Positions 1 through 55,616 of a stretch of DNA of 55,616 nt are shown here, piece after piece. A program made the translations under genes and the position numbers. The notes beneath the pieces were generated by a model, which had not been told where the DNA came from, ran no database searches, and was given only the letters and a program-made list of their open reading frames with translations. Numbering within the stretch: position 1 is the stretch's first letter; the number at the start of each line of letters is the position of its first letter. Source of the stretch: a virus; the IMG/VR virus record IMGVR_UViG_3300028045_000018, positions 1 through 55,616 of that record. One strand, 5' to 3'.

Positions 1-419
1 CTTATTTCTTCCCAATGGTCTTTATTTTCTATGAATGCTCCCCAATGAAGTAGTTTTTTATCGCTTGATATAGCCCAATGATCTACATTATAGTCTTTAA
101 TATTGATGAAAGCTTTTGTGAATTGAACTGCTTTTGGATCAAAACCTTCATCTTCTAGTTCTGGAACTGATAGATTGAATGGAGAATAGATATTATCATC
201 TGTTATTGATAGTAGATCTTCTGAGAATATGTTACTCACAGCTATGATATCTAAGTCTCTTATCACTGAGTTTTTCTTTTGTGCATTTTTAACGAAAGAT
301 CCCCAAACAAGAACTGATTTAACACCATCTATTTCTGATATATTCTTAGCTATATTGTTTATATTAGCCTCAACAGTAACTATTGTAGGCATTGATTTCT
401 TGTACCAAGAGTTTCCCAT
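1..419 (-). CDS. Nucleotidyltransferase-like protein, truncated by window edge
   Basis: The reading frame is open from an ATG at 419 to the left edge, so only the first ~139 residues are visible. Residues 36-60 hold VLVWGSF followed 13 residues later by DLDI, the GS-x(n)-DxD pattern of the DNA polymerase beta-like nucleotidyltransferase superfamily, whose acidic residues bind metal for NMP transfer. The substrate cannot be told. The N-terminus MGNSWYKKS resembles the NWYK peptides of two other proteins in this window. It is divergent from the ArdC-like gene at 526, with about 100 nt between them. The family call is moderate and the function inferred. Confidence 0.6.
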   Translation of the reverse strand, partial: MGNSWYKKSMPTIVTVEANINNIAKNISEIDGVKSVLVWGSFVKNAQKKNSVIRDLDIIAVSNIFSEDLLSITDDNIYSPFNLSVPELEDEGFDPKAVQFTKAFINIKDYNVDHWAISSDKKLLHWGAFIENKDHWEEI

Positions 420-525
420 GATATTATAATTCGACAAAAAATTAATAAATCTTTTATTCTTTTGTAGGAAAAAGAGATAAAAAGGTGGAATAGTAAATAT
501 TCTGTAGTTTAGAAAGGAAAATGAG

Positions 526-2055
526 ATGTCTTTTAAAACATTCTTTAAATTAGCTCAAGAAGAAATTGTACAAAACGAACCTGCTCCTGTACCAACTGGA
601 GATGTGCAACTCGGTACTTCCCCTCCAAGTCCTGCCGTTCAACCAGTTGGTACTATCGATACGTTTGTTAACAAAGGTAAAAAAGGCAGCTATCTTGCTG
701 TCAGCGTTAACGCAGATCCAGCAACAAAGAAACAAGCTAACGCTAAGTTTGTTGTTGGATTCAGTGGCTATAACGAGTTCAGAGGCAAGCCTACAAAGCT
801 CGTAACCAAAGAAAACATTGCTGACGTAGAAGCCGAAGTCTATCAAGTTGCTCAAATCTTCAATCTTGAAGTTAATGCCAAAGGTCTTGAATATGCAAAA
901 AGTACGTTAGCTGGGGAGAAATATGTTCCTAAACAATCAGAGTTTAAAGTCGAAGATCTCATCGTTCCTGGTGATGTAGACGCAACAGTTGATAATTTGG
1001 CAACAAAATTTAAAGATATATTGAAAGGAATTCCTGCATCAGATCAATCAAAAACAGTTGGCAATCTTATAGATCAACAACTTGAGATGTTGGCAGGAGA
1101 AGTCGATGATGCAGCAAAAAACAAATTAATACAAAATTTCTTAGCTATGTCTTCTCGCTTATATAACTATAGCTTTTTCAACCAAATGTTAATCTTCTTT
1201 CAAACTCGCGGTCAAGCTAAAGAAGTTCAATCATATAAAAAGTGGCAATTAATGGGAAGGCAAGTTAAAAGAAAAGAAGATCATCAATTAGGAGGTATTC
1301 TTATATACTATCCTATGATGTTAAAAAATAAAGATAGTCAAGGACAAGTTCGAATAAATCCACAAACTGGAGAAGAAGACAAGTTTGTAAGGTTTAAACT
1401 TGGAAATGTTTTTGATATTTCAGATACAGAACCATTCACAGGTGTCGCTCTAGAAAGATGGAAAAAGAAAAATGATGGTAAAAATCCATATGAACCTATA
1501 GCAAGAGATGTTTGGATGAGCGGAGACAATGAAGATACAGACTATACAGCAGCAATCAGAAATGCAGCTATAAAATTTGCAGATTCTGTAGGTATCCAAG
1601 TTGATCTTGGAAAAGACACTGGCACTGCTGGAGGATGGTCCGCTGGCGGTAATGTCGCTATCAATGTAGAGTCTGCTGGTGTAAGACAAGCAAGCACTAT
1701 TATGCATGAAATAGCTCACGAACTAATTCACTGGGCAGAAAGAAAAGAAAAAGGTAAACATAAACTTGATTATGGACACAAAGAAATAGAAACAGACGCC
1801 GAAGCAAGTGCATATATTATTATGAAACACTTCGGATTTGAGGTTCCATCCGCTTCCAACTATCTCGCGTTAAAAGGTGTAAACTCTGCTGGTGTAAGAA
1901 AAAGAAAAAGTTACATTCAAAAGGCAGTCAAACAAATCATTGATGGAATTTATGCAAACTTCCCAGAGGAATACAAACAAGCAAGTAAAACTTGTAATTG
2001 GTATAAATCGGCTCGTAGAAAAAATATTTATAAAAAAATATTTAATTCGTTGTAA
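526..2055 (+). CDS. ArdC-like protein: ssDNA-binding domain plus zinc metallopeptidase
   Basis: 509 residues. The middle (about 205-300) has the ArdC N-terminal pattern: a YNYSFFNQMLI block followed by a KKWQLMGRQV stretch and a hydrophobic strand. Residues 393-402 carry HEIAHELIH, a zincin HExxH site, with a downstream ETDAEASAY helix (about 424-432) supplying the likely third ligand, as in ArdC and ImmA-type peptidases. The ArdC family protects incoming DNA from restriction, so an anti-defence role is likely by family. The first 200 residues are low-complexity and unrecognised. The C-terminus contains NWYKSARRK. The start at 526 has a good AAAGGAAA site upstream. A promoter and a tRNA follow its stop. 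Confidence 0.75.
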   Translation: MSFKTFFKLAQEEIVQNEPAPVPTGDVQLGTSPPSPAVQPVGTIDTFVNKGKKGSYLAVSVNADPATKKQANAKFVVGFSGYNEFRGKPTKLVTKENIADVEAEVYQVAQIFNLEVNAKGLEYAKSTLAGEKYVPKQSEFKVEDLIVPGDVDATVDNLATKFKDILKGIPASDQSKTVGNLIDQQLEMLAGEVDDAAKNKLIQNFLAMSSRLYNYSFFNQMLIFFQTRGQAKEVQSYKKWQLMGRQVKRKEDHQLGGILIYYPMMLKNKDSQGQVRINPQTGEEDKFVRFKLGNVFDISDTEPFTGVALERWKKKNDGKNPYEPIARDVWMSGDNEDTDYTAAIRNAAIKFADSVGIQVDLGKDTGTAGGWSAGGNVAINVESAGVRQASTIMHEIAHELIHWAERKEKGKHKLDYGHKEIETDAEASAYIIMKHFGFEVPSASNYLALKGVNSAGVRKRKSYIQKAVKQIIDGIYANFPEEYKQASKTCNWYKSARRKNIYKKIFNSL

Positions 2056-2078
2056 TGTGTCTTGTTTGTTGTTATAAT
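2056..2078 (+). promoter_or_regulatory. Promoter, TGTG-N13-TATAAT class
   Basis: TGTG at 2056-2059, then 13 nt, then TATAAT at 2073-2078, ending 8 nt before the tRNA(CAU) gene at 2087. It belongs to a set of fifteen such sites in this window. Confidence 0.75.
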
Positions 2079-2086
2079 AAAGATCT

Positions 2087-2161
2087 TGCAGGGTAGAGCA
2101 GTCCGGTCAGCTTGTCAGTCTCATAATCTGGAGGTCGCAGGTTCAAATCCTGCCCCTGCTA
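2087..2161 (+). tRNA. tRNA with anticodon CAU (Met or Ile2)
   Basis: Cloverleaf read by eye: acceptor TGCAGGG against CCCTGCT with positions 2-7 paired and a T1-T72 mismatch, T-arm GCAGG-TTCAAAT-CCTGC, anticodon loop CTCATAA, discriminator A. The unpaired 1-72 position is an initiator-like trait, but the anticodon stem lacks the three G-C pairs of initiators and has a mismatch at 31-39. Whether it is Met or lysidine-type Ile is undecided. No CCA is encoded. Confidence 0.85.
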
Positions 2162-2188
2162 TTTGTTAAAAATAAAGTGGAGATAATT

Positions 2189-2395
2189 ATGTGTGATGCA
2201 GGAATGGACGGTGATATGTATGACCCCAATACGAGTAGTGGTAAATGGGTTGGGACAAGACCTCAAATGACTTCAGAAGGACCAAAGTATCCAGTACAAC
2301 CACTGGTTCTTAATAAACCTAAGATCGAAGAAGAGACTTTAAGTTTTAGAGAACGATTTGCTAGATCGATGCGTATGCTATTTACAGGTAAATAG
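2189..2395 (+). CDS. Hypothetical protein, 68 aa
   Basis: A short protein beginning MCDAGMDGDMYDP, with a basic amphipathic C-terminus (FRERFARSMRMLF). I chose ATG 2189 over an upstream GTG at 2177 because GGAG sits 6-8 nt before it. The stop is TAG, followed four codons later by an in-frame TAA, so amber readthrough would add only a few residues. It lies between two tRNAs. No family is recognised. Confidence 0.6.
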   Translation: MCDAGMDGDMYDPNTSSGKWVGTRPQMTSEGPKYPVQPLVLNKPKIEEETLSFRERFARSMRMLFTGK

Positions 2396-2440
2396 ACGCA
2401 TAAGAAATAATTTTTCAAAATAATAATTTTTATGTAGGAA

Positions 2441-2463
2441 TGTGTCTTACTTTCCGATATACT
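2441..2463 (+). promoter_or_regulatory. Promoter, TGTG-N13-TATACT class
   Basis: TGTG 2441-2444, 13 nt, TATACT 2458-2463, ending 13 nt before the tRNA at 2477. Confidence 0.7.
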
Positions 2464-2476
2464 ATATGTAGAACAT

Positions 2477-2548
2477 CGCGGGAGCAGCCCTGGCGGGCTA
2501 CTGAGGTTCATATCCTCGGCGAGATCGGTTCGACTCCGATTCCCGCTA
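2477..2548 (+). tRNA. tRNA with anticodon CAU, initiator-like
   Basis: Acceptor CGCGGGA against TCCCGCT pairs at 2-7 but not at 1-72 (C opposite T), the hallmark position of bacterial initiator tRNAs. The anticodon stem TGAGG/CCTCG closes loop TTCATAT, and the T-arm is ATCGG-TTCGACT-CCGAT. The D-arm is short (AGCC/GGCT with a 6-nt loop). An initiator tRNA-Met is the better of the readings, held with moderate confidence. Confidence 0.8.
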
Positions 2549-2588
2549 TTCGCATCAATATGATGCGTAGATTAGAACGGATAAAAAA

Positions 2589-2687
2589 ATGATTAATTAC
2601 ATTACATCTTGCTTAGTCGCATACGGCATCAGCCAAGCAGATGTTATACGTCCCAAACCACCTATCAGCAAGCCGAAACGTATATAA
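2589..2687 (+). CDS. Possible small protein, 32 aa
   Basis: An ATG-to-TAA frame encoding MINYITSCLVAYG and a proline/lysine-rich tail in an otherwise gene-free 365-nt stretch between tRNAs. There is no convincing ribosome-binding site. The stop lies inside the inverted repeat at 2676-2694. It may be chance. Confidence 0.25.
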   Translation: MINYITSCLVAYGISQADVIRPKPPISKPKRI

Positions 2688-2694
2688 TACGTTT
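2676..2694. repeat. Perfect 7-bp inverted repeat
   Basis: AAACGTA, 5 nt, TACGTTT. It is a possible protein-binding site or small hairpin. There is no T-run to make it a terminator. Confidence 0.5.
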
Positions 2695-2748
2695 ATCTGG
2701 CTTGAATCTCTTTGTCGCAAATTCCCATTTAAAAGATTTTAATGCCAG

Positions 2749-2771
2749 TGTGTTTGTTTGTATGATATACT
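2749..2771 (+). promoter_or_regulatory. Promoter, TGTG-N13-TATACT class
   Basis: TGTG 2749-2752, 13 nt, TATACT 2766-2771 with a TGA extended -10. It heads the transcript carrying the hairpin RNA at 2833 and the interrupted tRNA-Lys. Confidence 0.7.
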
Positions 2772-2832
2772 GTTAGAGTATTAGTAGTTATTTAAAAATT
2801 GAATTAGGGTTGTTTTTCAATCGTCATATATA

Positions 2833-2897
2833 CGGTTAGGACGAGCCCAGCTTCTGCCAGAGCTAATGGCTTTCACAAGTTGGGTTTTGTCCATCCG
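2833..2897 (+). ncRNA. Long imperfect hairpin upstream of the tRNA-Lys locus
   Basis: Nested complementary blocks: CGG (2833)/CCG (2895), GGAC (2839)/GTCC (2889), CCCAGCTT (2846)/AAGTTGGG (2877) and GCCA (2856)/TGGC (2867). Together they form a 65-nt stem-loop of about 19 pairs, one of them G-T. It lacks a T-arm and is not a tRNA. It lies 62 nt downstream of the -10 element and 17 nt before the tRNA-Lys(UUU) 5' half, so it is probably part of that transcript. It may be a processing signal or an independent small RNA. The function is unknown. Confidence 0.5.
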
Positions 2898-2913
2898 TTT
2901 AAAAGATGATGAC

Positions 2914-3081
2914 GGGCGGGTAGCATAACAGGCAATGCAATCGACTTAGGCCAAAAGCTCAATTTGGCAGAGCAAATGGTTCTTACCCATAAGGATGCAG
3001 GTTCGATCCCTGCTTGGCCTAGTGGTTTTTTTAAACCGTAGCTTAATCGATAGATTGTGGGTTCGAATCCCACTTCGCCCA
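2914..3081 (+). tRNA. tRNA-Lys(UUU), interrupted in the anticodon loop by a 95-nt insert
   Basis: The 5' part (2914-2947) has acceptor GGGCGGG, D-arm GCAT/ATGC, anticodon 5' stem ATCGA and loop start CTT. The 3' part (3043-3081) has loop end TTAA, stem TCGAT, T-arm GTGGG-TTCGAAT-CCCAC, acceptor TTCGCCC and discriminator A. Joined, they give exactly 73 nt with every stem paired (two G-T pairs in the acceptor) and the loop CTTTTAA typical of tRNA-Lys(UUU). The interruption (2948-3042) lies between positions 34 and 35 and contains a complete second tRNA-Lys plus a 21-nt linker with a GGTTT/AAACC hairpin. The insert is far too small for a group I or II intron. Confidence 0.8.
2948..3021 (+). tRNA. 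tRNA-Lys(CUU), nested inside tRNA-Lys(UUU)
   Basis: A complete cloverleaf: acceptor AGGCCAA/TTGGCCT, D-arm GCTC/GAGC, anticodon loop TTCTTAC, T-arm GCAGG-TTCGATC-CCTGC, discriminator A. Its first base is exactly the first base of the insert, so RNase P maturation of this tRNA would itself create the 3' end of the outer tRNA's 5' half. Confidence 0.88.
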
Positions 3082-3124
3082 GTCTAGGAGTATTGTTTAA
3101 TTTATATGTTTTGATTTGTAAGTA

Positions 3125-3201
3125 CAGTGCGTAGCTCAGCTTGGTTTTAGAGCGGCGGTTTTGGGAATCGCAGGCCGGAGGTTCGAATCCTCTCGCACTG
3201 A
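3125..3201 (+). tRNA. tRNA-Pro(UGG)
   Basis: Acceptor CAGTGCG/CGCACTG, D-arm GCTC/GAGC, anticodon stem GCGGT/ATCGC with loop TTTGGGA, T-arm GGAGG-TTCGAAT-CCTCT, discriminator A. No CCA is encoded. Confidence 0.92.
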
Positions 3202-3326
3202 GTTGATTTATAGAACAGTTTTGTTTTATAAATAAAAAAGAAGCGACTAGACAGAAACGTAGTCTTGCAGCGAAAAAGGCGTGGGCAGAAAGAAAAGCAC
3301 CTTGTAAAATAGATGATTAGTCTATC
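3202..3326 (+). other. Intergenic spacer with a start-less coding-like stretch
   Basis: Between two tRNAs. Positions ~3230-3320 translate to a Lys/Ala/Arg-rich stretch ending AAKKAWAERK...CKIDD and a TAG, but no ATG, GTG or TTG is in frame after the preceding stop. It could be a decayed small gene. Confidence 0.3.
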
Positions 3327-3398
3327 GGGCCTTTAGCTCAGTGGCAGAGCCGCATTCTCATAAAATGTAGGTGGCTGGTTCGAATCCAGCAAGGCCCA
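3327..3398 (+). tRNA. tRNA with anticodon CAU (elongator Met or Ile2)
   Basis: Acceptor GGGCCTT/AAGGCCC fully paired, including 1-72, so it is not an initiator. D-arm GCTC/GAGC, anticodon loop CTCATAA, T-arm GCTGG-TTCGAAT-CCAGC, discriminator A. It is the third CAU tRNA in the cluster, consistent with an initiator, elongator and Ile2 set. Confidence 0.9.
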
Positions 3399-3412
3399 TT
3401 AAGGAAGTAATA

Positions 3413-3625
3413 ATGAAGATGATATTAAGACAAAAAAGAAACGATGATATTCACAGTCCATTAAGTTATAGATATCATCATTCAGATAGTGGATATCATT
3501 ATCTTTTCCCTCTTTCTATAAGCAAATATGGTTCTTTTTGTGTTGTTGGACGTTTTACACATTCATTTAATTTTGGCATGAAGAGTCATTTTTCTTCAAG
3601 AAAAGAAAGAGACAGATTATTATGA
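3413..3625 (+). CDS. Small MKMI(M/L)R-family protein, 70 aa
   Basis: Starts MKMILRQKRNDD, and the rest is rich in His, Ser, Tyr and Phe. It is the first of three consecutive, overlapping tiny genes that begin almost identically, a fourth being at 14568. AAGGAAG lies 5-11 nt upstream of ATG 3413. The TGA stop overlaps the next gene's ATG (ATGA). No family is recognised. The shared first six codons at DNA level suggest duplication or a conserved translation-start cassette rather than shared protein function. Confidence 0.6.
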   Translation: MKMILRQKRNDDIHSPLSYRYHHSDSGYHYLFPLSISKYGSFCVVGRFTHSFNFGMKSHFSSRKERDRLL

Positions 3626-3804
3626 AAATGATAATGAGAAATGGTACGGTTACTAATAGATGTAATGCTTGGTCTCAGTCTTCTCCAACTCATCATTGGT
3701 CTCAATCTTGGACTTGGTGGATATGTTGGTCTGAGCCATCATCTAATTTGTCTTGGTCTTTAAATTGGTCTTTATCTTGGGGCTATTCGAGGTTAGAAGA
3801 ATGA
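3622..3804 (+). CDS. Trp/Ser-rich small MKMIMR-family protein, 60 aa
   Basis: Begins MKMIMRNGTVTNRC and continues with a striking alternation of Trp and Ser (WSQSWTWW, LSWSLNWSLSWGYS): about ten Trp in 60 residues. Such a pattern suits an extended beta strand or membrane-active surface, but no known family matches. It overlaps its neighbours by ATGA on both sides, implying translational coupling. A similar Trp/Ser segment occurs in the protein at 52715. Confidence 0.6.
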   Translation: MKMIMRNGTVTNRCNAWSQSSPTHHWSQSWTWWICWSEPSSNLSWSLNWSLSWGYSRLEE

Positions 3805-4007
3805 AAATGATAATGCGAAGACCAATAACGTGGAAGAACGATGGAAAGATGTCTTATTCATCAGGAGGAGGTACACTTAGAGATATGTGGCTCCAACCAT
3901 TAAAATATTCTGTTAGCACTTTTAATACAGATAGATATATAAGTTTTGAATATTCATTTTGTTTTAGTTGCAATATTTCTACAAGCAATTTTAACAATAA
4001 TGGCTAA
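3801..4007 (+). CDS. Small MKMIMR-family protein, 68 aa
   Basis: Starts MKMIMRRPITWKNDG at ATG 3801, which overlaps the TGA of the previous gene. I preferred it to a longer upstream frame because the first 18 nt match those of 3622 and 14568 almost exactly. The body is Ser, Phe and Asn rich. No family is recognised. It converges on the minus-strand gene ending at 4009. Confidence 0.55.
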   Translation: MKMIMRRPITWKNDGKMSYSSGGGTLRDMWLQPLKYSVSTFNTDRYISFEYSFCFSCNISTSNFNNNG

Positions 4008-4008
4008 A

Positions 4009-4371
4009 TTATTTAAGCGTTAGCAGATATTCTAATTTGTTAATTTCTGCTATAATTTCATCTCTGATATTCAATAGATCAGTATCTTTTTCATCTATGA
4101 TATCTGCGAAATCATTTGCAAGAGCATCACCTAGTTCAGAGAATATGCTTTCTGGGTTATCTGAGACATCTTTTAGTTCGATTGTATTTTCATCGTCTAG
4201 ATAGATTCTATCATATTTACCTTGATAACATTCTACGAGTAAGTCAATTAAAGGCGTTAGAGCGTCATAGAAGTTACCGAAAGCTATATGTTGGGCATAA
4301 CTTTTTGTTTGCCAGTGAAGTATTCTTGTTTGGTCTTGCGTCTTTAACAGTAGAAGTAGAATGTTTTTCAT
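4009..4371 (-). CDS. Ferritin-like helical phage protein (DUF5856-like), 120 aa
   Basis: Contains TRILHWQTKSYAQHIAFGNFY followed by LIDLLVECYQGKYD. The pattern HWQT...HxAxGxFYD...D..VExYQGKY is typical of a phage family I remember as DUF5856, with a Dps/ferritin-like helical look, though metal-site function is not established. I placed the start at ATG 4371 (MKNILLLLLKTQ) because AAAGGA lies 9-14 nt before it; an upstream ATG adds eight residues without a better site. It is on the minus strand, convergent with the small-gene trio. Confidence 0.6.
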   Translation of the reverse strand: MKNILLLLLKTQDQTRILHWQTKSYAQHIAFGNFYDALTPLIDLLVECYQGKYDRIYLDDENTIELKDVSDNPESIFSELGDALANDFADIIDEKDTDLLNIRDEIIAEINKLEYLLTLK

Positions 4372-4456
4372 TATATTAGTTCCTTTGTGAGTCACAATTA
4401 TATTATTGTATATTTATGCGATTTCCTTTAATCTTATTTGGGTTAGAAGTTTTATT

Positions 4457-4479
4457 TGTGATATATAATATGGTATAAT
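4457..4479 (+). promoter_or_regulatory. Promoter, TGTG-N13-TATAAT class
   Basis: TGTG 4457-4460, 13 nt, TATAAT 4474-4479, with TGG just before the hexamer (extended -10). It drives 4518 and probably both sigma-factor genes. Confidence 0.8.
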
Positions 4480-4517
4480 GTTTTTGGAAGATTAACTATA
4501 AATTACGAGGTAGAAAA

Positions 4518-5042
4518 ATGAGTTTAAAAATAATCGTAGTAGACAGCCATAATACACAAGAGTATAATTTTGATGAATGTGGTGATGCCATCGATGGTGT
4601 AGAGTCAACCGTATATTCTGGTGATTCTATTCTTTCTATTATTGAAGATCCGAATACTCCAGCAGGAGTTGTGGAAGAGCTTTTAGAAAGTCTTACATCT
4701 AATGGTTGGATAAACATTGAAGACATTAAAGATAGAGAGGATAGGATCAAAGCTCTTAAAGAATATTTGATGGTTGATCGTTATCAAAGAGTTTATCACA
4801 CTAACATTGACAAGCCCACTCTTAGTGTTATAAGGGATTTGGCTACAGGTGAAGGTTTCCTTGTACAGAAAATTAGCAATGAGCATTTAACTGGCAAGGC
4901 AAAAGAACGACTTGACAAAGAGATCGAGAAGAATAAAAAACTTGTTGCTGCGAATAAGAAAGCATTAGCAACTAGAAAAAAGAATAAAAAAGCAAAAGAT
5001 ATAGAGAAGGCTAAAAAGGTTCTTAAAGACGCGGGCCTATAA
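4518..5042 (+). CDS. Hypothetical protein with Lys-rich C-terminal coil, 174 aa
   Basis: An acidic N-terminal half (IIVVDSHNTQEYNFDE...) and a C-terminal ~50 residues dominated by Lys, Ala and Glu (KNKKLVAANKKALATRKKNK), probably a long basic helix. It is first in a transcript with two sigma factors, and its stop overlaps their first ATG (TAATG). The basic tail could contact nucleic acid. This is inference from composition, and no family is recognised. Confidence 0.65.
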   Translation: MSLKIIVVDSHNTQEYNFDECGDAIDGVESTVYSGDSILSIIEDPNTPAGVVEELLESLTSNGWINIEDIKDREDRIKALKEYLMVDRYQRVYHTNIDKPTLSVIRDLATGEGFLVQKISNEHLTGKAKERLDKEIEKNKKLVAANKKALATRKKNKKAKDIEKAKKVLKDAGL

Positions 5043-5647
5043 TGGAAACCACACAAACAGAGATAGATTGGATTGGAATCATTAATTACATTGCTAGTTC
5101 TATGAGTGATAGATATAGATTCTTGTCAGAAGATGATGTAAGAAGTGCAGCGAATGAAGGCTGTCTGCTTGCAGCCAGAGGATTCGATCCTAACAAAGGG
5201 CAAAATATAACTAAACATATCAAAATCAAAGGCTATTTCAAAACGATTGATATATTGAGGAGAGAGAAATGGCTCAATAGGCCGGGAAAAACGCACTACG
5301 AAATAAAAACATATAACGAATTTCACGAAAGAGAACTAGTAGACGGACTTAAAACAACCGTAGAACATATCAACTTGGACGAGACTTGCATACAATCGAA
5401 AAGCTATGAAAACTTTGATAATTTTTGGTTTGAATTGACGGATGGTTTAGGAGCGTTTTACACAAAAGTTCTTTATCTGAGATACATAGAAAATAGAACC
5501 ATATTCGAGATGATGGAGATAATGGAGACTACTAATAAGTATATTAAACAATACATTTATGATGCGAGAAAAAGGTTATGTAGGTTGCATGGTCTCAGTG
5601 AGGACGAATTACAACTGACAACGCGCACTACATCTAGAGTACGTTAA
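5042..5647 (+). CDS. Phage sigma-70-family factor (first of pair), 201 aa
   Basis: Sigma region 2 pattern at about residues 25-80: SAANEGCLLAARGFDPNKGQ, then IDILRREKW, the region 2.3-2.4 position that melts the -10. A region 4-like C-terminal part (about 140-190) has LYLRYIENRT...MMEIMETTNKYIKQY...ARKRL, a divergent helix-turn-helix. Factors of this type replace or redirect the host sigma at phage promoters. It shares a transcript with a paralogue 1 nt downstream, both starting with a similar ...IDWxxIxNxI stretch. It could serve the TGTG/TATAAT promoters or a later class. Which is unknown. Confidence 0.75.
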   Translation: METTQTEIDWIGIINYIASSMSDRYRFLSEDDVRSAANEGCLLAARGFDPNKGQNITKHIKIKGYFKTIDILRREKWLNRPGKTHYEIKTYNEFHERELVDGLKTTVEHINLDETCIQSKSYENFDNFWFELTDGLGAFYTKVLYLRYIENRTIFEMMEIMETTNKYIKQYIYDARKRLCRLHGLSEDELQLTTRTTSRVR

Positions 5648-5648
5648 A

Positions 5649-6233
5649 ATGGAAAAAATAAAAACTTCACAAATAGATTGGCTTAAAATAAGTAATCTTA
5701 TTGTAGGCAGTCTAAAAAGCAAGTTACCTCTCGTTCCTGCTGATGAGATAGAGGCAAGTTCTTTTGTAGGATTAGCTGTAGCTAAATCTATATTTGATCG
5801 TTCTGAAAAGACAGATATAGATGATAATATTGGTCTCATATATAGTGTTGGTTTAAAAAGAACGATAGACGACCTTAGAGATAGGAGGCTCATTGACAGG
5901 ACTTGTACTGTCAACAAGAAGAGAGAGAAGTTAGAAGCTGATATTGGTGGCGAAGATATAGATTGGTCTATTTTCGATATAGTAAGATATTCCGAAGATA
6001 CAGCAGGCGAGATGGAGCGAAAAGACTTCTGGAAAGAGGTCACAAAACGTCTATCAAAAGAAGAGGAACGAATCATTTTGTTGTATTATCGAGATGGGAT
6101 TACAATGAAAAAAATAGGAGTTTTATTAGAATGTACTGAAGGACGAATATCTCAGGTTATCAAAAAGACACTTTTAAAAATAAAGAAAAGGTTCGAAGAA
6201 AACGAATATACTTGGAACGAGTTTTTAACTTAA
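5649..6233 (+). CDS. Phage sigma-70-family factor (second of pair), 194 aa
   Basis: The C-terminus (about 135-180) is a clear region 4: LSKEEERIILLYYRDGITM, then KKIGVLLECTEGRISQVIKK, the HTH that reads the -35. The N-terminus has IDWLKISNLIVGSL...DEIEASSFVGLAVAKSIF and DDLRDRRLIDRT, matching region 2. The layout and length are close to SigF/FliA-type factors. It is a tandem duplicate of the upstream gene that has kept a more canonical region 4. No anti-sigma factor is seen nearby. Confidence 0.85.
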   Translation: MEKIKTSQIDWLKISNLIVGSLKSKLPLVPADEIEASSFVGLAVAKSIFDRSEKTDIDDNIGLIYSVGLKRTIDDLRDRRLIDRTCTVNKKREKLEADIGGEDIDWSIFDIVRYSEDTAGEMERKDFWKEVTKRLSKEEERIILLYYRDGITMKKIGVLLECTEGRISQVIKKTLLKIKKRFEENEYTWNEFLT

Positions 6234-6285
6234 TATTTAAAGGTCTTAGCCTAATAATGCCGAATAGATAATTGGAGAGGAAACA

Positions 6286-6789
6286 ATGTTTACATACATT
6301 AAAATGTCGGCTGAAGAGTTTAATGACAAGCTATCTGAAGGTCAAGATTTTTCTATCGTAGTTCCTCAAGATGATTTTGAAATAAGTTTATTACATAAAG
6401 TTTTGATTGACGAATTACATCTTATGTTTGAAGGCAAGATAACAGCTTACGATAAATTTGATACGTTGTGTAATTATATATACTATGATGGTAATGGAAG
6501 ATTTTTCTTTGACTTATCAGAAGATCCGAAATGTTCTAATGATAAAATCGCGTTTTATATTGCTGTTTACGGTTCGAGTGAGTTAGAATTTGATGAAGAG
6601 GGTGAGTTTATTGATCCTCCTCCTGAAGATATGAATCTAGTTTCCTACGATGTCATGGAAGACGATGTTCTAAGTACAGAAGATAGAGAATATAGTTTTG
6701 AGATTTACTCTCATCATAAAGGTTTAATGAAAATAGATTTGCGTGAAGCCATTGGCATGATGATGAGTAATACTATAAAGAAGATATAA
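6286..6789 (+). CDS. Hypothetical acidic protein, 167 aa
   Basis: A strong GGAGAGG site 6 nt before ATG 6286. The protein is acidic with a DEEGEFIDPPPEDM segment and no signal peptide, membrane segment or motif I recognise. It is 53 nt downstream of the sigma genes and 3 nt upstream of a membrane protein, probably in the same operon. Confidence 0.6.
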   Translation: MFTYIKMSAEEFNDKLSEGQDFSIVVPQDDFEISLLHKVLIDELHLMFEGKITAYDKFDTLCNYIYYDGNGRFFFDLSEDPKCSNDKIAFYIAVYGSSELEFDEEGEFIDPPPEDMNLVSYDVMEDDVLSTEDREYSFEIYSHHKGLMKIDLREAIGMMMSNTIKKI

Positions 6790-6792
6790 AAT

Positions 6793-7020
6793 ATGAGTTT
6801 TTTAATTTATTTGTTGTTATATTTGCTTAGCGGTTGTTTGGGGGTTTCTATTGTTAGATTTTTTTATTGGGTATATGGATGTCCATGGGAAGAAGACAAA
6901 AAGTGTTTCCTTTGGACTGGTTTGACTTTGGGATGGTTTGCTTTAATCGGTTTTAGTCTTTGGATTGGTTGTATTTTGATTAACGAGCTTTTAAGAAAGG
7001 TTCATTTAAATATTTTTTGA
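6793..7020 (+). CDS. Small membrane protein, two TM segments, 75 aa
   Basis: Two hydrophobic helices: residues ~3-24 (FLIYLLLYLLSGCLGVSIVR) and ~39-65 (LWTGLTLGWFALIGFSLWIG), joined by a short loop with CPWEEDKKC. A hairpin topology is likely. No family is recognised. The TGA stop is 1 nt before a tRNA-Arg gene, so the tRNA must be processed from the same transcript or from its own promoter. Confidence 0.55.
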   Translation: MSFLIYLLLYLLSGCLGVSIVRFFYWVYGCPWEEDKKCFLWTGLTLGWFALIGFSLWIGCILINELLRKVHLNIF

Positions 7021-7021
7021 C

Positions 7022-7096
7022 GCTCCTGTAGCTTAAATGGATAAGCTTTCGTTTTCGAAACGAAATTAAATGTGGGTTCGAGTCCTATCAGGAGTA
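7022..7096 (+). tRNA. tRNA-Arg(UCG)
   Basis: Acceptor GCTCCTG/CAGGAGT with a G-T at 1-72, D-arm GCTT/AAGC, anticodon stem TTCGT/ACGAA with loop TTTCGAA, T-arm GTGGG-TTCGAGT-CCTAT, discriminator A. Confidence 0.9.
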
Positions 7097-7141
7097 TTTG
7101 TCGGTTCTATTTAGAATAATTTTATTGGCGGGTAAAAATTA

Positions 7142-8080
7142 ATGGCAGACTCTAAAGAGTATCAATTTAGAAATGTTCAGAGGTATGTTGTTCCTGCTCC
7201 GATCCCTCATATTATTACTGAAAAAGATTTACCTAAAAATCACAAAATACTTATTGTTTTACCGCATGGTGATGATGGCAGATACTTTGGATCATCTCTA
7301 TCTTTTTTGAACAAAACGAATGACGTAAAAATAGTTGTTATGTCGCCTGGGCATCATGGAGTAGAAACAAACATTTCTAAAACCAAAAAGATGCGACAGA
7401 GATGGGATGAAACTGTTGCATGGGCTAAAATGCTTGGATACGAAATAGAACAATTAGTTGATTTTAGAGCCGATAAGACATATAAAAAAGAAGTCATTGA
7501 TAACGTTGATATGCAAAAGCTTCATTGGTTCATGGAATATGAAAAACCATCTTTAATTTTCCTTCCTCATATCAGTGATACTGCTCATGCTATAAATTTC
7601 AATAGTAGAACTATGGTTATTCGAGCTTTGTCATGTTGGATAACTGATAGACACAGACGAAGTTCTCGTGATAAGAAATCGATCTTTATTGCGGAATACC
7701 CTACAAATCATGTTCCTATCCTTCCTCCTTCAGACAAAAACTTTATTGTGATGTTCACAGATCCTTCAATCGCAGAAATTAAACATCAAGCCAACAAGTG
7801 TCATGTTAGTCAAAAAGATACTGGATTTGAGATGACAGAAAGAATGGTTGAAGCGATAGAAACCGTAACAGAAGCAGAAGATATATATCAAGCGAATAAA
7901 CGAAGAAAACATGCAAGACTTTTATCTGGTGTTGACATAGATTCTAACACATCAAGAGGAGAGCAGTTTGGCATAACTAAAATTTCAATTAAAGTAATGC
8001 GATCCGTACCCTTTATCGTAGAGGAAAGATTAAAATTTCCTCTTAGCAAATCCGACAAAAATAGATGGAATAACGTTTAG
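7142..8080 (+). CDS. PIG-L / LmbE-type deacetylase, 312 aa
   Basis: LIVLPHGDDG at 38-46 corresponds to the zinc-binding PHPDDE loop of the PIG-L family (N-acetylglucosaminyl deacetylases), and LPHISDTAH at 141-149 to the second His motif. RQRWDETVAWAKMLG matches the family helix after strand 3. The expected PxDDE is altered to GDDG, so the metal site or substrate may differ. Genes of this family deacetylate GlcNAc-linked substrates. Next to a sugar epimerase 10 nt downstream, a role in a nucleotide-sugar or surface glycan is likely. The stop is TAG, with TAA two codons on. Confidence 0.75.
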   Translation: MADSKEYQFRNVQRYVVPAPIPHIITEKDLPKNHKILIVLPHGDDGRYFGSSLSFLNKTNDVKIVVMSPGHHGVETNISKTKKMRQRWDETVAWAKMLGYEIEQLVDFRADKTYKKEVIDNVDMQKLHWFMEYEKPSLIFLPHISDTAHAINFNSRTMVIRALSCWITDRHRRSSRDKKSIFIAEYPTNHVPILPPSDKNFIVMFTDPSIAEIKHQANKCHVSQKDTGFEMTERMVEAIETVTEAEDIYQANKRRKHARLLSGVDIDSNTSRGEQFGITKISIKVMRSVPFIVEERLKFPLSKSDKNRWNNV

Positions 8081-8090
8081 GAAGAATAAG

Positions 8091-9047
8091 ATGAAAATAT
8101 TAGTAACTGGAGCAGCGGGTTTTATTGGCTCACATCTTTCTACAAGTTTAGTAGCTGAAGGAATTGAAGTAGTTGGGATTGATAATTTTGATCCGTTTTA
8201 CAGTAGAAAAGAAAAAGAAGCTAACATACAAGATCTTTTAGAAGCTGACAATTTTGAATTTGTCGAAACCAACATTTGTTGCCGAGGTCGTGCTGGATGT
8301 TGTGGAGTTTTTGGATCAACAGAGTTTGATGCAATCGTTCATTTAGCAGCTAAAGCCGGTGTTCGTCCAAGTATACAAGATCCTAGAGGTTATGTTGAAA
8401 CAAATATTCATGGCACAATCAATCTTTTAGAATCAGCTATTACTCAAAAAAAAGTTCCTAAATTTATATTCGCATCTAGTTCAAGTGTTTATGGGAACAA
8501 TCGTAAAGTTCCGTTTAGCGAGGATGATATAGTAGACTTTCCAATAAGTCCATACGCTGCGACTAAAAAAGCTGGGGAATTGATATGTCATACATATCAT
8601 CATCTTTATCAGATGCCTGTAACTTGTTTGCGTTTCTTTACTGTCTATGGACCTAAACAACGACCTGATTTAGCTATTAATAAATTTGCTAAATTGCTAT
8701 TAGCTAGACAATCTATAGAAAGATTTGGGGATGGGCATTCTAGTCGTGACTATACTTATATAGATGATATAGTTGATGGAATCAAATCCGCAATTGATAT
8801 GTGTAATGAATATCAAATAATTAATCTTGGTTCTAAAAATCCAATAACTTTAAATGATATGATTGAGACGATCAGTCAAGTTGTTGGACATCCTACTGTT
8901 ATATTAGATAGACCTATGCAACCAGGCGACGTAGACATTACATATGCTGACATTAGCAAGGCAGAACGATTACTTGGTTATCAGCCAAAAACATCATTTC
9001 TTCAAGGTGTAACCAATCAAGTAGAATGGCTAAAAAAGAATAAATAA
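8091..9047 (+). CDS. NAD-dependent epimerase, UDP-glucuronate 4-epimerase-like
   Basis: An extended short-chain dehydrogenase, 318 aa. GAAGFIG at 7-13 binds NAD, and SSSVYG plus the catalytic YAATK pair (Y155, K159) follow. The GPKQRPDLAI block near residue 187 is characteristic of the UDP-glucuronate/UDP-galactose 4-epimerase branch. A Cys/Gly-rich insert (CCRGRAGCCG, ~64-72) is unusual. It interconverts C4 of a UDP-sugar and could feed the glycosyltransferases at 27685-38090. It forms a pair with the deacetylase upstream. Confidence 0.88.
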   Translation: MKILVTGAAGFIGSHLSTSLVAEGIEVVGIDNFDPFYSRKEKEANIQDLLEADNFEFVETNICCRGRAGCCGVFGSTEFDAIVHLAAKAGVRPSIQDPRGYVETNIHGTINLLESAITQKKVPKFIFASSSSVYGNNRKVPFSEDDIVDFPISPYAATKKAGELICHTYHHLYQMPVTCLRFFTVYGPKQRPDLAINKFAKLLLARQSIERFGDGHSSRDYTYIDDIVDGIKSAIDMCNEYQIINLGSKNPITLNDMIETISQVVGHPTVILDRPMQPGDVDITYADISKAERLLGYQPKTSFLQGVTNQVEWLKKNK

Positions 9048-9054
9048 TTGGTAA

Positions 9055-9077
9055 TGTGACAACAAAAATGGTATAAT
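9055..9077 (+). promoter_or_regulatory. Promoter, TGTG-N13-TATAAT class, leaderless
   Basis: TGTG 9055-9058, 13 nt, TATAAT 9072-9077 with TGG ahead of it. The ATG at 9084 begins 6 nt after the hexamer, where transcription should start. Confidence 0.82.
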
Positions 9078-9083
9078 GCCTTG

Positions 9084-9452
9084 ATGAAATCAGGAATGTT
9101 AGGACTTACAGTATTGACTTTGGCTCTTATCGCTTTTGTTGCTTCTGCGGCATTCGAAATCAATATTAAGACTAAAAAAACGGCAAAAATACAAAGGAAA
9201 AGTTATGGATTCATCGAATTAAAGGTAGACAAAATACATACGAATAAGGGATTACTTGTCTTAAAAGGGAAAGAACAAGATTACCATATAAACCCTCAAC
9301 GTATTCATACAATAGTAAGCTATAAAACCGAAGATGGAAAGAATAAAAAAGGCGTAGAAATAGGAATTTCAAATACGTCTGGTTTTATAATAACAAACAT
9401 TGACATTGATTCAGTTTTAAAGAATTATGAACAATGTCAAAACATTAAATAA
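9084..9452 (+). CDS. Membrane-anchored protein, leaderless, 122 aa
   Basis: An N-terminal hydrophobic helix (GLTVLTLALIAFVASAAF, ~5-23) followed by a basic, soluble, beta-rich-looking domain. This fits a type II membrane anchor or uncleaved signal. No lipobox. ATG 9084 is at the predicted +1 of the promoter just upstream and has no Shine-Dalgarno, so the mRNA is probably leaderless. A TTG at 9081 would fall upstream of +1. No family is recognised. Confidence 0.65.
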   Translation: MKSGMLGLTVLTLALIAFVASAAFEINIKTKKTAKIQRKSYGFIELKVDKIHTNKGLLVLKGKEQDYHINPQRIHTIVSYKTEDGKNKKGVEIGISNTSGFIITNIDIDSVLKNYEQCQNIK

Positions 9453-9462
9453 AGAGAGAACG

Positions 9463-10005
9463 ATGTCAATAAAGCCTAAAAATGGTGATAAGACCTCTAC
9501 CAAAACTGTCGATGTTGAGGTTGTTAATACGTTAGATGATAGTCGTAGAAAGCATCTTAGTGCTTTAATTAGGCATATTAAGTTGGTTCAAGATGCTGCT
9601 CAACTTATGGGCGAACGCTTAATAGAGGCTGGCGACCCAGAATTTGCCGTAATTCTTATTGCTAATAGTTTGTGCCATGATAAATCCAAATTTCATGGTA
9701 TAGAATGGAATCATTTAGTAAGAGAAGAAAACAAAGAATTGCTTCAAAAAGCGTTGGATCAGCATTATTGTACAAATGAGCATCATCCAGAATATTGGGG
9801 AGGTATCGCCGATATGCCTCGTATCTATATAGCTGAAATGGTTTGCGATATTTATGCGAGATCAGCAGAGCAAGGAACTGACCTTAGAGGATGGATTAAA
9901 GATGTTGCAGTTCCCAAGTATAACATGACTGTACGAAGTAAACCATATAGAATAATCAAAGAATTTCTTGATCTATTACTTGAAGAAAGATTCAAAAAGG
10001 TATAG
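9463..10005 (+). CDS. Histidine-rich DUF5662-like protein, 180 aa
   Basis: Conserved-looking His/Asp pattern: HIKLVQDAAQLM, CHDKSKFHGIEW, DQHYCTNEHHPEYWGG and EMVCDIYARSAEQG. It resembles the phage/bacterial family I recall as DUF5662, likely a helical metal-binding domain of HD-like type. The hydrolase activity is inference. I chose ATG 9463 (MSIKPKNGDK) with GAGAG just upstream, rather than an earlier ATG inside the previous gene. The stop is TAG followed by a TGA one codon later. Confidence 0.65.
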   Translation: MSIKPKNGDKTSTKTVDVEVVNTLDDSRRKHLSALIRHIKLVQDAAQLMGERLIEAGDPEFAVILIANSLCHDKSKFHGIEWNHLVREENKELLQKALDQHYCTNEHHPEYWGGIADMPRIYIAEMVCDIYARSAEQGTDLRGWIKDVAVPKYNMTVRSKPYRIIKEFLDLLLEERFKKV

Positions 10006-10007
10006 AA

Positions 10008-10247
10008 ATGAAAAATATAGACGAAGAATTACTTGAATATAAATGTGCTATTTATACAGAAACTTTTTCAGGCGAATTTAAGTATACTGTTTTTAGATAT
10101 GGGAACAATGGAATATCTCAATGGTTTAACGAAGAAATCGGCTTTGTAATGCACACAACAGTTTATATGGACAAATCAAGATCGTGGTACGATAACAGAC
10201 AAAAAGCTTATGACGCTGCAATTAAATGGCTTAAAAAAGAAGATTAA
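10008..10247 (+). CDS. Hypothetical protein, 79 aa
   Basis: A small protein with several Tyr/Trp (YKCAIYTETFSGEFKYTVF, SRSWYDNRQKAYDAAIKWLK). The last part looks like an amphipathic helix. It starts 3 nt after the previous gene and is followed at 2 nt by the ATP-grasp gene. No family is recognised. Confidence 0.55.
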   Translation: MKNIDEELLEYKCAIYTETFSGEFKYTVFRYGNNGISQWFNEEIGFVMHTTVYMDKSRSWYDNRQKAYDAAIKWLKKED

Positions 10248-10248
10248 A

Positions 10249-11091
10249 ATGAATACAAAAGTAACATGGCTTTTAGAAGATGCAGTATTCGAAGAAAACA
10301 TTGACACATTAAAAACCGAATTAACTCGACAGGGGATATCATTTGAGTCGATCAAACACATTCCGCTTGAAAGTGACAAGTATAAAAATCCAAAAGGGGT
10401 TGATAATAACGGTTGTGTTTTGGTTTATGGGAGTCTCAATTTAATGAGACAACTTCTGAGAGAAAAATCTTGGATTCCATGTGGATACTGTACACTCAAA
10501 AACTTTGAATGTTCAAAATATTATACTTACTTTGGCAAATTTTTATTAAACCAAGACTATATGATGATCCCTGCTTTGGAACTATTAAGGCAAAAAGAAT
10601 TTATATACGATAAGATGGGCGTTGATGGATGTATTTTCGTCCGACCAAGTAGCGGGTTTAAAGAGTTTGCTGGTGCGACAGTTCCTTTTGAAGATATGAA
10701 TAAAAATACGTTAGGGTTCGGTTTTTATCATGAAAACCCTGAACTTTTAACTGTTGTGACAACTTCGAAAATCATCACAAAAGAATGGCGATTTGTTGTT
10801 GCTAAAAAGAAAGTAATTACAGGTAGTCAATATAGACTAGGAAAAGACGTAGAACCAGAACTGGTAGAAACAACATGTGAAGCTGCATTATATGCTCAGA
10901 GCATAGTAGACGCAGTAGAATGGGAACCTGACCCAATATATACTTTGGATGTTTGTGAAAGTAATGGCGAATTATTTTTACTTGAATTAAATGGTTTTAG
11001 TACATCAGGATTGTATGACTGCGACTTAGAAATTATTGTACGAGTTGCTTCCAAAATGGCAGAAGAAGATTGGGCAAACACTCATGGATAA
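10249..11091 (+). CDS. ATP-grasp domain protein (R2K-like), 280 aa
   Basis: C-terminal ATP-grasp signatures: ITKEWRFVVAKKKVITGSQY, then YTLDVCE and FLLELNGFSTSGLYDCD, where the acidic and Asn residues would bind Mg-ATP. The N-terminal third has a VLVYGSLNLM pre-ATP-grasp fold strand. It matches phage ATP-grasp proteins of the R2K group (DUF4343-like), proposed peptide or amide ligases. The substrate is unknown. Start ATG 10249 chosen; an upstream frame overlaps the previous gene. Confidence 0.75.
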   Translation: MNTKVTWLLEDAVFEENIDTLKTELTRQGISFESIKHIPLESDKYKNPKGVDNNGCVLVYGSLNLMRQLLREKSWIPCGYCTLKNFECSKYYTYFGKFLLNQDYMMIPALELLRQKEFIYDKMGVDGCIFVRPSSGFKEFAGATVPFEDMNKNTLGFGFYHENPELLTVVTTSKIITKEWRFVVAKKKVITGSQYRLGKDVEPELVETTCEAALYAQSIVDAVEWEPDPIYTLDVCESNGELFLLELNGFSTSGLYDCDLEIIVRVASKMAEEDWANTHG

Positions 11092-11094
11092 ATC

Positions 11095-11364
11095 ATGATT
11101 TGTTCTTTATGCGAATTTGATTGTGAAAGGTATACAGAGCATCATCTTATACCAAAAACGGTCCATTCGAATAAGTGGTTTAAGAAACGATATACTAGAG
11201 AGCAGATGAGCGAGACGACACCTGTTTGTAGGGAATGTCATCACGCAATACATGATTTGATTCCTAGCGAAAAAGACCTTGGTCGTAAGTACAATAGTAT
11301 ACAAGACCTTAAGTCAAACGCTAAAATTAAAAAATATTTAAAGTGGATGAAAAGAAAATCATAG
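11095..11364 (+). CDS. HNH-type nuclease, 89 aa
   Basis: CSLCEFDC near the N-terminus, then EHHLIPK (HNH first His) and CRECHHAIH. Two CxxC pairs bind structural zinc around a beta-beta-alpha metal nuclease core. The size is typical of small phage HNH proteins. It may be a free-standing homing nuclease or a DNA-processing enzyme. The stop is TAG, and readthrough there would run 46 codons in a frame overlapping the next gene. Confidence 0.75.
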   Translation: MICSLCEFDCERYTEHHLIPKTVHSNKWFKKRYTREQMSETTPVCRECHHAIHDLIPSEKDLGRKYNSIQDLKSNAKIKKYLKWMKRKS

Positions 11365-11368
11365 AAAA

Positions 11369-11605
11369 ATGACGAAACAAACATATACACAAACAATGGA
11401 CATGGCTATGGCAAAGAATCTAGGATCTATAAAAAGAGATGGGTTGAAAATCTTTCTCCATTCTGGAGAAGAGATATTCGTATGCTTTGCCTCAAAGAAA
11501 ACTGTTTATGTCAGCGATCCTAAAGACGTAGAAGAATTAGGTCGTTGGTTAGTTAAAGCAGCTAGTGCCATGAAAAAAGAGAAAAGGATAAAAAACAAAA
11601 AATGA
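11369..11605 (+). CDS. Hypothetical protein, 78 aa
   Basis: Small and basic at the C-terminus (KKEKRIKNKK), with a central strand-rich LKIFLHSGEEIFVCFASKKTVYV. The TGA stop overlaps the next gene's ATG. No family is recognised. Confidence 0.55.
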   Translation: MTKQTYTQTMDMAMAKNLGSIKRDGLKIFLHSGEEIFVCFASKKTVYVSDPKDVEELGRWLVKAASAMKKEKRIKNKK

Positions 11606-12396
11606 AAACATTTGAATCTATATTTACAACAGAGAACGCTGCAAAAGTCGCACAATCTATACTTAAGAGCATGGACGATGAAGAAACAATAGTAGACTAT
11701 GATTTCCGCTTCCAACAAGGCGAGTTTGTCAGCGACGATATAAATACTTGGATTAAGTTTGATACTGATAAGTATCCTCTATTACAAGCGATGCTTGAGA
11801 CTCTTATGGACGAAGAGATAGAACCTACAAAAGAAAGAGTTGATTTATTTACTAAATTTAGAGAAGAGATTTGTGGTTTTTTAGCTGGAGAACTCAAAGC
11901 TCAAGTTTCTAACAAATTGAGAGAATGTGTCTTCGGAGGTAAGATAGACGCGGATATGTGTCCTATCAAAAAAATCAAAGTTATTAGTTTCGATTTGGCA
12001 GATGTCCCTGATAGTGCTAAATATCTTTTAGTTGTTAAAAAAGAACAGCCTAAAGACAATATTGCTCCGTCTGTTTCTAAAGATCTTTATGATTACCTAC
12101 ATACTCTTGATGATGAACAAGATTTTGTTTATACTGTCGAAGATGAAAATGGTGAGACTGTAGAAACAAACGTACCAGAAGATAACGAAAAAATGACTAA
12201 AGAAGAGATAGAACAAAAATTAAATGATTTTATCTCAGAAAAACGAGATTGTGACTCAAAATTCAAGTATATTAAAGAGGTTAAATTAAAGAAGGCATTC
12301 TTCGAATGTCAGGTCGAGTTATTCGCGGATTATACCATGCTAAAGCCAGAAGATATAAATACTTCTGGCGGAATCGAAAATATCCCCGATTTTTAA
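11602..12396 (+). CDS. Hypothetical acidic protein, 264 aa
   Basis: Overlaps the preceding gene by ATGA. Strongly acidic, with segments such as VDYDFRFQQGEFV, a central KYLLVVKKEQPKDN and an EDNEKMTKEEIEQKLNDF linker. No signal peptide, zinc site or catalytic motif is visible. It could be a structural or regulatory protein. No family is recognised. Confidence 0.6.
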   Translation: MKTFESIFTTENAAKVAQSILKSMDDEETIVDYDFRFQQGEFVSDDINTWIKFDTDKYPLLQAMLETLMDEEIEPTKERVDLFTKFREEICGFLAGELKAQVSNKLRECVFGGKIDADMCPIKKIKVISFDLADVPDSAKYLLVVKKEQPKDNIAPSVSKDLYDYLHTLDDEQDFVYTVEDENGETVETNVPEDNEKMTKEEIEQKLNDFISEKRDCDSKFKYIKEVKLKKAFFECQVELFADYTMLKPEDINTSGGIENIPDF

Positions 12397-12427
12397 ACAA
12401 TTTACAATAGATGCAGAAAGGTAAACG

Positions 12428-12868
12428 ATGAAAATAAGAAATGGATTTGTAAGCAACAGTTCTAGTAGCTCTTTTTGTATTATGGGAGTTACTACATCAG
12501 AAAGCGAACTATTGCCGTTATATTTGAAAGCGATGGGCAAAGATGCTTCTGCCACTATCGAACCAGGTTGTAGTTGCGACATAGATAGAGATGCTATGAA
12601 GGAGCAAGGTTATAGCTTCTGTCCTAAATGTCAGAGCAAACTTTTTGTTGAAATAGAACCAGACGAAGAGTTATACGAAATGTGCGAAGCATTAGATCTA
12701 GACTACGCTTCCGAAGAATACGGAGACGCTTATGTTGGTATCAGTCTAAAATCAGGCAAAAACGTAGAAGGCGTAATCGAAGAACTTAGAAAAGCAGAAA
12801 AGAAATTGAAAGAACTATTTGGTGATGATGCAGACATCAGGGTACATTCTGGTGTTACATACGGATAA
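12428..12868 (+). CDS. GFVSNSSSSSF-leader protein with zinc ribbon, 146 aa
   Basis: Begins MKIRNGFVSNSSSSSF, the same N-terminus as the eight-gene array at 39361-42691, but stands 27 kb away. The body has CSCDIDRD...FCPKCQ, a likely zinc ribbon, then an acidic helical tail. Its separation from the radical SAM gene shows that the leader is not restricted to that cluster. GAAAGG lies 8-13 nt upstream of the start. Confidence 0.75.
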   Translation: MKIRNGFVSNSSSSSFCIMGVTTSESELLPLYLKAMGKDASATIEPGCSCDIDRDAMKEQGYSFCPKCQSKLFVEIEPDEELYEMCEALDLDYASEEYGDAYVGISLKSGKNVEGVIEELRKAEKKLKELFGDDADIRVHSGVTYG

Positions 12869-12885
12869 ACTAGAGGAAGAATAAG

Positions 12886-13938
12886 ATGTCTATTTTAATT
12901 GTAAAAGTTTGTAAAATCAAAGAAGTCAAACCATTAACGAATGCCGACAAATTAGAGCTTTGTGTGGTAAACGGATGGCAATGTGTAATTCCTAAAGGGA
13001 AATATCAAACGAATGATTTGATCGTTTATTTCCCTCCTGATACTGCACTCCCAGAGACAGTAACAGACGAGATGGGGGTCTCAAATTATTGTCAAAGAAC
13101 AGATCAAGGAATGCGTATTCGTCAAGTTAGACTTCGTGGAGAACCTTCTTTCGGATTGATCGTTGATCTTCCAGACAACGTTGATTGGAAAGAAGGAGAT
13201 GCTGTTGACGAGCATTACGATGCTAAGAAATATGAGCCTCCCGTTAAAGGTCATGGTGGAGACATTCTTGGAACCAATCATGCTTTGTTTGACAAGTTCA
13301 CTGATATCCAAAATCTTCGAAACTTCGTTGATGTTTTCGAGGACGGAGAGGATATCGTTGCCACTGAGAAGTTGCATGGAACACAAGTTAGAGGTTGCAT
13401 GATCCAAGATGAGAGCGAGGGAGAGTTACTTTTCTTCGGCTCTAAACAGCATCCTCGTAAAAGACCTGAGACTGATACAGAAATGAAGTCTCATTTGTAT
13501 TGGCTCCCTTATAGCTATCAAAGCGTAAAGGATATGTTTGAAGGTCTTAAAAAAGATCACAAAGTTATCGAGATTTACGGCGAGACATATGGAAGAGTTC
13601 AGTCTCTTAGATACGGTATCAATGGACTTGCTTTTCGTTGTTTTGGTTTAAAGCTTGATGGAAGATATGTTGACTTTGATGATAGAGTCAGCATTTGTGA
13701 GAAGTATGGCGTTCCAATGGTTCCTGTGCTTTACAGAGGACCGTACAGCCTCGAAAAGATCAAAGAGGTTAGCGAAGGTAACACTACAGTCGCTGATATC
13801 GATCAGATTCGAGAAGGAACGGTTGTACAACCTGTCAAAGAGCGAACTCATCCTTCTATTGGAAGGTGTATCTTAAAATATGTGTCTGATACATATCTGA
13901 TGGGCAAACATGCAGAAAGGGACACTACCGATGCTTGA
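12886..13938 (+). CDS. RNA ligase, DraRnl (Rnl5)-like, 350 aa
   Basis: An N-terminal OB-like domain (about 1-110) precedes a nucleotidyltransferase core. Motif I is EKLHGT (Lys162, the adenylated residue), EIYGE near 229-233 fits motif III, REGTVV (309-314) is motif IV, and ILKYVSDTYL (Lys331) is motif V. The OB-first layout matches the Deinococcus DRB0094 family, which seals 3'-OH/5'-phosphate RNA breaks, preferably in duplex context. KptA lies 840 nt downstream and two tRNA genes in this genome have anticodon-loop inserts, so repair or joining of tRNA halves is the natural hypothesis. It is not proven by sequence. Confidence 0.85.
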   Translation: MSILIVKVCKIKEVKPLTNADKLELCVVNGWQCVIPKGKYQTNDLIVYFPPDTALPETVTDEMGVSNYCQRTDQGMRIRQVRLRGEPSFGLIVDLPDNVDWKEGDAVDEHYDAKKYEPPVKGHGGDILGTNHALFDKFTDIQNLRNFVDVFEDGEDIVATEKLHGTQVRGCMIQDESEGELLFFGSKQHPRKRPETDTEMKSHLYWLPYSYQSVKDMFEGLKKDHKVIEIYGETYGRVQSLRYGINGLAFRCFGLKLDGRYVDFDDRVSICEKYGVPMVPVLYRGPYSLEKIKEVSEGNTTVADIDQIREGTVVQPVKERTHPSIGRCILKYVSDTYLMGKHAERDTTDA

Positions 13939-14566
13939 TCATGAAAAAGCTGATAAAGCTTGTAAAAAAATTAGGTCTAGTCTCCGTCGATGTAGTAACT
14001 CGTTATGGGAAGTAGAAAAGTTCGAAGTAACGAATAATGATAGTGAATCCTATAACTCTCATGAAGTTATAAGTGGGCTACAAGGAGGTTCTGTTCGTTG
14101 TGTTGAACCTGGGACATATACTAGACTTATTAGATTGCCCAATACGACTGTAATGAGTGATACCCCTGCTGAAACCTCAGACCTTTTCTCCTTGGCTCAA
14201 AACGCAAGGGGAAAAGTTCTGATAGCAGGATTGGGTCTTGGCATCGCTATCGACCTTATCATGCAAGATAAAGAAGTTGAACATGTAACTGTTATTGAAA
14301 TTTCCCAAGAGATTATCGATCTTGTTGGTGATCATTTTAAAGACAAATATAAAGATAGACTTACAATTATCAATGCCGACATATTAGAATGGAAAGCCCC
14401 TAAAGATGCTTACTATGACTATTGTTGGTTTGACATTTGGGATAATATCTGCACAGACAACTTGAAAGATATGACAAAACTTAAACGAAAATATGCAAAG
14501 AAAGCGGAGCGTAAAGGTTTTTGGGCAGAAGTTGAATGTCTAAGAGCTAAACGCAGATGGGGCTAA
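13931..14566 (+). CDS. Class I methyltransferase / spermidine-synthase-like fold, 211 aa
   Basis: VLIAGLGLGIAIDLIM is a glycine-rich SAM-binding motif I, VTVIEISQEIIDLV is motif II with the acidic ribose ligand, and YYDYCWFDIWD corresponds to the later acidic strand. The combination IE.S.EII.LV resembles spermine/spermidine synthase-fold enzymes. The substrate is unknown. I chose ATG 13931, which overlaps the RNA ligase end by 8 nt with AAAGGG upstream. The coupling to the ligase hints at an RNA-related role, but this is inference. Confidence 0.7.
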   Translation: MLDHEKADKACKKIRSSLRRCSNSLWEVEKFEVTNNDSESYNSHEVISGLQGGSVRCVEPGTYTRLIRLPNTTVMSDTPAETSDLFSLAQNARGKVLIAGLGLGIAIDLIMQDKEVEHVTVIEISQEIIDLVGDHFKDKYKDRLTIINADILEWKAPKDAYYDYCWFDIWDNICTDNLKDMTKLKRKYAKKAERKGFWAEVECLRAKRRWG

Positions 14567-14567
14567 A

Positions 14568-14774
14568 ATGAAAATGATAATGAGAATAAACGCTCTTGCA
14601 GTCATAAAGTCTTTTAAAAATGTAACTCCCATATCTAGCTGTTGGAACGAAAAAAAATATAGTCCTCATTCTGTCATAAATAATTGGGTAAATACTCATT
14701 CTTCGTGTCGTTTTTGGTGGGACAATAATTCTCTAACCAGGCTTGCAACATATCATTCTATATGTTTTAAATAA
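14568..14774 (+). CDS. Small MKMIMR-family protein, 68 aa
   Basis: Begins MKMIMRINALAVIK, and its first 18 nt are identical to those of the gene at 3622, 11 kb away. The rest (Ser, Asn and Trp rich, CRFWWDNNS) differs. It sits between the methyltransferase and KptA, its TAA ending 1 nt before the KptA ATG. No family is recognised. Confidence 0.55.
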   Translation: MKMIMRINALAVIKSFKNVTPISSCWNEKKYSPHSVINNWVNTHSSCRFWWDNNSLTRLATYHSICFK

Positions 14775-14775
14775 A

Positions 14776-15576
14776 ATGGATATAATTAAAAAAAGTAAAT
14801 TTCTAAGTCTAATTTTAAGACATAAACCAGAAACAGTCGATCTTACATTGGACTCTGCTGGTTGGGCAAGAGTTAGTGAGGTTCTTGTTAAATGCAATAT
14901 GTCTATGTTGGATCTTGAAGTTGTAGTTGAGCAAAATAACAAAAAGAGATTTGAGTTTAATGAGGATAGAACTAAGATAAGGGCATCTCAAGGACATAGT
15001 GTTGATGTAGATTTAGAATATACTCCTACGTTACCACCTGAACATCTTTTTCATGGAACTTCGAATAAAGCTATTTTTGAGATATTGATGAATGGCATAA
15101 AGAAAATGCAACGCAATCATGTTCATTTATCAGCAGAAAAACAAACAGCCATTGAGGTAGGAAGACGTAAAGGTAATCCATTCGTTTTAGTTATTGACGC
15201 ACAAAGAATGTATTTAGATGGTCATAGATTCTTTTTGTCAACTAATGGTGTATGGTTGACTGAATTTGTTCCTAAACAATATCTCCATGACGTAGACATG
15301 AAACAGTATTATCATGATGTTCATTGTAATGTGACAAGACACGAACCTATGGGTTGTGAAGGATGCTCTTGTTATATGACACAAAAATTAAATTCTGCCC
15401 AAACTAAAATTGCGGAACTACAAGCTCGTTTAGATAAAACAAAAGATTATTGGGTAAAACGTGAAGCAGACTCTACTTGGTTGTGTAAATGTGGAGTGAG
15501 AATAACTAGTGAAATAAACTATTGCCTGGAATGTTCAAGTATAAGATCCCACGATGCAAAGAAAGAGGAAGAATAA
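14776..15576 (+). CDS. kptA: RNA 2'-phosphotransferase (Tpt1/KptA) with C-terminal zinc ribbon
   Basis: 266 aa. Tpt1/KptA signatures in order: LRHKPE (Arg15-His16), IRASQGHS (Arg69, the classic motif), HGT (93-95), VHLS, a GRRKG catalytic Arg and NGVWLT..VP (157-166). Tpt1 uses NAD+ to remove a 2'-phosphate, normally the mark left by tRNA ligation, giving ADP-ribose 1'',2''-cyclic phosphate and nicotinamide. Typical length is ~180-220 aa; here ~60 extra residues end in CKCGVRITSEINYCLEC, a likely zinc ribbon for RNA contact. The RNA ligase is nearby. Bacterial KptA can also ADP-ribosylate RNA ends, an alternative role. Confidence 0.9.
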   Translation: MDIIKKSKFLSLILRHKPETVDLTLDSAGWARVSEVLVKCNMSMLDLEVVVEQNNKKRFEFNEDRTKIRASQGHSVDVDLEYTPTLPPEHLFHGTSNKAIFEILMNGIKKMQRNHVHLSAEKQTAIEVGRRKGNPFVLVIDAQRMYLDGHRFFLSTNGVWLTEFVPKQYLHDVDMKQYYHDVHCNVTRHEPMGCEGCSCYMTQKLNSAQTKIAELQARLDKTKDYWVKREADSTWLCKCGVRITSEINYCLECSSIRSHDAKKEEE

Positions 15577-16235
15577 TGCTTTACGCCTGTGCAGATTTAC
15601 ATTTTTCACATGAAAACATAATAAAATATTGTAATCGTTTTTTCTGTCTAACAGATTTAGAACGAGATACTATTTTATCTATTAAAGAGCGATGCCCTAA
15701 CGACAACAGAGCAGTAAGAGAGTTTAAAATCTCTCAAGAGTCTGTTGACAAGATGGATGATACTATTGTAGACAGAATTAATGCAGTTGTGAATCCTAAT
15801 GATACATTCTATATTCTTGGTGATTTTTGTTTTGCTAGGAAAGATTTTAGTATAGTAAAAAAATATAGAGACAGAATTAATTGTAAACATATTCATTTCA
15901 TCAAAGGTAATCATGATTATTTTAGTGACAGAGAATATAGAACGATATTCGAGTCTGTAGATCATTACAAAGAGGTCAATTTTAATAAGACTAAATTTGT
16001 GATGAGTCACTGGCCTATGGTCACTTGGAATAACTCTTTCCGAGGTTCTATTATGTTGCATGGTCATTGTCATTCAATGATAAACGATTGGAAAGACAAG
16101 CATATGCCTGGTTTACCTTTGATCGATGTTGGTTTCGATGAATGGGATGGACCTGTGTCGTTTGAATATATCATAGATGAAGCAAATAGGCTAAAAACTA
16201 CTGTTGCAGAGATTAAATATCCAGACATGCCTTGA
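15576..16235 (+). CDS. Calcineurin-like metallophosphoesterase, 219 aa
   Basis: All metallophosphatase motifs are visible: ADLHFSH (DxH), ILGDFCF (GD), IKGNHDY (GNHD), MSHWP (H) and LHGHCH (GHxH). The ATG overlaps the KptA stop (TAATG), so it is translationally coupled to KptA. Relatives act on cyclic nucleotides, nucleotide phosphates and RNA ends. Coupled to KptA it might handle a cyclic phosphate on RNA or on ADP-ribose. This is inference, as many phage proteins of this type have unknown substrates. Confidence 0.85.
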   Translation: MLYACADLHFSHENIIKYCNRFFCLTDLERDTILSIKERCPNDNRAVREFKISQESVDKMDDTIVDRINAVVNPNDTFYILGDFCFARKDFSIVKKYRDRINCKHIHFIKGNHDYFSDREYRTIFESVDHYKEVNFNKTKFVMSHWPMVTWNNSFRGSIMLHGHCHSMINDWKDKHMPGLPLIDVGFDEWDGPVSFEYIIDEANRLKTTVAEIKYPDMP

Positions 16236-16245
16236 AAGGATTCTA

Positions 16246-16908
16246 ATGGACCGAACAATAGAACACAAAAAGAAATATGGAATATATGAATTAAATGCAT
16301 CTTTAGATGGAAAGAAGCTGTTTGATGAGACTAACAGTTACAACAAGGCTTTGAGTATATGTGAAGAACGACATAATGATTTTGTGTGTGGTCTTGATGG
16401 AACTAATGATAGTATAGGATATATATGTGTTATAGATCGTGATGGTAATATTATAGGGAATAAGAAAGTTCGTAAAATTATCAGGAATTTCTATCCTAAA
16501 ACAGATTATCATTTTCTGTCTAACTTTTTTGAATGCGATTTTAAATTCATGGGAGTTACGTATAAAACTTGCGAACATTACTTCCAAGCTGCTAAAGCGA
16601 CTAACGAAAAAAATGCTCAAAAGATAATAGACGCTAAAACTCCAGCAGATGCGAAGTCTTTAGGCAGAAAAATCGTAATTAGAAAAGATTGGGAAGATAT
16701 CAAAATTGACGTAATGAGATTTGCGTTGAGACTTAAATTCCAAGATAAAGTTTTAAAAGAATTACTTTTAGAAACTGGTGATGCTGAGCTAGAAGAAGGT
16801 AATCATTGGCAGGATTTGTATTGGGGTGTAAACGAATCTAGATATGGTGAAAACTGGCTTGGCAAATTATTGATGGAACTCAGAGAAAACATAAAAGATT
16901 GGGAGTAA
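16246..16908 (+). CDS. NADAR (YbiA-like) domain protein, 220 aa
   Basis: The C-terminal ~150 residues match the NADAR family: FLSNFFECDF, YKTCEHYFQAAKA, AKSLGRK and RKDWEDIKIDVM, then a YWGVNESRYGENWLGKLLM tail. The N-terminal ~70 residues are a separate small domain. NADAR enzymes are N-glycosidases or ADP-ribosyl hydrolases, and some remove ADP-ribose from guanine in DNA and so counter DarT-type toxins. Next to the NAD-using KptA it fits an ADP-ribose theme. AAAGGA lies 6 nt ahead of ATG 16246. Confidence 0.88.
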   Translation: MDRTIEHKKKYGIYELNASLDGKKLFDETNSYNKALSICEERHNDFVCGLDGTNDSIGYICVIDRDGNIIGNKKVRKIIRNFYPKTDYHFLSNFFECDFKFMGVTYKTCEHYFQAAKATNEKNAQKIIDAKTPADAKSLGRKIVIRKDWEDIKIDVMRFALRLKFQDKVLKELLLETGDAELEEGNHWQDLYWGVNESRYGENWLGKLLMELRENIKDWE

Positions 16909-16910
16909 TG

Positions 16911-17099
16911 ATGAATGAACCGTTACATAGTGTTGTATTCTCTGGTCCCATTTTTGGAGAAAGCGTAGACAACTTCAATGAATGGTTGGGAAAGCAAGAA
17001 GATTTACGTATAATAAATTGCGAGAGCAGTTTTAACAATTGGCGTTCAGACTGGGAACTAGTAGTCTTTTATCAATTTATTGAGAATAAAATGAAATAA
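16911..17099 (+). CDS. Hypothetical protein, 62 aa
   Basis: MNEPLHSVVFSGPIFGESVD..., with Trp-rich NNWRSDWELVVFYQF. Two adjacent ATGs (16908, 16911) are possible. I took the second because GGGAG is then correctly spaced. No family is recognised. Confidence 0.5.
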   Translation: MNEPLHSVVFSGPIFGESVDNFNEWLGKQEDLRIINCESSFNNWRSDWELVVFYQFIENKMK

Positions 17100-17134
17100 T
17101 ATCCTAAAATTATTGGGAGTAAAGGAGTAAATTA

Positions 17135-17365
17135 ATGACAACAGAAATAAATAATCCAATCGAGAATATATGGTCGTGTGAAGTCGCATGCTTGGCAATA
17201 GGTCAGTGGTTTATGTACAATTCAATGCTTCACAGAGTTGTGGGTATTAAAAATGAGAATGCAGTATATGTTAATATGGAATCTGGTGTCAGTATTCTTA
17301 TCAAAGGATCAGATAAAGTACTGCAAGTTGATGCGACGATTGATGCAAAGTATAAAATGAAATAA
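17135..17365 (+). CDS. Hypothetical protein, 76 aa
   Basis: GGAGTAAAGGAG upstream. The sequence has a small beta-barrel look (GQWFMYNSMLHRVVGIKNENAVYVNM), with SGVSILIKGSDKVLQVD following. It resembles small SH3-like phage proteins only in pattern. No family is recognised. Confidence 0.55.
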   Translation: MTTEINNPIENIWSCEVACLAIGQWFMYNSMLHRVVGIKNENAVYVNMESGVSILIKGSDKVLQVDATIDAKYKMK

Positions 17366-17390
17366 CTGAATTTTTTACTATAGGAGTAAT

Positions 17391-17780
17391 ATGAGTACGG
17401 AAAAATCTAAGATAACAGTAGCAGTTGATTTTGACGCAACATTGGCGAATTACGAAAGTTGGGATAAGCATGGAGCAAATCCAGGCGATCCTAGAGAAGA
17501 TGTTGTAGAAGGTCTACAGCGTTTAAAAGATAAAGGTTGGATCATAGGAATACATAGCACAAGAAATACAGAAGTAATAAAGAAATGGATCGTTAAACAT
17601 AATTTGTCAGAACTGATAGATTTCGTCAATGACAATCCTAATCAGCCAGAGGGCTGTTCATCTAAAGCTATTGCTTTTGCGTATATAGATGATAGAGGCG
17701 TTAGGTATGACGGAACAAACATGAGTAAGGTTGTTGATTCTATACTAGATGGAACAATGGAACCTTATTACAAGGAGTAA
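17391..17780 (+). CDS. HAD-superfamily phosphatase-like protein, 129 aa
   Basis: VAVDFDATLANY (~10-21) is HAD motif I with the nucleophile Asp and the +2 Asp, IHSTRN (~54-59) gives the motif II Ser/Thr, and AYIDDRG (~97-103) the motif IV acidic pair. A minimal HAD fold without a cap domain, common in phages, probably hydrolysing a phosphate from a nucleotide or nucleic-acid end. A 3'-phosphatase role in RNA repair beside the ligase and KptA is possible but unproven. Confidence 0.78.
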   Translation: MSTEKSKITVAVDFDATLANYESWDKHGANPGDPREDVVEGLQRLKDKGWIIGIHSTRNTEVIKKWIVKHNLSELIDFVNDNPNQPEGCSSKAIAFAYIDDRGVRYDGTNMSKVVDSILDGTMEPYYKE

Positions 17781-17782
17781 AA

Positions 17783-18049
17783 ATGGGCAGATATACAACT
17801 TATCAAGATTGTCCTGAATGTGGAACAAACGCTTGTTTTACATCTAAACGTGGTGTTACATATAAGAAGAAATGTGATACTTGCATAAAAAAAGAAATAG
17901 AGGCTAAAGCGAAAAAAGAAGAAGATGACCATATCGCAGAATTAGCAAAGCTACCGATTAGTAAACGTTTAGAACTAATAGAACGTTGGATGTATAACCA
18001 TAAAGATCATGGTTATGGTTCATCAAATGGATTTCTAACAAGGTTTTAA
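17783..18049 (+). CDS. Zinc-ribbon protein, 88 aa
   Basis: CPECGTNACFTSKRG...KKKCDTC gives two CxxC pairs 22 residues apart, a zinc ribbon as in transcription or primase-like factors. A charged helix follows (KKEIEAKAKKEEDDH). It starts 2 nt after the HAD gene. The function is unknown. Confidence 0.65.
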   Translation: MGRYTTYQDCPECGTNACFTSKRGVTYKKKCDTCIKKEIEAKAKKEEDDHIAELAKLPISKRLELIERWMYNHKDHGYGSSNGFLTRF

Positions 18050-18060
18050 AAGGAATAAAA

Positions 18061-18195
18061 ATGGCAAGAAGAATACGTTACGAATACGATAATTGTAGGG
18101 GAAATGTCCCTACAAAACCTATGGGACCAGTAGATTGGGCTTTACTTGTCCTTCTAACTGTAGCAATAATAGGGTTTTGGGTATTTTTGGTTTAG
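18061..18195 (+). CDS. Single-pass membrane protein, 44 aa
   Basis: MARRIRYEYDN N-terminus and a C-terminal helix WALLVLLTVAIIGFWVFLV. AAAAGGAATAAAA precedes the ATG. Positive-inside reading puts the N-terminus in the cytoplasm. The stop is TAG. The small size and position fit a phage membrane effector of unknown job. Confidence 0.6.
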   Translation: MARRIRYEYDNCRGNVPTKPMGPVDWALLVLLTVAIIGFWVFLV

Positions 18196-18242
18196 AATTC
18201 CCGATTTTTTAAAAGAATACAATATAAGCAAAGGATAGAACA

Positions 18243-18320
18243 ATGAGTAAGAAAATTAGTGGAACATTAGAGTTAGCTGCCTCTCTAAAGGAAACTTTAG
18301 AGAATCTCGCAAGAGATTAA
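18243..18320 (+). CDS. Possible micro-protein, 25 aa
   Basis: MSKKISGTLELAASLKETL... with AAAGGA 9 nt upstream of the ATG. One amphipathic helix. Real translation is plausible but unproven. Confidence 0.4.
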   Translation: MSKKISGTLELAASLKETLENLARD

Positions 18321-18390
18321 GTTGACCAGACCACTGACAGGAGATTAAAAGTTGTTAGTAAACGATAAGAAAGAAATTAGAAACGAAAGT

Positions 18391-18510
18391 ATGACGCACC
18401 AGTACTTTCCTCTTTGGTTACAGATTAAACAGTTCTGTGAGGTAGGAACAGTGTTTGTAGCGTTAAACCTTTTATTATCAGGTCGAGGTGAAGGCGAATT
18501 CTGCGATTGA
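18391..18510 (+). CDS. Possible small protein, 39 aa
   Basis: MTHQYFPLWLQIKQFCEVGT followed by a hydrophobic VFVALNLLLS. Weak ribosome site (GAAAG). Its TGA overlaps the TTG start of the next frame, which would suit translational coupling. Confidence 0.4.
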   Translation: MTHQYFPLWLQIKQFCEVGTVFVALNLLLSGRGEGEFCD

Positions 18511-18824
18511 TTAAGTTAAATAACGATAATGTTTATTTAAAAAAACATGTATCTTCAGGAGACTATCAGCAGACTAAAGGGAAACATAGTGAAATAAGAA
18601 TACCTACAGGAAAGTTGTTTGGATTAAGAAAATTTGATTTAATAGAAACAGTAAAAGGTATTGGTTTCGTAAAAGGAAAGAGAAAAAGGGGTTGGTTTGT
18701 TCTTTTTAATTTGAGCAATGATACAAAATTTGAGGTTAGTGTAAAGAAAAATTGTAAAAGAATTTTGGCAAGAAAAACAGTTTTAACAGAAAGATTGAGA
18801 ATTTCCCTTCTCAAAACGACATAA
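18507..18824 (+). CDS. Basic hypothetical protein, 105 aa, TTG start
   Basis: No ATG is in frame near the beginning. A TTG at 18507 overlaps the preceding TGA (TTGA). The protein is very basic (KGKRKRGWFVLFNLSND, KKNCKRILARK), suggesting nucleic-acid binding. Its TAA overlaps the next gene's ATG. No family is recognised. Confidence 0.5.
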   Translation: MIKLNNDNVYLKKHVSSGDYQQTKGKHSEIRIPTGKLFGLRKFDLIETVKGIGFVKGKRKRGWFVLFNLSNDTKFEVSVKKNCKRILARKTVLTERLRISLLKTT

Positions 18825-19306
18825 TGGAATACTACGGCAATAATCATCTTATTCATTTAGCAGAGTTTTCTGTTGAAGATGTTCTACCTTATAGAGAAGA
18901 GAAAAAGGGTAGAACAAGAGATTATGTAGTAAATGGTAAAACATATTCTGTTAAAATGGCATCGCAACGATATCAGATATTTGCTAAATCAATAGTTTGT
19001 TCATGTTGCGGTCTTGTTGGTAATAGGATGGTCTTAGATATTAGTCATTATGATTTTGATAGAAATGGAAGACCTCATTTCAACCTTTATGCCGAATTAG
19101 ATGGCTATATTGTCTTAATGACAAAAGATCATATTGTCCCAAGAAGTAAAGGCGGCAAGAACATGCTTGAAAATTACCAAACGATGTGTTGTTTGTGTAA
19201 CTCTGCGAAGAGCGATCATGATGTGACTATCGAAGAATTACGCTCTTTTGAGACTGTCGCAGAAAGAATTAAAGAAATTAATAAATTGTACCATAAATGT
19301 GTTTGA
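18824..19306 (+). CDS. HNH endonuclease, 160 aa
   Basis: CSCCGLVGNRMVLDISHYD and later MTKDHIVPRSKGGKNMLEN, then MCCLCNSAKSD: the DHxxPxSKGG...N....C..CN..K layout of McrA-like HNH nucleases with a zinc site from two CxxC pairs. The N-terminal 50 residues are unassigned. It is probably a mobile or homing nuclease. Confidence 0.85.
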   Translation: MEYYGNNHLIHLAEFSVEDVLPYREEKKGRTRDYVVNGKTYSVKMASQRYQIFAKSIVCSCCGLVGNRMVLDISHYDFDRNGRPHFNLYAELDGYIVLMTKDHIVPRSKGGKNMLENYQTMCCLCNSAKSDHDVTIEELRSFETVAERIKEINKLYHKCV

Positions 19307-19320
19307 TTTTATGATATAAT
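19298..19320 (+). promoter_or_regulatory. Promoter, TGTG-N13-TATAAT class
   Basis: TGTG 19298-19301 (overlapping the HNH gene's last codons), 13 nt, TATAAT 19315-19320 with TGA ahead of it. It drives the nicotinamidase-like gene. Confidence 0.8.
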
Positions 19321-19366
19321 TAACTTGTTGAAATAACTGAAGAAACCTTAATTGAAGGAGATGTAA

Positions 19367-20164
19367 ATGAGAATTGAAGTTTTAATTATCGACCCGCAAG
19401 TTAGTTTTTGCGACCCAAATGGAGAATTATTCGTTCCTGGAGCAGATGAGGATATGAAACGATTAGCTACAATGATTAATCGTTTAAAATCAAAAATCGA
19501 TGACATACATGTTACGCTTGATTCTCATCACTTGTTTGATATATCTCACCCTATATATTGGAAGGATTCTAATGGGAAAAATCCTGATCCTTTCACTATT
19601 ATCTCTGTTTCTGATGTGGAAAATGGCGTATGGACTCCTTCTGTAAGTAGTCTCTATAAGAAGTCTCTAGAATACGTAAAAGCTCTTGAGGCTAATCAAA
19701 GATATCCTCTTTGTACATGGATTCCGCATTGCCTAATTGGTAGCAAAGGATGTTCTGTCGTTCCAGAACTTTTTGACGCATTGATTGAATGGGAAAGAAC
19801 TCAAATTGCTATGGTTGATTACGTAACCAAAGGGAGCAATCCATTCACAGAACATTATGGCGTTTTTATGGCAGATGTTCCACAGCCTAATGATCCATCA
19901 ACTCAAGTGAATACAAAATTTTTGCAATCACTAGAAAATGTAGACATGCTTATTGTTGCAGGTGAAGCTGGATCTCATTGTGTTAAATTTAGTCTAGAAG
20001 ATTTGATTGACAATATCAACGATAATTCTTATGCTAAAAAAGTTGTTCTTTTAACAGATGCTATGTCTCCTGTTATCGGATTCGAACAAGATCAACAAAT
20101 TTTTGTAGATAAGATGGTGAAAACAGGAGTAAAAACGGCAAAAACTATAGATGTTTTAGTATGA
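19367..20164 (+). CDS. Nicotinamidase-like cysteine hydrolase, 265 aa
   Basis: Isochorismatase/nicotinamidase fold: catalytic Asp9 (LIIDPQVSFC), Lys155 (DYVTKGSN) and Cys205 (VAGEAGSHCVKFS). The metal trio fits LDSHHLFDISHP (Asp52, His54, His61). The WIPHCLIGSKGC block matches the nicotinamidase substrate loop. It would convert nicotinamide to nicotinate, the first step of NAD+ salvage. With NadE at the right edge and NAD-consuming enzymes nearby, a phage NAD+ supply role is likely. It is longer than most PncA (~200 aa). GGAG lies 9-12 nt before the ATG. Confidence 0.82.
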   Translation: MRIEVLIIDPQVSFCDPNGELFVPGADEDMKRLATMINRLKSKIDDIHVTLDSHHLFDISHPIYWKDSNGKNPDPFTIISVSDVENGVWTPSVSSLYKKSLEYVKALEANQRYPLCTWIPHCLIGSKGCSVVPELFDALIEWERTQIAMVDYVTKGSNPFTEHYGVFMADVPQPNDPSTQVNTKFLQSLENVDMLIVAGEAGSHCVKFSLEDLIDNINDNSYAKKVVLLTDAMSPVIGFEQDQQIFVDKMVKTGVKTAKTIDVLV

Positions 20165-20174
20165 TTCCGTTTAG

Positions 20175-20216
20175 ATAGTTGAGGAGCTATGATATTAATT
20201 ATAGCTCCTCAACTAT
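20175..20216. terminator. Bidirectional terminator, 16-bp perfect stem
   Basis: Arms 20175-20190 and 20201-20216 are exact complements around a 10-nt loop, between two converging genes. The minus gene's stop lies inside it. It lacks a long T-run, so efficiency is uncertain. Confidence 0.7.
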
Positions 20217-20937
20217 ATCTTCTGCATTTCCATCCATGAGAGGTCTTTCTGTTCCCTTTAGCGACCTGACAAAGATTGCTATAATGAATTTTTTTCTCAT
20301 TACAGAACTTTTTCAAATTATAAATTACAAAACTTTCGCCCAAAGAAGATGTTACAATCCATAATTTTGATTTAGAAAATGACATAAGTTCTTTTGTTTT
20401 TTCTGTGTGCTTTTTACCTTTCCAGTTGTTAGGTCTCCATTCGGTTTGAAGATAAAATTTTTCAAGTCCTTCTGATATCTTTTTTTTATGTTCTTGAGTG
20501 TGCGGTCCAAGCCTTTTTCCACGTTTAATTTTACTTATTTTGTCTTTAGTCTTTTGAGAATGATGTTTACCTAGCCAATTATGTGGTTTTCCTTTTCTTT
20601 TAATTTTTATGGCATCTCGCATTCTTTGTTTTGATTCTTCTGAATGTCTGCCTCCACCTCCTCCCTCTTTACAGTTATATCCGTTTTTTATACAATCAAA
20701 AAACTTTATATAATGTATTTCTTTTTGGTCTAATGTTTCTTGATTGTCTGTTTTGTCTATTATCTCATATTTAAAATTTTCAGGTCCGTATTTTTTAAGT
20801 GCTCTTTCTAATTTAACTTGTCCTTTTACATAAAGATTCTTATAGCAAACCCATCTATGTTTATAATTCCAACTTTGTCCAACATAGCACTTCCCTTTAG
20901 GACTTGTAAGTTTATATATTACACCTATTTTAAACAT
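20209..20937 (-). CDS. GIY-YIG homing endonuclease with NUMOD repeats, 242 aa
   Basis: An N-terminal GIY-YIG core: GVIYKLTSPKGKCYVGQSW, with the Arg helix RWVCYKN and an Asn in NGYNC. The middle carries repeated NUMOD3-like DNA-binding motifs (RKGKPHNWLGKHHSQKTKDK, then WKGKKHTEKTKE), and the C-terminus a NUMOD1-like segment ending HGWKCRRYS. This is the Seg/I-TevI style of free-standing phage homing nuclease. It is inserted against the direction of its neighbours and preceded by a coupled HTH gene. Confidence 0.92.
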   Translation of the reverse strand: MFKIGVIYKLTSPKGKCYVGQSWNYKHRWVCYKNLYVKGQVKLERALKKYGPENFKYEIIDKTDNQETLDQKEIHYIKFFDCIKNGYNCKEGGGGGRHSEESKQRMRDAIKIKRKGKPHNWLGKHHSQKTKDKISKIKRGKRLGPHTQEHKKKISEGLEKFYLQTEWRPNNWKGKKHTEKTKELMSFSKSKLWIVTSSLGESFVIYNLKKFCNEKKIHYSNLCQVAKGNRKTSHGWKCRRYS

Positions 20938-21110
20938 GATTTTAACAACCTTTCTATTGATGTCTCACTAAACATAAATCTTCTATTGTTTATTTTATGA
21001 GCAATTAATTTTCCACTTTGTCTCCATTTGGCTATCGTTCCAATGGTAACGTCAAATTTTTTAGCGACTTCTAATGGAGTGTAATATTTTTCGTTTTTTA
21101 TCTCTATCAT
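20925..21110 (-). CDS. Excisionase/MerR-like HTH protein, 61 aa
   Basis: YYTPLEVAKKFDVTIGTIAKW is a winged-HTH excisionase-type recognition segment and RRFMFSETSIERLL the following helix. It overlaps the GIY-YIG start by 13 nt, so the two are translated together. It may regulate the nuclease or aid DNA binding. The stop is TAG. Confidence 0.8.
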   Translation of the reverse strand: MIEIKNEKYYTPLEVAKKFDVTIGTIAKWRQSGKLIAHKINNRRFMFSETSIERLLKSCLK

Positions 21111-21204
21111 TATTTATTTCTTTCTATATCTATCGATCCGTTCCTATCTATATCTATTCTATGCTGTCGTATGAATCCCTTTAAAAATAATAAATAAATT
21201 TAAA

Positions 21205-21227
21205 AGTGGTAAAAATCATGCTATAAT
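21205..21227 (+). promoter_or_regulatory. Promoter, AGTG-N13-TATAAT variant
   Basis: AGTG 21205-21208, 13 nt, TATAAT 21222-21227 with TGC ahead of it. It heads the VWA-PP2C-kinase triad. Confidence 0.72.
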
Positions 21228-21276
21228 ATTAACATGTTGTTGATATCGCAGAATTCTTAAGATAAAGGAAAAAACA

Positions 21277-22044
21277 ATGCCTAAATTAAATGATGGATTA
21301 GTTGACCACAAACTTACTACAGGCTCTTACGGCTATTCTGCCGTACATCTTGACGACTTGGGAGCATCCGAATATACTCTTGTCACAATAGTACAAGACG
21401 TAAGCGGTAGCGTCTTAGGTTTTAAAGACGAAATGGAAACATGTTTGAAAGCAATTATCAAGTCATGTAAATACAGTCCCAGAGCCGACAATCTCATGAT
21501 TCGCCTCGTCGGATTCAATACGCAGCTAAATGAGATTCATGGCTTCAAACTGTTGGACGAATGCAACGAAGGTGACTATGATGGTATCTTGCATTGTAGT
21601 GGCGGTACATCTTTGTTCGATGCTGCTGAAAATGCTATCGCTGCAAGTTCCAGCTATGGTCAGAATTTGACGAAAAACGGCTACGATGTCAATTCTATTG
21701 TTATTATCCTTACTGATGGTTGCGATAATGGTTCCGCTCTTACTGAGCTTAGCGTCAATGCAGCTTTGAAGGACGCAATGAGAGCCGAGAATTTAGAATC
21801 TATCATAACGGTTCTAGTAGGCGTTGGAGTCGGGCAGTATCCCGAAATCGGAACAAGACTTACTGATTTCAAAGATAAAGGCGGTTTGACTCAATTTATT
21901 GACATTAAGGACGCTGATGCTAAGACTCTTGCTAAGCTTGCTGATTTCATTAGCCAAAGCATTAGTGCTCAGTCACAATCGCTCGGAACTGGCTGTACCT
22001 CTACTCCGTTGAATCCTAAATCAGTCGGTTTCTTGAACTTCTAA
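21277..22044 (+). CDS. VWA-domain protein (TerY-like), 255 aa
   Basis: A complete MIDAS: DVSGS at 41-45, Thr111 in SGGTSLFD and LTDG (145-148), so metal-dependent ligand binding is expected. With the PP2C and kinase genes that follow at 9-nt spacings it forms a TerY-P triad, a module described by comparative genomics in tellurite-resistance and phage settings, thought to act in phosphorylation-controlled stress or defence signalling. The codon use here is richer in G+C than its neighbours (many GTC, CTC and GCC), hinting at more recent acquisition. Confidence 0.88.
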   Translation: MPKLNDGLVDHKLTTGSYGYSAVHLDDLGASEYTLVTIVQDVSGSVLGFKDEMETCLKAIIKSCKYSPRADNLMIRLVGFNTQLNEIHGFKLLDECNEGDYDGILHCSGGTSLFDAAENAIAASSSYGQNLTKNGYDVNSIVIILTDGCDNGSALTELSVNAALKDAMRAENLESIITVLVGVGVGQYPEIGTRLTDFKDKGGLTQFIDIKDADAKTLAKLADFISQSISAQSQSLGTGCTSTPLNPKSVGFLNF

Positions 22045-22053
22045 GGAAATAAA

Positions 22054-22854
22054 ATGAATTCTGATTGTGCCTTTACTATAGGATCAACGCATAAGGTCTG
22101 CGAAGACTATGCCATAGCCAACGATAGTGCTGACATGTCCTTTGTCGCACTCGCTGATGGATGTTCTAGCTCCAAGGACAGCGATATAGGAGCTAGAATC
22201 CTAGTCAAAACGGTAGAAGAACTAGAAGTAATGAAAATTGATATGACTTTTAGCGGCAAGGCTTATATAGCTAACGCAAAAGCTGTATCGAATATGATGA
22301 AACTAGACCAAACTGCTTTAGACGCGACTTTATTAATGGCTAGAGTTGAAGATGGCAGATATGTTATGGGTTGTTATGGAGACGGAGTAACTGTCGTAGG
22401 ATATAAAAATGGTAAAATACTCATTCGCTCTGTATCCTTTTTAACATCTTATCCTCAATATCTTTCGTATGAACTTAATCCTCAAAGGAAAAATTCTTTC
22501 GAAAGTGTTAATAAGGGAGCTAAATTAGAAACGGTTTCAATTAACGGAGGCAGAATAACTTCTCATAGCGTAACTACTCCTATCCCAGCGTTGTTTAGGG
22601 ATAACGTTGATGATATTTCTTTCATTGCTATTATGTCTGATGGAATACATTCTTTTTACGAACAAGTTCAAACAGAAACTTCAATGACTAACAGACCAGT
22701 AGATTTTGTTACTGTTATAAAGGATCTTTTAGACATTAAAGGTCGAAAAGGATGTTTCGTTCATAGGCTCTTTAATAGTTTTAAGAAAAGTTGTGCAACC
22801 AAGAACTGGCATCATTCTGACGATTTGTCTCTTGCAGTAATCAATGTTGAATAG
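22054..22854 (+). CDS. PP2C-like protein phosphatase of TerY-P triad, 266 aa
   Basis: ALADGCSSSKDSDIGA is the PP2C metal motif (DG), IMSDGIHSF the second Asp site, and HHSDDLSLAVI the C-terminal D-D. It would remove phosphate from Ser/Thr, probably opposing the kinase downstream. The stop codon is TAG. From it the frame runs GAA TTG AAA ATG straight into the kinase, so amber readthrough would make one PP2C-kinase polypeptide. Confidence 0.85.
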   Translation: MNSDCAFTIGSTHKVCEDYAIANDSADMSFVALADGCSSSKDSDIGARILVKTVEELEVMKIDMTFSGKAYIANAKAVSNMMKLDQTALDATLLMARVEDGRYVMGCYGDGVTVVGYKNGKILIRSVSFLTSYPQYLSYELNPQRKNSFESVNKGAKLETVSINGGRITSHSVTTPIPALFRDNVDDISFIAIMSDGIHSFYEQVQTETSMTNRPVDFVTVIKDLLDIKGRKGCFVHRLFNSFKKSCATKNWHHSDDLSLAVINVE

Positions 22855-22863
22855 GAATTGAAA

Positions 22864-24540
22864 ATGAAAGTTTTCGTTAAAGGTAAGGGTCAGGTCAATC
22901 TTTCCAAGACTGATTTCTTGGCTCAGGGCGGCGAAGGCAAAATTTTTGTTAAGGGTAAAACTGCGTACAAGATTTACCTAGACCCTAAAAAGATGATTCC
23001 TGTCGCAAAAATTCAAGAACTTTCATCACTTTCTTTGCCAAATATTATACGTCCAGAACGTGTTATTTTAGATAACAAGGATAACCCAGTCGGTTATACG
23101 ATGCGTTATGTAAAAGATACGACTTCTCTTTGCAAAATCTTCACAAAAACGTTCAAAAGGAAGAACAACATACAACCTGGTTGCGTAGCGGATTTAGTCA
23201 AAAAACTATATGAAGGCATTCAGCATGTACATAGCAAGCAAATTCTAATCGTTGATTTAAACGAAATGAATTTCCTTCTCAATAACAAACTTGATGATAT
23301 ATTCTTTATTGATACTGATAGTTACAAAACTAAAAGTTATAATGCTACAGCCATCATGGAAAGCATTCGAGATAGACATTCGTCTTCGTTCAGTACAAAT
23401 ACGGACTGGTTCTCATTCGGAATTATCTCATTCCAAATGTTTATAGGTATACATCCATTTAAAGGGAAGCATTCTAAATTCAAAAATCTTGATGACAGGA
23501 TGATGAATAATGTTTCGGTATTGAATAAGGCTGTATCTATACCTAAACTTTGTGCTTCTTTTGACGTAATTCCTCAAACATATAGGGAATGGTATAAAGC
23601 TGTGTTTGAGGATGGGAAAAGAGTTCCTCCACCAGGTGGATTCCAAGATCTCATTATTATTCAGCCTACTATCCATACAGTTAAAGGTAGTGATAATCTC
23701 GATATTGAAGAGTTACAAAAATACGATCAAGCTGTCATCGACTGCAAATACATTAATGGTAATAGAGTTGCGATCACTAACTCTAATATCTATATCAATG
23801 ACAAGAAAAGACCGCCAATAGCGAATGTCTTTATCGGTTCTACTCCAAAGATGGGACATGTAGTTGCGGCACGTATTGAAAATGGTCTTTTAAAATTGCA
23901 TAACGTAACTATGAGCAAAGCCATTGATTGCACAATTGCTGCTGAAAAAGTCATGTCATATGACGAAAGAATATATGTAAAGAATGGTTTAGATGTATAT
24001 GAAATCAAACTAAACGAGTTAGGCAATAGAATTATTGCAACGCCTACTATCGTAGCTAATGTCATGGAGAAGGCTACGCATGTTTACGATGGAGTTATAT
24101 TGCAAGACTTATTGGGAGCATGTTATGCTTCTATGTTCCCAGAGCCAAAAACTCACGTACAGTCCCACTTGAAAGAACTTATTGGATACAAAATAGTTGA
24201 TGCTAAATATTCTAATAGAATTCTTATGATTGTAGGACAGAAAAAAGGTAAATACGATAAACTTATCTTTAGGTTTGATTCTTCGCATCAGTCTTACGAT
24301 TTGAATATAAAGAGTGATATCGTTTATTCTGGATTGAACTTCGTAGTTCTTGATAATGGAATATGCGTACATATAAATGAAGATGAAAATATAGAGTTGT
24401 TCGTTAATAAGCTTGGAGTAACTGATACTAAGGTTGTTGACGATACAAGTATTGATGGTAACATGACTCTATACAAAAATGGTAATCAAGTTCTGTTTGC
24501 CAAAGACAACGCGATTTACAAGATGTCACTTAAGAAATGA
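22864..24540 (+). CDS. Ser/Thr protein kinase of TerY-P triad, 558 aa
   Basis: A kinase fold in the first ~280 residues: glycine loop QGGEGKIF (21-28), Lys36 in AYKIYLD, catalytic loop VDLNEMNFL (D about 131, N about 136) and FIDTDSY in the DFG position (FDT variant). The C-terminal ~270 residues look like repeated beta strands, perhaps a propeller. ATG 22864 was chosen over TTG 22858, with AGGA 8 nt upstream. Its stop overlaps the next gene's ATG. The kinase partner of a VWA-PP2C pair is the defining third member of the triad. Confidence 0.88.
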   Translation: MKVFVKGKGQVNLSKTDFLAQGGEGKIFVKGKTAYKIYLDPKKMIPVAKIQELSSLSLPNIIRPERVILDNKDNPVGYTMRYVKDTTSLCKIFTKTFKRKNNIQPGCVADLVKKLYEGIQHVHSKQILIVDLNEMNFLLNNKLDDIFFIDTDSYKTKSYNATAIMESIRDRHSSSFSTNTDWFSFGIISFQMFIGIHPFKGKHSKFKNLDDRMMNNVSVLNKAVSIPKLCASFDVIPQTYREWYKAVFEDGKRVPPPGGFQDLIIIQPTIHTVKGSDNLDIEELQKYDQAVIDCKYINGNRVAITNSNIYINDKKRPPIANVFIGSTPKMGHVVAARIENGLLKLHNVTMSKAIDCTIAAEKVMSYDERIYVKNGLDVYEIKLNELGNRIIATPTIVANVMEKATHVYDGVILQDLLGACYASMFPEPKTHVQSHLKELIGYKIVDAKYSNRILMIVGQKKGKYDKLIFRFDSSHQSYDLNIKSDIVYSGLNFVVLDNGICVHINEDENIELFVNKLGVTDTKVVDDTSIDGNMTLYKNGNQVLFAKDNAIYKMSLKK

Positions 24541-24932
24541 TTAATATATACACTGCCGGATATAATGCATGGTCGTTTTATGAATTCAAGACCAAAATCG
24601 AAGAGCTAGGGAATCCTCTTATAGTTGATGTTAGATATTCCCCTTATAGCTTTAATCCGTTTTGGACCAAAAAGAACCTGACAAAACACTTCAATAATTA
24701 TATTCATATAAAAAATCTTGGTAATGTCAATTATAAAAATGGTAAACCAATCAAGATATACAATCTTGATAAAGGTTGCAAACAGTTATTGAATAGTCTC
24801 GGCAAAGATTATGATAGTTGCTTGCTTCTATGTGCTTGTGAGGATGTCGAGGAATGCCATAGAAAAGTAATAGTAAAGAAACTGGAGACTATGACGCTTT
24901 GTGAAATTATACATCTGAAAGAGGAAGAATAA
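24537..24932 (+). CDS. DUF488-family protein, 131 aa
   Basis: IYTAGYNAWSFYEF at the start, IVDVRYSPYS, and C-terminal LLLCACEDVEECHRKVI are the DUF488 signature (TiGy..., DVR, CaE....CHR..i). The family's biochemical role is unknown to me; the Cys and His residues look catalytic or metal-binding. It overlaps the kinase by ATGA, so it is coupled to the triad, and its TAA overlaps the next ATG. Confidence 0.8.
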   Translation: MINIYTAGYNAWSFYEFKTKIEELGNPLIVDVRYSPYSFNPFWTKKNLTKHFNNYIHIKNLGNVNYKNGKPIKIYNLDKGCKQLLNSLGKDYDSCLLLCACEDVEECHRKVIVKKLETMTLCEIIHLKEEE

Positions 24933-25162
24933 TGGAATATTTTAAATGCCTAGAAAGCGTATTAGAAATGAAATGCGAATGTCCCAATTGCAAATCAATC
25001 AATTTTCATCGTATGAGTCTGACAAGAAATGAACCTTGTCATGATGCTGATGGACTAATGTGTTGGAATTGTAGGCAAGAATTTTTCTGGAACGAAGAGG
25101 CTGCAAAAGAATGCGAAAATGATATTGAATATGGAATGTTTGATGGAGGAGAAAAAGAATAA
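24932..25162 (+). CDS. Zinc-finger protein, 76 aa
   Basis: CECPNCKSINFHRMSLTRNE...CWNCRQEFFW gives two CxxC zinc ligand pairs, then an acidic tail. Its TAA overlaps the next gene (TAATG). The function is unknown. Confidence 0.62.
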   Translation: MEYFKCLESVLEMKCECPNCKSINFHRMSLTRNEPCHDADGLMCWNCRQEFFWNEEAAKECENDIEYGMFDGGEKE

Positions 25163-25413
25163 TGGGATGGAACTACAGATTATTTAAACATACAGATCAA
25201 AGTGTTTGGTACGGGATTCACGAAGTCTTTTACAAAACCGACGAGAGTGACGAACTTGATGAAAACGAAATAAATCTTATTTCTTCTGATCCCATAGATC
25301 CTCATGGAGCGACAAAAGAAGATATAGAAGACGATCTAAACATGATGCTTGCGGCGATTGATAAACCGACATTAAATTGGAATCAAATGTTAGAAAAACT
25401 TAAAAATGGATAA
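25162..25413 (+). CDS. Conserved small protein of MGWNYR type, 83 aa
   Basis: MGWNYRLFKHTD, then YGIHEVFYKTDESDEL, DPIDPHGATKEDIEDDL and a helix. This follows a pattern I remember in many small bacterial and phage proteins (GWNYR...IHEVY...dP..P.G...e.l..dl). No function is known. It overlaps the next gene by 8 nt. Confidence 0.65.
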   Translation: MGWNYRLFKHTDQSVWYGIHEVFYKTDESDELDENEINLISSDPIDPHGATKEDIEDDLNMMLAAIDKPTLNWNQMLEKLKNG

Positions 25414-26050
25414 ATTTCTCTACCACCATTGCACTAACCTTTCTACTATTAGATACGATAGAATTGTACCGGCAGAGCAACATACGTTGAATAACGGTCA
25501 TATTAATGAATGGCTTAGTGAAGATGATTGGGAATGGGACATAAGAGCTAATAAATGGTTAAAAAATGAAGTTGGTTTTTATCCGTTATTTATGGCTGTC
25601 GGAGATACGCTTGATGCTTTATATCCTACTGGATATCAGGACAATTGGAGAGTCACATTAAGTAGTTGGTTTGACAAAAATAACAAGAAGTGTTATACAA
25701 GAAGAAAAAAAGGAGAATTTCCGAATCAGGTTCTTTTTTCTTTTAAAAATGTTAATTGTGTTTTCATGGATTGTGATTGGTGGATCATGACAGCTTTTAA
25801 CAATGCATTAGATGATAGACTTGAGACCACAGCCCAAGATAAAAGACGGACGTTCAAATACTCTTGGAGTAGATCTAAATGGCTTAGGAGGGCAGCAAAC
25901 GACCCAGGGAGGGTTATATGCGTTGTTCCGCAGTTAGATTTGAGACAAGCTGATAGAGTTTGGGTTAGAAATCAAAAAACTAAGAAAATCTTAGAAAAAA
26001 TGGGATTTGAGAATGTTTTCTCAAAAAGAATCCCAGTTGAGAATTTTTAG
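25406..26050 (+). CDS. Hypothetical Trp-rich protein, 214 aa
   Basis: Begins MDKFLYHHCTNLSTIRYDRI, superficially like the N-termini of ADP-ribosyltransferase-fold proteins, but no catalytic Arg or Glu motif is convincing. It is rich in Trp and Asp. The stop is TAG and overlaps the promoter region of the next gene. I do not assign a family. Confidence 0.6.
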   Translation: MDKFLYHHCTNLSTIRYDRIVPAEQHTLNNGHINEWLSEDDWEWDIRANKWLKNEVGFYPLFMAVGDTLDALYPTGYQDNWRVTLSSWFDKNNKKCYTRRKKGEFPNQVLFSFKNVNCVFMDCDWWIMTAFNNALDDRLETTAQDKRRTFKYSWSRSKWLRRAANDPGRVICVVPQLDLRQADRVWVRNQKTKKILEKMGFENVFSKRIPVENF

Positions 26051-26052
26051 TT

Positions 26053-26076
26053 TGTGTTTATATATTTTGGTATAAT
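26053..26076 (+). promoter_or_regulatory. Promoter, TGTG-N14-TATAAT class
   Basis: TGTG 26053-26056, 14 nt, TATAAT 26071-26076 with TTGG ahead of it. Confidence 0.75.
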
Positions 26077-26102
26077 TTAGAAAATCTTATATGGAGAACA
26101 TT

Positions 26103-26576
26103 ATGGAAATTACGTTAGCAAGAGCACTGAAGTACAAAAATAGATTAGTTGGAAAAATAGCTACTGTTACAGAAATCGTTAGGACGAAGAACAGCGTTAT
26201 AAAAGGGACAGAGAAAGAAGTAGATATCAGGGAATTAGTTGCTTTAAGAGCTAAATTGATTAATAATTTGATTGATCTAAAGACTGCGATCAATAAAGCT
26301 AATGGTCCTATCGTTGAGACTATATTTGCAATTTCTGAGCTTAAATCAGACATTGTTTTTTGGAATAGCGTCAACACTACTCATGGTATGGCAAGTCAAG
26401 ATAGAGCTTACTACCCAGCAACAGAACCAACTGAGTTTGAAGCTGTCTTTCGTTTTGGCGATGCCGAAGAACTGAAGACTAATACAAACAAAAAAATTGA
26501 TGCTCGACAAGAAAAAATAGATAAACATAATCATTCAACGACTATAAATGTTGAAGTGCTTGACGAAGTTTATTAA
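26103..26576 (+). CDS. Helical coiled-coil protein, 157 aa
   Basis: ITLARALKYKNRLVGKIATV and VALRAKLINNLIDLKTAINK suggest two long helices, a layout like the DIP1984/septicolysin-like small family (leading ...LAeAL..R..L and ...IN..N). That match is weak. I chose ATG 26103, with GGAG 6 nt upstream, over 26091. It is the only gene before the structured RNA. Confidence 0.6.
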   Translation: MEITLARALKYKNRLVGKIATVTEIVRTKNSVIKGTEKEVDIRELVALRAKLINNLIDLKTAINKANGPIVETIFAISELKSDIVFWNSVNTTHGMASQDRAYYPATEPTEFEAVFRFGDAEELKTNTNKKIDARQEKIDKHNHSTTINVEVLDEVY

Positions 26577-26584
26577 AGTTTAAC

Positions 26585-26772
26585 GTGGGTGGGAGTTCGG
26601 ATAGAACTGAACTGTGTAATTATACATTCTTTGGAATGACTCCAATTTGACCTTGATCTCGAATTCAAAACTGATGATTCAAAGGTTCAAAATTGAAGAT
26701 TTAAGTATTAAAACTTATCCTATTACATTGTTCGGAGTTGCTTCGGCTTCTATATTCGAATCTCCCATCCAC
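26585..26772 (+). ncRNA. Structured RNA closed by a ~15-bp long-range stem, leader of the Nudix gene
   Basis: GTGGGTGGGAG (26585) pairs with CTCCCATCCAC (26762) with one G-T, extended by TTCG (26596)/CGAA (26757) across a single-base bulge. The enclosed ~155 nt includes TGTA-ATTA-TACA, TTGGA-atgac-TCCAA and TTCAA/TTGAA hairpins. The stem ends 31 nt before the Nudix ATG, leaving its AGGAG site free. It fits a riboswitch-like leader or stable small RNA. No known class was recognised. Confidence 0.5.
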
Positions 26773-26803
26773 TATTTTAAAAGAATACTTAATAGGAGAC
26801 GAA

Positions 26804-27229
26804 ATGAAAGAGCGTGTAGCCAAAGCTGGTGTAGCAGTTTTTATCGTAAACGAATCAAATCAAATATTGCTTGGGGTCAGAATTGCCAAACCAGGTTACG
26901 GTCATAACGAATGGCAACTTCCAGGCGGTAAAATATCACATATGGAAGACTGGGTTGACACATGCGTGAGGGAGGTTAAAGAAGAAACAGATCTTGATAT
27001 AGATGATATTCATTTTATCACATCAAGAAATGACACTTATCCTGAATTAGATATACATTTTGTTTGTTCGTTTTTTGTAGCCAGAAAATATTCTGGAGAA
27101 GCTAAAATCATGGAACCAACAAAATGTTTTGAATGGAAATGGTTTGACATAGACAACTTGCCAAAACCTATGTTTTTGTCGATACAAGAGATAGTTAGTA
27201 AAAATTACAACACGATAATTGGAGATTGA
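26804..27229 (+). CDS. Nudix hydrolase, 141 aa
   Basis: The Nudix box spans about 42-65: GG then E (48) and REVKEET (56-62), i.e. G-x5-E-x7-REUxEE with the last Gly position occupied by Asp. The preceding EWQLPGGK and short length suit small nucleotide-diphosphate hydrolases such as MutT-like dNTPases or NTP sanitisers. The substrate is not determined. AGGAGAC precedes ATG 26804, which lies behind a structured leader. Confidence 0.88.
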   Translation: MKERVAKAGVAVFIVNESNQILLGVRIAKPGYGHNEWQLPGGKISHMEDWVDTCVREVKEETDLDIDDIHFITSRNDTYPELDIHFVCSFFVARKYSGEAKIMEPTKCFEWKWFDIDNLPKPMFLSIQEIVSKNYNTIIGD

Positions 27230-27232
27230 AAA

Positions 27233-27664
27233 ATGATAGAAGGAACACAAAAAACGATAGAAGTAGTAAAAGAAGAAAAAGCAACAGTACCGATGAGGAA
27301 GTTGGAGGTATATCAGACAGACGATGGTCGTAGAGTAGAAGTTTTTCCTATTGTTGGGTCAGTCGAACTAGACACAGCGAACGACGAAGAGGCTGCTGGT
27401 CAAAATTTCTCTGATAAAACTATTTTTGTTGGAGTTGTACACATTCCTTCGCCTTCTGGCCCTCAAGAAATAAAATTCGAAATACCTGGTGTTGGTACTC
27501 CAGAAGCGGCTTTTGAAGAATACTACGACTTTGCTAGTAAGGCTGTAGAAGAGATCAGAAAGCGAATGGCACAAAAACAAGAAGATGAGAGCAAAAAAAT
27601 CGTAACTGCACCAGCAGGAGCCTTGGATGCACTAGAACAAGGAAAAGGAAACATAATCCTATAA
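27233..27664 (+). CDS. Hypothetical protein, 143 aa
   Basis: An acidic protein with a strand-rich middle (LEVYQTDDGRRVEVFPIVGS, KTIFVGVVHIPSPSGPQEI) and a helix EYYDFASKAVEEIRKRM. It follows the Nudix gene by 3 nt. No family is recognised. Confidence 0.6.
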   Translation: MIEGTQKTIEVVKEEKATVPMRKLEVYQTDDGRRVEVFPIVGSVELDTANDEEAAGQNFSDKTIFVGVVHIPSPSGPQEIKFEIPGVGTPEAAFEEYYDFASKAVEEIRKRMAQKQEDESKKIVTAPAGALDALEQGKGNIIL

Positions 27665-27684
27665 CAGTATAATAGCGACAAATA

Positions 27685-28740
27685 ATGACTAAAAAAGAAA
27701 CTAAAAGAAAAATTAAAAGAAAAATTAAAAGAAAAGTTATTATTCGTAACAGTCAATCGCCTGGTGATATAGTCATGTTAACGGCTGCTGTTCGAGACTT
27801 GTATTTGTCTCATCCTGAGATAGGCATTGACCCAAGAACTTCTGCCGGTGAATTATGGGAGAATAACCCATATATTGTCAAATTGAAAGAAGGCAATAAA
27901 GATGTTGAAGACATTAAGGTAGACTATCCATTAATTCACGAAAGCAATGAAGGTCAACATCACTTTATACATGGATATCGTAAAGACTTAGAAGAGAAGT
28001 TAGGCATTAATATCAAACCAACTAAGTTTAAAGGAGATATCCATATCAGCGATGAAGAGAAAGGATGGATTTCTCAGGTCGAAGAGATGGGTATTAAAAA
28101 TGATTTTTGGATTGTCATGGCAGGTGGAAAATACGACTACACCTGTAAATTTTCAAATCCCAAAACAATTCAAAAAGTTATCGACCATTTTAAAGGTAAA
28201 ATAACTTTTGTACAGTGCGGTCAAGCAGACCACTATCATCCACAGCTTGACAATGTTATTAACTTAATAGGGAAAACAGATTTAAGACAATTTATACGTC
28301 TTATTTATCATTCTGTTGGAGTTCTTTGCCCTGTAACGTTTGCCATGCATGGTGCTGCTGCTATTGAGATGAAAAATACTCCTCCACAAAATAGACCATG
28401 TGTTGTTATTGCTGGAGGTAGAGAACCTCCTCAATGGGAAGCATATCCAAATCACAGGTTTTTAGATGTAAATGGAGCGATAGACTGTTGCGACAATGGA
28501 GGTTGTTGGAAAAGTAGATGTCAGACTGTTGGTGATGGCGATAAAAAAGATATCAAAGATTTATGTCTTTATCCGGTAGAGATTACAGACAAACTCAAAA
28601 TACCGAAGTGTATGGATATGATTAAAGACATTGATATAATAAGAGCGATATCTACATATTATAAAGGTGGAGTTTTAAAATACAATGACGATAAATCAAA
28701 CGACAAAACAATAATAAAAGTAGAAGGTGGCATATTGTGA
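27685..28740 (+). CDS. GT9-like glycosyltransferase, 351 aa
   Basis: The basic N-terminus is followed by RNSQSPGDIVMLTAAVRDLY, the heptosyltransferase-like loop. The C-terminal half has VMAGGKYDYTCKFSN, FVQCGQADHYHP and SVGVLCPVTFAMHGAAAIEM, matching the GT-B GT9 donor domain, with a Cys-rich insert (DCCDNGGCWKSRC) near the end. It transfers a sugar, possibly heptose-like. It is first in the glycosylation locus. A TATAAT at 27667 lacks the upstream TGTG. Confidence 0.78.
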   Translation: MTKKETKRKIKRKIKRKVIIRNSQSPGDIVMLTAAVRDLYLSHPEIGIDPRTSAGELWENNPYIVKLKEGNKDVEDIKVDYPLIHESNEGQHHFIHGYRKDLEEKLGINIKPTKFKGDIHISDEEKGWISQVEEMGIKNDFWIVMAGGKYDYTCKFSNPKTIQKVIDHFKGKITFVQCGQADHYHPQLDNVINLIGKTDLRQFIRLIYHSVGVLCPVTFAMHGAAAIEMKNTPPQNRPCVVIAGGREPPQWEAYPNHRFLDVNGAIDCCDNGGCWKSRCQTVGDGDKKDIKDLCLYPVEITDKLKIPKCMDMIKDIDIIRAISTYYKGGVLKYNDDKSNDKTIIKVEGGIL

Positions 28741-29810
28741 GTACGATAGGAATTTTTTCGAAGTTTGAGATGTGTGGTGGATCTGAGATAAGATGCATCG
28801 AGCTTGCTAATGCTATTTCTAAATATACTGAGCATGTGCCTTTAATTTTATGCGAAAAGAACATGCCCAAAAGTTTACTCGAATACAAAAACCATGAAGT
28901 ACAAGTAGTCGAAAACGTTTTATTGCCAGAACCAAATAATTTCGAGTATTTATATAAAGTTGATTCTCTTGTTATTATTAACACTGATTGTAAAGAGTTT
29001 TCAACGTTAGACTATTGGGAAGGCAAATCGACTAGGCATTCTATCAAAATCGATTTATCTAGAATATCTCAAATGACGTTTCTTTATAACTTTATAGTTA
29101 GTCCATCTAGACATTTACATACTATAGCAGAAAAAGGTGTTGATGTTAGAATTCTAGTTGCAAATCGCAAGTTTTTTGATGAGATCAGTAAGCAAGACAG
29201 ATATGAGATGGTTAGACATTTGCCTCGTATGATTATAGAAAGTCCTATAAATACAAAAAAAATACAACTTCCTAAAAACGTTTGTGATAAAATAAGAATT
29301 GGTAGACATTCTATAGGTTCTGAGTCTAAATTTGATGCTGAGAATGTTAAACTGATAAAAGAAATAAACAAAAGATATGAAAACGAGATAGAGTGGGATT
29401 TTATGGGAGTCCCAAAAAGAGACATAAAAGAATTGAAGAAAATCGAGAATGTAACTATAAGAAATACATTTTCTATTCCAGTATCTAAATACTTACAAGA
29501 TATAGATATTTTCCTTTTCTTTGTTTCGTGGAAGAGAGAAGAGCCATGGTCTAGATCTGTAGCTGAAGCGATAGCTAGTGGATGTCCGATTCTTGCAACT
29601 AATAGAGGCGGCAATAAAGATCAAGTTGTGCATGGAAACAATGGATTTTTATGCAAATCTCAAAAAGACTTTCATAAACATATTATTTCTTTGATAGAAC
29701 ATAGAGATCAAATAAAAAAAATGGGAGAAAATAGTTTACTTTATTCAAAATTCTTCACATCAGAATATGTTATAAATAAACTAGTTAAGTTCATTGGATT
29801 AGAAATATGA
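28737..29810 (+). CDS. GT4-family glycosyltransferase, 357 aa
   Basis: A GTG start overlapping the previous TGA. N-terminal GIFSKFEMCGGSEIRCIELA is a GT-B acceptor loop; the C-terminal ...RSVAEAIASGCPILATNRGG is the EX7E nucleotide-sugar region of retaining GT4 enzymes, then VVHGNNGFL and SLIEHRDQIKKMGEN. The substrate is unknown. It is coupled to the next gene by a 4-nt overlap. Confidence 0.85.
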   Translation: MSTIGIFSKFEMCGGSEIRCIELANAISKYTEHVPLILCEKNMPKSLLEYKNHEVQVVENVLLPEPNNFEYLYKVDSLVIINTDCKEFSTLDYWEGKSTRHSIKIDLSRISQMTFLYNFIVSPSRHLHTIAEKGVDVRILVANRKFFDEISKQDRYEMVRHLPRMIIESPINTKKIQLPKNVCDKIRIGRHSIGSESKFDAENVKLIKEINKRYENEIEWDFMGVPKRDIKELKKIENVTIRNTFSIPVSKYLQDIDIFLFFVSWKREEPWSRSVAEAIASGCPILATNRGGNKDQVVHGNNGFLCKSQKDFHKHIISLIEHRDQIKKMGENSLLYSKFFTSEYVINKLVKFIGLEI

Positions 29811-30931
29811 AAAATATAATAGTTTGTAATCTAAAAAGATCTAAGGACTTAGAGCATTACAAAAAATATATTCATGGTCAAATAGACAATAGTTTATTAT
29901 TGGGTTGGAAAAAAGAAGATATCATTTTTGCGACAAATTTTTCTTATTCTTATAGGGGAGTAGAATCTGTCATTTTTGATTTAGACTGTAATTTTTGTTT
30001 AACTGGCAGTAAAGTATTTGCAATGGTCAAATTATTTGATGCTGGAATGATAACTGAAAATGCATGGTTACATGATTTAGATTTATGGCAAACACATCAA
30101 TTTGAGTTTCCTGAAGACATTGCTGATGTCGGCATGACCAGATATATTGGCAGATGGCAGGGAGGCAGTGTTTTTCTCAAACCATCTTCTAAAGATGTTT
30201 TTGTTAGGATTACAGATCGCATTAGGCAAGAAAAATCTAGAAAAGAAGAGCCTATTATTAAACTTGTTTTCAAAGAAGACGAATACAAAAAACGTGTTAC
30301 GCGAATAGATGGATCATATAATGTAGGAGCGACTGGTTTTGAAAAAAGATACGTTAACAGCCAGAAGCCCATTAAAGCCATACACATGCATCCTCATAGA
30401 GGAACAGATTATAATCGGAATATAGCTGGGATGAACAGGTTAGGCGTTAAAACTGTTGATAGTGATTTATTAAATATATTTTCTAAGTATTTTAACATAT
30501 CTAAAGATTTGACTAAAGATGCTTCTATAGACATAAAGATTAATAATTCCGATTATAATATAAGAGATTTATGTTGTGGAGAAAAGTTTCATACAAATAG
30601 AAGATTTAGTTTTGTAGGTATAGCAGATGTTTTAAAAGGAAGAAAATTTCTAGCTATACCGCATAAAAAGAAAGTTTCGATAGATATTACTGTCGTTGAG
30701 CCAGGTATTTTTGAAATAGGTCTTTGTGATGAGCATAAAGAAATAATATCTAGATTTGTAGAGTATTATGAGATGGAACACATACCTCTCAAAACAGATT
30801 ACAGAGACGCAAAAAAAATTAGATTATTTAGGAAGTTCTTCAAAAAAGGCGAGAGACTTTGTCTCGAACATGAATGGCGTGTTAATCCTATTATAATCGC
30901 AAACAAAATTAATTGTAAAAGGCAAAATTAA
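29807..30931 (+). CDS. Putative GT-A glycosyltransferase with C-terminal extension, 374 aa
   Basis: LHDLDLWQ (~88-95) provides a DxD metal site, FATNFSYSYRG and WQGGSVFLKPSSKD surround it, and MHPHRGTDYNRN follows, suggesting a GT-A sugar transferase fold. The last ~130 residues (DLCCGEKFHTNRRFSFVGI...) are a separate unrecognised domain. The assignment rests on motif pattern and location in the locus. Confidence 0.6.
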   Translation: MKNIIVCNLKRSKDLEHYKKYIHGQIDNSLLLGWKKEDIIFATNFSYSYRGVESVIFDLDCNFCLTGSKVFAMVKLFDAGMITENAWLHDLDLWQTHQFEFPEDIADVGMTRYIGRWQGGSVFLKPSSKDVFVRITDRIRQEKSRKEEPIIKLVFKEDEYKKRVTRIDGSYNVGATGFEKRYVNSQKPIKAIHMHPHRGTDYNRNIAGMNRLGVKTVDSDLLNIFSKYFNISKDLTKDASIDIKINNSDYNIRDLCCGEKFHTNRRFSFVGIADVLKGRKFLAIPHKKKVSIDITVVEPGIFEIGLCDEHKEIISRFVEYYEMEHIPLKTDYRDAKKIRLFRKFFKKGERLCLEHEWRVNPIIIANKINCKRQN

Positions 30932-31591
30932 ATGAAACCATCAAAAGATTTTAATAATATCTTTAAAGAAGTAGTAAATAAAGACACTTATATGATAAGA
31001 GATATTAAGAGAGATATAGATTTTGTAATCGACATAGGAGCTAATATAGGTGTATTTTCGTTATATTCTAGAATTATGTTTCCAGATGCACGCATAATAG
31101 CTATAGAACCAGAAAAAACCAACTTTGTACATTTGACAGAAAATCTTAAAGGATTATATGTCGATTGCGAGAATGCAGCTTGTGGTGACGGGCGAGAATT
31201 GTATTTCAGAAATAATGGTAGCAATTGTGGACAGTATACCTTCGAAGATAAGCCAATAGATGAAAAATCACTAATGGTAAGAAGTATTTCTCTAAAAGAT
31301 ATATTTAAAAAATATAATTTTAAAACAGATAAAAATTATATTATTAAATCCGATTGTGAAGGTGGAGAGAGATTTTTGTTAAATGATTATAAAGATATTA
31401 TAGGAAAATGTAAACATTTTTGCATGGAAATTCACTTTCCCAATCCTAGGCATAAACAGTTTGATAAGTTTCCTTCTTATATGGAATATTATAATTGGGT
31501 TCAAACCTTTTCACATACGCATAAAATAACATATCATCACTCTAGGAAAAAAAGTGGTATAGGGGTTTATGTTTTATCGAGATATATATAG
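30932..31591 (+). CDS. FkbM-family methyltransferase, 219 aa
   Basis: FVIDIGANIGVFSLYSRIMF is the SAM-binding motif I of FkbM enzymes, IIAIEPEKTNFVHL motif II, and YIIKSDCEGGERFLL the conserved DxEGxE segment. FkbM proteins O-methylate sugars or carboxylates. It ends in a variant (YHHSRKKSGIGVYVL) of the YYKSRKxxGYGHY tail shared by the other copies. Likely a cap on a phage glycan. Stop TAG, with TAA ten codons on. Confidence 0.88.
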   Translation: MKPSKDFNNIFKEVVNKDTYMIRDIKRDIDFVIDIGANIGVFSLYSRIMFPDARIIAIEPEKTNFVHLTENLKGLYVDCENAACGDGRELYFRNNGSNCGQYTFEDKPIDEKSLMVRSISLKDIFKKYNFKTDKNYIIKSDCEGGERFLLNDYKDIIGKCKHFCMEIHFPNPRHKQFDKFPSYMEYYNWVQTFSHTHKITYHHSRKKSGIGVYVLSRYI

Positions 31592-31601
31592 AAAGATATA
31601 A

Positions 31602-32417
31602 ATGGCAGTTTGGAACGATTATAATTGGAGTTTTTGGGATTCAAATAAAAACCCATTACCTGAAAAATCTTCTAGATATAGGAAAATATCTATTTGTACT
31701 ACATGCATGAATAGATTAGGCAATCTTAAAGAAACATTACCCAAAAACATAGAAGACAACAAAGACTATCCAAATGTAGAATTTGTGCTGTTAGATTATA
31801 ATAGTGCAGATGGACTAGAAGATTGGGTAAAACAAAATATGATGGATCACATTAATTCTGGAAGATTAGTTTATTATAAAACATCTGAACCAGAACACTT
31901 TAGAATGGGACATTCTAGAAACGTTGCGTTTAAATTGTCAACAGGGGATATAGTTAACAATGTAGATGCCGATAATTTTATAGGGAAGGGGTTTATTGAC
32001 GTTATAAATAAATTAGCTGAACTTTGTCCGGAAAGAGCTATTTTCGCAAAAGGTAAACGAATGATGCATGGAAGAATAGGTCTTTATAAAAATGAGTTTT
32101 TGACTTTGGGCGGTTATGATGAAGATTTATTAGGATATGGATTTGATGATCATAGCGTGGTTTATAGAGCGATGGCTTTAGGACATAAATTCATGTGGTG
32201 GAATAATTCTGGTGATTTTATGAATAGAATAAAAACGTCCAGTAGAGATAAAACAAGACATATGTCAAAAACGAATAAAAACTGGAAAGAGACAGAAGTT
32301 ATCAATAAAGAAATAACGATGAAAAAAATAAAAGCTGGTGAATTTATAGTTAATCAAAACAGTCATTGGGGAAAAGCCGTTGTAACCAAAAATTTTGTAG
32401 AAACAACTAGTATATAA
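31602..32417 (+). CDS. GT2-family glycosyltransferase (beta-4-GalT-like), 271 aa
   Basis: ISICTTCMNRLGNLKETLP begins a GT-A domain. VNNVDADNFIG holds the DxD, and GGYDEDLLGYGFDDHS is the WGGEDDD-like acceptor motif of the galactosyltransferase-like branch. Inverting transfer of hexose or HexNAc is expected. It lies between two FkbM genes. Confidence 0.85.
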   Translation: MAVWNDYNWSFWDSNKNPLPEKSSRYRKISICTTCMNRLGNLKETLPKNIEDNKDYPNVEFVLLDYNSADGLEDWVKQNMMDHINSGRLVYYKTSEPEHFRMGHSRNVAFKLSTGDIVNNVDADNFIGKGFIDVINKLAELCPERAIFAKGKRMMHGRIGLYKNEFLTLGGYDEDLLGYGFDDHSVVYRAMALGHKFMWWNNSGDFMNRIKTSSRDKTRHMSKTNKNWKETEVINKEITMKKIKAGEFIVNQNSHWGKAVVTKNFVETTSI

Positions 32418-32444
32418 AACGATTCGTCTAAAAGGTAAAAACAA

Positions 32445-33116
32445 ATGATTAGTAACGGCAATAATGACGGTGTTTCTGAGATTAAAACGATTGTCACAAA
32501 CGACATATATAAAGTGTCATCTTTTTTAAGTGGCGATTTAGACTTTATAGTAGATATAGGAGCGAATATAGGTGTTTTCTCTGTAATGATGCGAATGAAA
32601 CATCCTAAATCTAAAATAGTTGCTGTAGAGCCATGTTTAGAAACTGCATATTTTTTAGAGAAAAATACGAACATGCTTGATATAGATGTGCTTCCACATG
32701 CTTTTGGCAACGGTTCTGAAGTTTCTTTTTTTAGTGTAGATGACAATTTATTACGTAACGTTTTTATATCTGACGAAGAAGAGACATATCGGGTTAAAAG
32801 CTTAACGCTGGGAGATATATTCGACAAACAAAAATTAGACATATCACAAAATTACTTGTTAAAATTTGATTGTGAAGGTGCTGAACAGTTTTTGATAGGA
32901 GATCCTATCGCAGAAAATATCATTAAAAACTCGCTCCAAACAAGTTTAGAAATACATTTTAAATCTAAGAAAACTCCATATGACTTTTGGATCGATTTCA
33001 CTTCATACAATGATTGGGTCTACGAAAAGTTTTCAGATTCTCATTCAATAGATTATTATAAATCACGTAAAAACAATGGTTATGGTCATTACTGCATCAA
33101 AAGGAAAAATGGTTGA
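32445..33116 (+). CDS. FkbM-family methyltransferase, 223 aa
   Basis: FIVDIGANIGVFSVMMRMKH (motif I), IVAVEPCLETAYFL, YLLKFDCEGAEQFLI, and the tail DYYKSRKNNGYGHYC. It is close in sequence to the FkbM domain inside the next protein and to the gene at 36345, so tandem duplication is evident. It overlaps the next gene by 8 nt. Confidence 0.88.
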   Translation: MISNGNNDGVSEIKTIVTNDIYKVSSFLSGDLDFIVDIGANIGVFSVMMRMKHPKSKIVAVEPCLETAYFLEKNTNMLDIDVLPHAFGNGSEVSFFSVDDNLLRNVFISDEEETYRVKSLTLGDIFDKQKLDISQNYLLKFDCEGAEQFLIGDPIAENIIKNSLQTSLEIHFKSKKTPYDFWIDFTSYNDWVYEKFSDSHSIDYYKSRKNNGYGHYCIKRKNG

Positions 33117-36100
33117 AAATAATCAAACAATTAATTTTTTACACAATGGTGCTCAGGGAGATATAATCTATTCTCTTCCAACGGTTATCGCTTTTGGAGG
33201 AGGCGATTTTTATTTTGAAAAACACAACCAATTTAAAAACTTATTATCTCTTTTAGAGTTGCAACCATATCTTAATTCAGTTGCTTTGTATGATAAAACT
33301 GCTAAAATTGATGTAAATCTTAGTGTTTATAGAAAAGAGGATTTAGTAAATAAGCACTTATGCAGATGTCATTTAGATCCATTTCAAAAAGAATACGATT
33401 TATCGAAGTCATGGATTACGAACATAGAACCAAAACATATGGCCGATATAATAATATGTAGGACTAGAAGATATCATGATAAGAAAGAGATTGATTGGTC
33501 TATATTAAAAAAATATGAAGATAAATTACTTTTCATTGGAGATGAAAAAGATCGTAAACTTCTTCATCAAGAATATGGAGTAAACGCAAAAGGATATTGG
33601 TGTAAAGACGGTTTAGAATTCGCACAGATTATAAAAGGTAGTAAGATATATATCGGGAATCAATCTTTGGGTTTCGCTTTAGCCGAAGCAATGAAACATC
33701 CTAGAATATTAGAAGTATATTATGGGAAAAATAATTGTCAACCAAATAGCGATAATGGATATACTTATCTTAATGAAGATTTAATTGATTCCCATTTAAA
33801 GGATAAAAAAATGATTAGTAAAAAAACTAAACATAGTGGACTTTCAGAAATTAAAACGATAATAAAACAAGACATATATAATGTCAACTCATATCGAGAT
33901 GGTGATATAGATTTTATAATAGATATTGGGGCAAATATAGGTGTGTTTTCTGTAATGATGAGAATGCGTCATCCAAATGCAAGAATAATTGCTATAGAAC
34001 CCAATCCAGAATCTTATGAATATTTATTATCTAATACTAATGCCCTTAATATTGAAACTGTACAAAAAGCCTTTGGAAATGGAAAAGAACTATTTTTCTT
34101 CGATAGAGACGGTACGATAATTAGCAATATTTATTTACACGATATAGAACAAAAAGATCAACGCGGTCGCATAGAAAGTTTAACATTAAAAAATATATTT
34201 GAGACATTTAACTTAGACATGTCACAAAACTATATATTAAAATTTGACTGTGAAGGAGCAGAAAAATATCTTGTTGAAGATAGCGATTCTGAAGAAATTA
34301 TTAAGAATTCTCTTCAAACTTGTTTAGAAATACATTTTAATTCTGGGTTTGCATCGTTTGATTTTTTTGAAGAATACAATACCTACAATGATTGGATTAA
34401 TAAGAAACTTTCAAATTCTCATTTTATTAGATATTACAAATCGAGAAGATCAAAAGGTTATGGTCATTATTGTTTAGTAAACAAAAATAAACTAAAACCT
34501 GAAAATAGATCTTTTTTTTCTTTTGGATATAAAGCAAAACAAGGACAAGACAAATGGATCGTAGATACTCTTGACTGGAAAACTAACGGATATTTTGTTG
34601 ATATAGGAGCATACGATGGAGTTGACGAAAGCAATAGTTATATTCTTGAAAAGGATTTTAATTGGAATGGCATATGTATAGAACCAAACATACATACTTT
34701 TTCTGAAATGAAAAAACAAAGAAAATGTATATGTGAAAATATATGTATTTCAGACGTTAATGGAACAGTAGAATTTATTGAAAGAGATAAAAAACATAAA
34801 ATGATTTCTGGGATACATGCAGAATTCTCAGATGATGCGGTTATAGATGGAATAAAAGATGGAGTTCCTGTGGTATCAAGGACATCAATGAGACTTTATG
34901 ATCTTTTGAAAAAACATAACAGTCCAAACGTCATAGATTATCTCAGCATAGATACAGAAGGATCTGAATATGAAATACTGAAAAACTTTCCTTTTGACAA
35001 ATATATATTTAAAAGAATAACAATAGAACATAATGCATGTAATGGTCAAAAAGAAGAAAAAAAGAAGAAAAAAATATTTGAGCTACTTACACAAAATGGT
35101 TATAAAAGAGTTGAAGAAATGCAATTTGAAGATTGGTACGTTTATAGCAACTCTTTAAAAGTAATTCATTTTGACGATTTACAACATATATCTAAAAAAT
35201 ATAAATCAATAAATAAAAAAATAGTTTCGACAAATGGTGTTTTTGATTTATTACATCCTGGACATTTGAGATTCCTTTCAGAGTGCAAAGAAAACGGAGA
35301 CATACTTGTTGTCGGACTCAATACGGATAGTTCTGTAAAAAGAATAAAGGGAGACAACAAACCAATATTAAACCAACAAGAACGAATTGAAATGTTGTCG
35401 CATGTTGATATTGTAGATTATATATGCTTGTTTGATGAAGAAACTCCATGCAAAATGCTTGCCGAGCTTAAGACAGATGTCCACTGTAAAGATTCAAGTT
35501 ATTCCATTGACGAAATAGTAGAAAAACCAACCGTTGAAGAAAATGGTGGAAAAATAGAACTTATAAAAAATCATTACGGATATTCGACTACCAATATTAT
35601 TAAAAGAGTAAAAAACAAATTAAAGATTGGAGTAATTATAATAGCAACAGGTCGTTATTTGGAATTAATACAAGATCCTCGTTTTGATATAATAAACTCA
35701 TTAAATAAGCACTTCTTTACTGAAGATATAGTTAATATTTATTTGTTTACTGATGGCGATCCACCAGATAATGTAAAACATATTTATCAAGAACAAATGC
35801 CGTGGCCGTATCCTACGTTATTGAGATTCCGCTCTTTTTATAATTCGAGAGATATCTATAAAGATAATGATTATATGTTCTATATAGACGCAGATTCTCG
35901 TATCGTATCTGATGTTGGGAAAGAAATTATTTCTGATTTTACAGTTGTACAACATTGGTCATTAAGAAGATACAAAAACAAAAAAAGATTTCCATTCGAA
36001 ACCAACATACAATCAACTTCAGCAATAACAGATCCAAATTATTCAGAATATTATTCTGGAGCTTTCTTTGGAGCAAAAACAGATAAGTTTATATCAATGT

Positions 36101-36348
36101 CCAAAAACCTGTCTGATAATGTAGATAAAGATCTGGAAAATAACATTATTGCGGTATGGCACGATGAAAGTCATTTAAATAAATATTGTTATGACAATCC
36201 CCCAGAACTAGTTCTTGACAGTAGGTATCAAGCAAGGATAAACCATGTACACGAACTAGAAGACACAGATCTATTGAAACAAAGAGATTATAAAATAACT
36301 GGTTTAAATTTAGTTGATAAAAAACATTATAGGATTAAAGAAAAATGA
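33109..36348 (+). CDS. Five-domain glycan enzyme: GT9-like, two FkbM, nucleotidyltransferase, GT6
   Basis: 1079 aa. About 1-235: GT-B/GT9-like (YIGNQSLGFALAEAMKHP). About 242-460: FkbM domain (FIIDIGANIGVFSVMM; FDCEGAEKYL) with the YYKSRRSKGYGHY tail. About 470-690: a second, different FkbM type (YFVDIGAYDGVDESNS; LSIDTEGSEYEIL). About 704-835: HldE/RfaE2-like adenylyl/cytidylyltransferase (STNGVFDLLHPGHLRFL, VGLNTDSSVKRIKG). About 837-1079: GT6 (VIIIATGRYLEL, YIDADSR, SEYYSGAFFG, WHDESHLNKY). One polypeptide thus combines sugar activation, transfer and methylation. Start ATG 33109 has AAAGGAAAA upstream; the first domain may be degenerate. Confidence 0.85.
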   Translation: MVENNQTINFLHNGAQGDIIYSLPTVIAFGGGDFYFEKHNQFKNLLSLLELQPYLNSVALYDKTAKIDVNLSVYRKEDLVNKHLCRCHLDPFQKEYDLSKSWITNIEPKHMADIIICRTRRYHDKKEIDWSILKKYEDKLLFIGDEKDRKLLHQEYGVNAKGYWCKDGLEFAQIIKGSKIYIGNQSLGFALAEAMKHPRILEVYYGKNNCQPNSDNGYTYLNEDLIDSHLKDKKMISKKTKHSGLSEIKTIIKQDIYNVNSYRDGDIDFIIDIGANIGVFSVMMRMRHPNARIIAIEPNPESYEYLLSNTNALNIETVQKAFGNGKELFFFDRDGTIISNIYLHDIEQKDQRGRIESLTLKNIFETFNLDMSQNYILKFDCEGAEKYLVEDSDSEEIIKNSLQTCLEIHFNSGFASFDFFEEYNTYNDWINKKLSNSHFIRYYKSRRSKGYGHYCLVNKNKLKPENRSFFSFGYKAKQGQDKWIVDTLDWKTNGYFVDIGAYDGVDESNSYILEKDFNWNGICIEPNIHTFSEMKKQRKCICENICISDVNGTVEFIERDKKHKMISGIHAEFSDDAVIDGIKDGVPVVSRTSMRLYDLLKKHNSPNVIDYLSIDTEGSEYEILKNFPFDKYIFKRITIEHNACNGQKEEKKKKKIFELLTQNGYKRVEEMQFEDWYVYSNSLKVIHFDDLQHISKKYKSINKKIVSTNGVFDLLHPGHLRFLSECKENGDILVVGLNTDSSVKRIKGDNKPILNQQERIEMLSHVDIVDYICLFDEETPCKMLAELKTDVHCKDSSYSIDEIVEKPTVEENGGKIELIKNHYGYSTTNIIKRVKNKLKIGVIIIATGRYLELIQDPRFDIINSLNKHFFTEDIVNIYLFTDGDPPDNVKHIYQEQMPWPYPTLLRFRSFYNSRDIYKDNDYMFYIDADSRIVSDVGKEIISDFTVVQHWSLRRYKNKKRFPFETNIQSTSAITDPNYSEYYSGAFFGAKTDKFISMSKNLSDNVDKDLENNIIAVWHDESHLNKYCYDNPPELVLDSRYQARINHVHELEDTDLLKQRDYKITGLNLVDKKHYRIKEK

Positions 36349-37025
36349 TTACTAATAATAAAAATCAAGGGTTCGCACCAATCAAACAAATCATAACAGA
36401 AGACCTTTTTAGAGTAAGAGGTTATCCAATTGATTCTTTTGATTATATAATTGATATAGGAGCTAATTTAGGGGTGTTTTCATTATTCACTGCCATGTTA
36501 TATCCCAAAGCTCGTATATTTGCATATGAACCATGTAAAGAAACATATAACTATTTGGTCAAAAACGTACATGGTTTTAATGTTGAATGTTTTCAACTCG
36601 CTCTAGGAGATGGCAATGATCTCTACCTGTCTGAACAAAAAGATCATACTGAAAACTTTTTTACTGAAAAGTCATTAGATGGAATTAAAACAAAAACTAA
36701 AAAACTATCAAACATGATTAAAGATATAGGAATAGATATTAACAATAGCAACTATTTGATTAAAATGAATGTAGAAGGTGGTGAGAAATTTCTACTTACA
36801 GATGATCTATCTGATATAATAAAAAATTGCAAGCATTTTTGCATGTCAATTCATTTCAGTTCGTTAAAAGGATGGGGTTCTGAAAAAAATAATCATTTAT
36901 TAACATACGATAAATATGATGAATGGACCAAACAATTCGAGTCAACGCATGACGTATTTTATTACAAATCAAGGAAATCTAAAGGCTATGGTCACTATTT
37001 GTTGAAAAAGAAAGTTGATTTATAA
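36345..37025 (+). CDS. FkbM-family methyltransferase, 226 aa
   Basis: YIIDIGANLGVFSLFTAMLY, IFAYEPCKETYNYL, YLIKMNVEGGEKFLL and the tail FYYKSRKSKGYGHYLL. The usual DxEG is here MNVEGGE, so the Asp is replaced by Asn. It is the last gene of the + strand locus, overlapping the 33109 gene by 4 nt and running 6 nt past the stop of the converging gene. Confidence 0.88.
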   Translation: MITNNKNQGFAPIKQIITEDLFRVRGYPIDSFDYIIDIGANLGVFSLFTAMLYPKARIFAYEPCKETYNYLVKNVHGFNVECFQLALGDGNDLYLSEQKDHTENFFTEKSLDGIKTKTKKLSNMIKDIGIDINNSNYLIKMNVEGGEKFLLTDDLSDIIKNCKHFCMSIHFSSLKGWGSEKNNHLLTYDKYDEWTKQFESTHDVFYYKSRKSKGYGHYLLKKKVDL

Positions 37026-38090
37026 TATTTTATGCTTATTGATTTTTATTAAAGGATTTTTATCTGTCGGTTTCCATGAAGTTAATATTGTTTTTAAAGA
37101 TTCCCACATCCAAAAACTGTCCAACCTATAAAATTCCAGAATCTTTCTAGCATGAAAGAAACCAATGGTTTCTTTCCCGAATATGGATTTATTTAACAGT
37201 GTTTTAAAATATATACTATTAATGTCTACATTGTCATCGTATATATTATCTGATATAAACATTGTATTCATAGCTGGGACAGAAGAAAACAGTGAAGCCG
37301 CTCCAGCTACGCCCAGGTACTCTACTTGATTGAAAATACTCATCAATATTTGATAGGTAAGCAAATAATCACTGCCATTGAAATTTTTAATAATTTGTTT
37401 TTGTATTCGCCTATCTGTCCCTAAAATATAATCCAAGTTTAGATCATCTATTTTAGAAACTAAATCCGTATAATATCTAGGCTTGATCTCAGCAATAATA
37501 CATTTTTTAGGGAATTCATTCTCTAAAAAAAACTTGTAAGCTTTACTGTCTATGTACATCGGACGTTTATAAACCTCTGTTGTTAACGCTGAAGTCTCCC
37601 AAGAATATAAGTATCTTAGACCGCTTTTATTTACTTGTCCAATATCCCAGTTCCTATTTTTGCTATTAGGTATGTCATACACAATCCATGCTTTATTACG
37701 ATTAAACCCATATGTAGTCATACCTCTAAACCAGGTATCACCATCTACTTTATGCATCCGTATTTCATGACCAACAATTGAAGCTAAAGGAAATAGTGTA
37801 AATATACAATAAATAATAACTTTAATATTTCGTTTGTCCATCATTTTAAAGTATTGAAAATATTGATAATTGCCCCATGATTCCTTGCAATATAGCAGAA
37901 CATGAACTTCTGAATCAAATTCTCTATCCGGATAAAGATTTACTTCATAGAAACCATTGTCCTTTTTGTAACGTTCAAGATCGATAAGCTTTATAACATA
38001 GTTGTCAGATTTGTTTTCATTTTGTGTTATTAAAGGGGGTTTATGTGTTTTTTTTTTATGCGATTTTTTAGGTTTACGTATTATCCTCAT
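37020..38090 (-). CDS. Putative glycan-related protein, 356 aa
   Basis: A basic N-terminus (RKPKKSHKKKTHK), a middle with HVLLYCKESWGNYQYFQYF and a C-terminal segment EYLGVAGAASLFSSVPAMNT that resembles the donor-side helix of GT-B enzymes. No complete motif set is seen. It converges with the FkbM gene and is transcribed from the same divergent gap as the radical SAM gene. A role in the glycosylation locus is inferred from position. Confidence 0.5.
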   Translation of the reverse strand: MRIIRKPKKSHKKKTHKPPLITQNENKSDNYVIKLIDLERYKKDNGFYEVNLYPDREFDSEVHVLLYCKESWGNYQYFQYFKMMDKRNIKVIIYCIFTLFPLASIVGHEIRMHKVDGDTWFRGMTTYGFNRNKAWIVYDIPNSKNRNWDIGQVNKSGLRYLYSWETSALTTEVYKRPMYIDSKAYKFFLENEFPKKCIIAEIKPRYYTDLVSKIDDLNLDYILGTDRRIQKQIIKNFNGSDYLLTYQILMSIFNQVEYLGVAGAASLFSSVPAMNTMFISDNIYDDNVDINSIYFKTLLNKSIFGKETIGFFHARKILEFYRLDSFWMWESLKTILTSWKPTDKNPLIKINKHKIL

Positions 38091-38128
38091 ATAATATTTT
38101 TCAAAAATAAATAAGAATATCCTCTAAT

Positions 38129-38151
38129 TGTGACGCATTTTAGAGTATAAT
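38129..38151 (+). promoter_or_regulatory. Promoter, TGTG-N13-TATAAT class
   Basis: TGTG 38129-38132, 13 nt, TATAAT 38146-38151. It drives the radical SAM gene and probably the leader-gene array behind it. Confidence 0.8.
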
Positions 38152-38203
38152 TAATGAATTAATTGTAAGTCGTACTTTAGAACTACTAACTTGGAGAATG
38201 CGA

Positions 38204-39352
38204 ATGTTTAATGATGGACCAAAGATGGCAATAATTGAAAGTCCGAAAAAAAAGGCTCTCATATCTGAACATTATAATTATGTTTTTGATAAAGAGACAG
38301 GATTTTTCGCGCGTTGGGGCAAGACCAAAGAGGAAGATCCCGATTTTTCTCCTTTCGGGCCAGAGATTCTTGACCTTGAGATTGACTCTGGTGAGTGTCT
38401 CGGCAATTGCAAGTTCTGTTACAAATGCAATGGTAGCGGCGTACCAAGTAAACATATGTCTCTCGAAGACTTTAAAACTTTACTCGAAAAAATGCCTAAA
38501 ACGCTTACCCAAATAGCTCTAGGTATCACCAATATACATTCAAATCCTGATTTCTTTGACATTATGAGACACTCCAAAGAGAAAGGCGTAATTCCGAACT
38601 ATACGACTCACGGCTTAGATGTTGATGAAGAAGCTGTTAAAATTACATCAGAGCTTTGCGGTGCAGTCGCCGTAAGTATTGTTAACAAAAACAAAACTTA
38701 TGACGCTATCAAGAAATATGTTGACGCTGGCATGGATCAAGTTAACATCCATTATATGCTCAGCGAAGAGACTTATGAGAGAGCGTTTGAAATTGTTGAA
38801 GACATGAAAACCGATGAAAGGCTTGCTGGAATGAGAGCAATCGTCTTCCTTCAATATAAGCCCAAGGGAGATACTCCAGACGCTTTCCATTCGATAAGAG
38901 ACCCAGAACAATATAAAAAACTTGTCAACTTCTGTCTTGAAAAACAAGTTAATTTCGGCTTCGATTCCTGTTCTGCACCTCTCTTTTTAAAGAGCATTGA
39001 AGGATTAGAAAGAGAAGATGATTTTGTTCAATCGGCAGAGCCTTGTGAAGGCTTTGGGATGTTTAGCTCTTATATCAATTGTGATGGCGAATTTTTCCCC
39101 TGTTCTTTCTGCGAAGGAGAAAAGGGATGGGAAGAAGGTCTTGACGCTTTAAATTGCGAAAGCTTTTTGAAAGACGTTTGGCATTCAGAAAAAATTAAAA
39201 TGTGGCGTGATATTATATTACAATCATCTGAGAACTGCGATTGTAAGTTTAGCGACGGATGCAGATCATGTCCTATTTTTGATATAACCTCTTGTAAAAA
39301 TTGGGCAGATAAAGACGAAAAAGAACTTCGTTATTGGGATACTGCTGTATAG
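38204..39352 (+). CDS. Radical SAM protein with SPASM-like C-terminal cysteines, 382 aa
   Basis: CLGNCKFC (Cys65, 69, 72) is the CxxxCxxC [4Fe-4S]-SAM site. The C-terminal third has CDGEFFPCSFC, then NCDCKFSDGCRSCP and a final Cys, a pattern of auxiliary-cluster (SPASM or twitch) domains used by peptide-modifying maturases. I chose ATG 38204, 7 nt after GGAG. Nine nt after its TAG stop begins an array of eight genes sharing one N-terminal peptide, so a peptide substrate is a reasonable hypothesis. An RNA or small-molecule substrate cannot be excluded. Confidence 0.85.
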   Translation: MFNDGPKMAIIESPKKKALISEHYNYVFDKETGFFARWGKTKEEDPDFSPFGPEILDLEIDSGECLGNCKFCYKCNGSGVPSKHMSLEDFKTLLEKMPKTLTQIALGITNIHSNPDFFDIMRHSKEKGVIPNYTTHGLDVDEEAVKITSELCGAVAVSIVNKNKTYDAIKKYVDAGMDQVNIHYMLSEETYERAFEIVEDMKTDERLAGMRAIVFLQYKPKGDTPDAFHSIRDPEQYKKLVNFCLEKQVNFGFDSCSAPLFLKSIEGLEREDDFVQSAEPCEGFGMFSSYINCDGEFFPCSFCEGEKGWEEGLDALNCESFLKDVWHSEKIKMWRDIILQSSENCDCKFSDGCRSCPIFDITSCKNWADKDEKELRYWDTAV

Positions 39353-39360
39353 GAAATAAG

Positions 39361-39708
39361 ATGAAACAGAGAAACGGATTTGTTAGCAATAGTTCAAGTA
39401 CGTCATTTACGATAACAAATACATCAGATGATGATAAAACAATTGTAGATTTTATTAAAGAAAATTTACAACTTGTAGACGACTTTAACGCAATGTATGA
39501 TTGGCACAACTATTCTCACGAAGATGCAATAGAAAGTGCAAAAAACAACTATTGTGGTGATGAATATTCTTTTTCGGGGAAAGAAAAGAAAAACATCGCC
39601 TTTGGAGATGAAGAAGGAACAGTTTTAGGTAGAATCTTTGATTACATTCTTCGAGATGGTGGAACTTCTGAAAATTTCACTTGGAAGTTTGATCAATACT
39701 ATAGATAG
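39361..39708 (+). CDS. GFVSNSSSTSF-leader protein 1, 115 aa
   Basis: Starts MKQRNGFVSNSSSTSFTI; the rest is acidic and unrelated to its neighbours (DDKTIVDFIKENLQLVDDF, ...GRIFDYILRDGG). ATG 39361 was chosen for its match to the other leaders; GGAAATAAG lies 8 nt upstream. The stop is TAG and the frame then reads GAG AAT AAA ATG into the next leader gene, so amber readthrough would fuse them. Confidence 0.8.
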   Translation: MKQRNGFVSNSSSTSFTITNTSDDDKTIVDFIKENLQLVDDFNAMYDWHNYSHEDAIESAKNNYCGDEYSFSGKEKKNIAFGDEEGTVLGRIFDYILRDGGTSENFTWKFDQYYR

Positions 39709-39717
39709 GAGAATAAA

Positions 39718-39993
39718 ATGAAAATTAGAAACGGATTCGTTAGCAATAGCTCAAGTAGCTCTTTTGTAGTTAAAAAAGAAGGACTCAATGAGTTACAGAT
39801 TTATGCGATTCACAATCATATAGAAATAGTAAATAAAATGATTTTCCCTGAATGGACAGCCGAAGAGCATCCAGATGGGGCATGGAGCATAATAGAATGC
39901 GATACTGTCATTGAGCTATCTACTTCGATGGATAATTTTGATATGGAGTTTTTCCTTAATAAAATAGGTGTTCCGAAAGAAAATATATCATGA
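39718..39993 (+). CDS. GFVSNSSSSSF-leader protein 2, 91 aa
   Basis: MKIRNGFVSNSSSSSFVV, then KKEGLNELQIYAIHNHIEIV and an acidic C-terminus. It follows protein 1 by 9 nt and overlaps protein 3 by ATGA. The core has no recognisable family. Confidence 0.8.
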   Translation: MKIRNGFVSNSSSSSFVVKKEGLNELQIYAIHNHIEIVNKMIFPEWTAEEHPDGAWSIIECDTVIELSTSMDNFDMEFFLNKIGVPKENIS

Positions 39994-40370
39994 AAATAAG
40001 AAATGGATTTGTAAGTAATAGCTCAAGTAGCTCTTTCGTAGTTGCTATTAAAAAAGATGACGTATGTCCTCATTGCGGAAGAGGCGATCCCAGTATTTTA
40101 AAAGCTATTGAAGAAAAAGCTAATTATGGTGGAGAAACAGAACTTGATGGTGTAGGACTAGATGCAGTTTTAGAGTATGCTGATGAAATAAGCAGTTATG
40201 GTGACTATCACGACGATGAAGCAGACAGAATAAGAGAAAAAGCTGTAACATACGGAAACGACTGGGAATTGGCTGTTTTTTCCGTGTCTTATCACGATGA
40301 ATTCATAAATCAAATGATAGAAGAGATGAAATCAGCAGGAACAATAGAATTTTTAGATAAAGAAGGTTAA
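39990..40370 (+). CDS. GFVSNSSSSSF-leader protein 3, 126 aa
   Basis: MKIRNGFVSNSSSSSFVV, then a CPHCGRGD knuckle and an acidic helical body (DYHDDEADRIREKAV). The single CxxC could be half of a zinc site. Overlaps protein 2 by 4 nt. Confidence 0.8.
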   Translation: MKIRNGFVSNSSSSSFVVAIKKDDVCPHCGRGDPSILKAIEEKANYGGETELDGVGLDAVLEYADEISSYGDYHDDEADRIREKAVTYGNDWELAVFSVSYHDEFINQMIEEMKSAGTIEFLDKEG

Positions 40371-40371
40371 A

Positions 40372-41211
40372 ATGAAAATAAGAAACGGATTCGTAAGCAA
40401 TAGTTCAAGTAGTTCTTTTGTAGTCGCTTTTCCTAGTGAACCAAAGAACTATGATAACGTCTTTGAGATGATGTTCCATGGTAAAGAAGGCGGTATTTCT
40501 ATCTATGACACAGAAGGAATGTCTCACTCTCAAATTGCGGATAGAGTTTGGAGAGATATTGAAAACGGGACAGACGATAAATACTATGGTTATAGTAAAA
40601 CTATACCAGCCAAAAAAGATGATATTATAGAGGAGTTTTCTGGTCGATATTATTACAGTCCTGCCGATTCAAATATGTCTTGGTTTGGTCAAAAGGGTGA
40701 TGAACTCGGTGGATCTTGGATGGAACCTATTGATAAATATTGCGGTAATGACAAGACCTCTATGGACGAACTTAGAAATTTTACTATCAGTTCTAATACC
40801 AAAGAAAAAGAGCTTTATCAAAAAATGAACGACATCATCAAAAACGAGTTCAAACTCAAACAGCCAAAATTTGCGTATAAGAATGGCAAAGACAGAAAAA
40901 CTGGTGATCCCTACACAGATGAAGAGATTAAAACTTATGATGATTATCTCGCGGCTCTTCTTAAATTCAGAAATGAACATGAAGAGTATAAAGCTGTTAG
41001 AGATGAAGAGCTTTCCACTAGTCAAAATAAGTGGAAAGAAAAAGAGCGTCTTGCTCGTCAAATAGCCAAAGTTGATGCAGAAGTTTTTCTTGAAGATAAC
41101 AAAGAAGCTTACATTGTTATTCTTTCGTATGCAGATGATGGTGGAGAATGTACTCTTGAGCATGGCGATATTTTTAGAAACGTTCCACACATACAGATAA
41201 GTCACCACTAA
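40372..41211 (+). CDS. GFVSNSSSSSF-leader protein 4, 279 aa
   Basis: The longest member: leader MKIRNGFVSNSSSSSFVV, then KNYDNVFEMMFHGKEGGISI, a middle with YYYSPADSNMSWFGQKGDEL and a long Lys/Glu helix (KNKWKEKERLARQIAKVDAE). The core is unrecognised. It starts 1 nt after the previous stop. Confidence 0.8.
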   Translation: MKIRNGFVSNSSSSSFVVAFPSEPKNYDNVFEMMFHGKEGGISIYDTEGMSHSQIADRVWRDIENGTDDKYYGYSKTIPAKKDDIIEEFSGRYYYSPADSNMSWFGQKGDELGGSWMEPIDKYCGNDKTSMDELRNFTISSNTKEKELYQKMNDIIKNEFKLKQPKFAYKNGKDRKTGDPYTDEEIKTYDDYLAALLKFRNEHEEYKAVRDEELSTSQNKWKEKERLARQIAKVDAEVFLEDNKEAYIVILSYADDGGECTLEHGDIFRNVPHIQISHH

Positions 41212-41222
41212 GGAATAGAAGA

Positions 41223-41627
41223 ATGAAACAAAGAAACGGATTTGTAAGTAACTCAAGTAGTGCCAGTTTCATTGTAAAATGGAAATGGAAAGGAGATCAT
41301 TCATCAGAAGAAAATATGTTGGCAGCAAGCCTACTTAAAATATTTGCTATGTATCATAAATGTGGAGATGTAACATTAGAAGAATTAGAATCAGACGATT
41401 TCGACTTTGAAAAACTTGATGGTATTGACGAAGATGGAAAAGAACGTCTCGAAAAAATACGTGAAATGATAAAGCAGACTGAAGAAATCGAAGGATGGTA
41501 TGTTACAATGTTTTGGACATGCATGTATAATGAGAATAATGATTTCGGAGAAGTAGCAAAAGAGTTGATGTTTTATCTCTTAATATCAGGTCACATTGAG
41601 TATAATTTCGAAATCATAGAAGGCTAA
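41223..41627 (+). CDS. GFVSNSSSASF-leader protein 5, 134 aa
   Basis: MKQRNGFVSNSSSASFIV followed by KWKWKGDHSSEENM and an acidic helical body. It shares the Gln3 variant with protein 1. The core is unrecognised. Confidence 0.8.
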   Translation: MKQRNGFVSNSSSASFIVKWKWKGDHSSEENMLAASLLKIFAMYHKCGDVTLEELESDDFDFEKLDGIDEDGKERLEKIREMIKQTEEIEGWYVTMFWTCMYNENNDFGEVAKELMFYLLISGHIEYNFEIIEG

Positions 41628-41636
41628 GGAGAATTA

Positions 41637-41888
41637 ATGAAAATTAGAAATGGTTTTGTTAGTAATAGTAGCGGAAGTAGCTTCGTTTGCGATATATGCG
41701 GAGACGAAAGACAAGGATATGAATTAGTAGATATCCGTATGGTAGAATGCGAAAATGGCTGTATTATTTGCGATGACCATTTAGACTCAGATGCAATTAT
41801 AAATTACGTCTGTATTGAACCAAGATTAGATGAAGAAAGTTGTCCGGTTTGTAGTCCCAAAAAGAAAGGATCAAAAAATGAAAATTAG
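41637..41888 (+). CDS. GFVSNSSGSSF-leader protein 6 with zinc-finger-like core, 83 aa
   Basis: Leader MKIRNGFVSNSSGSSFVC. The core has CDICGDER, CENGCIICDDHLD and CPVCS: several CxxC pairs like a RING- or LIM-type cross-brace. It is the shortest member. It overlaps protein 7 by 11 nt. Stop TAG. Confidence 0.8.
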   Translation: MKIRNGFVSNSSGSSFVCDICGDERQGYELVDIRMVECENGCIICDDHLDSDAIINYVCIEPRLDEESCPVCSPKKKGSKNEN

Positions 41889-42315
41889 AAACGGATTCGT
41901 AAGTAACAGTTCAACCAGTTCTTTTTACATCTATGGAATATGTTTAGATGAAGGCGACGAAATAATAAACAGAATTAAAGAAAATGCTACAGATGAAATA
42001 CAAAAAACTCTGTTAACCAAAAACAATGAAGCCGCAGCAAAATCCTCATACAAAAATGCGTTTGATGATTTCGCTGCATACATAGACAGTTTTGGTGAAG
42101 ACTTTTATGAATTGCTGTACGATGTAGGAGACGTAGTAAAACTTTCAATAAACCAACCTGAATACTGTGGAACTTTTATCGGTATCGATCCATGCAACAT
42201 CAGAGATGATGAGACAGGTAAAGAATTTAAAACTCGCGTAGAAACTCTTATCAAATCTTTGCTTGGAGATATCAAAGGTTTTGGTTGGCACGAACATGCA
42301 TGGAGAGACGGTTAA
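41878..42315 (+). CDS. GFVSNSSTSSF-leader protein 7, 145 aa
   Basis: MKIRNGFVSNSSTSSFYI at ATG 41878 with AAAGGA upstream; I rejected a longer upstream frame inside protein 6. The core is acidic (LDEGDEIINRIKENATDEI) with YDVGDVVKLSINQPEYCGTF, unrecognised. Confidence 0.8.
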   Translation: MKIRNGFVSNSSTSSFYIYGICLDEGDEIINRIKENATDEIQKTLLTKNNEAAAKSSYKNAFDDFAAYIDSFGEDFYELLYDVGDVVKLSINQPEYCGTFIGIDPCNIRDDETGKEFKTRVETLIKSLLGDIKGFGWHEHAWRDG

Positions 42316-42316
42316 A

Positions 42317-42691
42317 ATGAAAATTAGAACTGGATTCGTAAGCAATAGTAGCTCAAGCAGTTTCATTTGCGAGGTTTGCGGAGCATCAGAAGTAGGATAT
42401 GATAACATTCCAAAAGATTTAGGAATGGAAGAATGCGAACATGATCATCTTTTTTGTAAAAGCCATTTAAGAAAAATCGGCAAAAAAATAACCTATAAAG
42501 AAGAAGATGACTATGGCATTATGGCAGTAACTGAAAATTGCTGCCCAATCTGTACCTTGAAAGATATACATGATTCTCTATTGTTGAGATATCTTAATAA
42601 TAAATTCAGTATAACAAAAAAAGAAATTATAGATGAAATCCAACGAGATTTTAAAAATATAGACGAACTAAATACATACTTAGAAAAATAA
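42317..42691 (+). CDS. GFVSNSSSSSF-leader protein 8 with zinc-finger-like core, 124 aa
   Basis: MKIRTGFVSNSSSSSFIC (Thr5 variant). The core CEVCGASEVG, CEHDHLFCKSHLRK and CCPIC parallels protein 6 in its Cys/His spacing, so those two cores are probably related. It is the last member of the array. Confidence 0.8.
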   Translation: MKIRTGFVSNSSSSSFICEVCGASEVGYDNIPKDLGMEECEHDHLFCKSHLRKIGKKITYKEEDDYGIMAVTENCCPICTLKDIHDSLLLRYLNNKFSITKKEIIDEIQRDFKNIDELNTYLEK

Positions 42692-42726
42692 TCCTCCTAG
42701 CAACTAACAATAAGATTGGAAAAGAC

Positions 42727-43026
42727 ATGGGAACAATGCGTTTTAAATGTCCCGTTTGTGGTCACGACATTCACTTCAAAGATAAGGATAATGTATTCCC
42801 TGTCAATTACAAGTTAAAATGTAAATTCTGTACTTCTATCTTCGGATTTGTACCTAAAGTCTTTGTAAAAGCAGACTTTACGTTGTCTGAGGGATTAATA
42901 GAAGAAAAAGAAATAGAAAATATACTTGACTTTGATCCATATGCTGATGATAATGGACCATTGCTAGAAGAAGAGTTGACATCAGCGATAGATGAATTCG
43001 AGAAACATACAAAAAAAAGCATCTAG
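42727..43026 (+). CDS. Zinc-ribbon protein, 99 aa
   Basis: CPVCGHDIHFKDKD...LKCKFCTSIFGF gives a two-CxxC zinc ribbon in the first 40 residues and an acidic helix after it. It lacks the leader peptide. Stop TAG, with an in-frame TAA 13 codons later. Confidence 0.65.
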   Translation: MGTMRFKCPVCGHDIHFKDKDNVFPVNYKLKCKFCTSIFGFVPKVFVKADFTLSEGLIEEKEIENILDFDPYADDNGPLLEEELTSAIDEFEKHTKKSI

Positions 43027-43089
43027 ATGAAGGAATTTCATTTTTTTGTCCGAAATATAAGTTAACAGCCTAATTATAAGGAGAATAAA

Positions 43090-43374
43090 ATGAAAGTTAA
43101 AAAATATGCAAGTGGCAGAACAACTATAAAACTGACTAAACAAGAATGGCTTAGAATAGGCAAAGAAGCAGGTTTTGCACCTGATGGATATCAACCATAT
43201 CAGGCACCAGATTTCTCAATAGGAGAAGAATGTGATGTTTGCGGAAAAAAGTTTCCAAATAAAAAGAAAATGCGTGAACATCGAGAATTATGCCTAGAAG
43301 AGCATAGTGATGATGACCTGATGGTCGAAATCGCACAAGAAAAGGCTCGTCCAGGCATTGATATGGGACTGTAA
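43090..43374 (+). CDS. Small protein with C2H2 zinc finger, 94 aa
   Basis: KLTKQEWLRIGKEAGF near the N-terminus is a segment I recall from many phage and metagenomic small proteins. CDVCGKKFPNKKKMREHRELC follows, a C2H2-like finger with the last His replaced by Cys. GGAG precedes the ATG. Confidence 0.65.
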   Translation: MKVKKYASGRTTIKLTKQEWLRIGKEAGFAPDGYQPYQAPDFSIGEECDVCGKKFPNKKKMREHRELCLEEHSDDDLMVEIAQEKARPGIDMGL

Positions 43375-43458
43375 GTGAAAATTATAAAAACAGCACAATA
43401 CCAAAGATAAGTAGCACAAAATGGCGAGGAAGATTTTTATGCAGTACCAGATAGTAAA
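43375..43458 (+). other. In-frame upstream segment with a TAA interruption
   Basis: From GTG 43375 the frame reads MKIIKTAQYQR, TAA (43408-43410), then VAQNGEEDFYAVPDSK and on into the gene at 43459 without another stop. It looks like the original N-terminus of that gene, split by a nonsense codon. The suppressor tRNA in this window reads UAG, not UAA. Confidence 0.5.
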
Positions 43459-43923
43459 ATGTCATCCATTGACATCAAAAAAACACTTCAAGACAAACCA
43501 CTAGAATGGATACAAGCTGTAAGCAGATTCCCTGCAATGCTTCAAAAAGAAATAATAGATGAACGACCGAATCCCAATCAAGAGGATATTCAAGATATTA
43601 ACTCATGGAAACTAATGGCAAATCAACCAGTTAAATATGAAATGACTCATTTATTAAGAAACGCGAATAATTTAGATTCCATAGCAAGATGTCCGGTTGA
43701 TGTGATTGAAGAAATAAATCAAAAATGGGGATTACAGATAGTTGCTGGAAAAGTTTACGATCAAAACCCCGGACGCTATAAAGAATATGCGACAAATTTT
43801 AAAGGAGAAACTGCTGAACCTTCCGTCATGGTGAACGATGAGATAATTTGGGGGGTAGGACGATTTATTTCTGCTTTATTACGAAAAGACCAAAACTTAA
43901 CTGTTTGGGATATAAAAAAATAA
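43459..43923 (+). CDS. Hypothetical protein, 154 aa
   Basis: MSSIDIKKTLQDKPLEWIQA..., a mostly helical protein with PVDVIEEINQKWGLQIVAGK and EIIWGVGRFISALLRKDQ. There is no good ribosome site before ATG 43459, which agrees with the view that the true start was further upstream (43375) before a TAA arose. No family is recognised. Confidence 0.6.
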   Translation: MSSIDIKKTLQDKPLEWIQAVSRFPAMLQKEIIDERPNPNQEDIQDINSWKLMANQPVKYEMTHLLRNANNLDSIARCPVDVIEEINQKWGLQIVAGKVYDQNPGRYKEYATNFKGETAEPSVMVNDEIIWGVGRFISALLRKDQNLTVWDIKK

Positions 43924-43952
43924 AATAAAGGAATCTTATTTTTTTCTTGCAA

Positions 43953-43976
43953 TGTGTATAGATATCGTGCTATAAT
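43953..43976 (+). promoter_or_regulatory. Promoter, TGTG-N14-TATAAT class
   Basis: TGTG 43953-43956, 14 nt, TATAAT 43971-43976 with TGC ahead of it. It precedes a small ORF, tRNA-Tyr and the IscB element. Confidence 0.75.
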
Positions 43977-44036
43977 GCCGATACTGAAGTTAGAAGCATG
44001 TTCTATGAGGGCATGCATAAATAAACGAGATAGAAA

Positions 44037-44147
44037 ATGAAGACTAATCAAAACATTACGACTGACCAACAGAACGCCACTGGCGTAGTTGCTCAATCTC
44101 TATCATCGTATTATTCATATCTCTTGCTGTCCAGTTTATGTCTCTAA
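44037..44147 (+). CDS. Possible small protein, 36 aa
   Basis: MKTNQNITTDQQNATGVVAQ and a hydrophobic Leu/Ser-rich end (SYLLLSSLCL). GAGATAG lies upstream. It is the first frame after a strong promoter, which supports it. Confidence 0.45.
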   Translation: MKTNQNITTDQQNATGVVAQSLSSYYSYLLLSSLCL

Positions 44148-44157
44148 GACATAATTA

Positions 44158-44210
44158 GGATTTGCTCTAAATTTTTCCCCTTTCGTTCCCCAGTAATTTC
44201 CAGCAAATCC
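44158..44210. repeat. 9-bp perfect inverted repeat, 35-nt loop
   Basis: GGATTTGCT (44158-44166) and AGCAAATCC (44202-44210). It precedes tRNA-Tyr by 27 nt. A T-run follows loosely (44221-44225), so a terminator or RNA-processing hairpin is possible. Confidence 0.5.
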
Positions 44211-44237
44211 AGTAAGAGAATTTTTATAATTAAATAA

Positions 44238-44321
44238 GTACCAGTTGGACAATTGGCTGTCCAGAAGGCTGTAACCCTTCCACCCGAGAGGGTATTGCAG
44301 GTTCGAATCCTGCCTGGTACA
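44238..44321 (+). tRNA. tRNA-Tyr(GUA)
   Basis: Acceptor GTACCAG/CTGGTAC, D-arm GGAC/GTCC, anticodon stem GAAGG/CCTTC with loop CTGTAAC, long variable arm (CACCC...GGGT), T-arm GCAGG-TTCGAAT-CCTGC, discriminator A. Class II, as expected for Tyr. Confidence 0.94.
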
Positions 44322-44335
44322 TGAGAATGGGATGA

Positions 44336-44610
44336 TGGTTGGAAAGTCAACTACCCTAAAGGAAGGGCTTGAACCGTGAGGTTCGAGAGTAATTAGTTGA
44401 TTAGTGAGCTTAATTAAGGAATTAGTTATGCAGCAGTTACAATCAAAGTTAAAGAACGCACCAAGGAATGCCTCCCTAGTTCCTTGCTCTGTAAATTCTT
44501 CATTAAACAAAGATCAAAGTCTTAGTGTGGAGAATAAAGTACTGAATTGTAACAATCACGAAGGGAATCTACCTCAACGTAAAGAGGGAAAGAACTTGAG
44601 AGTCTCTTTC
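44336..44610 (+). ncRNA. HEARO / omega RNA of the IscB element
   Basis: The region between tRNA-Tyr and the IscB start has no SD-linked gene and is rich in short stems: GGTTGG..., ACTACCCTAAAGGAAGGGCT, GAACC-gtga-GGTTC, AAGGAA...TTCCTT. HEARO RNAs sit directly 5' of iscB and guide the nuclease. The guide would come from the 5' flank, here the 3' end of tRNA-Tyr and the bases after it. The boundaries are approximate. Confidence 0.65.
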
Positions 44611-45813
44611 ATGGTTTACGTATTAAATTTACGAGGAGAACCTTTGATGCCATGTTCTCCGCAGAAAGCTAAGAAATTGATTAAGGAGAATTTAGCGTGT
44701 GTAGTTAGAAGAAGTCCATTTACGATTCAGTTGAAATATGCGACTGGAGAGAATAAACAGGAAGTAACATTAGGAATAGATTCTGGAGCAAAGAATATAG
44801 GTTTTAGTGCAGTTTCGAAAGAAAAAGAATTAATAAGCGGAACTGTAGTTCTTGATGATAAAATGAAATCAAGACTAGCAGATAGAAAAATGTATCGCAG
44901 AAGTAAAAGAGGCAAATTGTGGTACAGGAAACCCAGATGGAAAAATAGAGTTTCTACTAAGAAGAAAGGTTGGCTTCCACCTTCTATTTTAAGGAAATAT
45001 TTCACTCATTTAACTCTTATTAATAAAATTAAACATCTTCTTCCTATTACTAAAGTAGTAGTAGAAGTAGGAAATTTTGACATACAAAAGATTAAGAATC
45101 CTGATATTTCTGGTAAAGAGTATCAAGAAGGTGATTTATTAGGTTATAATAATGTTAAATCTTATATTTTTGCAAGAGAAAATTATATTTGTCAACTTTG
45201 TAAGAAATCAGTTATTGGAGATAAGACTAATTTACATCATATTATTCCTAAACCTGAAGGAACCGACAAAGCAGACAACTTGGCTTTATTACACAAGAAG
45301 TGCCACAAAAAACTACATGAACAAGGTTTAGAAAGTAAACTGAAGAAAAGTAAACAATATAAAGAAGCAACGTTTATGAATATTGTTAAGAATAAGTTTC
45401 AAGAAGATTTAGATTGTAAACTTGTTTTTGGTTATGAAACGTTTACTAAGAGAAATGAACTAGGAATAGGAAAATCACATATTAACGATGCTTTTGTAAT
45501 TTCAGGTGGAGAAAAACAAGAAAGAACATTACCTTTTGAAGCAACACAAAAACGTAAAAACAATAGATGTTTACAAAAAAATAGAAAAGGATTTAAACGT
45601 TCTGTTCGTAAGCAAAGATATGCTATTCAACCTAAAGACCTAGTTAAGATAGAAGGTAAGTTTTTTGAAGTCAAAGGTATATTTAGTTATGGAAAACAGA
45701 TTAGATTAGTTAATAAGGTAGGAAAAATTGTTAATAAATCAGTTAAAAAAGTGAATTGGGTTTTTCATAATAAAACGTTAATATGGAACGTAACTGTGAA
45801 TCGAAGAAAGTAA
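44611..45813 (+). CDS. iscB: IscB RNA-guided nuclease (OMEGA family)
   Basis: 400 aa from ATG 44611. PLMP domain at the start (VYVLNLRGEPLMPCSP), RuvC-I GIDSGAKNIGF (Asp57), Arg-rich bridge helix (RRSKRGKLWYRKPRWKNR), RuvC-II VVVEVGNFD (Glu152), HNH with CQLC, LHHIIPK (209-214) and HKKCHKKLH, and RuvC-III GKSHINDAF (His290, Asp293). All catalytic residues are present, so it should be active. The frame stays open upstream to 44404, but that part overlaps the guide RNA and resembles no IscB sequence. It lies inside a tRNA array, a typical mobile-element site. Confidence 0.93.
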   Translation: MVYVLNLRGEPLMPCSPQKAKKLIKENLACVVRRSPFTIQLKYATGENKQEVTLGIDSGAKNIGFSAVSKEKELISGTVVLDDKMKSRLADRKMYRRSKRGKLWYRKPRWKNRVSTKKKGWLPPSILRKYFTHLTLINKIKHLLPITKVVVEVGNFDIQKIKNPDISGKEYQEGDLLGYNNVKSYIFARENYICQLCKKSVIGDKTNLHHIIPKPEGTDKADNLALLHKKCHKKLHEQGLESKLKKSKQYKEATFMNIVKNKFQEDLDCKLVFGYETFTKRNELGIGKSHINDAFVISGGEKQERTLPFEATQKRKNNRCLQKNRKGFKRSVRKQRYAIQPKDLVKIEGKFFEVKGIFSYGKQIRLVNKVGKIVNKSVKKVNWVFHNKTLIWNVTVNRRK

Positions 45814-45914
45814 TGTCTGTCGATAGCAGAATGGACGAAAAAGCTCTCTTTGAAAGAAAGAAAGTTGATAAAAAGCAAAGAATAGCTTCTGATATTTAAA
45901 TAAAGAAAATACAT
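45814..45914 (+). other. Spacer between IscB and tRNA-Leu
   Basis: 101 nt of A-rich sequence (AAAGAAAGAAAG tract at ~45853). It presumably holds the right boundary of the IscB element. No gene or clear signal. Confidence 0.4.
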
Positions 45915-46000
45915 GCGGGTGTGGCGAAACTGGAAAACGTGCCAGATTTAGAATCTGGTGAGCTTTAATGCTCTTGGAGGTTCAAGTCCTCTCACCCGTA
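45915..46000 (+). tRNA. tRNA-Leu(UAG)
   Basis: Acceptor GCGGGTG/CACCCGT, anticodon stem CCAGA/TCTGG with loop TTTAGAA, long variable arm (TGAGC...GCTCT), T-arm GGAGG-TTCAAGT-CCTCT, discriminator A. A normal class II Leu tRNA. Confidence 0.94.
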
Positions 46001-46006
46001 TTATAT

Positions 46007-46077
46007 GACTCATTGGGCAAGTGGTAAGTCGATTCTCTGCAAAAGAATAGACCCCAGTTCGATTCTGGGATGGGTCT
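46007..46077 (+). tRNA. tRNA-Cys(GCA)
   Basis: Acceptor GACTCAT/ATGGGTC with one T-G, D-arm GGC/GTC, anticodon stem ATTCT/AGAAT with loop CTGCAAA, T-arm CCCAG-TTCGATT-CTGGG, discriminator T as usual for Cys. Confidence 0.93.
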
Positions 46078-46084
46078 TTGATTT

Positions 46085-46174
46085 GGATAGATCAGCCGAT
46101 AGTTGGCAGCGGCGACAGTTTTGAAAACTGTTTGCCCAGAAATGGGCGTGGGAGTTCGACCCTCTCTCTATCCG
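46085..46174 (+). tRNA. tRNA-Ser(UGA)
   Basis: Acceptor GGATAGA/TCTATCC, anticodon stem ACAGT/ACTGT with loop TTTGAAA, long variable arm (GCCCAGAAATGGGC), discriminator G as for Ser. Confidence 0.94.
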
Positions 46175-46181
46175 GTATTTT

Positions 46182-46270
46182 GGATAAGTGGCAGAGTCTG
46201 GTTTATCGCGCGAAACTGCTAATTTCGTTGTCCTTAACGGGGCACGTTGGTTCGAATCCAACCTTATCCG
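46182..46270 (+). tRNA. tRNA-Ser(GCU)
   Basis: Acceptor GGATAAG/CTTATCC, anticodon stem CGAAA/TTTCG with loop CTGCTAA, long variable arm, T-arm GTTGG-TTCGAAT-CCAAC, discriminator G. Confidence 0.94.
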
Positions 46271-46276
46271 GTAGTT

Positions 46277-46352
46277 GGCAGAGTAGGCTAATTGGTATTG
46301 CCGCTCCTTTCAAAAAGGAGTGTTTCTGTGGGTTCGACTCCCATCTCTGCTA
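46277..46352 (+). tRNA. tRNA with anticodon CAA (Leu) but short variable loop
   Basis: Acceptor GGCAGAG/CTCTGCT, D-stem GGC/GCC, anticodon stem CTCCT/AGGAG with loop TTCAAAA, 7-nt variable loop, T-arm GTGGG-TTCGACT-CCCAT, discriminator A. The codon read would be UUG (Leu), yet Leu tRNAs normally have a long variable arm. Confidence 0.82.
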
Positions 46353-46355
46353 TCT

Positions 46356-46431
46356 GGTCCTGTAGGCTAACTAGGCATGTGCCGCCAAACTTAAAACTTG
46401 GTGTTTGAGAGTTCGAATCTCTCCGGGACTA
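46356..46431 (+). tRNA. tRNA with anticodon UAA (Leu) but short variable loop
   Basis: Acceptor GGTCCTG/CGGGACT, anticodon stem CCAAA/CTTGG (one A-C mismatch at 31-39) with loop CTTAAAA, 5-nt variable loop, T-arm GAGAG-TTCGAAT-CTCTC, discriminator A. It also lacks the Leu-type long arm. A second UUA-reading tRNA is interrupted at 47049. Confidence 0.8.
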
Positions 46432-46522
46432 TTTACACGCCGCAGTAACCCAATGGCATGAGGTGACTAAATAGAGGTATTGTTTGAGCAACATAGAATA
46501 GTAGGTATAAGGAGATAATATT

Positions 46523-47014
46523 ATGCCTACTTGTAAAAAATGTAATCAAAAATATCCATGTTGGGTTGAAATAGATGGGAAACAAAGAAACTTAGGAACT
46601 AGAAAATTCTGTCTTGACTGTTCCCCTTTTGGAAGTCATAATACAAGAGATCTTACTATTCCTAAAAAAGACAAAAAGCAAAGAAATTTAAGAACTTTTA
46701 CTTGTAAAATTTGCAAAAAAGAAAAGACAGCATATAACACTGGATATACATGCAATACTTGTAGAGCCTCTAAGAAGCGAAAAGACAATAAACTAAAAGC
46801 TTTAGAGTTCATGGGAGGGAGTAAATGTTCTAAATGTGGATACGATAAATGTCATTTTGCTTTAGATTTTCATCATATTGATGAGGATAAAAAGAAATTT
46901 ACTCTATCTGCACATTGGAATTATTCATGGCAAAAGCTTCTTCCAGAGATAAAAAAATGTGTTGTTCTTTGTAGAAATTGTCATGCAGAATTACATGCTG
47001 GATTAGCTTTATAA
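46523..47014 (+). CDS. HNH endonuclease with N-terminal zinc fingers, 163 aa
   Basis: CKKCNQKYPCWVEIDGK and CKICKKEKTAYNTGYTCNTC form zinc knuckles; the C-terminus has CSKCGYDKCHFALDFHHIDE, then KKCVVLCRNCHAELHAGL, the phage HNH homing-nuclease core. It lies within the tRNA array between tRNA(UAA) and the interrupted tRNA-Leu. It may have mobilised tRNAs or inserts at this locus. AAGGAG lies 9-14 nt upstream of the ATG. Confidence 0.88.
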   Translation: MPTCKKCNQKYPCWVEIDGKQRNLGTRKFCLDCSPFGSHNTRDLTIPKKDKKQRNLRTFTCKICKKEKTAYNTGYTCNTCRASKKRKDNKLKALEFMGGSKCSKCGYDKCHFALDFHHIDEDKKKFTLSAHWNYSWQKLLPEIKKCVVLCRNCHAELHAGLAL

Positions 47015-47048
47015 AATTTATTTACGCAGACAACAAGCAGTAGTTTTT

Positions 47049-47171
47049 ATCCGGGTGATGGAAAGGAAGACATGGCAGATTTAATGGATTCTTGCAGTAT
47101 GTACCTGATAACGAGAATCCCTTAATCTGTTGCTCTTAACGAGCGTGTGGGTTCGAATCCCACTCCGGATA
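47049..47171 (+). tRNA. tRNA-Leu(UAA), interrupted in the anticodon loop by a 39-nt insert
   Basis: Acceptor ATCCGGG/TCCGGAT, TG, D-stem ATG/CAT with a GGAAGA loop, G26, anticodon stem GCAGA/TCTGT (G-T at 27-43), long variable arm TGCTC..GAGCG, T-arm GTGGG-TTCGAAT-CCCAC, discriminator A. Between the stem halves are 46 nt instead of 7. Removing 47085-47123 leaves loop TTTAAAA (anticodon UAA) and an 84-nt class II tRNA. The insert folds on itself (GGATTC/GAATCC). An alternative joint, TTT|TTAA, would give anticodon UUU, but the long arm argues for Leu. Confidence 0.75.
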
Positions 47172-47194
47172 TTTATTTTTAGAAAGGAAATAAA

Positions 47195-47491
47195 ATGGAT
47201 ATAGAATTTATTAATCGTTTAGTAAAAGAACCTAAAGAAATTGACGGATGGATAGTAGTCTATAAACAAAACAAACGCGAGTTCGCAAAAATACTAGCTT
47301 ATGTTGATGCATTAGATTTCGATACAGAAACTAAACAAAAAATTATGATCATTTGTTTAATAAGAGAAGAAGAAAAAACGCAAAGAATAAATGAAAGAAA
47401 CATAGCTAGATGGAAAGCGTCTGATAAAATAAAAGCTAATACAAGAAGTGGATGTAGAAACGGACGATGTGGAAATAAACGTAAACCTTAA
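47195..47491 (+). CDS. Hypothetical protein, 98 aa
   Basis: Basic and helical (KQNKREFAKILAYVDALDFD, REEEKTQRINERNIARWK), with a CRNGRCGNKRKP end. AAAGGAAA lies before the ATG. The TAA ends 8 nt before the next promoter's TGTG. No family is recognised. Confidence 0.6.
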   Translation: MDIEFINRLVKEPKEIDGWIVVYKQNKREFAKILAYVDALDFDTETKQKIMIICLIREEEKTQRINERNIARWKASDKIKANTRSGCRNGRCGNKRKP

Positions 47492-47498
47492 AACCAAT

Positions 47499-47522
47499 TG
47501 TGTTTATCAAATCTCTTATAAT
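47499..47522 (+). promoter_or_regulatory. Promoter, TGTG-N14-TATAAT class, leaderless
   Basis: TGTG 47499-47502, 14 nt, TATAAT 47517-47522. ATG 47529 begins 6 nt after the hexamer. Confidence 0.75.
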
Positions 47523-47528
47523 ATACAT

Positions 47529-47879
47529 ATGAATCGCTACAAAAAAACTATTCAAACGATAAGAAGTCTTCAAGAAAAAGAGACTCAAGACAAGAAGAAC
47601 CGTATCCAAGCTCGCAAGAATCGCCAACAGAAACGAATCGATTTTTCTAAGAAGATACAAAAAGCTATGGAACTATCTGACGAAGATTTAAAATTTGCAT
47701 CTGATAATAACATATCTTGGAGATTGCCAGGTTCAGTCTATGTGATTCGATATGTCACATTTCAGAAAACTTTTATCGTAATCATAGATAGTGATAGTCT
47801 TGATGTTGATTGTTTCGAAAACCCTCCCACAGAAACAAAACAAAAAAAGATTCTCAAATTAATAAAAGAAAACAGATAA
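47529..47879 (+). CDS. Basic hypothetical protein, leaderless, 116 aa
   Basis: MNRYKKTIQTIRSLQEKETQ..., a long Lys/Arg/Gln helix in the first half, then a strand-rich VYVIRYVTFQKTFIVIIDSD. I chose ATG 47529 at the predicted transcription start instead of a longer upstream frame that would overlap the previous gene and lie outside this transcript. No Shine-Dalgarno. No family is recognised. Confidence 0.6.
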   Translation: MNRYKKTIQTIRSLQEKETQDKKNRIQARKNRQQKRIDFSKKIQKAMELSDEDLKFASDNNISWRLPGSVYVIRYVTFQKTFIVIIDSDSLDVDCFENPPTETKQKKILKLIKENR

Positions 47880-47903
47880 TGTGACTTAACTTTATACTAT
47901 AAT
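47880..47903 (+). promoter_or_regulatory. Promoter, TGTG-N14-TATAAT class (upstream of tandem pair)
   Basis: TGTG 47880-47883, 14 nt, TATAAT 47898-47903. It is one of two tandem sites before the gene at 48015. Confidence 0.75.
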
Positions 47904-47952
47904 AATAGATGAAGGAAAGAAATAAAAAATAAAGAATAATTTATTGGTTATT

Positions 47953-47976
47953 TGTGACTCTGATAGACGATACAAT
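47953..47976 (+). promoter_or_regulatory. Promoter, TGTG-N14-TACAAT (downstream of tandem pair)
   Basis: TGTG 47953-47956, 14 nt, TACAAT 47971-47976, 73 nt after the first site. Confidence 0.65.
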
Positions 47977-48014
47977 TAATATAGTTGATAACCGAAACCC
48001 AAAAGGAGTTTAAA

Positions 48015-48362
48015 ATGGATAAGAAGCAAACACAAGCAAGACAAGGCGACATTTTCTTTGAAGTAGTTGACGGACCATCTGAGGCTGCACTGAAAAAGAA
48101 CCAACGGCATGAGACTCCAGTTCTCGCTCACGGAGAAGTAACTGGTCACACTCACGCCATCGCAACCCCGCATATCTCTCAGTTCCAAAGTTATGTTGAC
48201 CCAGACAATGGACATGTTTATGTCAAGTCTGCAACGCAGATGTCTGTAGATCATGACGAACATGATACTATCACAATGCCAAAAGATGAATGGATCAAGA
48301 TTTCTCGTCAACGCGAATATGATCCGCTTTCCGCTGAAAAAGAACGTCAAGTAAGAGACTAA
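48015..48362 (+). CDS. Conserved small protein with HGEVTGHTH motif, 115 aa
   Basis: QARQGDIFFEVVDG at the start, LAHGEVTGHTHAI in the middle and HDTITMPKDEWIKISRQREY near the end. I recall the pattern QGDV...aHGE.TGH.H.i from small proteins that accompany DUF6745 genes, as here. The two His suggest metal binding. A strong AAAAGGAG site and tandem promoters indicate high expression. The role is unknown. G+C-richer codons than its neighbours. Confidence 0.72.
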   Translation: MDKKQTQARQGDIFFEVVDGPSEAALKKNQRHETPVLAHGEVTGHTHAIATPHISQFQSYVDPDNGHVYVKSATQMSVDHDEHDTITMPKDEWIKISRQREYDPLSAEKERQVRD

Positions 48363-48430
48363 TACTCTTACCTAGAAGTATAACCGTTTAGCTAATTAAG
48401 CTAAAATAACCTAAGACAGGAGTAGTAAAA

Positions 48431-48829
48431 ATGACAGATGTAGCAAATGACGCAAAAGAAGTAGATCCAAAAGCCCAGGCAGATAAGATCAAAAAAATGT
48501 TAAATGGTTTAACCAAATTTGGTGAGATCATCAACTCTCATGAAGGTCAAAAAATCGCTGTACTATGTGCACGATATCAGTATCGAGGCGTTGTAGCTCA
48601 TGTTGGTGAAGACTTTATTGTCTTAGCTAATGCAAGATCAGTTGAAATTTCTGGTCCTTCTGCAAAAGCAACGCCTGAACGAGAAGACGATATTGGTGGG
48701 TTCGTAATCATCAAACATGATGCTATCGAGATCGCTTATCAGCCAACTTGGTCGCAAGCCCCTTTGTCTTTTGAAGAAGACGCGGTCTCAACTTCTAACG
48801 AAGATTCGACTGATGGTCCTGTAGCATAA
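48431..48829 (+). CDS. Hypothetical protein, Sm-like barrel pattern, 132 aa
   Basis: The middle GQKIAVLCARYQYRGVVAHV is followed by EDFIVLANARSVEI, a strand arrangement like small beta-barrels of the Sm/SH3 type, and then FVIIKHDAIEIAYQPTW. An acidic tail follows. It is between the HGEVTGHTH protein and the DUF6745 gene, probably one operon. The assignment is by pattern only. Confidence 0.6.
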   Translation: MTDVANDAKEVDPKAQADKIKKMLNGLTKFGEIINSHEGQKIAVLCARYQYRGVVAHVGEDFIVLANARSVEISGPSAKATPEREDDIGGFVIIKHDAIEIAYQPTWSQAPLSFEEDAVSTSNEDSTDGPVA

Positions 48830-48860
48830 TTATCGCAACAACTAAACAGAAGAGGTAATT

Positions 48861-49487
48861 ATGAGTGATACTAGACAAAAGTTTGAGAAATGGCAAAGTA
48901 GAATTAGGGGCATTCGTAGGCTCTATCCATTTGGACCTTTGGAACTCAAGAAAGACATTCTTGGGAGACTCCATTGTGACGATGGTCCAGCATACATCTC
49001 TCCGTTACGTTGTACTTGGTATCAGGAAGGCAGAAAGCATGGTTTAGATGTTGATGCTTTTGGTTCAACATGTTTTTACTATGAAAACATTCTTGTTCCT
49101 CCTCGTTATATTAATGACCCTGATTCATTAACATTCGAGGAAGTGATGAACCATGACAATACTGAGATCCGTTATGTCGGAATGCAAGTATATGGTTATG
49201 ATCGAATGAGAAAAGAGAATCGATTTAGAGTCATTGATGCTGATGTAGCGGCAGATGGAACTGAACGAGAGCTTCTACAGTGCGATGGAATCTTCAAGGA
49301 GCAGGCTCAGACAGACGCTCCTGAGCCTATTGCTCTTGTTAAAGTTTCTAACTCTACTCCAAATGAAGATGGGACTTTTAAGCCGTATTATCTAAAAGTT
49401 CCGCCAGATGTAACAACGTGTCAAGAAGCTGTTGCTTGGACGTTTGGCAAGACAGCAGATGATTACGCACCAGGACAGGAAACCTGA
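48861..49487 (+). CDS. DUF6745-like protein, 208 aa
   Basis: RLHCDDGPAYIS near residue 37, WYQEGRKHG, a central EVMNHDNTEIRYVGMQVYGY, and the C-terminal EAVAWTFGKTADDYAPGQET match the DUF6745 pattern I remember (LH...GPA, NaEvRR...yG.er, eAvAWtFG...Y.P..ET). The function is unknown. It is last in its operon: a strong terminator follows 19 nt later. TGA is followed directly by TAG. Confidence 0.72.
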   Translation: MSDTRQKFEKWQSRIRGIRRLYPFGPLELKKDILGRLHCDDGPAYISPLRCTWYQEGRKHGLDVDAFGSTCFYYENILVPPRYINDPDSLTFEEVMNHDNTEIRYVGMQVYGYDRMRKENRFRVIDADVAADGTERELLQCDGIFKEQAQTDAPEPIALVKVSNSTPNEDGTFKPYYLKVPPDVTTCQEAVAWTFGKTADDYAPGQET

Positions 49488-49506
49488 TAGTCATGGTTAA
49501 CCCGTT

Positions 49507-49545
49507 AAAAAAGTAGGGTATGTTTACTCATATCCTACTTTTTTT
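49507..49545 (+). terminator. Rho-independent terminator
   Basis: AAAAAAGTAGGGTATG, 6-nt loop, CATATCCTACTTTTTTT: a 16-bp stem with one G-T and a run of seven T. It ends the 48015-49487 operon. Confidence 0.92.
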
Positions 49546-49566
49546 AAAACTTAAAAGGAATAAAAG

Positions 49567-49746
49567 ATGAGTGAAATGAAATTTGATGTTAAAGTTTATG
49601 ATGAATCCGACGAATTGGTTGGAAAATATGTTTTTGAAGATGAAAAGTATGACATACTTTCAGCAGATGGAGCAATGGATCTTGCTAAAAGTGCTGCTGC
49701 ATGGGTAACTCCTGAAAAAGGAAGGTCTACAGTCGAAAGTAAATAG
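49567..49746 (+). CDS. Small acidic protein, 59 aa
   Basis: MSEMKFDVKVYDESDELVG..., a beta-alpha pattern with DGAMDLAKSAAAWV. TTAAAAGGAATAAAAG precedes the ATG. The stop is TAG, and readthrough would reach TAA after eight codons. No family is recognised. Confidence 0.6.
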   Translation: MSEMKFDVKVYDESDELVGKYVFEDEKYDILSADGAMDLAKSAAAWVTPEKGRSTVESK

Positions 49747-49750
49747 AAAA

Positions 49751-50083
49751 ATGGCAAAAAAGGAAAATAATATTGACAAAGAGTATTACGGACCATATAT
49801 AGTAGTACAAGAGATAACGAATAGACACTCTAAAAGATGCAATCTTTGTGGAGAGAAGCCAAAAGACATTAGAATATTGGTGAAGTCTGAAGACATATTC
49901 GAACATGGTAAAGTAGATTGTTATTGTCTCCATCATGGTATTCAATTCTTGCATCTTCAAATAGATTCTCTTAAGTCGATATTAGGTCAGATAGAGGAAA
50001 AAGAACCTATTCCCCTTGAGGTGAAAGAAGATACGTTTTGCGATTTTATTAAGTTTCGACCCACCGAAACAAAAACAATTTAA
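49751..50083 (+). CDS. Zinc-finger-like hypothetical protein, 110 aa
   Basis: CNLCGEKPKDIR and CYCLHHGIQFLHLQ provide Cys/His ligands for one zinc. The rest is unassigned. It starts 4 nt after the previous stop. Confidence 0.6.
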   Translation: MAKKENNIDKEYYGPYIVVQEITNRHSKRCNLCGEKPKDIRILVKSEDIFEHGKVDCYCLHHGIQFLHLQIDSLKSILGQIEEKEPIPLEVKEDTFCDFIKFRPTETKTI

Positions 50084-50096
50084 TTTTTAATTAAGT

Positions 50097-50119
50097 TGTG
50101 ATATATTATATGTTATAAT
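50097..50119 (+). promoter_or_regulatory. Promoter, TGTG-N13-TATAAT class
   Basis: TGTG 50097-50100, 13 nt, TATAAT 50114-50119 with TGT ahead of it. It drives the suppressor tRNA and the genes behind it. Confidence 0.8.
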
Positions 50120-50145
50120 GCATCAGATCAATAAAATAGATATTT

Positions 50146-50161
50146 AAGACCGAAAGGTCTT
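50146..50161 (+). other. GAAA-tetraloop hairpin before the suppressor tRNA
   Basis: AAGACC-GAAA-GGTCTT, a perfect 6-bp stem with a GNRA loop ending 6 nt before the tRNA. It is likely a 5' transcript cap or processing signal. Confidence 0.6.
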
Positions 50162-50167
50162 TGTTCT

Positions 50168-50240
50168 GCGTCCGTAGTTGAGGGATTTAACGGCAAATTC
50201 TAAATTTGTGACTACGTGGGTTTGAATCCCACCGGACGCG
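50168..50240 (+). tRNA. tRNA-Sup(CUA), amber suppressor
   Basis: Acceptor GCGTCCG/CGGACGC (7 pairs), D-stem GTTG/TAAC, anticodon stem GCAAA/TTTGT with loop TTCTAAA (anticodon CUA at 50200-50202), T-arm GTGGG-TTTGAAT-CCCAC, discriminator G. It reads UAG. G73 is compatible with Gln (also Ser, Asp, Asn), so the inserted amino acid is uncertain. The T-loop has T in place of the usual C56. Confidence 0.9.
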
Positions 50241-50245
50241 ATTCG

Positions 50246-50545
50246 ATGAATTGGAAACAGCATAAAGAAGATTTGCTCAAAGGTAAAGACGTAAGTTTTT
50301 GTCCTAAAGGCAATTCGATGAAGCCGAAAATTAATAGCGGAGACAAGATAACCATTTCTCCTACAGACGATATTAAAAAGGGAGATATAGTTTTTTGTAA
50401 GGTTAAAGGAAGTTTTTACGTCCATCTTGTTAAAGCCGTACAAGGCGATAAGTTCTTGATAGGTAACAACAAAGGTAGAACAAACGGATGGACTAACAAA
50501 AAAAAAGTATTTGGAAAAGTAATTAAAATTGAGAGCAAGAAATAA
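50246..50545 (+). CDS. S24/S26 peptidase-like protein, 99 aa
   Basis: FCPKGNSMKPKINSGDKITI is the GxSMxP...GD motif of LexA/signal-peptidase (S24/S26) folds, with the Ser as nucleophile candidate. GDIVFCKVKGSFYVHLVKAV carries a Lys in roughly the dyad position, and NKGRTNGW follows. It is short, with no membrane anchor or DNA-binding domain, so the substrate is unknown. The ATG is 5 nt after the suppressor tRNA with no clear ribosome site. Confidence 0.7.
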   Translation: MNWKQHKEDLLKGKDVSFCPKGNSMKPKINSGDKITISPTDDIKKGDIVFCKVKGSFYVHLVKAVQGDKFLIGNNKGRTNGWTNKKKVFGKVIKIESKK

Positions 50546-50575
50546 ATTGCCGATATTATACTTAGGAGAATAACA

Positions 50576-50935
50576 ATGAGACCATTCCAATAGACTAAAG
50601 AAGAATACGGATAGGACCAACATTTCTATGTCTACATCTTAGTAAGACATGACCTTTCTATAGCACAGCAATCCGTTCAGAGCGTCCACGCTGCGATCTG
50701 TGCGACTCAATCATTCATACAGCCTCAGAGACATCCTTCGGTCATTATATGCTCTGTAGAGGACGAGAGAGCCTTACAGAGAGCTATATTTAAGATCGAG
50801 CAGTCTGGGATCAAGTATAAAGAATTCCTAGAACCAGATATAGGGAATCAATTGACAGCCGTTGCTACGGAACCTGTATATGGAGACAGAAGGAAAGTCT
50901 TTAAAAAGTTCAAGCTTATGGGAGGTGTATCATGA
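50576..50935 (+). CDS. Pth2-like peptidyl-tRNA hydrolase domain protein with two in-frame TAG codons
   Basis: From ATG 50576 (AGGAG site 8 nt upstream) the frame reads MRPFQ, TAG (50591-50593), TKEEYG, TAG (50612-50614), DQHFYVYILVRHDLS and continues open to TGA 50935, 120 codons in all. The body matches the Pth2 fold: a YVYILVRHDLS strand, then SVQSVHAAI and VICSVEDERALQRAI, ending EPVYGDRRKVFKKFKLM. Pth2 enzymes free tRNA from peptidyl-tRNA, though phage relatives may lack activity. The gene needs amber suppression, and a CUA tRNA lies 336 nt upstream. The alternative is a pseudogene, which the intact ribosome site and body argue against. Confidence 0.75.
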
Positions 50936-50984
50936 TTTAATTACACTTTTTTCATAATCATTAATTTAACAAGAAAGGACAAAA

Positions 50985-51404
50985 ATGAGTTATATAGAAA
51001 ATTTAAAAAAAACAAAAAAAGAAATGTTACAAATGGAAAAAGTCTTAGAATTGTATCCAGATATTGAAGAACATACAGATAGATGGAGTAACAAAAGAAT
51101 TTCTTCTTCATCTATTAATTCTGAGACAGATCAAGTTTTTATCAATCACAATTGTGGATGTTGTGACGATTCTCCATTACAAGTCTGGCCGTATAAAAAT
51201 GTTAATGGTATTGAAGTTTTTAGTAATCCTGCCTGTTTTATAATTGGAGAAAAAATTCCATTTTATTCAGGGATAGGAGAAAGACCATACGATAATTGGC
51301 AAGAAAAACTTCGCAAAGAGAACATCACAGAAACTGTTATTAATAAAATACAAATATTCTTTAACGACAACAAACCACAACATATAGAATATGTTGATGA
51401 TTAA
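50985..51404 (+). CDS. Hypothetical protein, 139 aa
   Basis: MSYIENLKKTKKEMLQMEKV (helix), then NHNCGCCDDSPLQVWPYKNV with a CGCCDD cluster that may bind metal, and KIPFYSGIGERPYDNWQEKL. AAGAAAGGAC precedes the ATG. No family is recognised. Confidence 0.6.
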   Translation: MSYIENLKKTKKEMLQMEKVLELYPDIEEHTDRWSNKRISSSSINSETDQVFINHNCGCCDDSPLQVWPYKNVNGIEVFSNPACFIIGEKIPFYSGIGERPYDNWQEKLRKENITETVINKIQIFFNDNKPQHIEYVDD

Positions 51405-51415
51405 GGAGAAACAAA

Positions 51416-51952
51416 ATGACTACAATGACAGAAACTAAAGTTTATCAATCAAAATGGGGATATCATCCCTGCGATCTTGAGACGTACAAGAAGCTTAGAA
51501 AGCTCAATCAATGGTTCATGAAAGCTCAGAGAGAGGCGGCTGAGTGGAATCGTTGGGCGCGAAAAGACAAACAGAACAGAGTTATAAGAAAGTTCATTAG
51601 AAATGATCAAGGACAGAAGATAGGATGCGAGATAGTTGGTCCTAAACCAGAACCTGTTATAGACTCTCCTTTTTGCAAAATTGATTTAAATGATGAAAGT
51701 TGTTGGAGACGATTTGATTGGACAAGAACTCCTCAAACCTATTGGCTAAGAAAACATAAATTAGATGGAAACACAAGAATTAGAGAAGAATATTGCTTCT
51801 ATTTAACGAACTTGTTTGTCAATTCTTTTGGTGTAGACATAGACTATAATAACGCCAAAAGACCTGTAACTGAGGATGCTGTGACTCCTTTGAGGAACTC
51901 GGTTAAAGAGATTAACAATTTGTACGAGAAAGTTTTTAATCTGAACAGCTAA
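51416..51952 (+). CDS. Conserved phage protein, KWGYHPCDLE motif, 178 aa
   Basis: VYQSKWGYHPCDLETYKKLR followed by a charged helix rich in Arg/Trp (EWNRWARKDKQNR). The pattern SKWGfHP.d...y.kLk..n recurs, from memory, in many large phages without a known function. The C-terminal half (DWTRTPQTYWLRKHKLDGN) is also basic. Nucleic-acid binding is possible. AAGGAG lies 9-14 nt upstream of the ATG. Confidence 0.65.
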   Translation: MTTMTETKVYQSKWGYHPCDLETYKKLRKLNQWFMKAQREAAEWNRWARKDKQNRVIRKFIRNDQGQKIGCEIVGPKPEPVIDSPFCKIDLNDESCWRRFDWTRTPQTYWLRKHKLDGNTRIREEYCFYLTNLFVNSFGVDIDYNNAKRPVTEDAVTPLRNSVKEINNLYEKVFNLNS

Positions 51953-52011
51953 AGGATTCTATATGTAATTGTCGAATATAATACTGATAAATCGTTCGAA
52001 TCTCATAAAGG

Positions 52012-52045
52012 AAAGAGTATAATATTGTTTATTATGCTCTTTTTC
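52012..52045 (+). terminator. Rho-independent terminator
   Basis: AAAGAGTATAATA (52012-52024), 5-nt loop, TATTATGCTCTTT (52030-52042), then TTC and further Ts. 13-bp stem with one T-G. It ends the operon 8 nt before the next promoter. Confidence 0.85.
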
Positions 52046-52052
52046 TTTGCAA

Positions 52053-52075
52053 AGTGAATAAGAATATGTTATAAT
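52053..52075 (+). promoter_or_regulatory. Promoter, AGTG-N13-TATAAT variant, leaderless
   Basis: AGTG 52053-52056, 13 nt, TATAAT 52070-52075 with TGT ahead of it. ATG 52083 begins 7 nt after the hexamer. Confidence 0.75.
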
Positions 52076-52082
52076 TAAAGTT

Positions 52083-52718
52083 ATGAACCCTAGAATTACA
52101 AAAATATTAAAAAAGAGAATTAAAGATTTAGACAAACAGATCGAGAAAGGGACGCTTAAAACTTATCCTATCGAAGGACTAAAAGATCGCATGCATGCTC
52201 TCAGCGAAAAGCGTAAACATTTCCCTCATAATCTTTTTTGGTGGCTCAGTAAATGTAAAAGGAAAATCGGTGATAGTTATTACTATTGCAAGTGTTTCAT
52301 CTTCCATCGTTATAATGTAGTAAAAGCAAAGACTCTACCTCCAACATGGGTAGACAGAGATCTTCTCTTGCTCCATGCCAGTTTTGCTATCTTCTGTGAT
52401 GTCATAGAAGGAGAGAAGTTGTTAGAGAACGTTGGTTGGGATCATACCGATCAAATAGAAAAGATGAAAAAAGAAGATTGGGAAGACGAACAATCTCAAG
52501 CAGACAATATCAAAGCACTTCAAGAGAAACATGAACATGATCAAAAATTAGAGAAAGAATTAAAGTATCTTTATAGCTGGTGGAAGGTCGTTCGACCTGA
52601 GAGACAGAAAGAAGAACTGAACAATCACTGGAGTTTTGATGCAGAAGAAAAATACTACCAAGAAGATACAAATCATTTGATAAGACTGATGAAGATTAGA
52701 GGAACTTTGTGGACATGA
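52083..52718 (+). CDS. Conserved large-phage protein, leaderless, 211 aa
   Basis: Helical start (MNPRITKILKKRIKDLDKQI), then WVDRDLLLLHASFAIFCDVI and a C-terminal KELKYLYSWWKVVRPERQKE. I recall the pattern RD..LLHA.F..l.d..E...(YxWW..xRP) from hypothetical proteins of large phages. The start codon is at the expected +1 of its promoter, with no ribosome site. The TGA overlaps the next ATG. The function is unknown. Confidence 0.68.
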   Translation: MNPRITKILKKRIKDLDKQIEKGTLKTYPIEGLKDRMHALSEKRKHFPHNLFWWLSKCKRKIGDSYYYCKCFIFHRYNVVKAKTLPPTWVDRDLLLLHASFAIFCDVIEGEKLLENVGWDHTDQIEKMKKEDWEDEQSQADNIKALQEKHEHDQKLEKELKYLYSWWKVVRPERQKEELNNHWSFDAEEKYYQEDTNHLIRLMKIRGTLWT

Positions 52719-52900
52719 ACATGTTGTTTAGAACAGTTAATATTAGAGATCTTGAAACTGGACAAAGAATGACGTTAGAGAAATTCAAAGTTTCACTTTC
52801 GGCTACAAGATTTGCTAAAAGTCTTTCTTGGAGTTCTAAATTTTATTGGTCTTGGGGTTGGAGTCAGATGAATGAAGTATCCTTAAAGTGGTGGGACTGA
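52715..52900 (+). CDS. Trp/Ser-rich small protein, 61 aa
   Basis: MNMLFRTVNIRDLETG..., ending in a Trp/Ser alternation (SLSWSSKFYWSWGWSQ) like that of the protein at 3622, 49 kb away. ATG 52715 overlaps the preceding stop (ATGA). A GTG at 52709 is an alternative start. No family is recognised. Confidence 0.55.
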   Translation: MNMLFRTVNIRDLETGQRMTLEKFKVSLSATRFAKSLSWSSKFYWSWGWSQMNEVSLKWWD

Positions 52901-52904
52901 TTTG

Positions 52905-53792
52905 TTAAATTTGTCCTAGCTCTCTAGCGTATTGGAGCATAGCTTTTTGATTTTCTTCCATTCTAGTTCTTACTCCCCCGAGTCCTCTTTGTTTAGCACT
53001 TCTATAGCCTCGATGATTCAAGTATTCTTTAGCAGCAGCAGCCCAATTGTTAGCGTTCATTAACTTAACAGTCATAGGAGTAGCTCTAGTTCCGATATCT
53101 CCTCTGTAAACTCCGTCTAGTATGGCATCTTGTAGGTATGGTGGCAATGAATCAAAATGTCTTGGGTTTTTGAATAACTGTTTAGCTCTATTAGAGTGTT
53201 CATCTATATCATGTTTCAACAATTGTTCTATTTGTGGATCTGTTAGTTGTTGTCTTCCATTAAGGACTGCAACAAAATTTACTGTGTTTCCGAAGAGTTT
53301 TGAGAAAATTCTTCTTGAGACTGCTGTTTGTTGTGCTTTCGTTTTGCCGTTATTGGGGTTAAGCATGGCATGTCCGACGCCTATATCTATTTCCCCTTTA
53401 TTGCCTATTTTATTTGCCTTATTAACAAAGCCTTCATTATCAATTAACTTTTGACGCAATCGATCAAAGGTTGTAGGTTCTTTTTGTATGGGTGCTTGTT
53501 CTGTCACTTCTTGTTGAGGTTGGTTATTGATGTTGTTTTGGACTTGTTGGATGATTTGTTCTGGCACATCTTGTTGTTGAGCTTCTTCTAGGGCTTGTTG
53601 TTTTAAAGCTATTGTGTCTCCGTTATTGTTTTTTAGGCGATTGAAGATATCTGTTTGGGTCCATCCTAGATAGCCTAGTAACGGAGCTAAGACCATTATT
53701 TCTCCGATAACGAAATTGCTTAAGAATCCTGCTTCTTTCATAATTGTTTCGTCCAAATAGTATTTAATTTTTGACTGTTTATACCAATTCAT
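52905..53792 (-). CDS. GH24-type endolysin with N-terminal hydrophobic segment, 295 aa
   Basis: The catalytic domain (about 108-295) has LIDNEGF (Glu120), then EIDIGVGHAML (the TiGiGH-like motif), and further on LLKHDIDEHSNRAKQ and GLGGVRTRMEENQKAMLQYA, the lysozyme (muramidase) pattern of T4/P1-type enzymes cutting peptidoglycan. A hydrophobic stretch at ~23-43 (FLSNFVIGEIMVLAPLLGYL) may be a signal-anchor, followed by a Gln-rich linker. The N-terminus MNWYKQS is shared with other proteins here. It is divergent from the spanin candidate. Confidence 0.82.
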   Translation of the reverse strand: MNWYKQSKIKYYLDETIMKEAGFLSNFVIGEIMVLAPLLGYLGWTQTDIFNRLKNNNGDTIALKQQALEEAQQQDVPEQIIQQVQNNINNQPQQEVTEQAPIQKEPTTFDRLRQKLIDNEGFVNKANKIGNKGEIDIGVGHAMLNPNNGKTKAQQTAVSRRIFSKLFGNTVNFVAVLNGRQQLTDPQIEQLLKHDIDEHSNRAKQLFKNPRHFDSLPPYLQDAILDGVYRGDIGTRATPMTVKLMNANNWAAAAKEYLNHRGYRSAKQRGLGGVRTRMEENQKAMLQYARELGQI

Positions 53793-53837
53793 AATGTCGA
53801 TACTATATTCGGTACAAAATGGAGATTACCTTTAATA

Positions 53838-54437
53838 ATGAAAAATATATTACTAACATTGATAATAGCTTTAGTTTTTTGTTCTGGATGTTACGAATGC
53901 TTCTATTTTAATGACAAGCCAGACGATTCTATAACGGCTCCAAAAGCTCCTCAGACGGCAGGAGATGTAGGTGAGCCGATTTTTGAAGATCCGATAACTC
54001 TTGAGGATCTTGTGGTAGAGAATCGAGTTAAAACAGAGGTTATTGCTCAGAGGGACGAAGAAATAGATGTTCTTGAGAGGATAGTAATGCAGAAGCAAAA
54101 AGCTATCGAAAACATCGTTGCTGAGAGCAATAAAATAAAAGATGATGTTGATGCCATAAAATCTATAATAAAGACCGCAGGACCGACTACAAAGCCTTCT
54201 ATAGAGCCTCATTTACAAGATATCGGCGACAGTTCTAACAAAATAAGCGATTTAGTCGCTGATCCTATTGAACCAGAGATTGGACCTATGGATATTGATG
54301 ATATTGGTCCTATAGATGTTCCTTTAGTTCAAAGTCCATATATTAATATTTGGAAAAGTCCGAAATTTTGGTTAGGTTTAATATTTGGTCTTTTGGGACT
54401 AGGTTTAGTCGTTAAATTTATGTTTTTCAAAAATTAA
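53838..54437 (+). CDS. Candidate u-spanin (outer-membrane lipoprotein with C-terminal TM), 199 aa
   Basis: An N-terminal signal with lipobox VFCSGC (Cys18), a Pro-rich linker, a predicted coiled coil (KTEVIAQRDEEIDVLERIVM, ~65-115), and a C-terminal helix FWLGLIFGLLGLGLVVKFMF (~177-196). A lipoprotein end plus an inner-membrane end on one chain is the layout of unimolecular spanins such as T1 gp11, which join the two membranes in the last step of Gram-negative lysis. It starts 45 nt from the divergent endolysin gene. Another membrane-spanning lipoprotein role is possible. Confidence 0.7.
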   Translation: MKNILLTLIIALVFCSGCYECFYFNDKPDDSITAPKAPQTAGDVGEPIFEDPITLEDLVVENRVKTEVIAQRDEEIDVLERIVMQKQKAIENIVAESNKIKDDVDAIKSIIKTAGPTTKPSIEPHLQDIGDSSNKISDLVADPIEPEIGPMDIDDIGPIDVPLVQSPYINIWKSPKFWLGLIFGLLGLGLVVKFMFFKN

Positions 54438-54994
54438 AGCAATCGACTAACAGCATTATTCCACATGCCGCAATAAAGCCAACCTTTAGCTGACCATTTG
54501 ATAGTTCTATCGCCCACCAAAAGATTAATCTGTTCAGCGTTTAAGACAAGTATTTCTATATCTTCGGAAGATTCATTTTCTGCGGTAGACGGTTCTCCTT
54601 CTACTTCAGCAAAAACCATAGTCACTGTTTCATCTGTTAGTCCTGCGGAGTTATATGTTGATGGGCTAACAACTAGAATGTTCTTTACTTCCATCCCTGT
54701 TTCTTCTTTAAACTCTCTTCTAGCCGCATCTTCTGCGGTCTCGCCTTCGTCTATAAGCCCAGCAGGAAATTCTAGGATATAATCGCCAACAGGGACTCTA
54801 TATTGTTTTATGAGAACTAATCTATAAGGATCTATCATTAGACCGACAATCATAACGGCATCGCTCTGGCCGGTCTTTTTGGTTGATCTATTTACGTAGG
54901 TCCACTTCCCTTCTTTCTCTTTGTGTTCATATGTTGCTTCCATAAGATTTAAGAACGGGCGTTTTGTGACTATTTCTCGTTTAGTAACTTTCAT
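54434..54994 (-). CDS. Nudix hydrolase, ADP-ribose pyrophosphatase-like, 186 aa
   Basis: A canonical Nudix box GLIDEGETAEDAARREFKEE followed by TGM (~100-122), preceded by LEFPAG, with a downstream SAGLTDETV segment as in ADP-ribose pyrophosphatases (ADPRase/NudF group). It would split ADP-ribose to AMP and ribose 5-phosphate. It sits 17 nt downstream of NadE on the same strand, linking it to NAD+ turnover. Confidence 0.85.
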   Translation of the reverse strand: MKVTKREIVTKRPFLNLMEATYEHKEKEGKWTYVNRSTKKTGQSDAVMIVGLMIDPYRLVLIKQYRVPVGDYILEFPAGLIDEGETAEDAARREFKEETGMEVKNILVVSPSTYNSAGLTDETVTMVFAEVEGEPSTAENESSEDIEILVLNAEQINLLVGDRTIKWSAKGWLYCGMWNNAVSRLL

Positions 54995-55011
54995 TTTTTA
55001 TCCTTTAATAT

Positions 55012-55616
55012 TCATTTTAGCTTTTTTACGACAGGCATTCTACGACCGGTCCCAAAGGCTACAGAACATACCTTAATACCAATGGCTGATTGACGACGCT
55101 TGAACTCACTTTTATCAACTAAATGTATCATTCTGTTGTAGTCTGCTTTTGCATTTGGCGTTTCAGCCCAGTTTTTAACTACTGTAATGTTAGTAGTATT
55201 TTTGAATTCATCGAAATCGCCAAGATAACATTCAATATATTGGTAAAGAATAGGATCTAGAATCTCATATGGCAATAAGCTATCATCATCTTTTTGATCT
55301 GGAGCCAATTCTGCACTTGGTGGTTTCTTAATGATATTAATAGGTATAAGTTCTTTTTTTGCTTTTTTATTAAAATATTCAGCTAAAGCATAAACAATAG
55401 TTTTATAGACATCGCTAATAGGAGCGAAACCTCCGCACATATCGCCGTAAAGCGTGCAATATCCGACTGATAGTTCAGATTTATTGCCAGTACTGAGAGG
55501 AAGCATGCCAAAAGCGTTTGAAGCGTGCATTACGGCTGCTCCGCGAATTCTAGCTTGCATATTTTGGTCTGCTACATCGTTGTATCCTTTATCAAATATT
55601 AATGCCTCGAATATAT
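55012..55616 (-). CDS. nadE: NAD+ synthetase (NadE), truncated by window edge
   Basis: The frame is open through the right edge, so the N-terminal part is missing. Visible C-terminal synthetase signatures: DQNMQARIRGAAVMHASN, LSTGNKSELSVGYCTLYGDM (ATP/NaAD binding), APISDVYKT and PSAELAPDQKDDDSLLPYE. It makes NAD+ from nicotinate adenine dinucleotide. Whether it has a glutaminase domain cannot be seen. It pairs functionally with the nicotinamidase-like gene at 19367. Confidence 0.92.
   Translation of the reverse strand, partial: IFEALIFDKGYNDVADQNMQARIRGAAVMHASNAFGMLPLSTGNKSELSVGYCTLYGDMCGGFAPISDVYKTIVYALAEYFNKKAKKELIPINIIKKPPSAELAPDQKDDDSLLPYEILDPILYQYIECYLGDFDEFKNTTNITVVKNWAETPNAKADYNRMIHLVDKSEFKRRQSAIGIKVCSVAFGTGRRMPVVKKLK

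What the first reader, a model, noticed from the sequence alone, without database searches (positions are those of the whole stretch)
2914..3081. A complete tRNA-Lys(CUU) gene nested inside the anticodon loop of tRNA-Lys(UUU)
Seen: two half-tRNAs at 2914-2947 and 3043-3081 join to a 73-nt cloverleaf with every stem paired and the standard loop CTTTTAA. The 95-nt insert lies between positions 34 and 35 and begins at the exact first base of an intact tRNA-Lys(CUU). RNase P maturation of the inner tRNA would therefore generate the 3' end of the outer 5' half. A 21-nt linker with a GGTTT/AAACC hairpin remains to be removed. Known tRNA introns in bacteria and phages are self-splicing group I or II and far larger. 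Inference: one transcript yields two Lys tRNAs, with cutting by ordinary tRNA processing plus ligation.
Basis: partly seen in the sequence, partly recalled or inferred. Interest (0 to 1): 0.95.

Follow-up and report, generated by a model that had tools for sequence, protein, structure and literature searches.

The report
A phage tRNA gene inside another
In this uncultured phage one complete transfer-RNA gene sits inside the anticodon loop of a second one, and the same arrangement turns up in unrelated phages with the inner tRNA cut in exactly at its processing sites, so ordinary tRNA-trimming enzymes plus a phage RNA ligase may splice such genes; that step is not yet shown.

Summary
Confirmed: 2914-2947 + 3043-3081 join into a perfect 73-nt tRNA-Lys(UUU) (ARAGORN; 12/12 acceptor and anticodon-stem pairs). 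The 95-nt insert lies between positions 34 and 35 and starts at base +1 of an intact tRNA-Lys(CUU); a 21-nt hairpin linker follows. No group I/II intron is detected.

It is not a lone oddity. Related breaks occur in about a dozen other phage loci: nested, split by 1.1 kb with a PDDEXK_5 endonuclease gene, and one clear circularly permuted tRNA-Asn whose ends abut both neighbouring tRNAs. In six the insert is exactly a tRNA or tRNA-like element from +1 to CCA, and removing it leaves a normal anticodon loop. Swapped halves almost never pair (16 real, 0.05 control). One precedent exists: Lak phage tRNA-Thr (Devoto 2019), whose insert-free form I checked.

Best reading: inserts framed by tRNA processing sites; RNase P makes the 3' end of the outer 5' half, a second cut frees the 3' half, an RNA ligase joins them. 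The window encodes an RNA ligase and Tpt1. Cutting and joining are inferred; the window's linker removal is unexplained, and a dead outer tRNA remains possible. A second interrupted tRNA, Leu(UAA), lies at 47049-47171.

The parts
2914..2947 (+). 5' half (positions 1-34) of the outer tRNA-Lys(UUU)
2948..3021 (+). Complete inner tRNA-Lys(CUU); its base +1 directly follows position 34 of the outer tRNA
3022..3042 (+). 21-nt linker GTGGTTTTTTTAAACCGTAGC with a GGTTT/AAACC hairpin; no CCA
3043..3081 (+). 3' half (positions 35-73) of the outer tRNA-Lys(UUU)
12886..13938 (+). RNA ligase, OB-fold plus nucleotidyltransferase domain; closest solved relative is Naegleria gruberi RNA ligase; candidate joining enzyme (role inferred)
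14743..15576 (+). RNA 2'-phosphotransferase (Tpt1/KptA); RNA-repair cassette (role inferred)
15522..16235 (+). Calcineurin-like phosphoesterase, same cassette (role inferred)
16204..16908 (+). NADAR-domain protein, same cassette (role inferred)
47049..47084 (+). 5' part of a second interrupted tRNA, Leu(UAA)
47085..47123 (+). 39-nt insert in its anticodon loop (36/37), 9-bp hairpin, no tRNA-like core recognised
47124..47171 (+). 3' part of the interrupted tRNA-Leu(UAA)
46523..47014 (+). HNH endonuclease gene directly upstream of the interrupted tRNA-Leu

Best explanation
The outer tRNA-Lys(UUU) is a real gene interrupted in its anticodon loop by an insert built around another tRNA. One transcript carries both. 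RNase P matures the 5' end of the inner tRNA-Lys(CUU), and the same cut leaves outer positions 1-34 with a free 3'-OH. A second cut (after the inner CCA in six relatives, after a hairpin linker here) leaves the 3' half with a 5'-phosphate. The outer acceptor stem holds the two halves together and an RNA ligase, probably the phage's own, seals 34 to 35. Shown: the anatomy, its perfect pairing, its recurrence in unrelated phages, and the coincidence of boundaries with tRNA processing sites. Inferred: transcription, both cuts, ligation and use in translation.
For: Perfect joined cloverleaf and canonical loop. A complete tRNA starts at +1 right after outer position 34 in the window, L051/L238 and L127/L171, after 36 in L179, and the permuted L130 has the same 34/+1 abutment. 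In six contigs the insert is exactly +1 to CCA of a tRNA or tRNA-like element and removal leaves a canonical loop: L179, L238, L254, L303, L312, L319. In L130/L172 the permuted tRNA-Asn(GUU) has T35 abutting the 3' end of tRNA-Lys and G34 abutting +1 of tRNA-Arg. 16 contig strands have perfect nested partners against 0.05 in swapped controls. Lak-A1 and Lak-C1 carry the same tRNA-Thr with and without a 114-nt insert. In the window AAA is used 851 times and AAG 240, and the only Lys(UUU) gene in the record is the interrupted one. RNA ligase and Tpt1 are encoded. By established knowledge RNase P and tRNase Z leave 3'-OH and 5'-phosphate ends, which ATP-dependent RNA ligases of this class join.
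Against: No RNA data. The window insert carries 21 nt beyond the inner tRNA, with no CCA and no recognised processing site at 3042/3043. RNA ligases are common in large tRNA-rich phages in general (15 of 17 comparison contigs), so their presence is not specific; several carriers show none, though most of those are fragments. No relative of the window's own locus was found to show conservation. The fold with both cloverleaves (-53.8 kcal/mol) is slightly worse than the unconstrained one (-57.1). For L126 and L259 no 3' half was found, so some such fusions may be debris.
Confidence: 0.55

Rival explanations
1. The outer tRNA is dead: a tRNA gene was copied into the anticodon loop of another by recombination or endonuclease-driven insertion, and the halves are a recent pseudogene.
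For: The window's linker has no known removal signal. 5' halves without a 3' half exist (L126, L259). Endonuclease genes sit in or near such loci (PDDEXK_5 inside the L171 insert, HNH at 46523-47014).
Against: All eleven outer tRNAs tested have 12 of 12 pairs across the break; exact +1 to CCA boundaries leaving canonical loops; unchanged outer tRNA in L231 and L242 while the inner tRNA changed anticodon.
Confidence: 0.33
2. The unit is cut but not rejoined: the halves act as fragments, for example decoys for anticodon nucleases, or the arrangement only couples expression of the inner tRNA.
For: 34/35 is a position cut by some anticodon nucleases such as colicin E5 (own knowledge), and the window has an RNA-repair cassette.
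Against: Nothing requires the long-range acceptor and anticodon-stem pairing if the halves act alone, yet it is perfect.
Confidence: 0.07
3. Assembly or chimera artefact of metagenomic contigs.
For: Most carriers are metagenome contigs.
Against: Separate contigs share the same junctions (L051/L238, L127/L128, L231/L242/L283, L182/L240), and Lak genomes curated to completion show the same kind (PMC6784885).
Confidence: 0.03

Closest known systems
Lak megaphage tRNA introns (Devoto et al. 2019, PMC6784885)
   Same: Small non-group-I inserts in phage tRNA anticodon loops; the tRNA-Thr(TGT) insert is predicted to contain a tRNA; insert-free alleles exist.
   Different: The Lak insert sits at 36/37, has about 30 nt before a tRNA-like element and is flush at its 3' side; the window insert sits at 34/35, is flush at its 5' side with a standard tRNA-Lys(CUU), and has 21 nt after it.
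Circularly permuted and split tRNA genes of algae and archaea
   Same: Broken tRNA genes whose halves must be rejoined; a permuted (L172) and a 1.1-kb split (L171) phage tRNA found here belong to the same set as the nested ones.
   Different: In the cited cellular cases ends are made by a splicing endonuclease at bulge-helix-bulge motifs (PMC3978253, PMC4090602 abstracts); here boundaries match neighbouring tRNA ends.
Group I introns in bacterial and phage tRNA genes
   Same: Interrupt anticodon loops and can carry PDDEXK homing endonucleases (compare L171; own knowledge).
   Different: No group I or II match in the window; the insert is only 95 nt.
Phage RNA-repair cassettes (RNA ligase, KptA/Tpt1, phosphoesterase, NADAR)
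   Same: The window has this set; described in jumbo phages as repair of host-cut tRNAs (PMC7824862, PMC9503650).
   Different: In the passages read, those papers propose repair of cleaved tRNA, not splicing of interrupted phage tRNA genes.

Membership tests
Lak-type phage tRNA introns (Devoto 2019) | Small insert in the anticodon loop of an otherwise normal phage tRNA | tested here: met
   Window 2914-3081, 95 nt, joined tRNA-Lys(ttt)
Lak-type phage tRNA introns (Devoto 2019) | Insert contains a tRNA or tRNA-like element | tested here: met
   tRNA-Lys(CUU) 2948-3021, 60.8 bits
Lak-type phage tRNA introns (Devoto 2019) | Insert-free allele known | tested here: inconclusive
   Met for Lak-A1/C1; no relative of the window locus found
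Lak-type phage tRNA introns (Devoto 2019) | Same insertion position (36/37) | tested here: not met
   Window Lys is 34/35; only the window Leu insert is at 36/37
Insert exactly bounded by tRNA processing sites (+1 to CCA) | Insert starts at +1 of the inner tRNA | tested here: met
   2947/2948
Insert exactly bounded by tRNA processing sites (+1 to CCA) | Insert ends at the inner discriminator or CCA | tested here: not met
   21-nt linker in the window; met in L179, L238, L254, L303, L312, L319
Group I/II intron | Catalytic intron core | tested here: not met
   No group I/II match in the window at E up to 1 against Rfam 15
Archaeal/eukaryotic tRNA intron | Bulge-helix-bulge at the splice sites | tested here: not met
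   No such exon-intron helix in the unconstrained or constrained fold; prediction only
Archaeal/eukaryotic tRNA intron | EndA-type splicing endonuclease gene | not tested
   No dedicated search; none among the window proteins scanned, and the record is probably a fragment
Functional spliced tRNA | Joined RNA exists | not testable with these tools
   No RNA data

The most novel reading that the evidence does not exclude
Phages have a tRNA splicing route without a dedicated splicing endonuclease: inserts, permutations and splits in anticodon loops are framed by tRNAs or tRNA-like elements, so RNase P and 3'-end processing make the ends and phage RNA ligases seal them.
Probability: 0.45. Interest if true: 0.93.

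Novelty: new variant of a known kind. Interest (0 to 1): 0.8.

Why it matters
The Lak tRNA introns were called enigmatic by their discoverers. Finding the same kind in many phages, with boundaries at the RNase P site and the CCA end, gives a direct and cheap test of how they are removed. If true, bacterial viruses splice tRNAs with housekeeping enzymes plus an RNA-repair ligase, which would give those ligases a second role, show how split and permuted tRNA genes can arise and survive, and mean that current tRNA finders miss working phage tRNAs.

Tried and rejected
Group I/II intron: rejected. Homologues of the window locus by DNA, by an exact 23-mer and by two window proteins: none that carries the locus. 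First idea that the tRNA at 47049 was a Ser with a 19-nt insert: rejected after finding the Leu cloverleaf with a 39-nt insert. L019 and L258 as clean cases: kept out, because the L019 loop is ambiguous and the L258 T stem has an extra base. The L231 joined loop is ambiguous in register. L182, L284 and other permuted candidates are tentative; L284 has two acceptor mismatches. Bacterial genome scan: mostly chance or partial duplications. Association of RNA ligase with broken tRNAs: not specific. The raw spacing of AGAGC to the next tRNA was dominated by unrelated upstream sequence; only hits with a real D arm were used.

Full report
OBSERVATION. 2914-2947 and 3043-3081 join into a 73-nt tRNA-Lys(UUU) with acceptor 7/7 (two G-U), D 4/4, anticodon 5/5, T 5/5 and loop CTTTTAA; ARAGORN reads the joined sequence as Lys(ttt) and, in intron mode, the unspliced DNA as a tRNA with a 95-nt insert. 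The insert starts at +1 of tRNA-Lys(CUU), 2948-3021 (60.8 bits), and continues with a 21-nt hairpin linker. One of 200,000 random window sites pairs equally well with the 3' half.

A SECOND CASE IN THE WINDOW. Scanning for T arms outside predicted tRNAs left two strong ones: the outer Lys and one at 47147. The latter belongs to a tRNA-Leu(UAA), 47049-47171, with a 39-nt hairpin insert at 36/37; without the insert ARAGORN reads Leu(taa). An HNH endonuclease gene (46523-47014) lies directly upstream. An intact Leu(UAA) also exists at 46355-46432, whereas the only Lys(UUU) gene in the record is the interrupted one; AAA is used 851 times and AAG 240 in 40 ORFs.

RECURRENCE. Pattern scans of IMG/VR for T arms too close together, or for a 5' half fused to a whole tRNA, gave many loci. 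A strict cloverleaf search then found matching halves. Clear cases: L051/L238, outer Arg(UCU), inner tRNA-Phe, 34/35. L179, outer Lys(UUU), inner tRNA-Asn, 36/37. L254, L303, L312, L319, outer Lys or Gln, with tRNA-like inserts of 44-91 nt. L127/L171 (370-kb and 494-kb records), outer Thr(UGU) split at 34/35 by 1,137 nt holding tRNA-Lys(UUU) and a PDDEXK_5 endonuclease gene (E 5e-23). L130/L172 (259 kb), a circularly permuted tRNA-Asn(GUU): 3' half, short linker, 5' half, with position 35 abutting the end of tRNA-Lys and position 34 abutting +1 of tRNA-Arg. In L179, L238, L254, L303, L312 and L319 the insert is exactly +1 to CCA of the inner element; shuffled inserts score as well in at most 16 of 2000 trials each. 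L051 differs from L238 by one base in 3 kb, and that base turns CCA into CCC. Control: 16 strands have a perfect nested partner within 160 nt; with partners swapped between loci the mean is 0.05. Some of these are near-identical contigs, so independent cases number roughly a dozen. The scans selected for such spacing, so they give no frequency.

PRECEDENT. Devoto et al. 2019 (PMC6784885) reported small tRNA introns in Lak phages and noted that one, in tRNA-Thr(TGT), may encode a tRNA. I retrieved Lak-A1 and Lak-C1: the same tRNA-Thr with and without a 114-nt insert at 36/37, the exon sequences of A1 matching the intact C1 gene (the script cut the 5' exon one base too long, so its printed comparison is off by that base). 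In Lak and in L113 (Thr, Lys and Tyr, 36/37) the 3' boundary follows an acceptor-like helix and one base of a tRNA-like element, while the 5' side carries a hairpin first (read by eye). So most of the cases examined have at least one boundary at a tRNA processing site; the window Leu insert is an exception. No other paper in the searched library described nested, split or permuted phage tRNA genes; subscription papers and preprints were not searchable.

MACHINERY. The window encodes an RNA ligase related to Naegleria gruberi RNA ligase (E 1e-16), Tpt1/KptA (E 1.5e-50 to a solved tRNA 2'-phosphotransferase), a calcineurin-like phosphoesterase and a NADAR protein. Such sets are described in jumbo phages as tRNA repair. 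Ligases are, however, nearly universal in large tRNA-rich phages, so this is permissive evidence only.

MECHANISM. RNase P cutting at the inner +1 would leave the outer 5' half with 3'-OH; a 3'-end processing cut would leave the 3' half with 5'-phosphate; these are the ends that ATP-dependent RNA ligases seal (established knowledge). The outer acceptor stem would keep the halves together. In the window the 3' cut must fall 21 nt beyond the inner tRNA, after a hairpin, and I know of no enzyme for that; this is the weakest step. Most clear outer tRNAs carry U34 (Lys, Gln, Arg, Thr), and 34/35 is a cut site of some anticodon nucleases (own knowledge), which suggests, speculatively, that such genes arose by misjoining of cleaved tRNAs.

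JUDGEMENT. Observation solid. Interpretation partly supported: 0.55 for a functional spliced outer tRNA in this window, 0.33 for a dead outer gene. Novelty: a new variant of the Lak kind, with a general boundary rule that makes the open question of intron removal testable.

Noticed in passing
L172:7277-7361 (G003:C1 about 162277-162361): Circularly permuted tRNA-Asn(GUU) between tRNA-Lys(CUU) and tRNA-Arg(CCG), both junctions flush with the neighbouring tRNAs.
   Followed up: yes
L171 minus strand 4146-5355: tRNA-Thr(UGU) split at 34/35 by 1137 nt containing tRNA-Lys(UUU) and a PDDEXK_5 endonuclease ORF; possibly a mobile element.
   Followed up: partly
L231 and L242/L283: Same outer tRNA, but the inner tRNA differs mainly in its anticodon arm (His GUG versus Asn GUU) between close relatives.
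   Followed up: partly
L113:2928-3095, 3871-4022, 5005-5158: Tyr, Thr and Lys tRNAs each with a 79-84 nt insert at 36/37 made of a 5' hairpin plus a minimal tRNA-like helix ending in C then AA.
   Followed up: partly
L095, L097, L031, L028, L026, L104, L109: Phage loci with tRNA-like genes that show two T-arm hairpins inside one acceptor stem; probably more tRNA-like inserts.
   Followed up: no
L284 minus strand 2540-2770; L182; L220; L229; L336: Further candidate permuted tRNA genes, some with mismatches; L284 may hold two in tandem.
   Followed up: partly
L051/L238 and L225: The same phage has tRNA halves separated by 480-489 nt, with no group I match at Rfam gathering score.
   Followed up: no
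window 18272-18498 and 44346-44572: Two HEARO RNAs; the second overlaps the start of an IsrB-like RRXRR+HNH gene (44404-45813) just after tRNA-Tyr.
   Followed up: no
window 50167-50241: tRNA with CUA anticodon (amber suppressor type), although 6 of 40 ORFs checked end in TAG.
   Followed up: partly
window 2838-2892: Stable hairpin just upstream of the nested pair, somewhat like a tRNA without a T arm.
   Followed up: no
window 33076-36348: 1090-aa protein with methyltransferase, HldE-like and glycosyltransferase matches.
   Followed up: no
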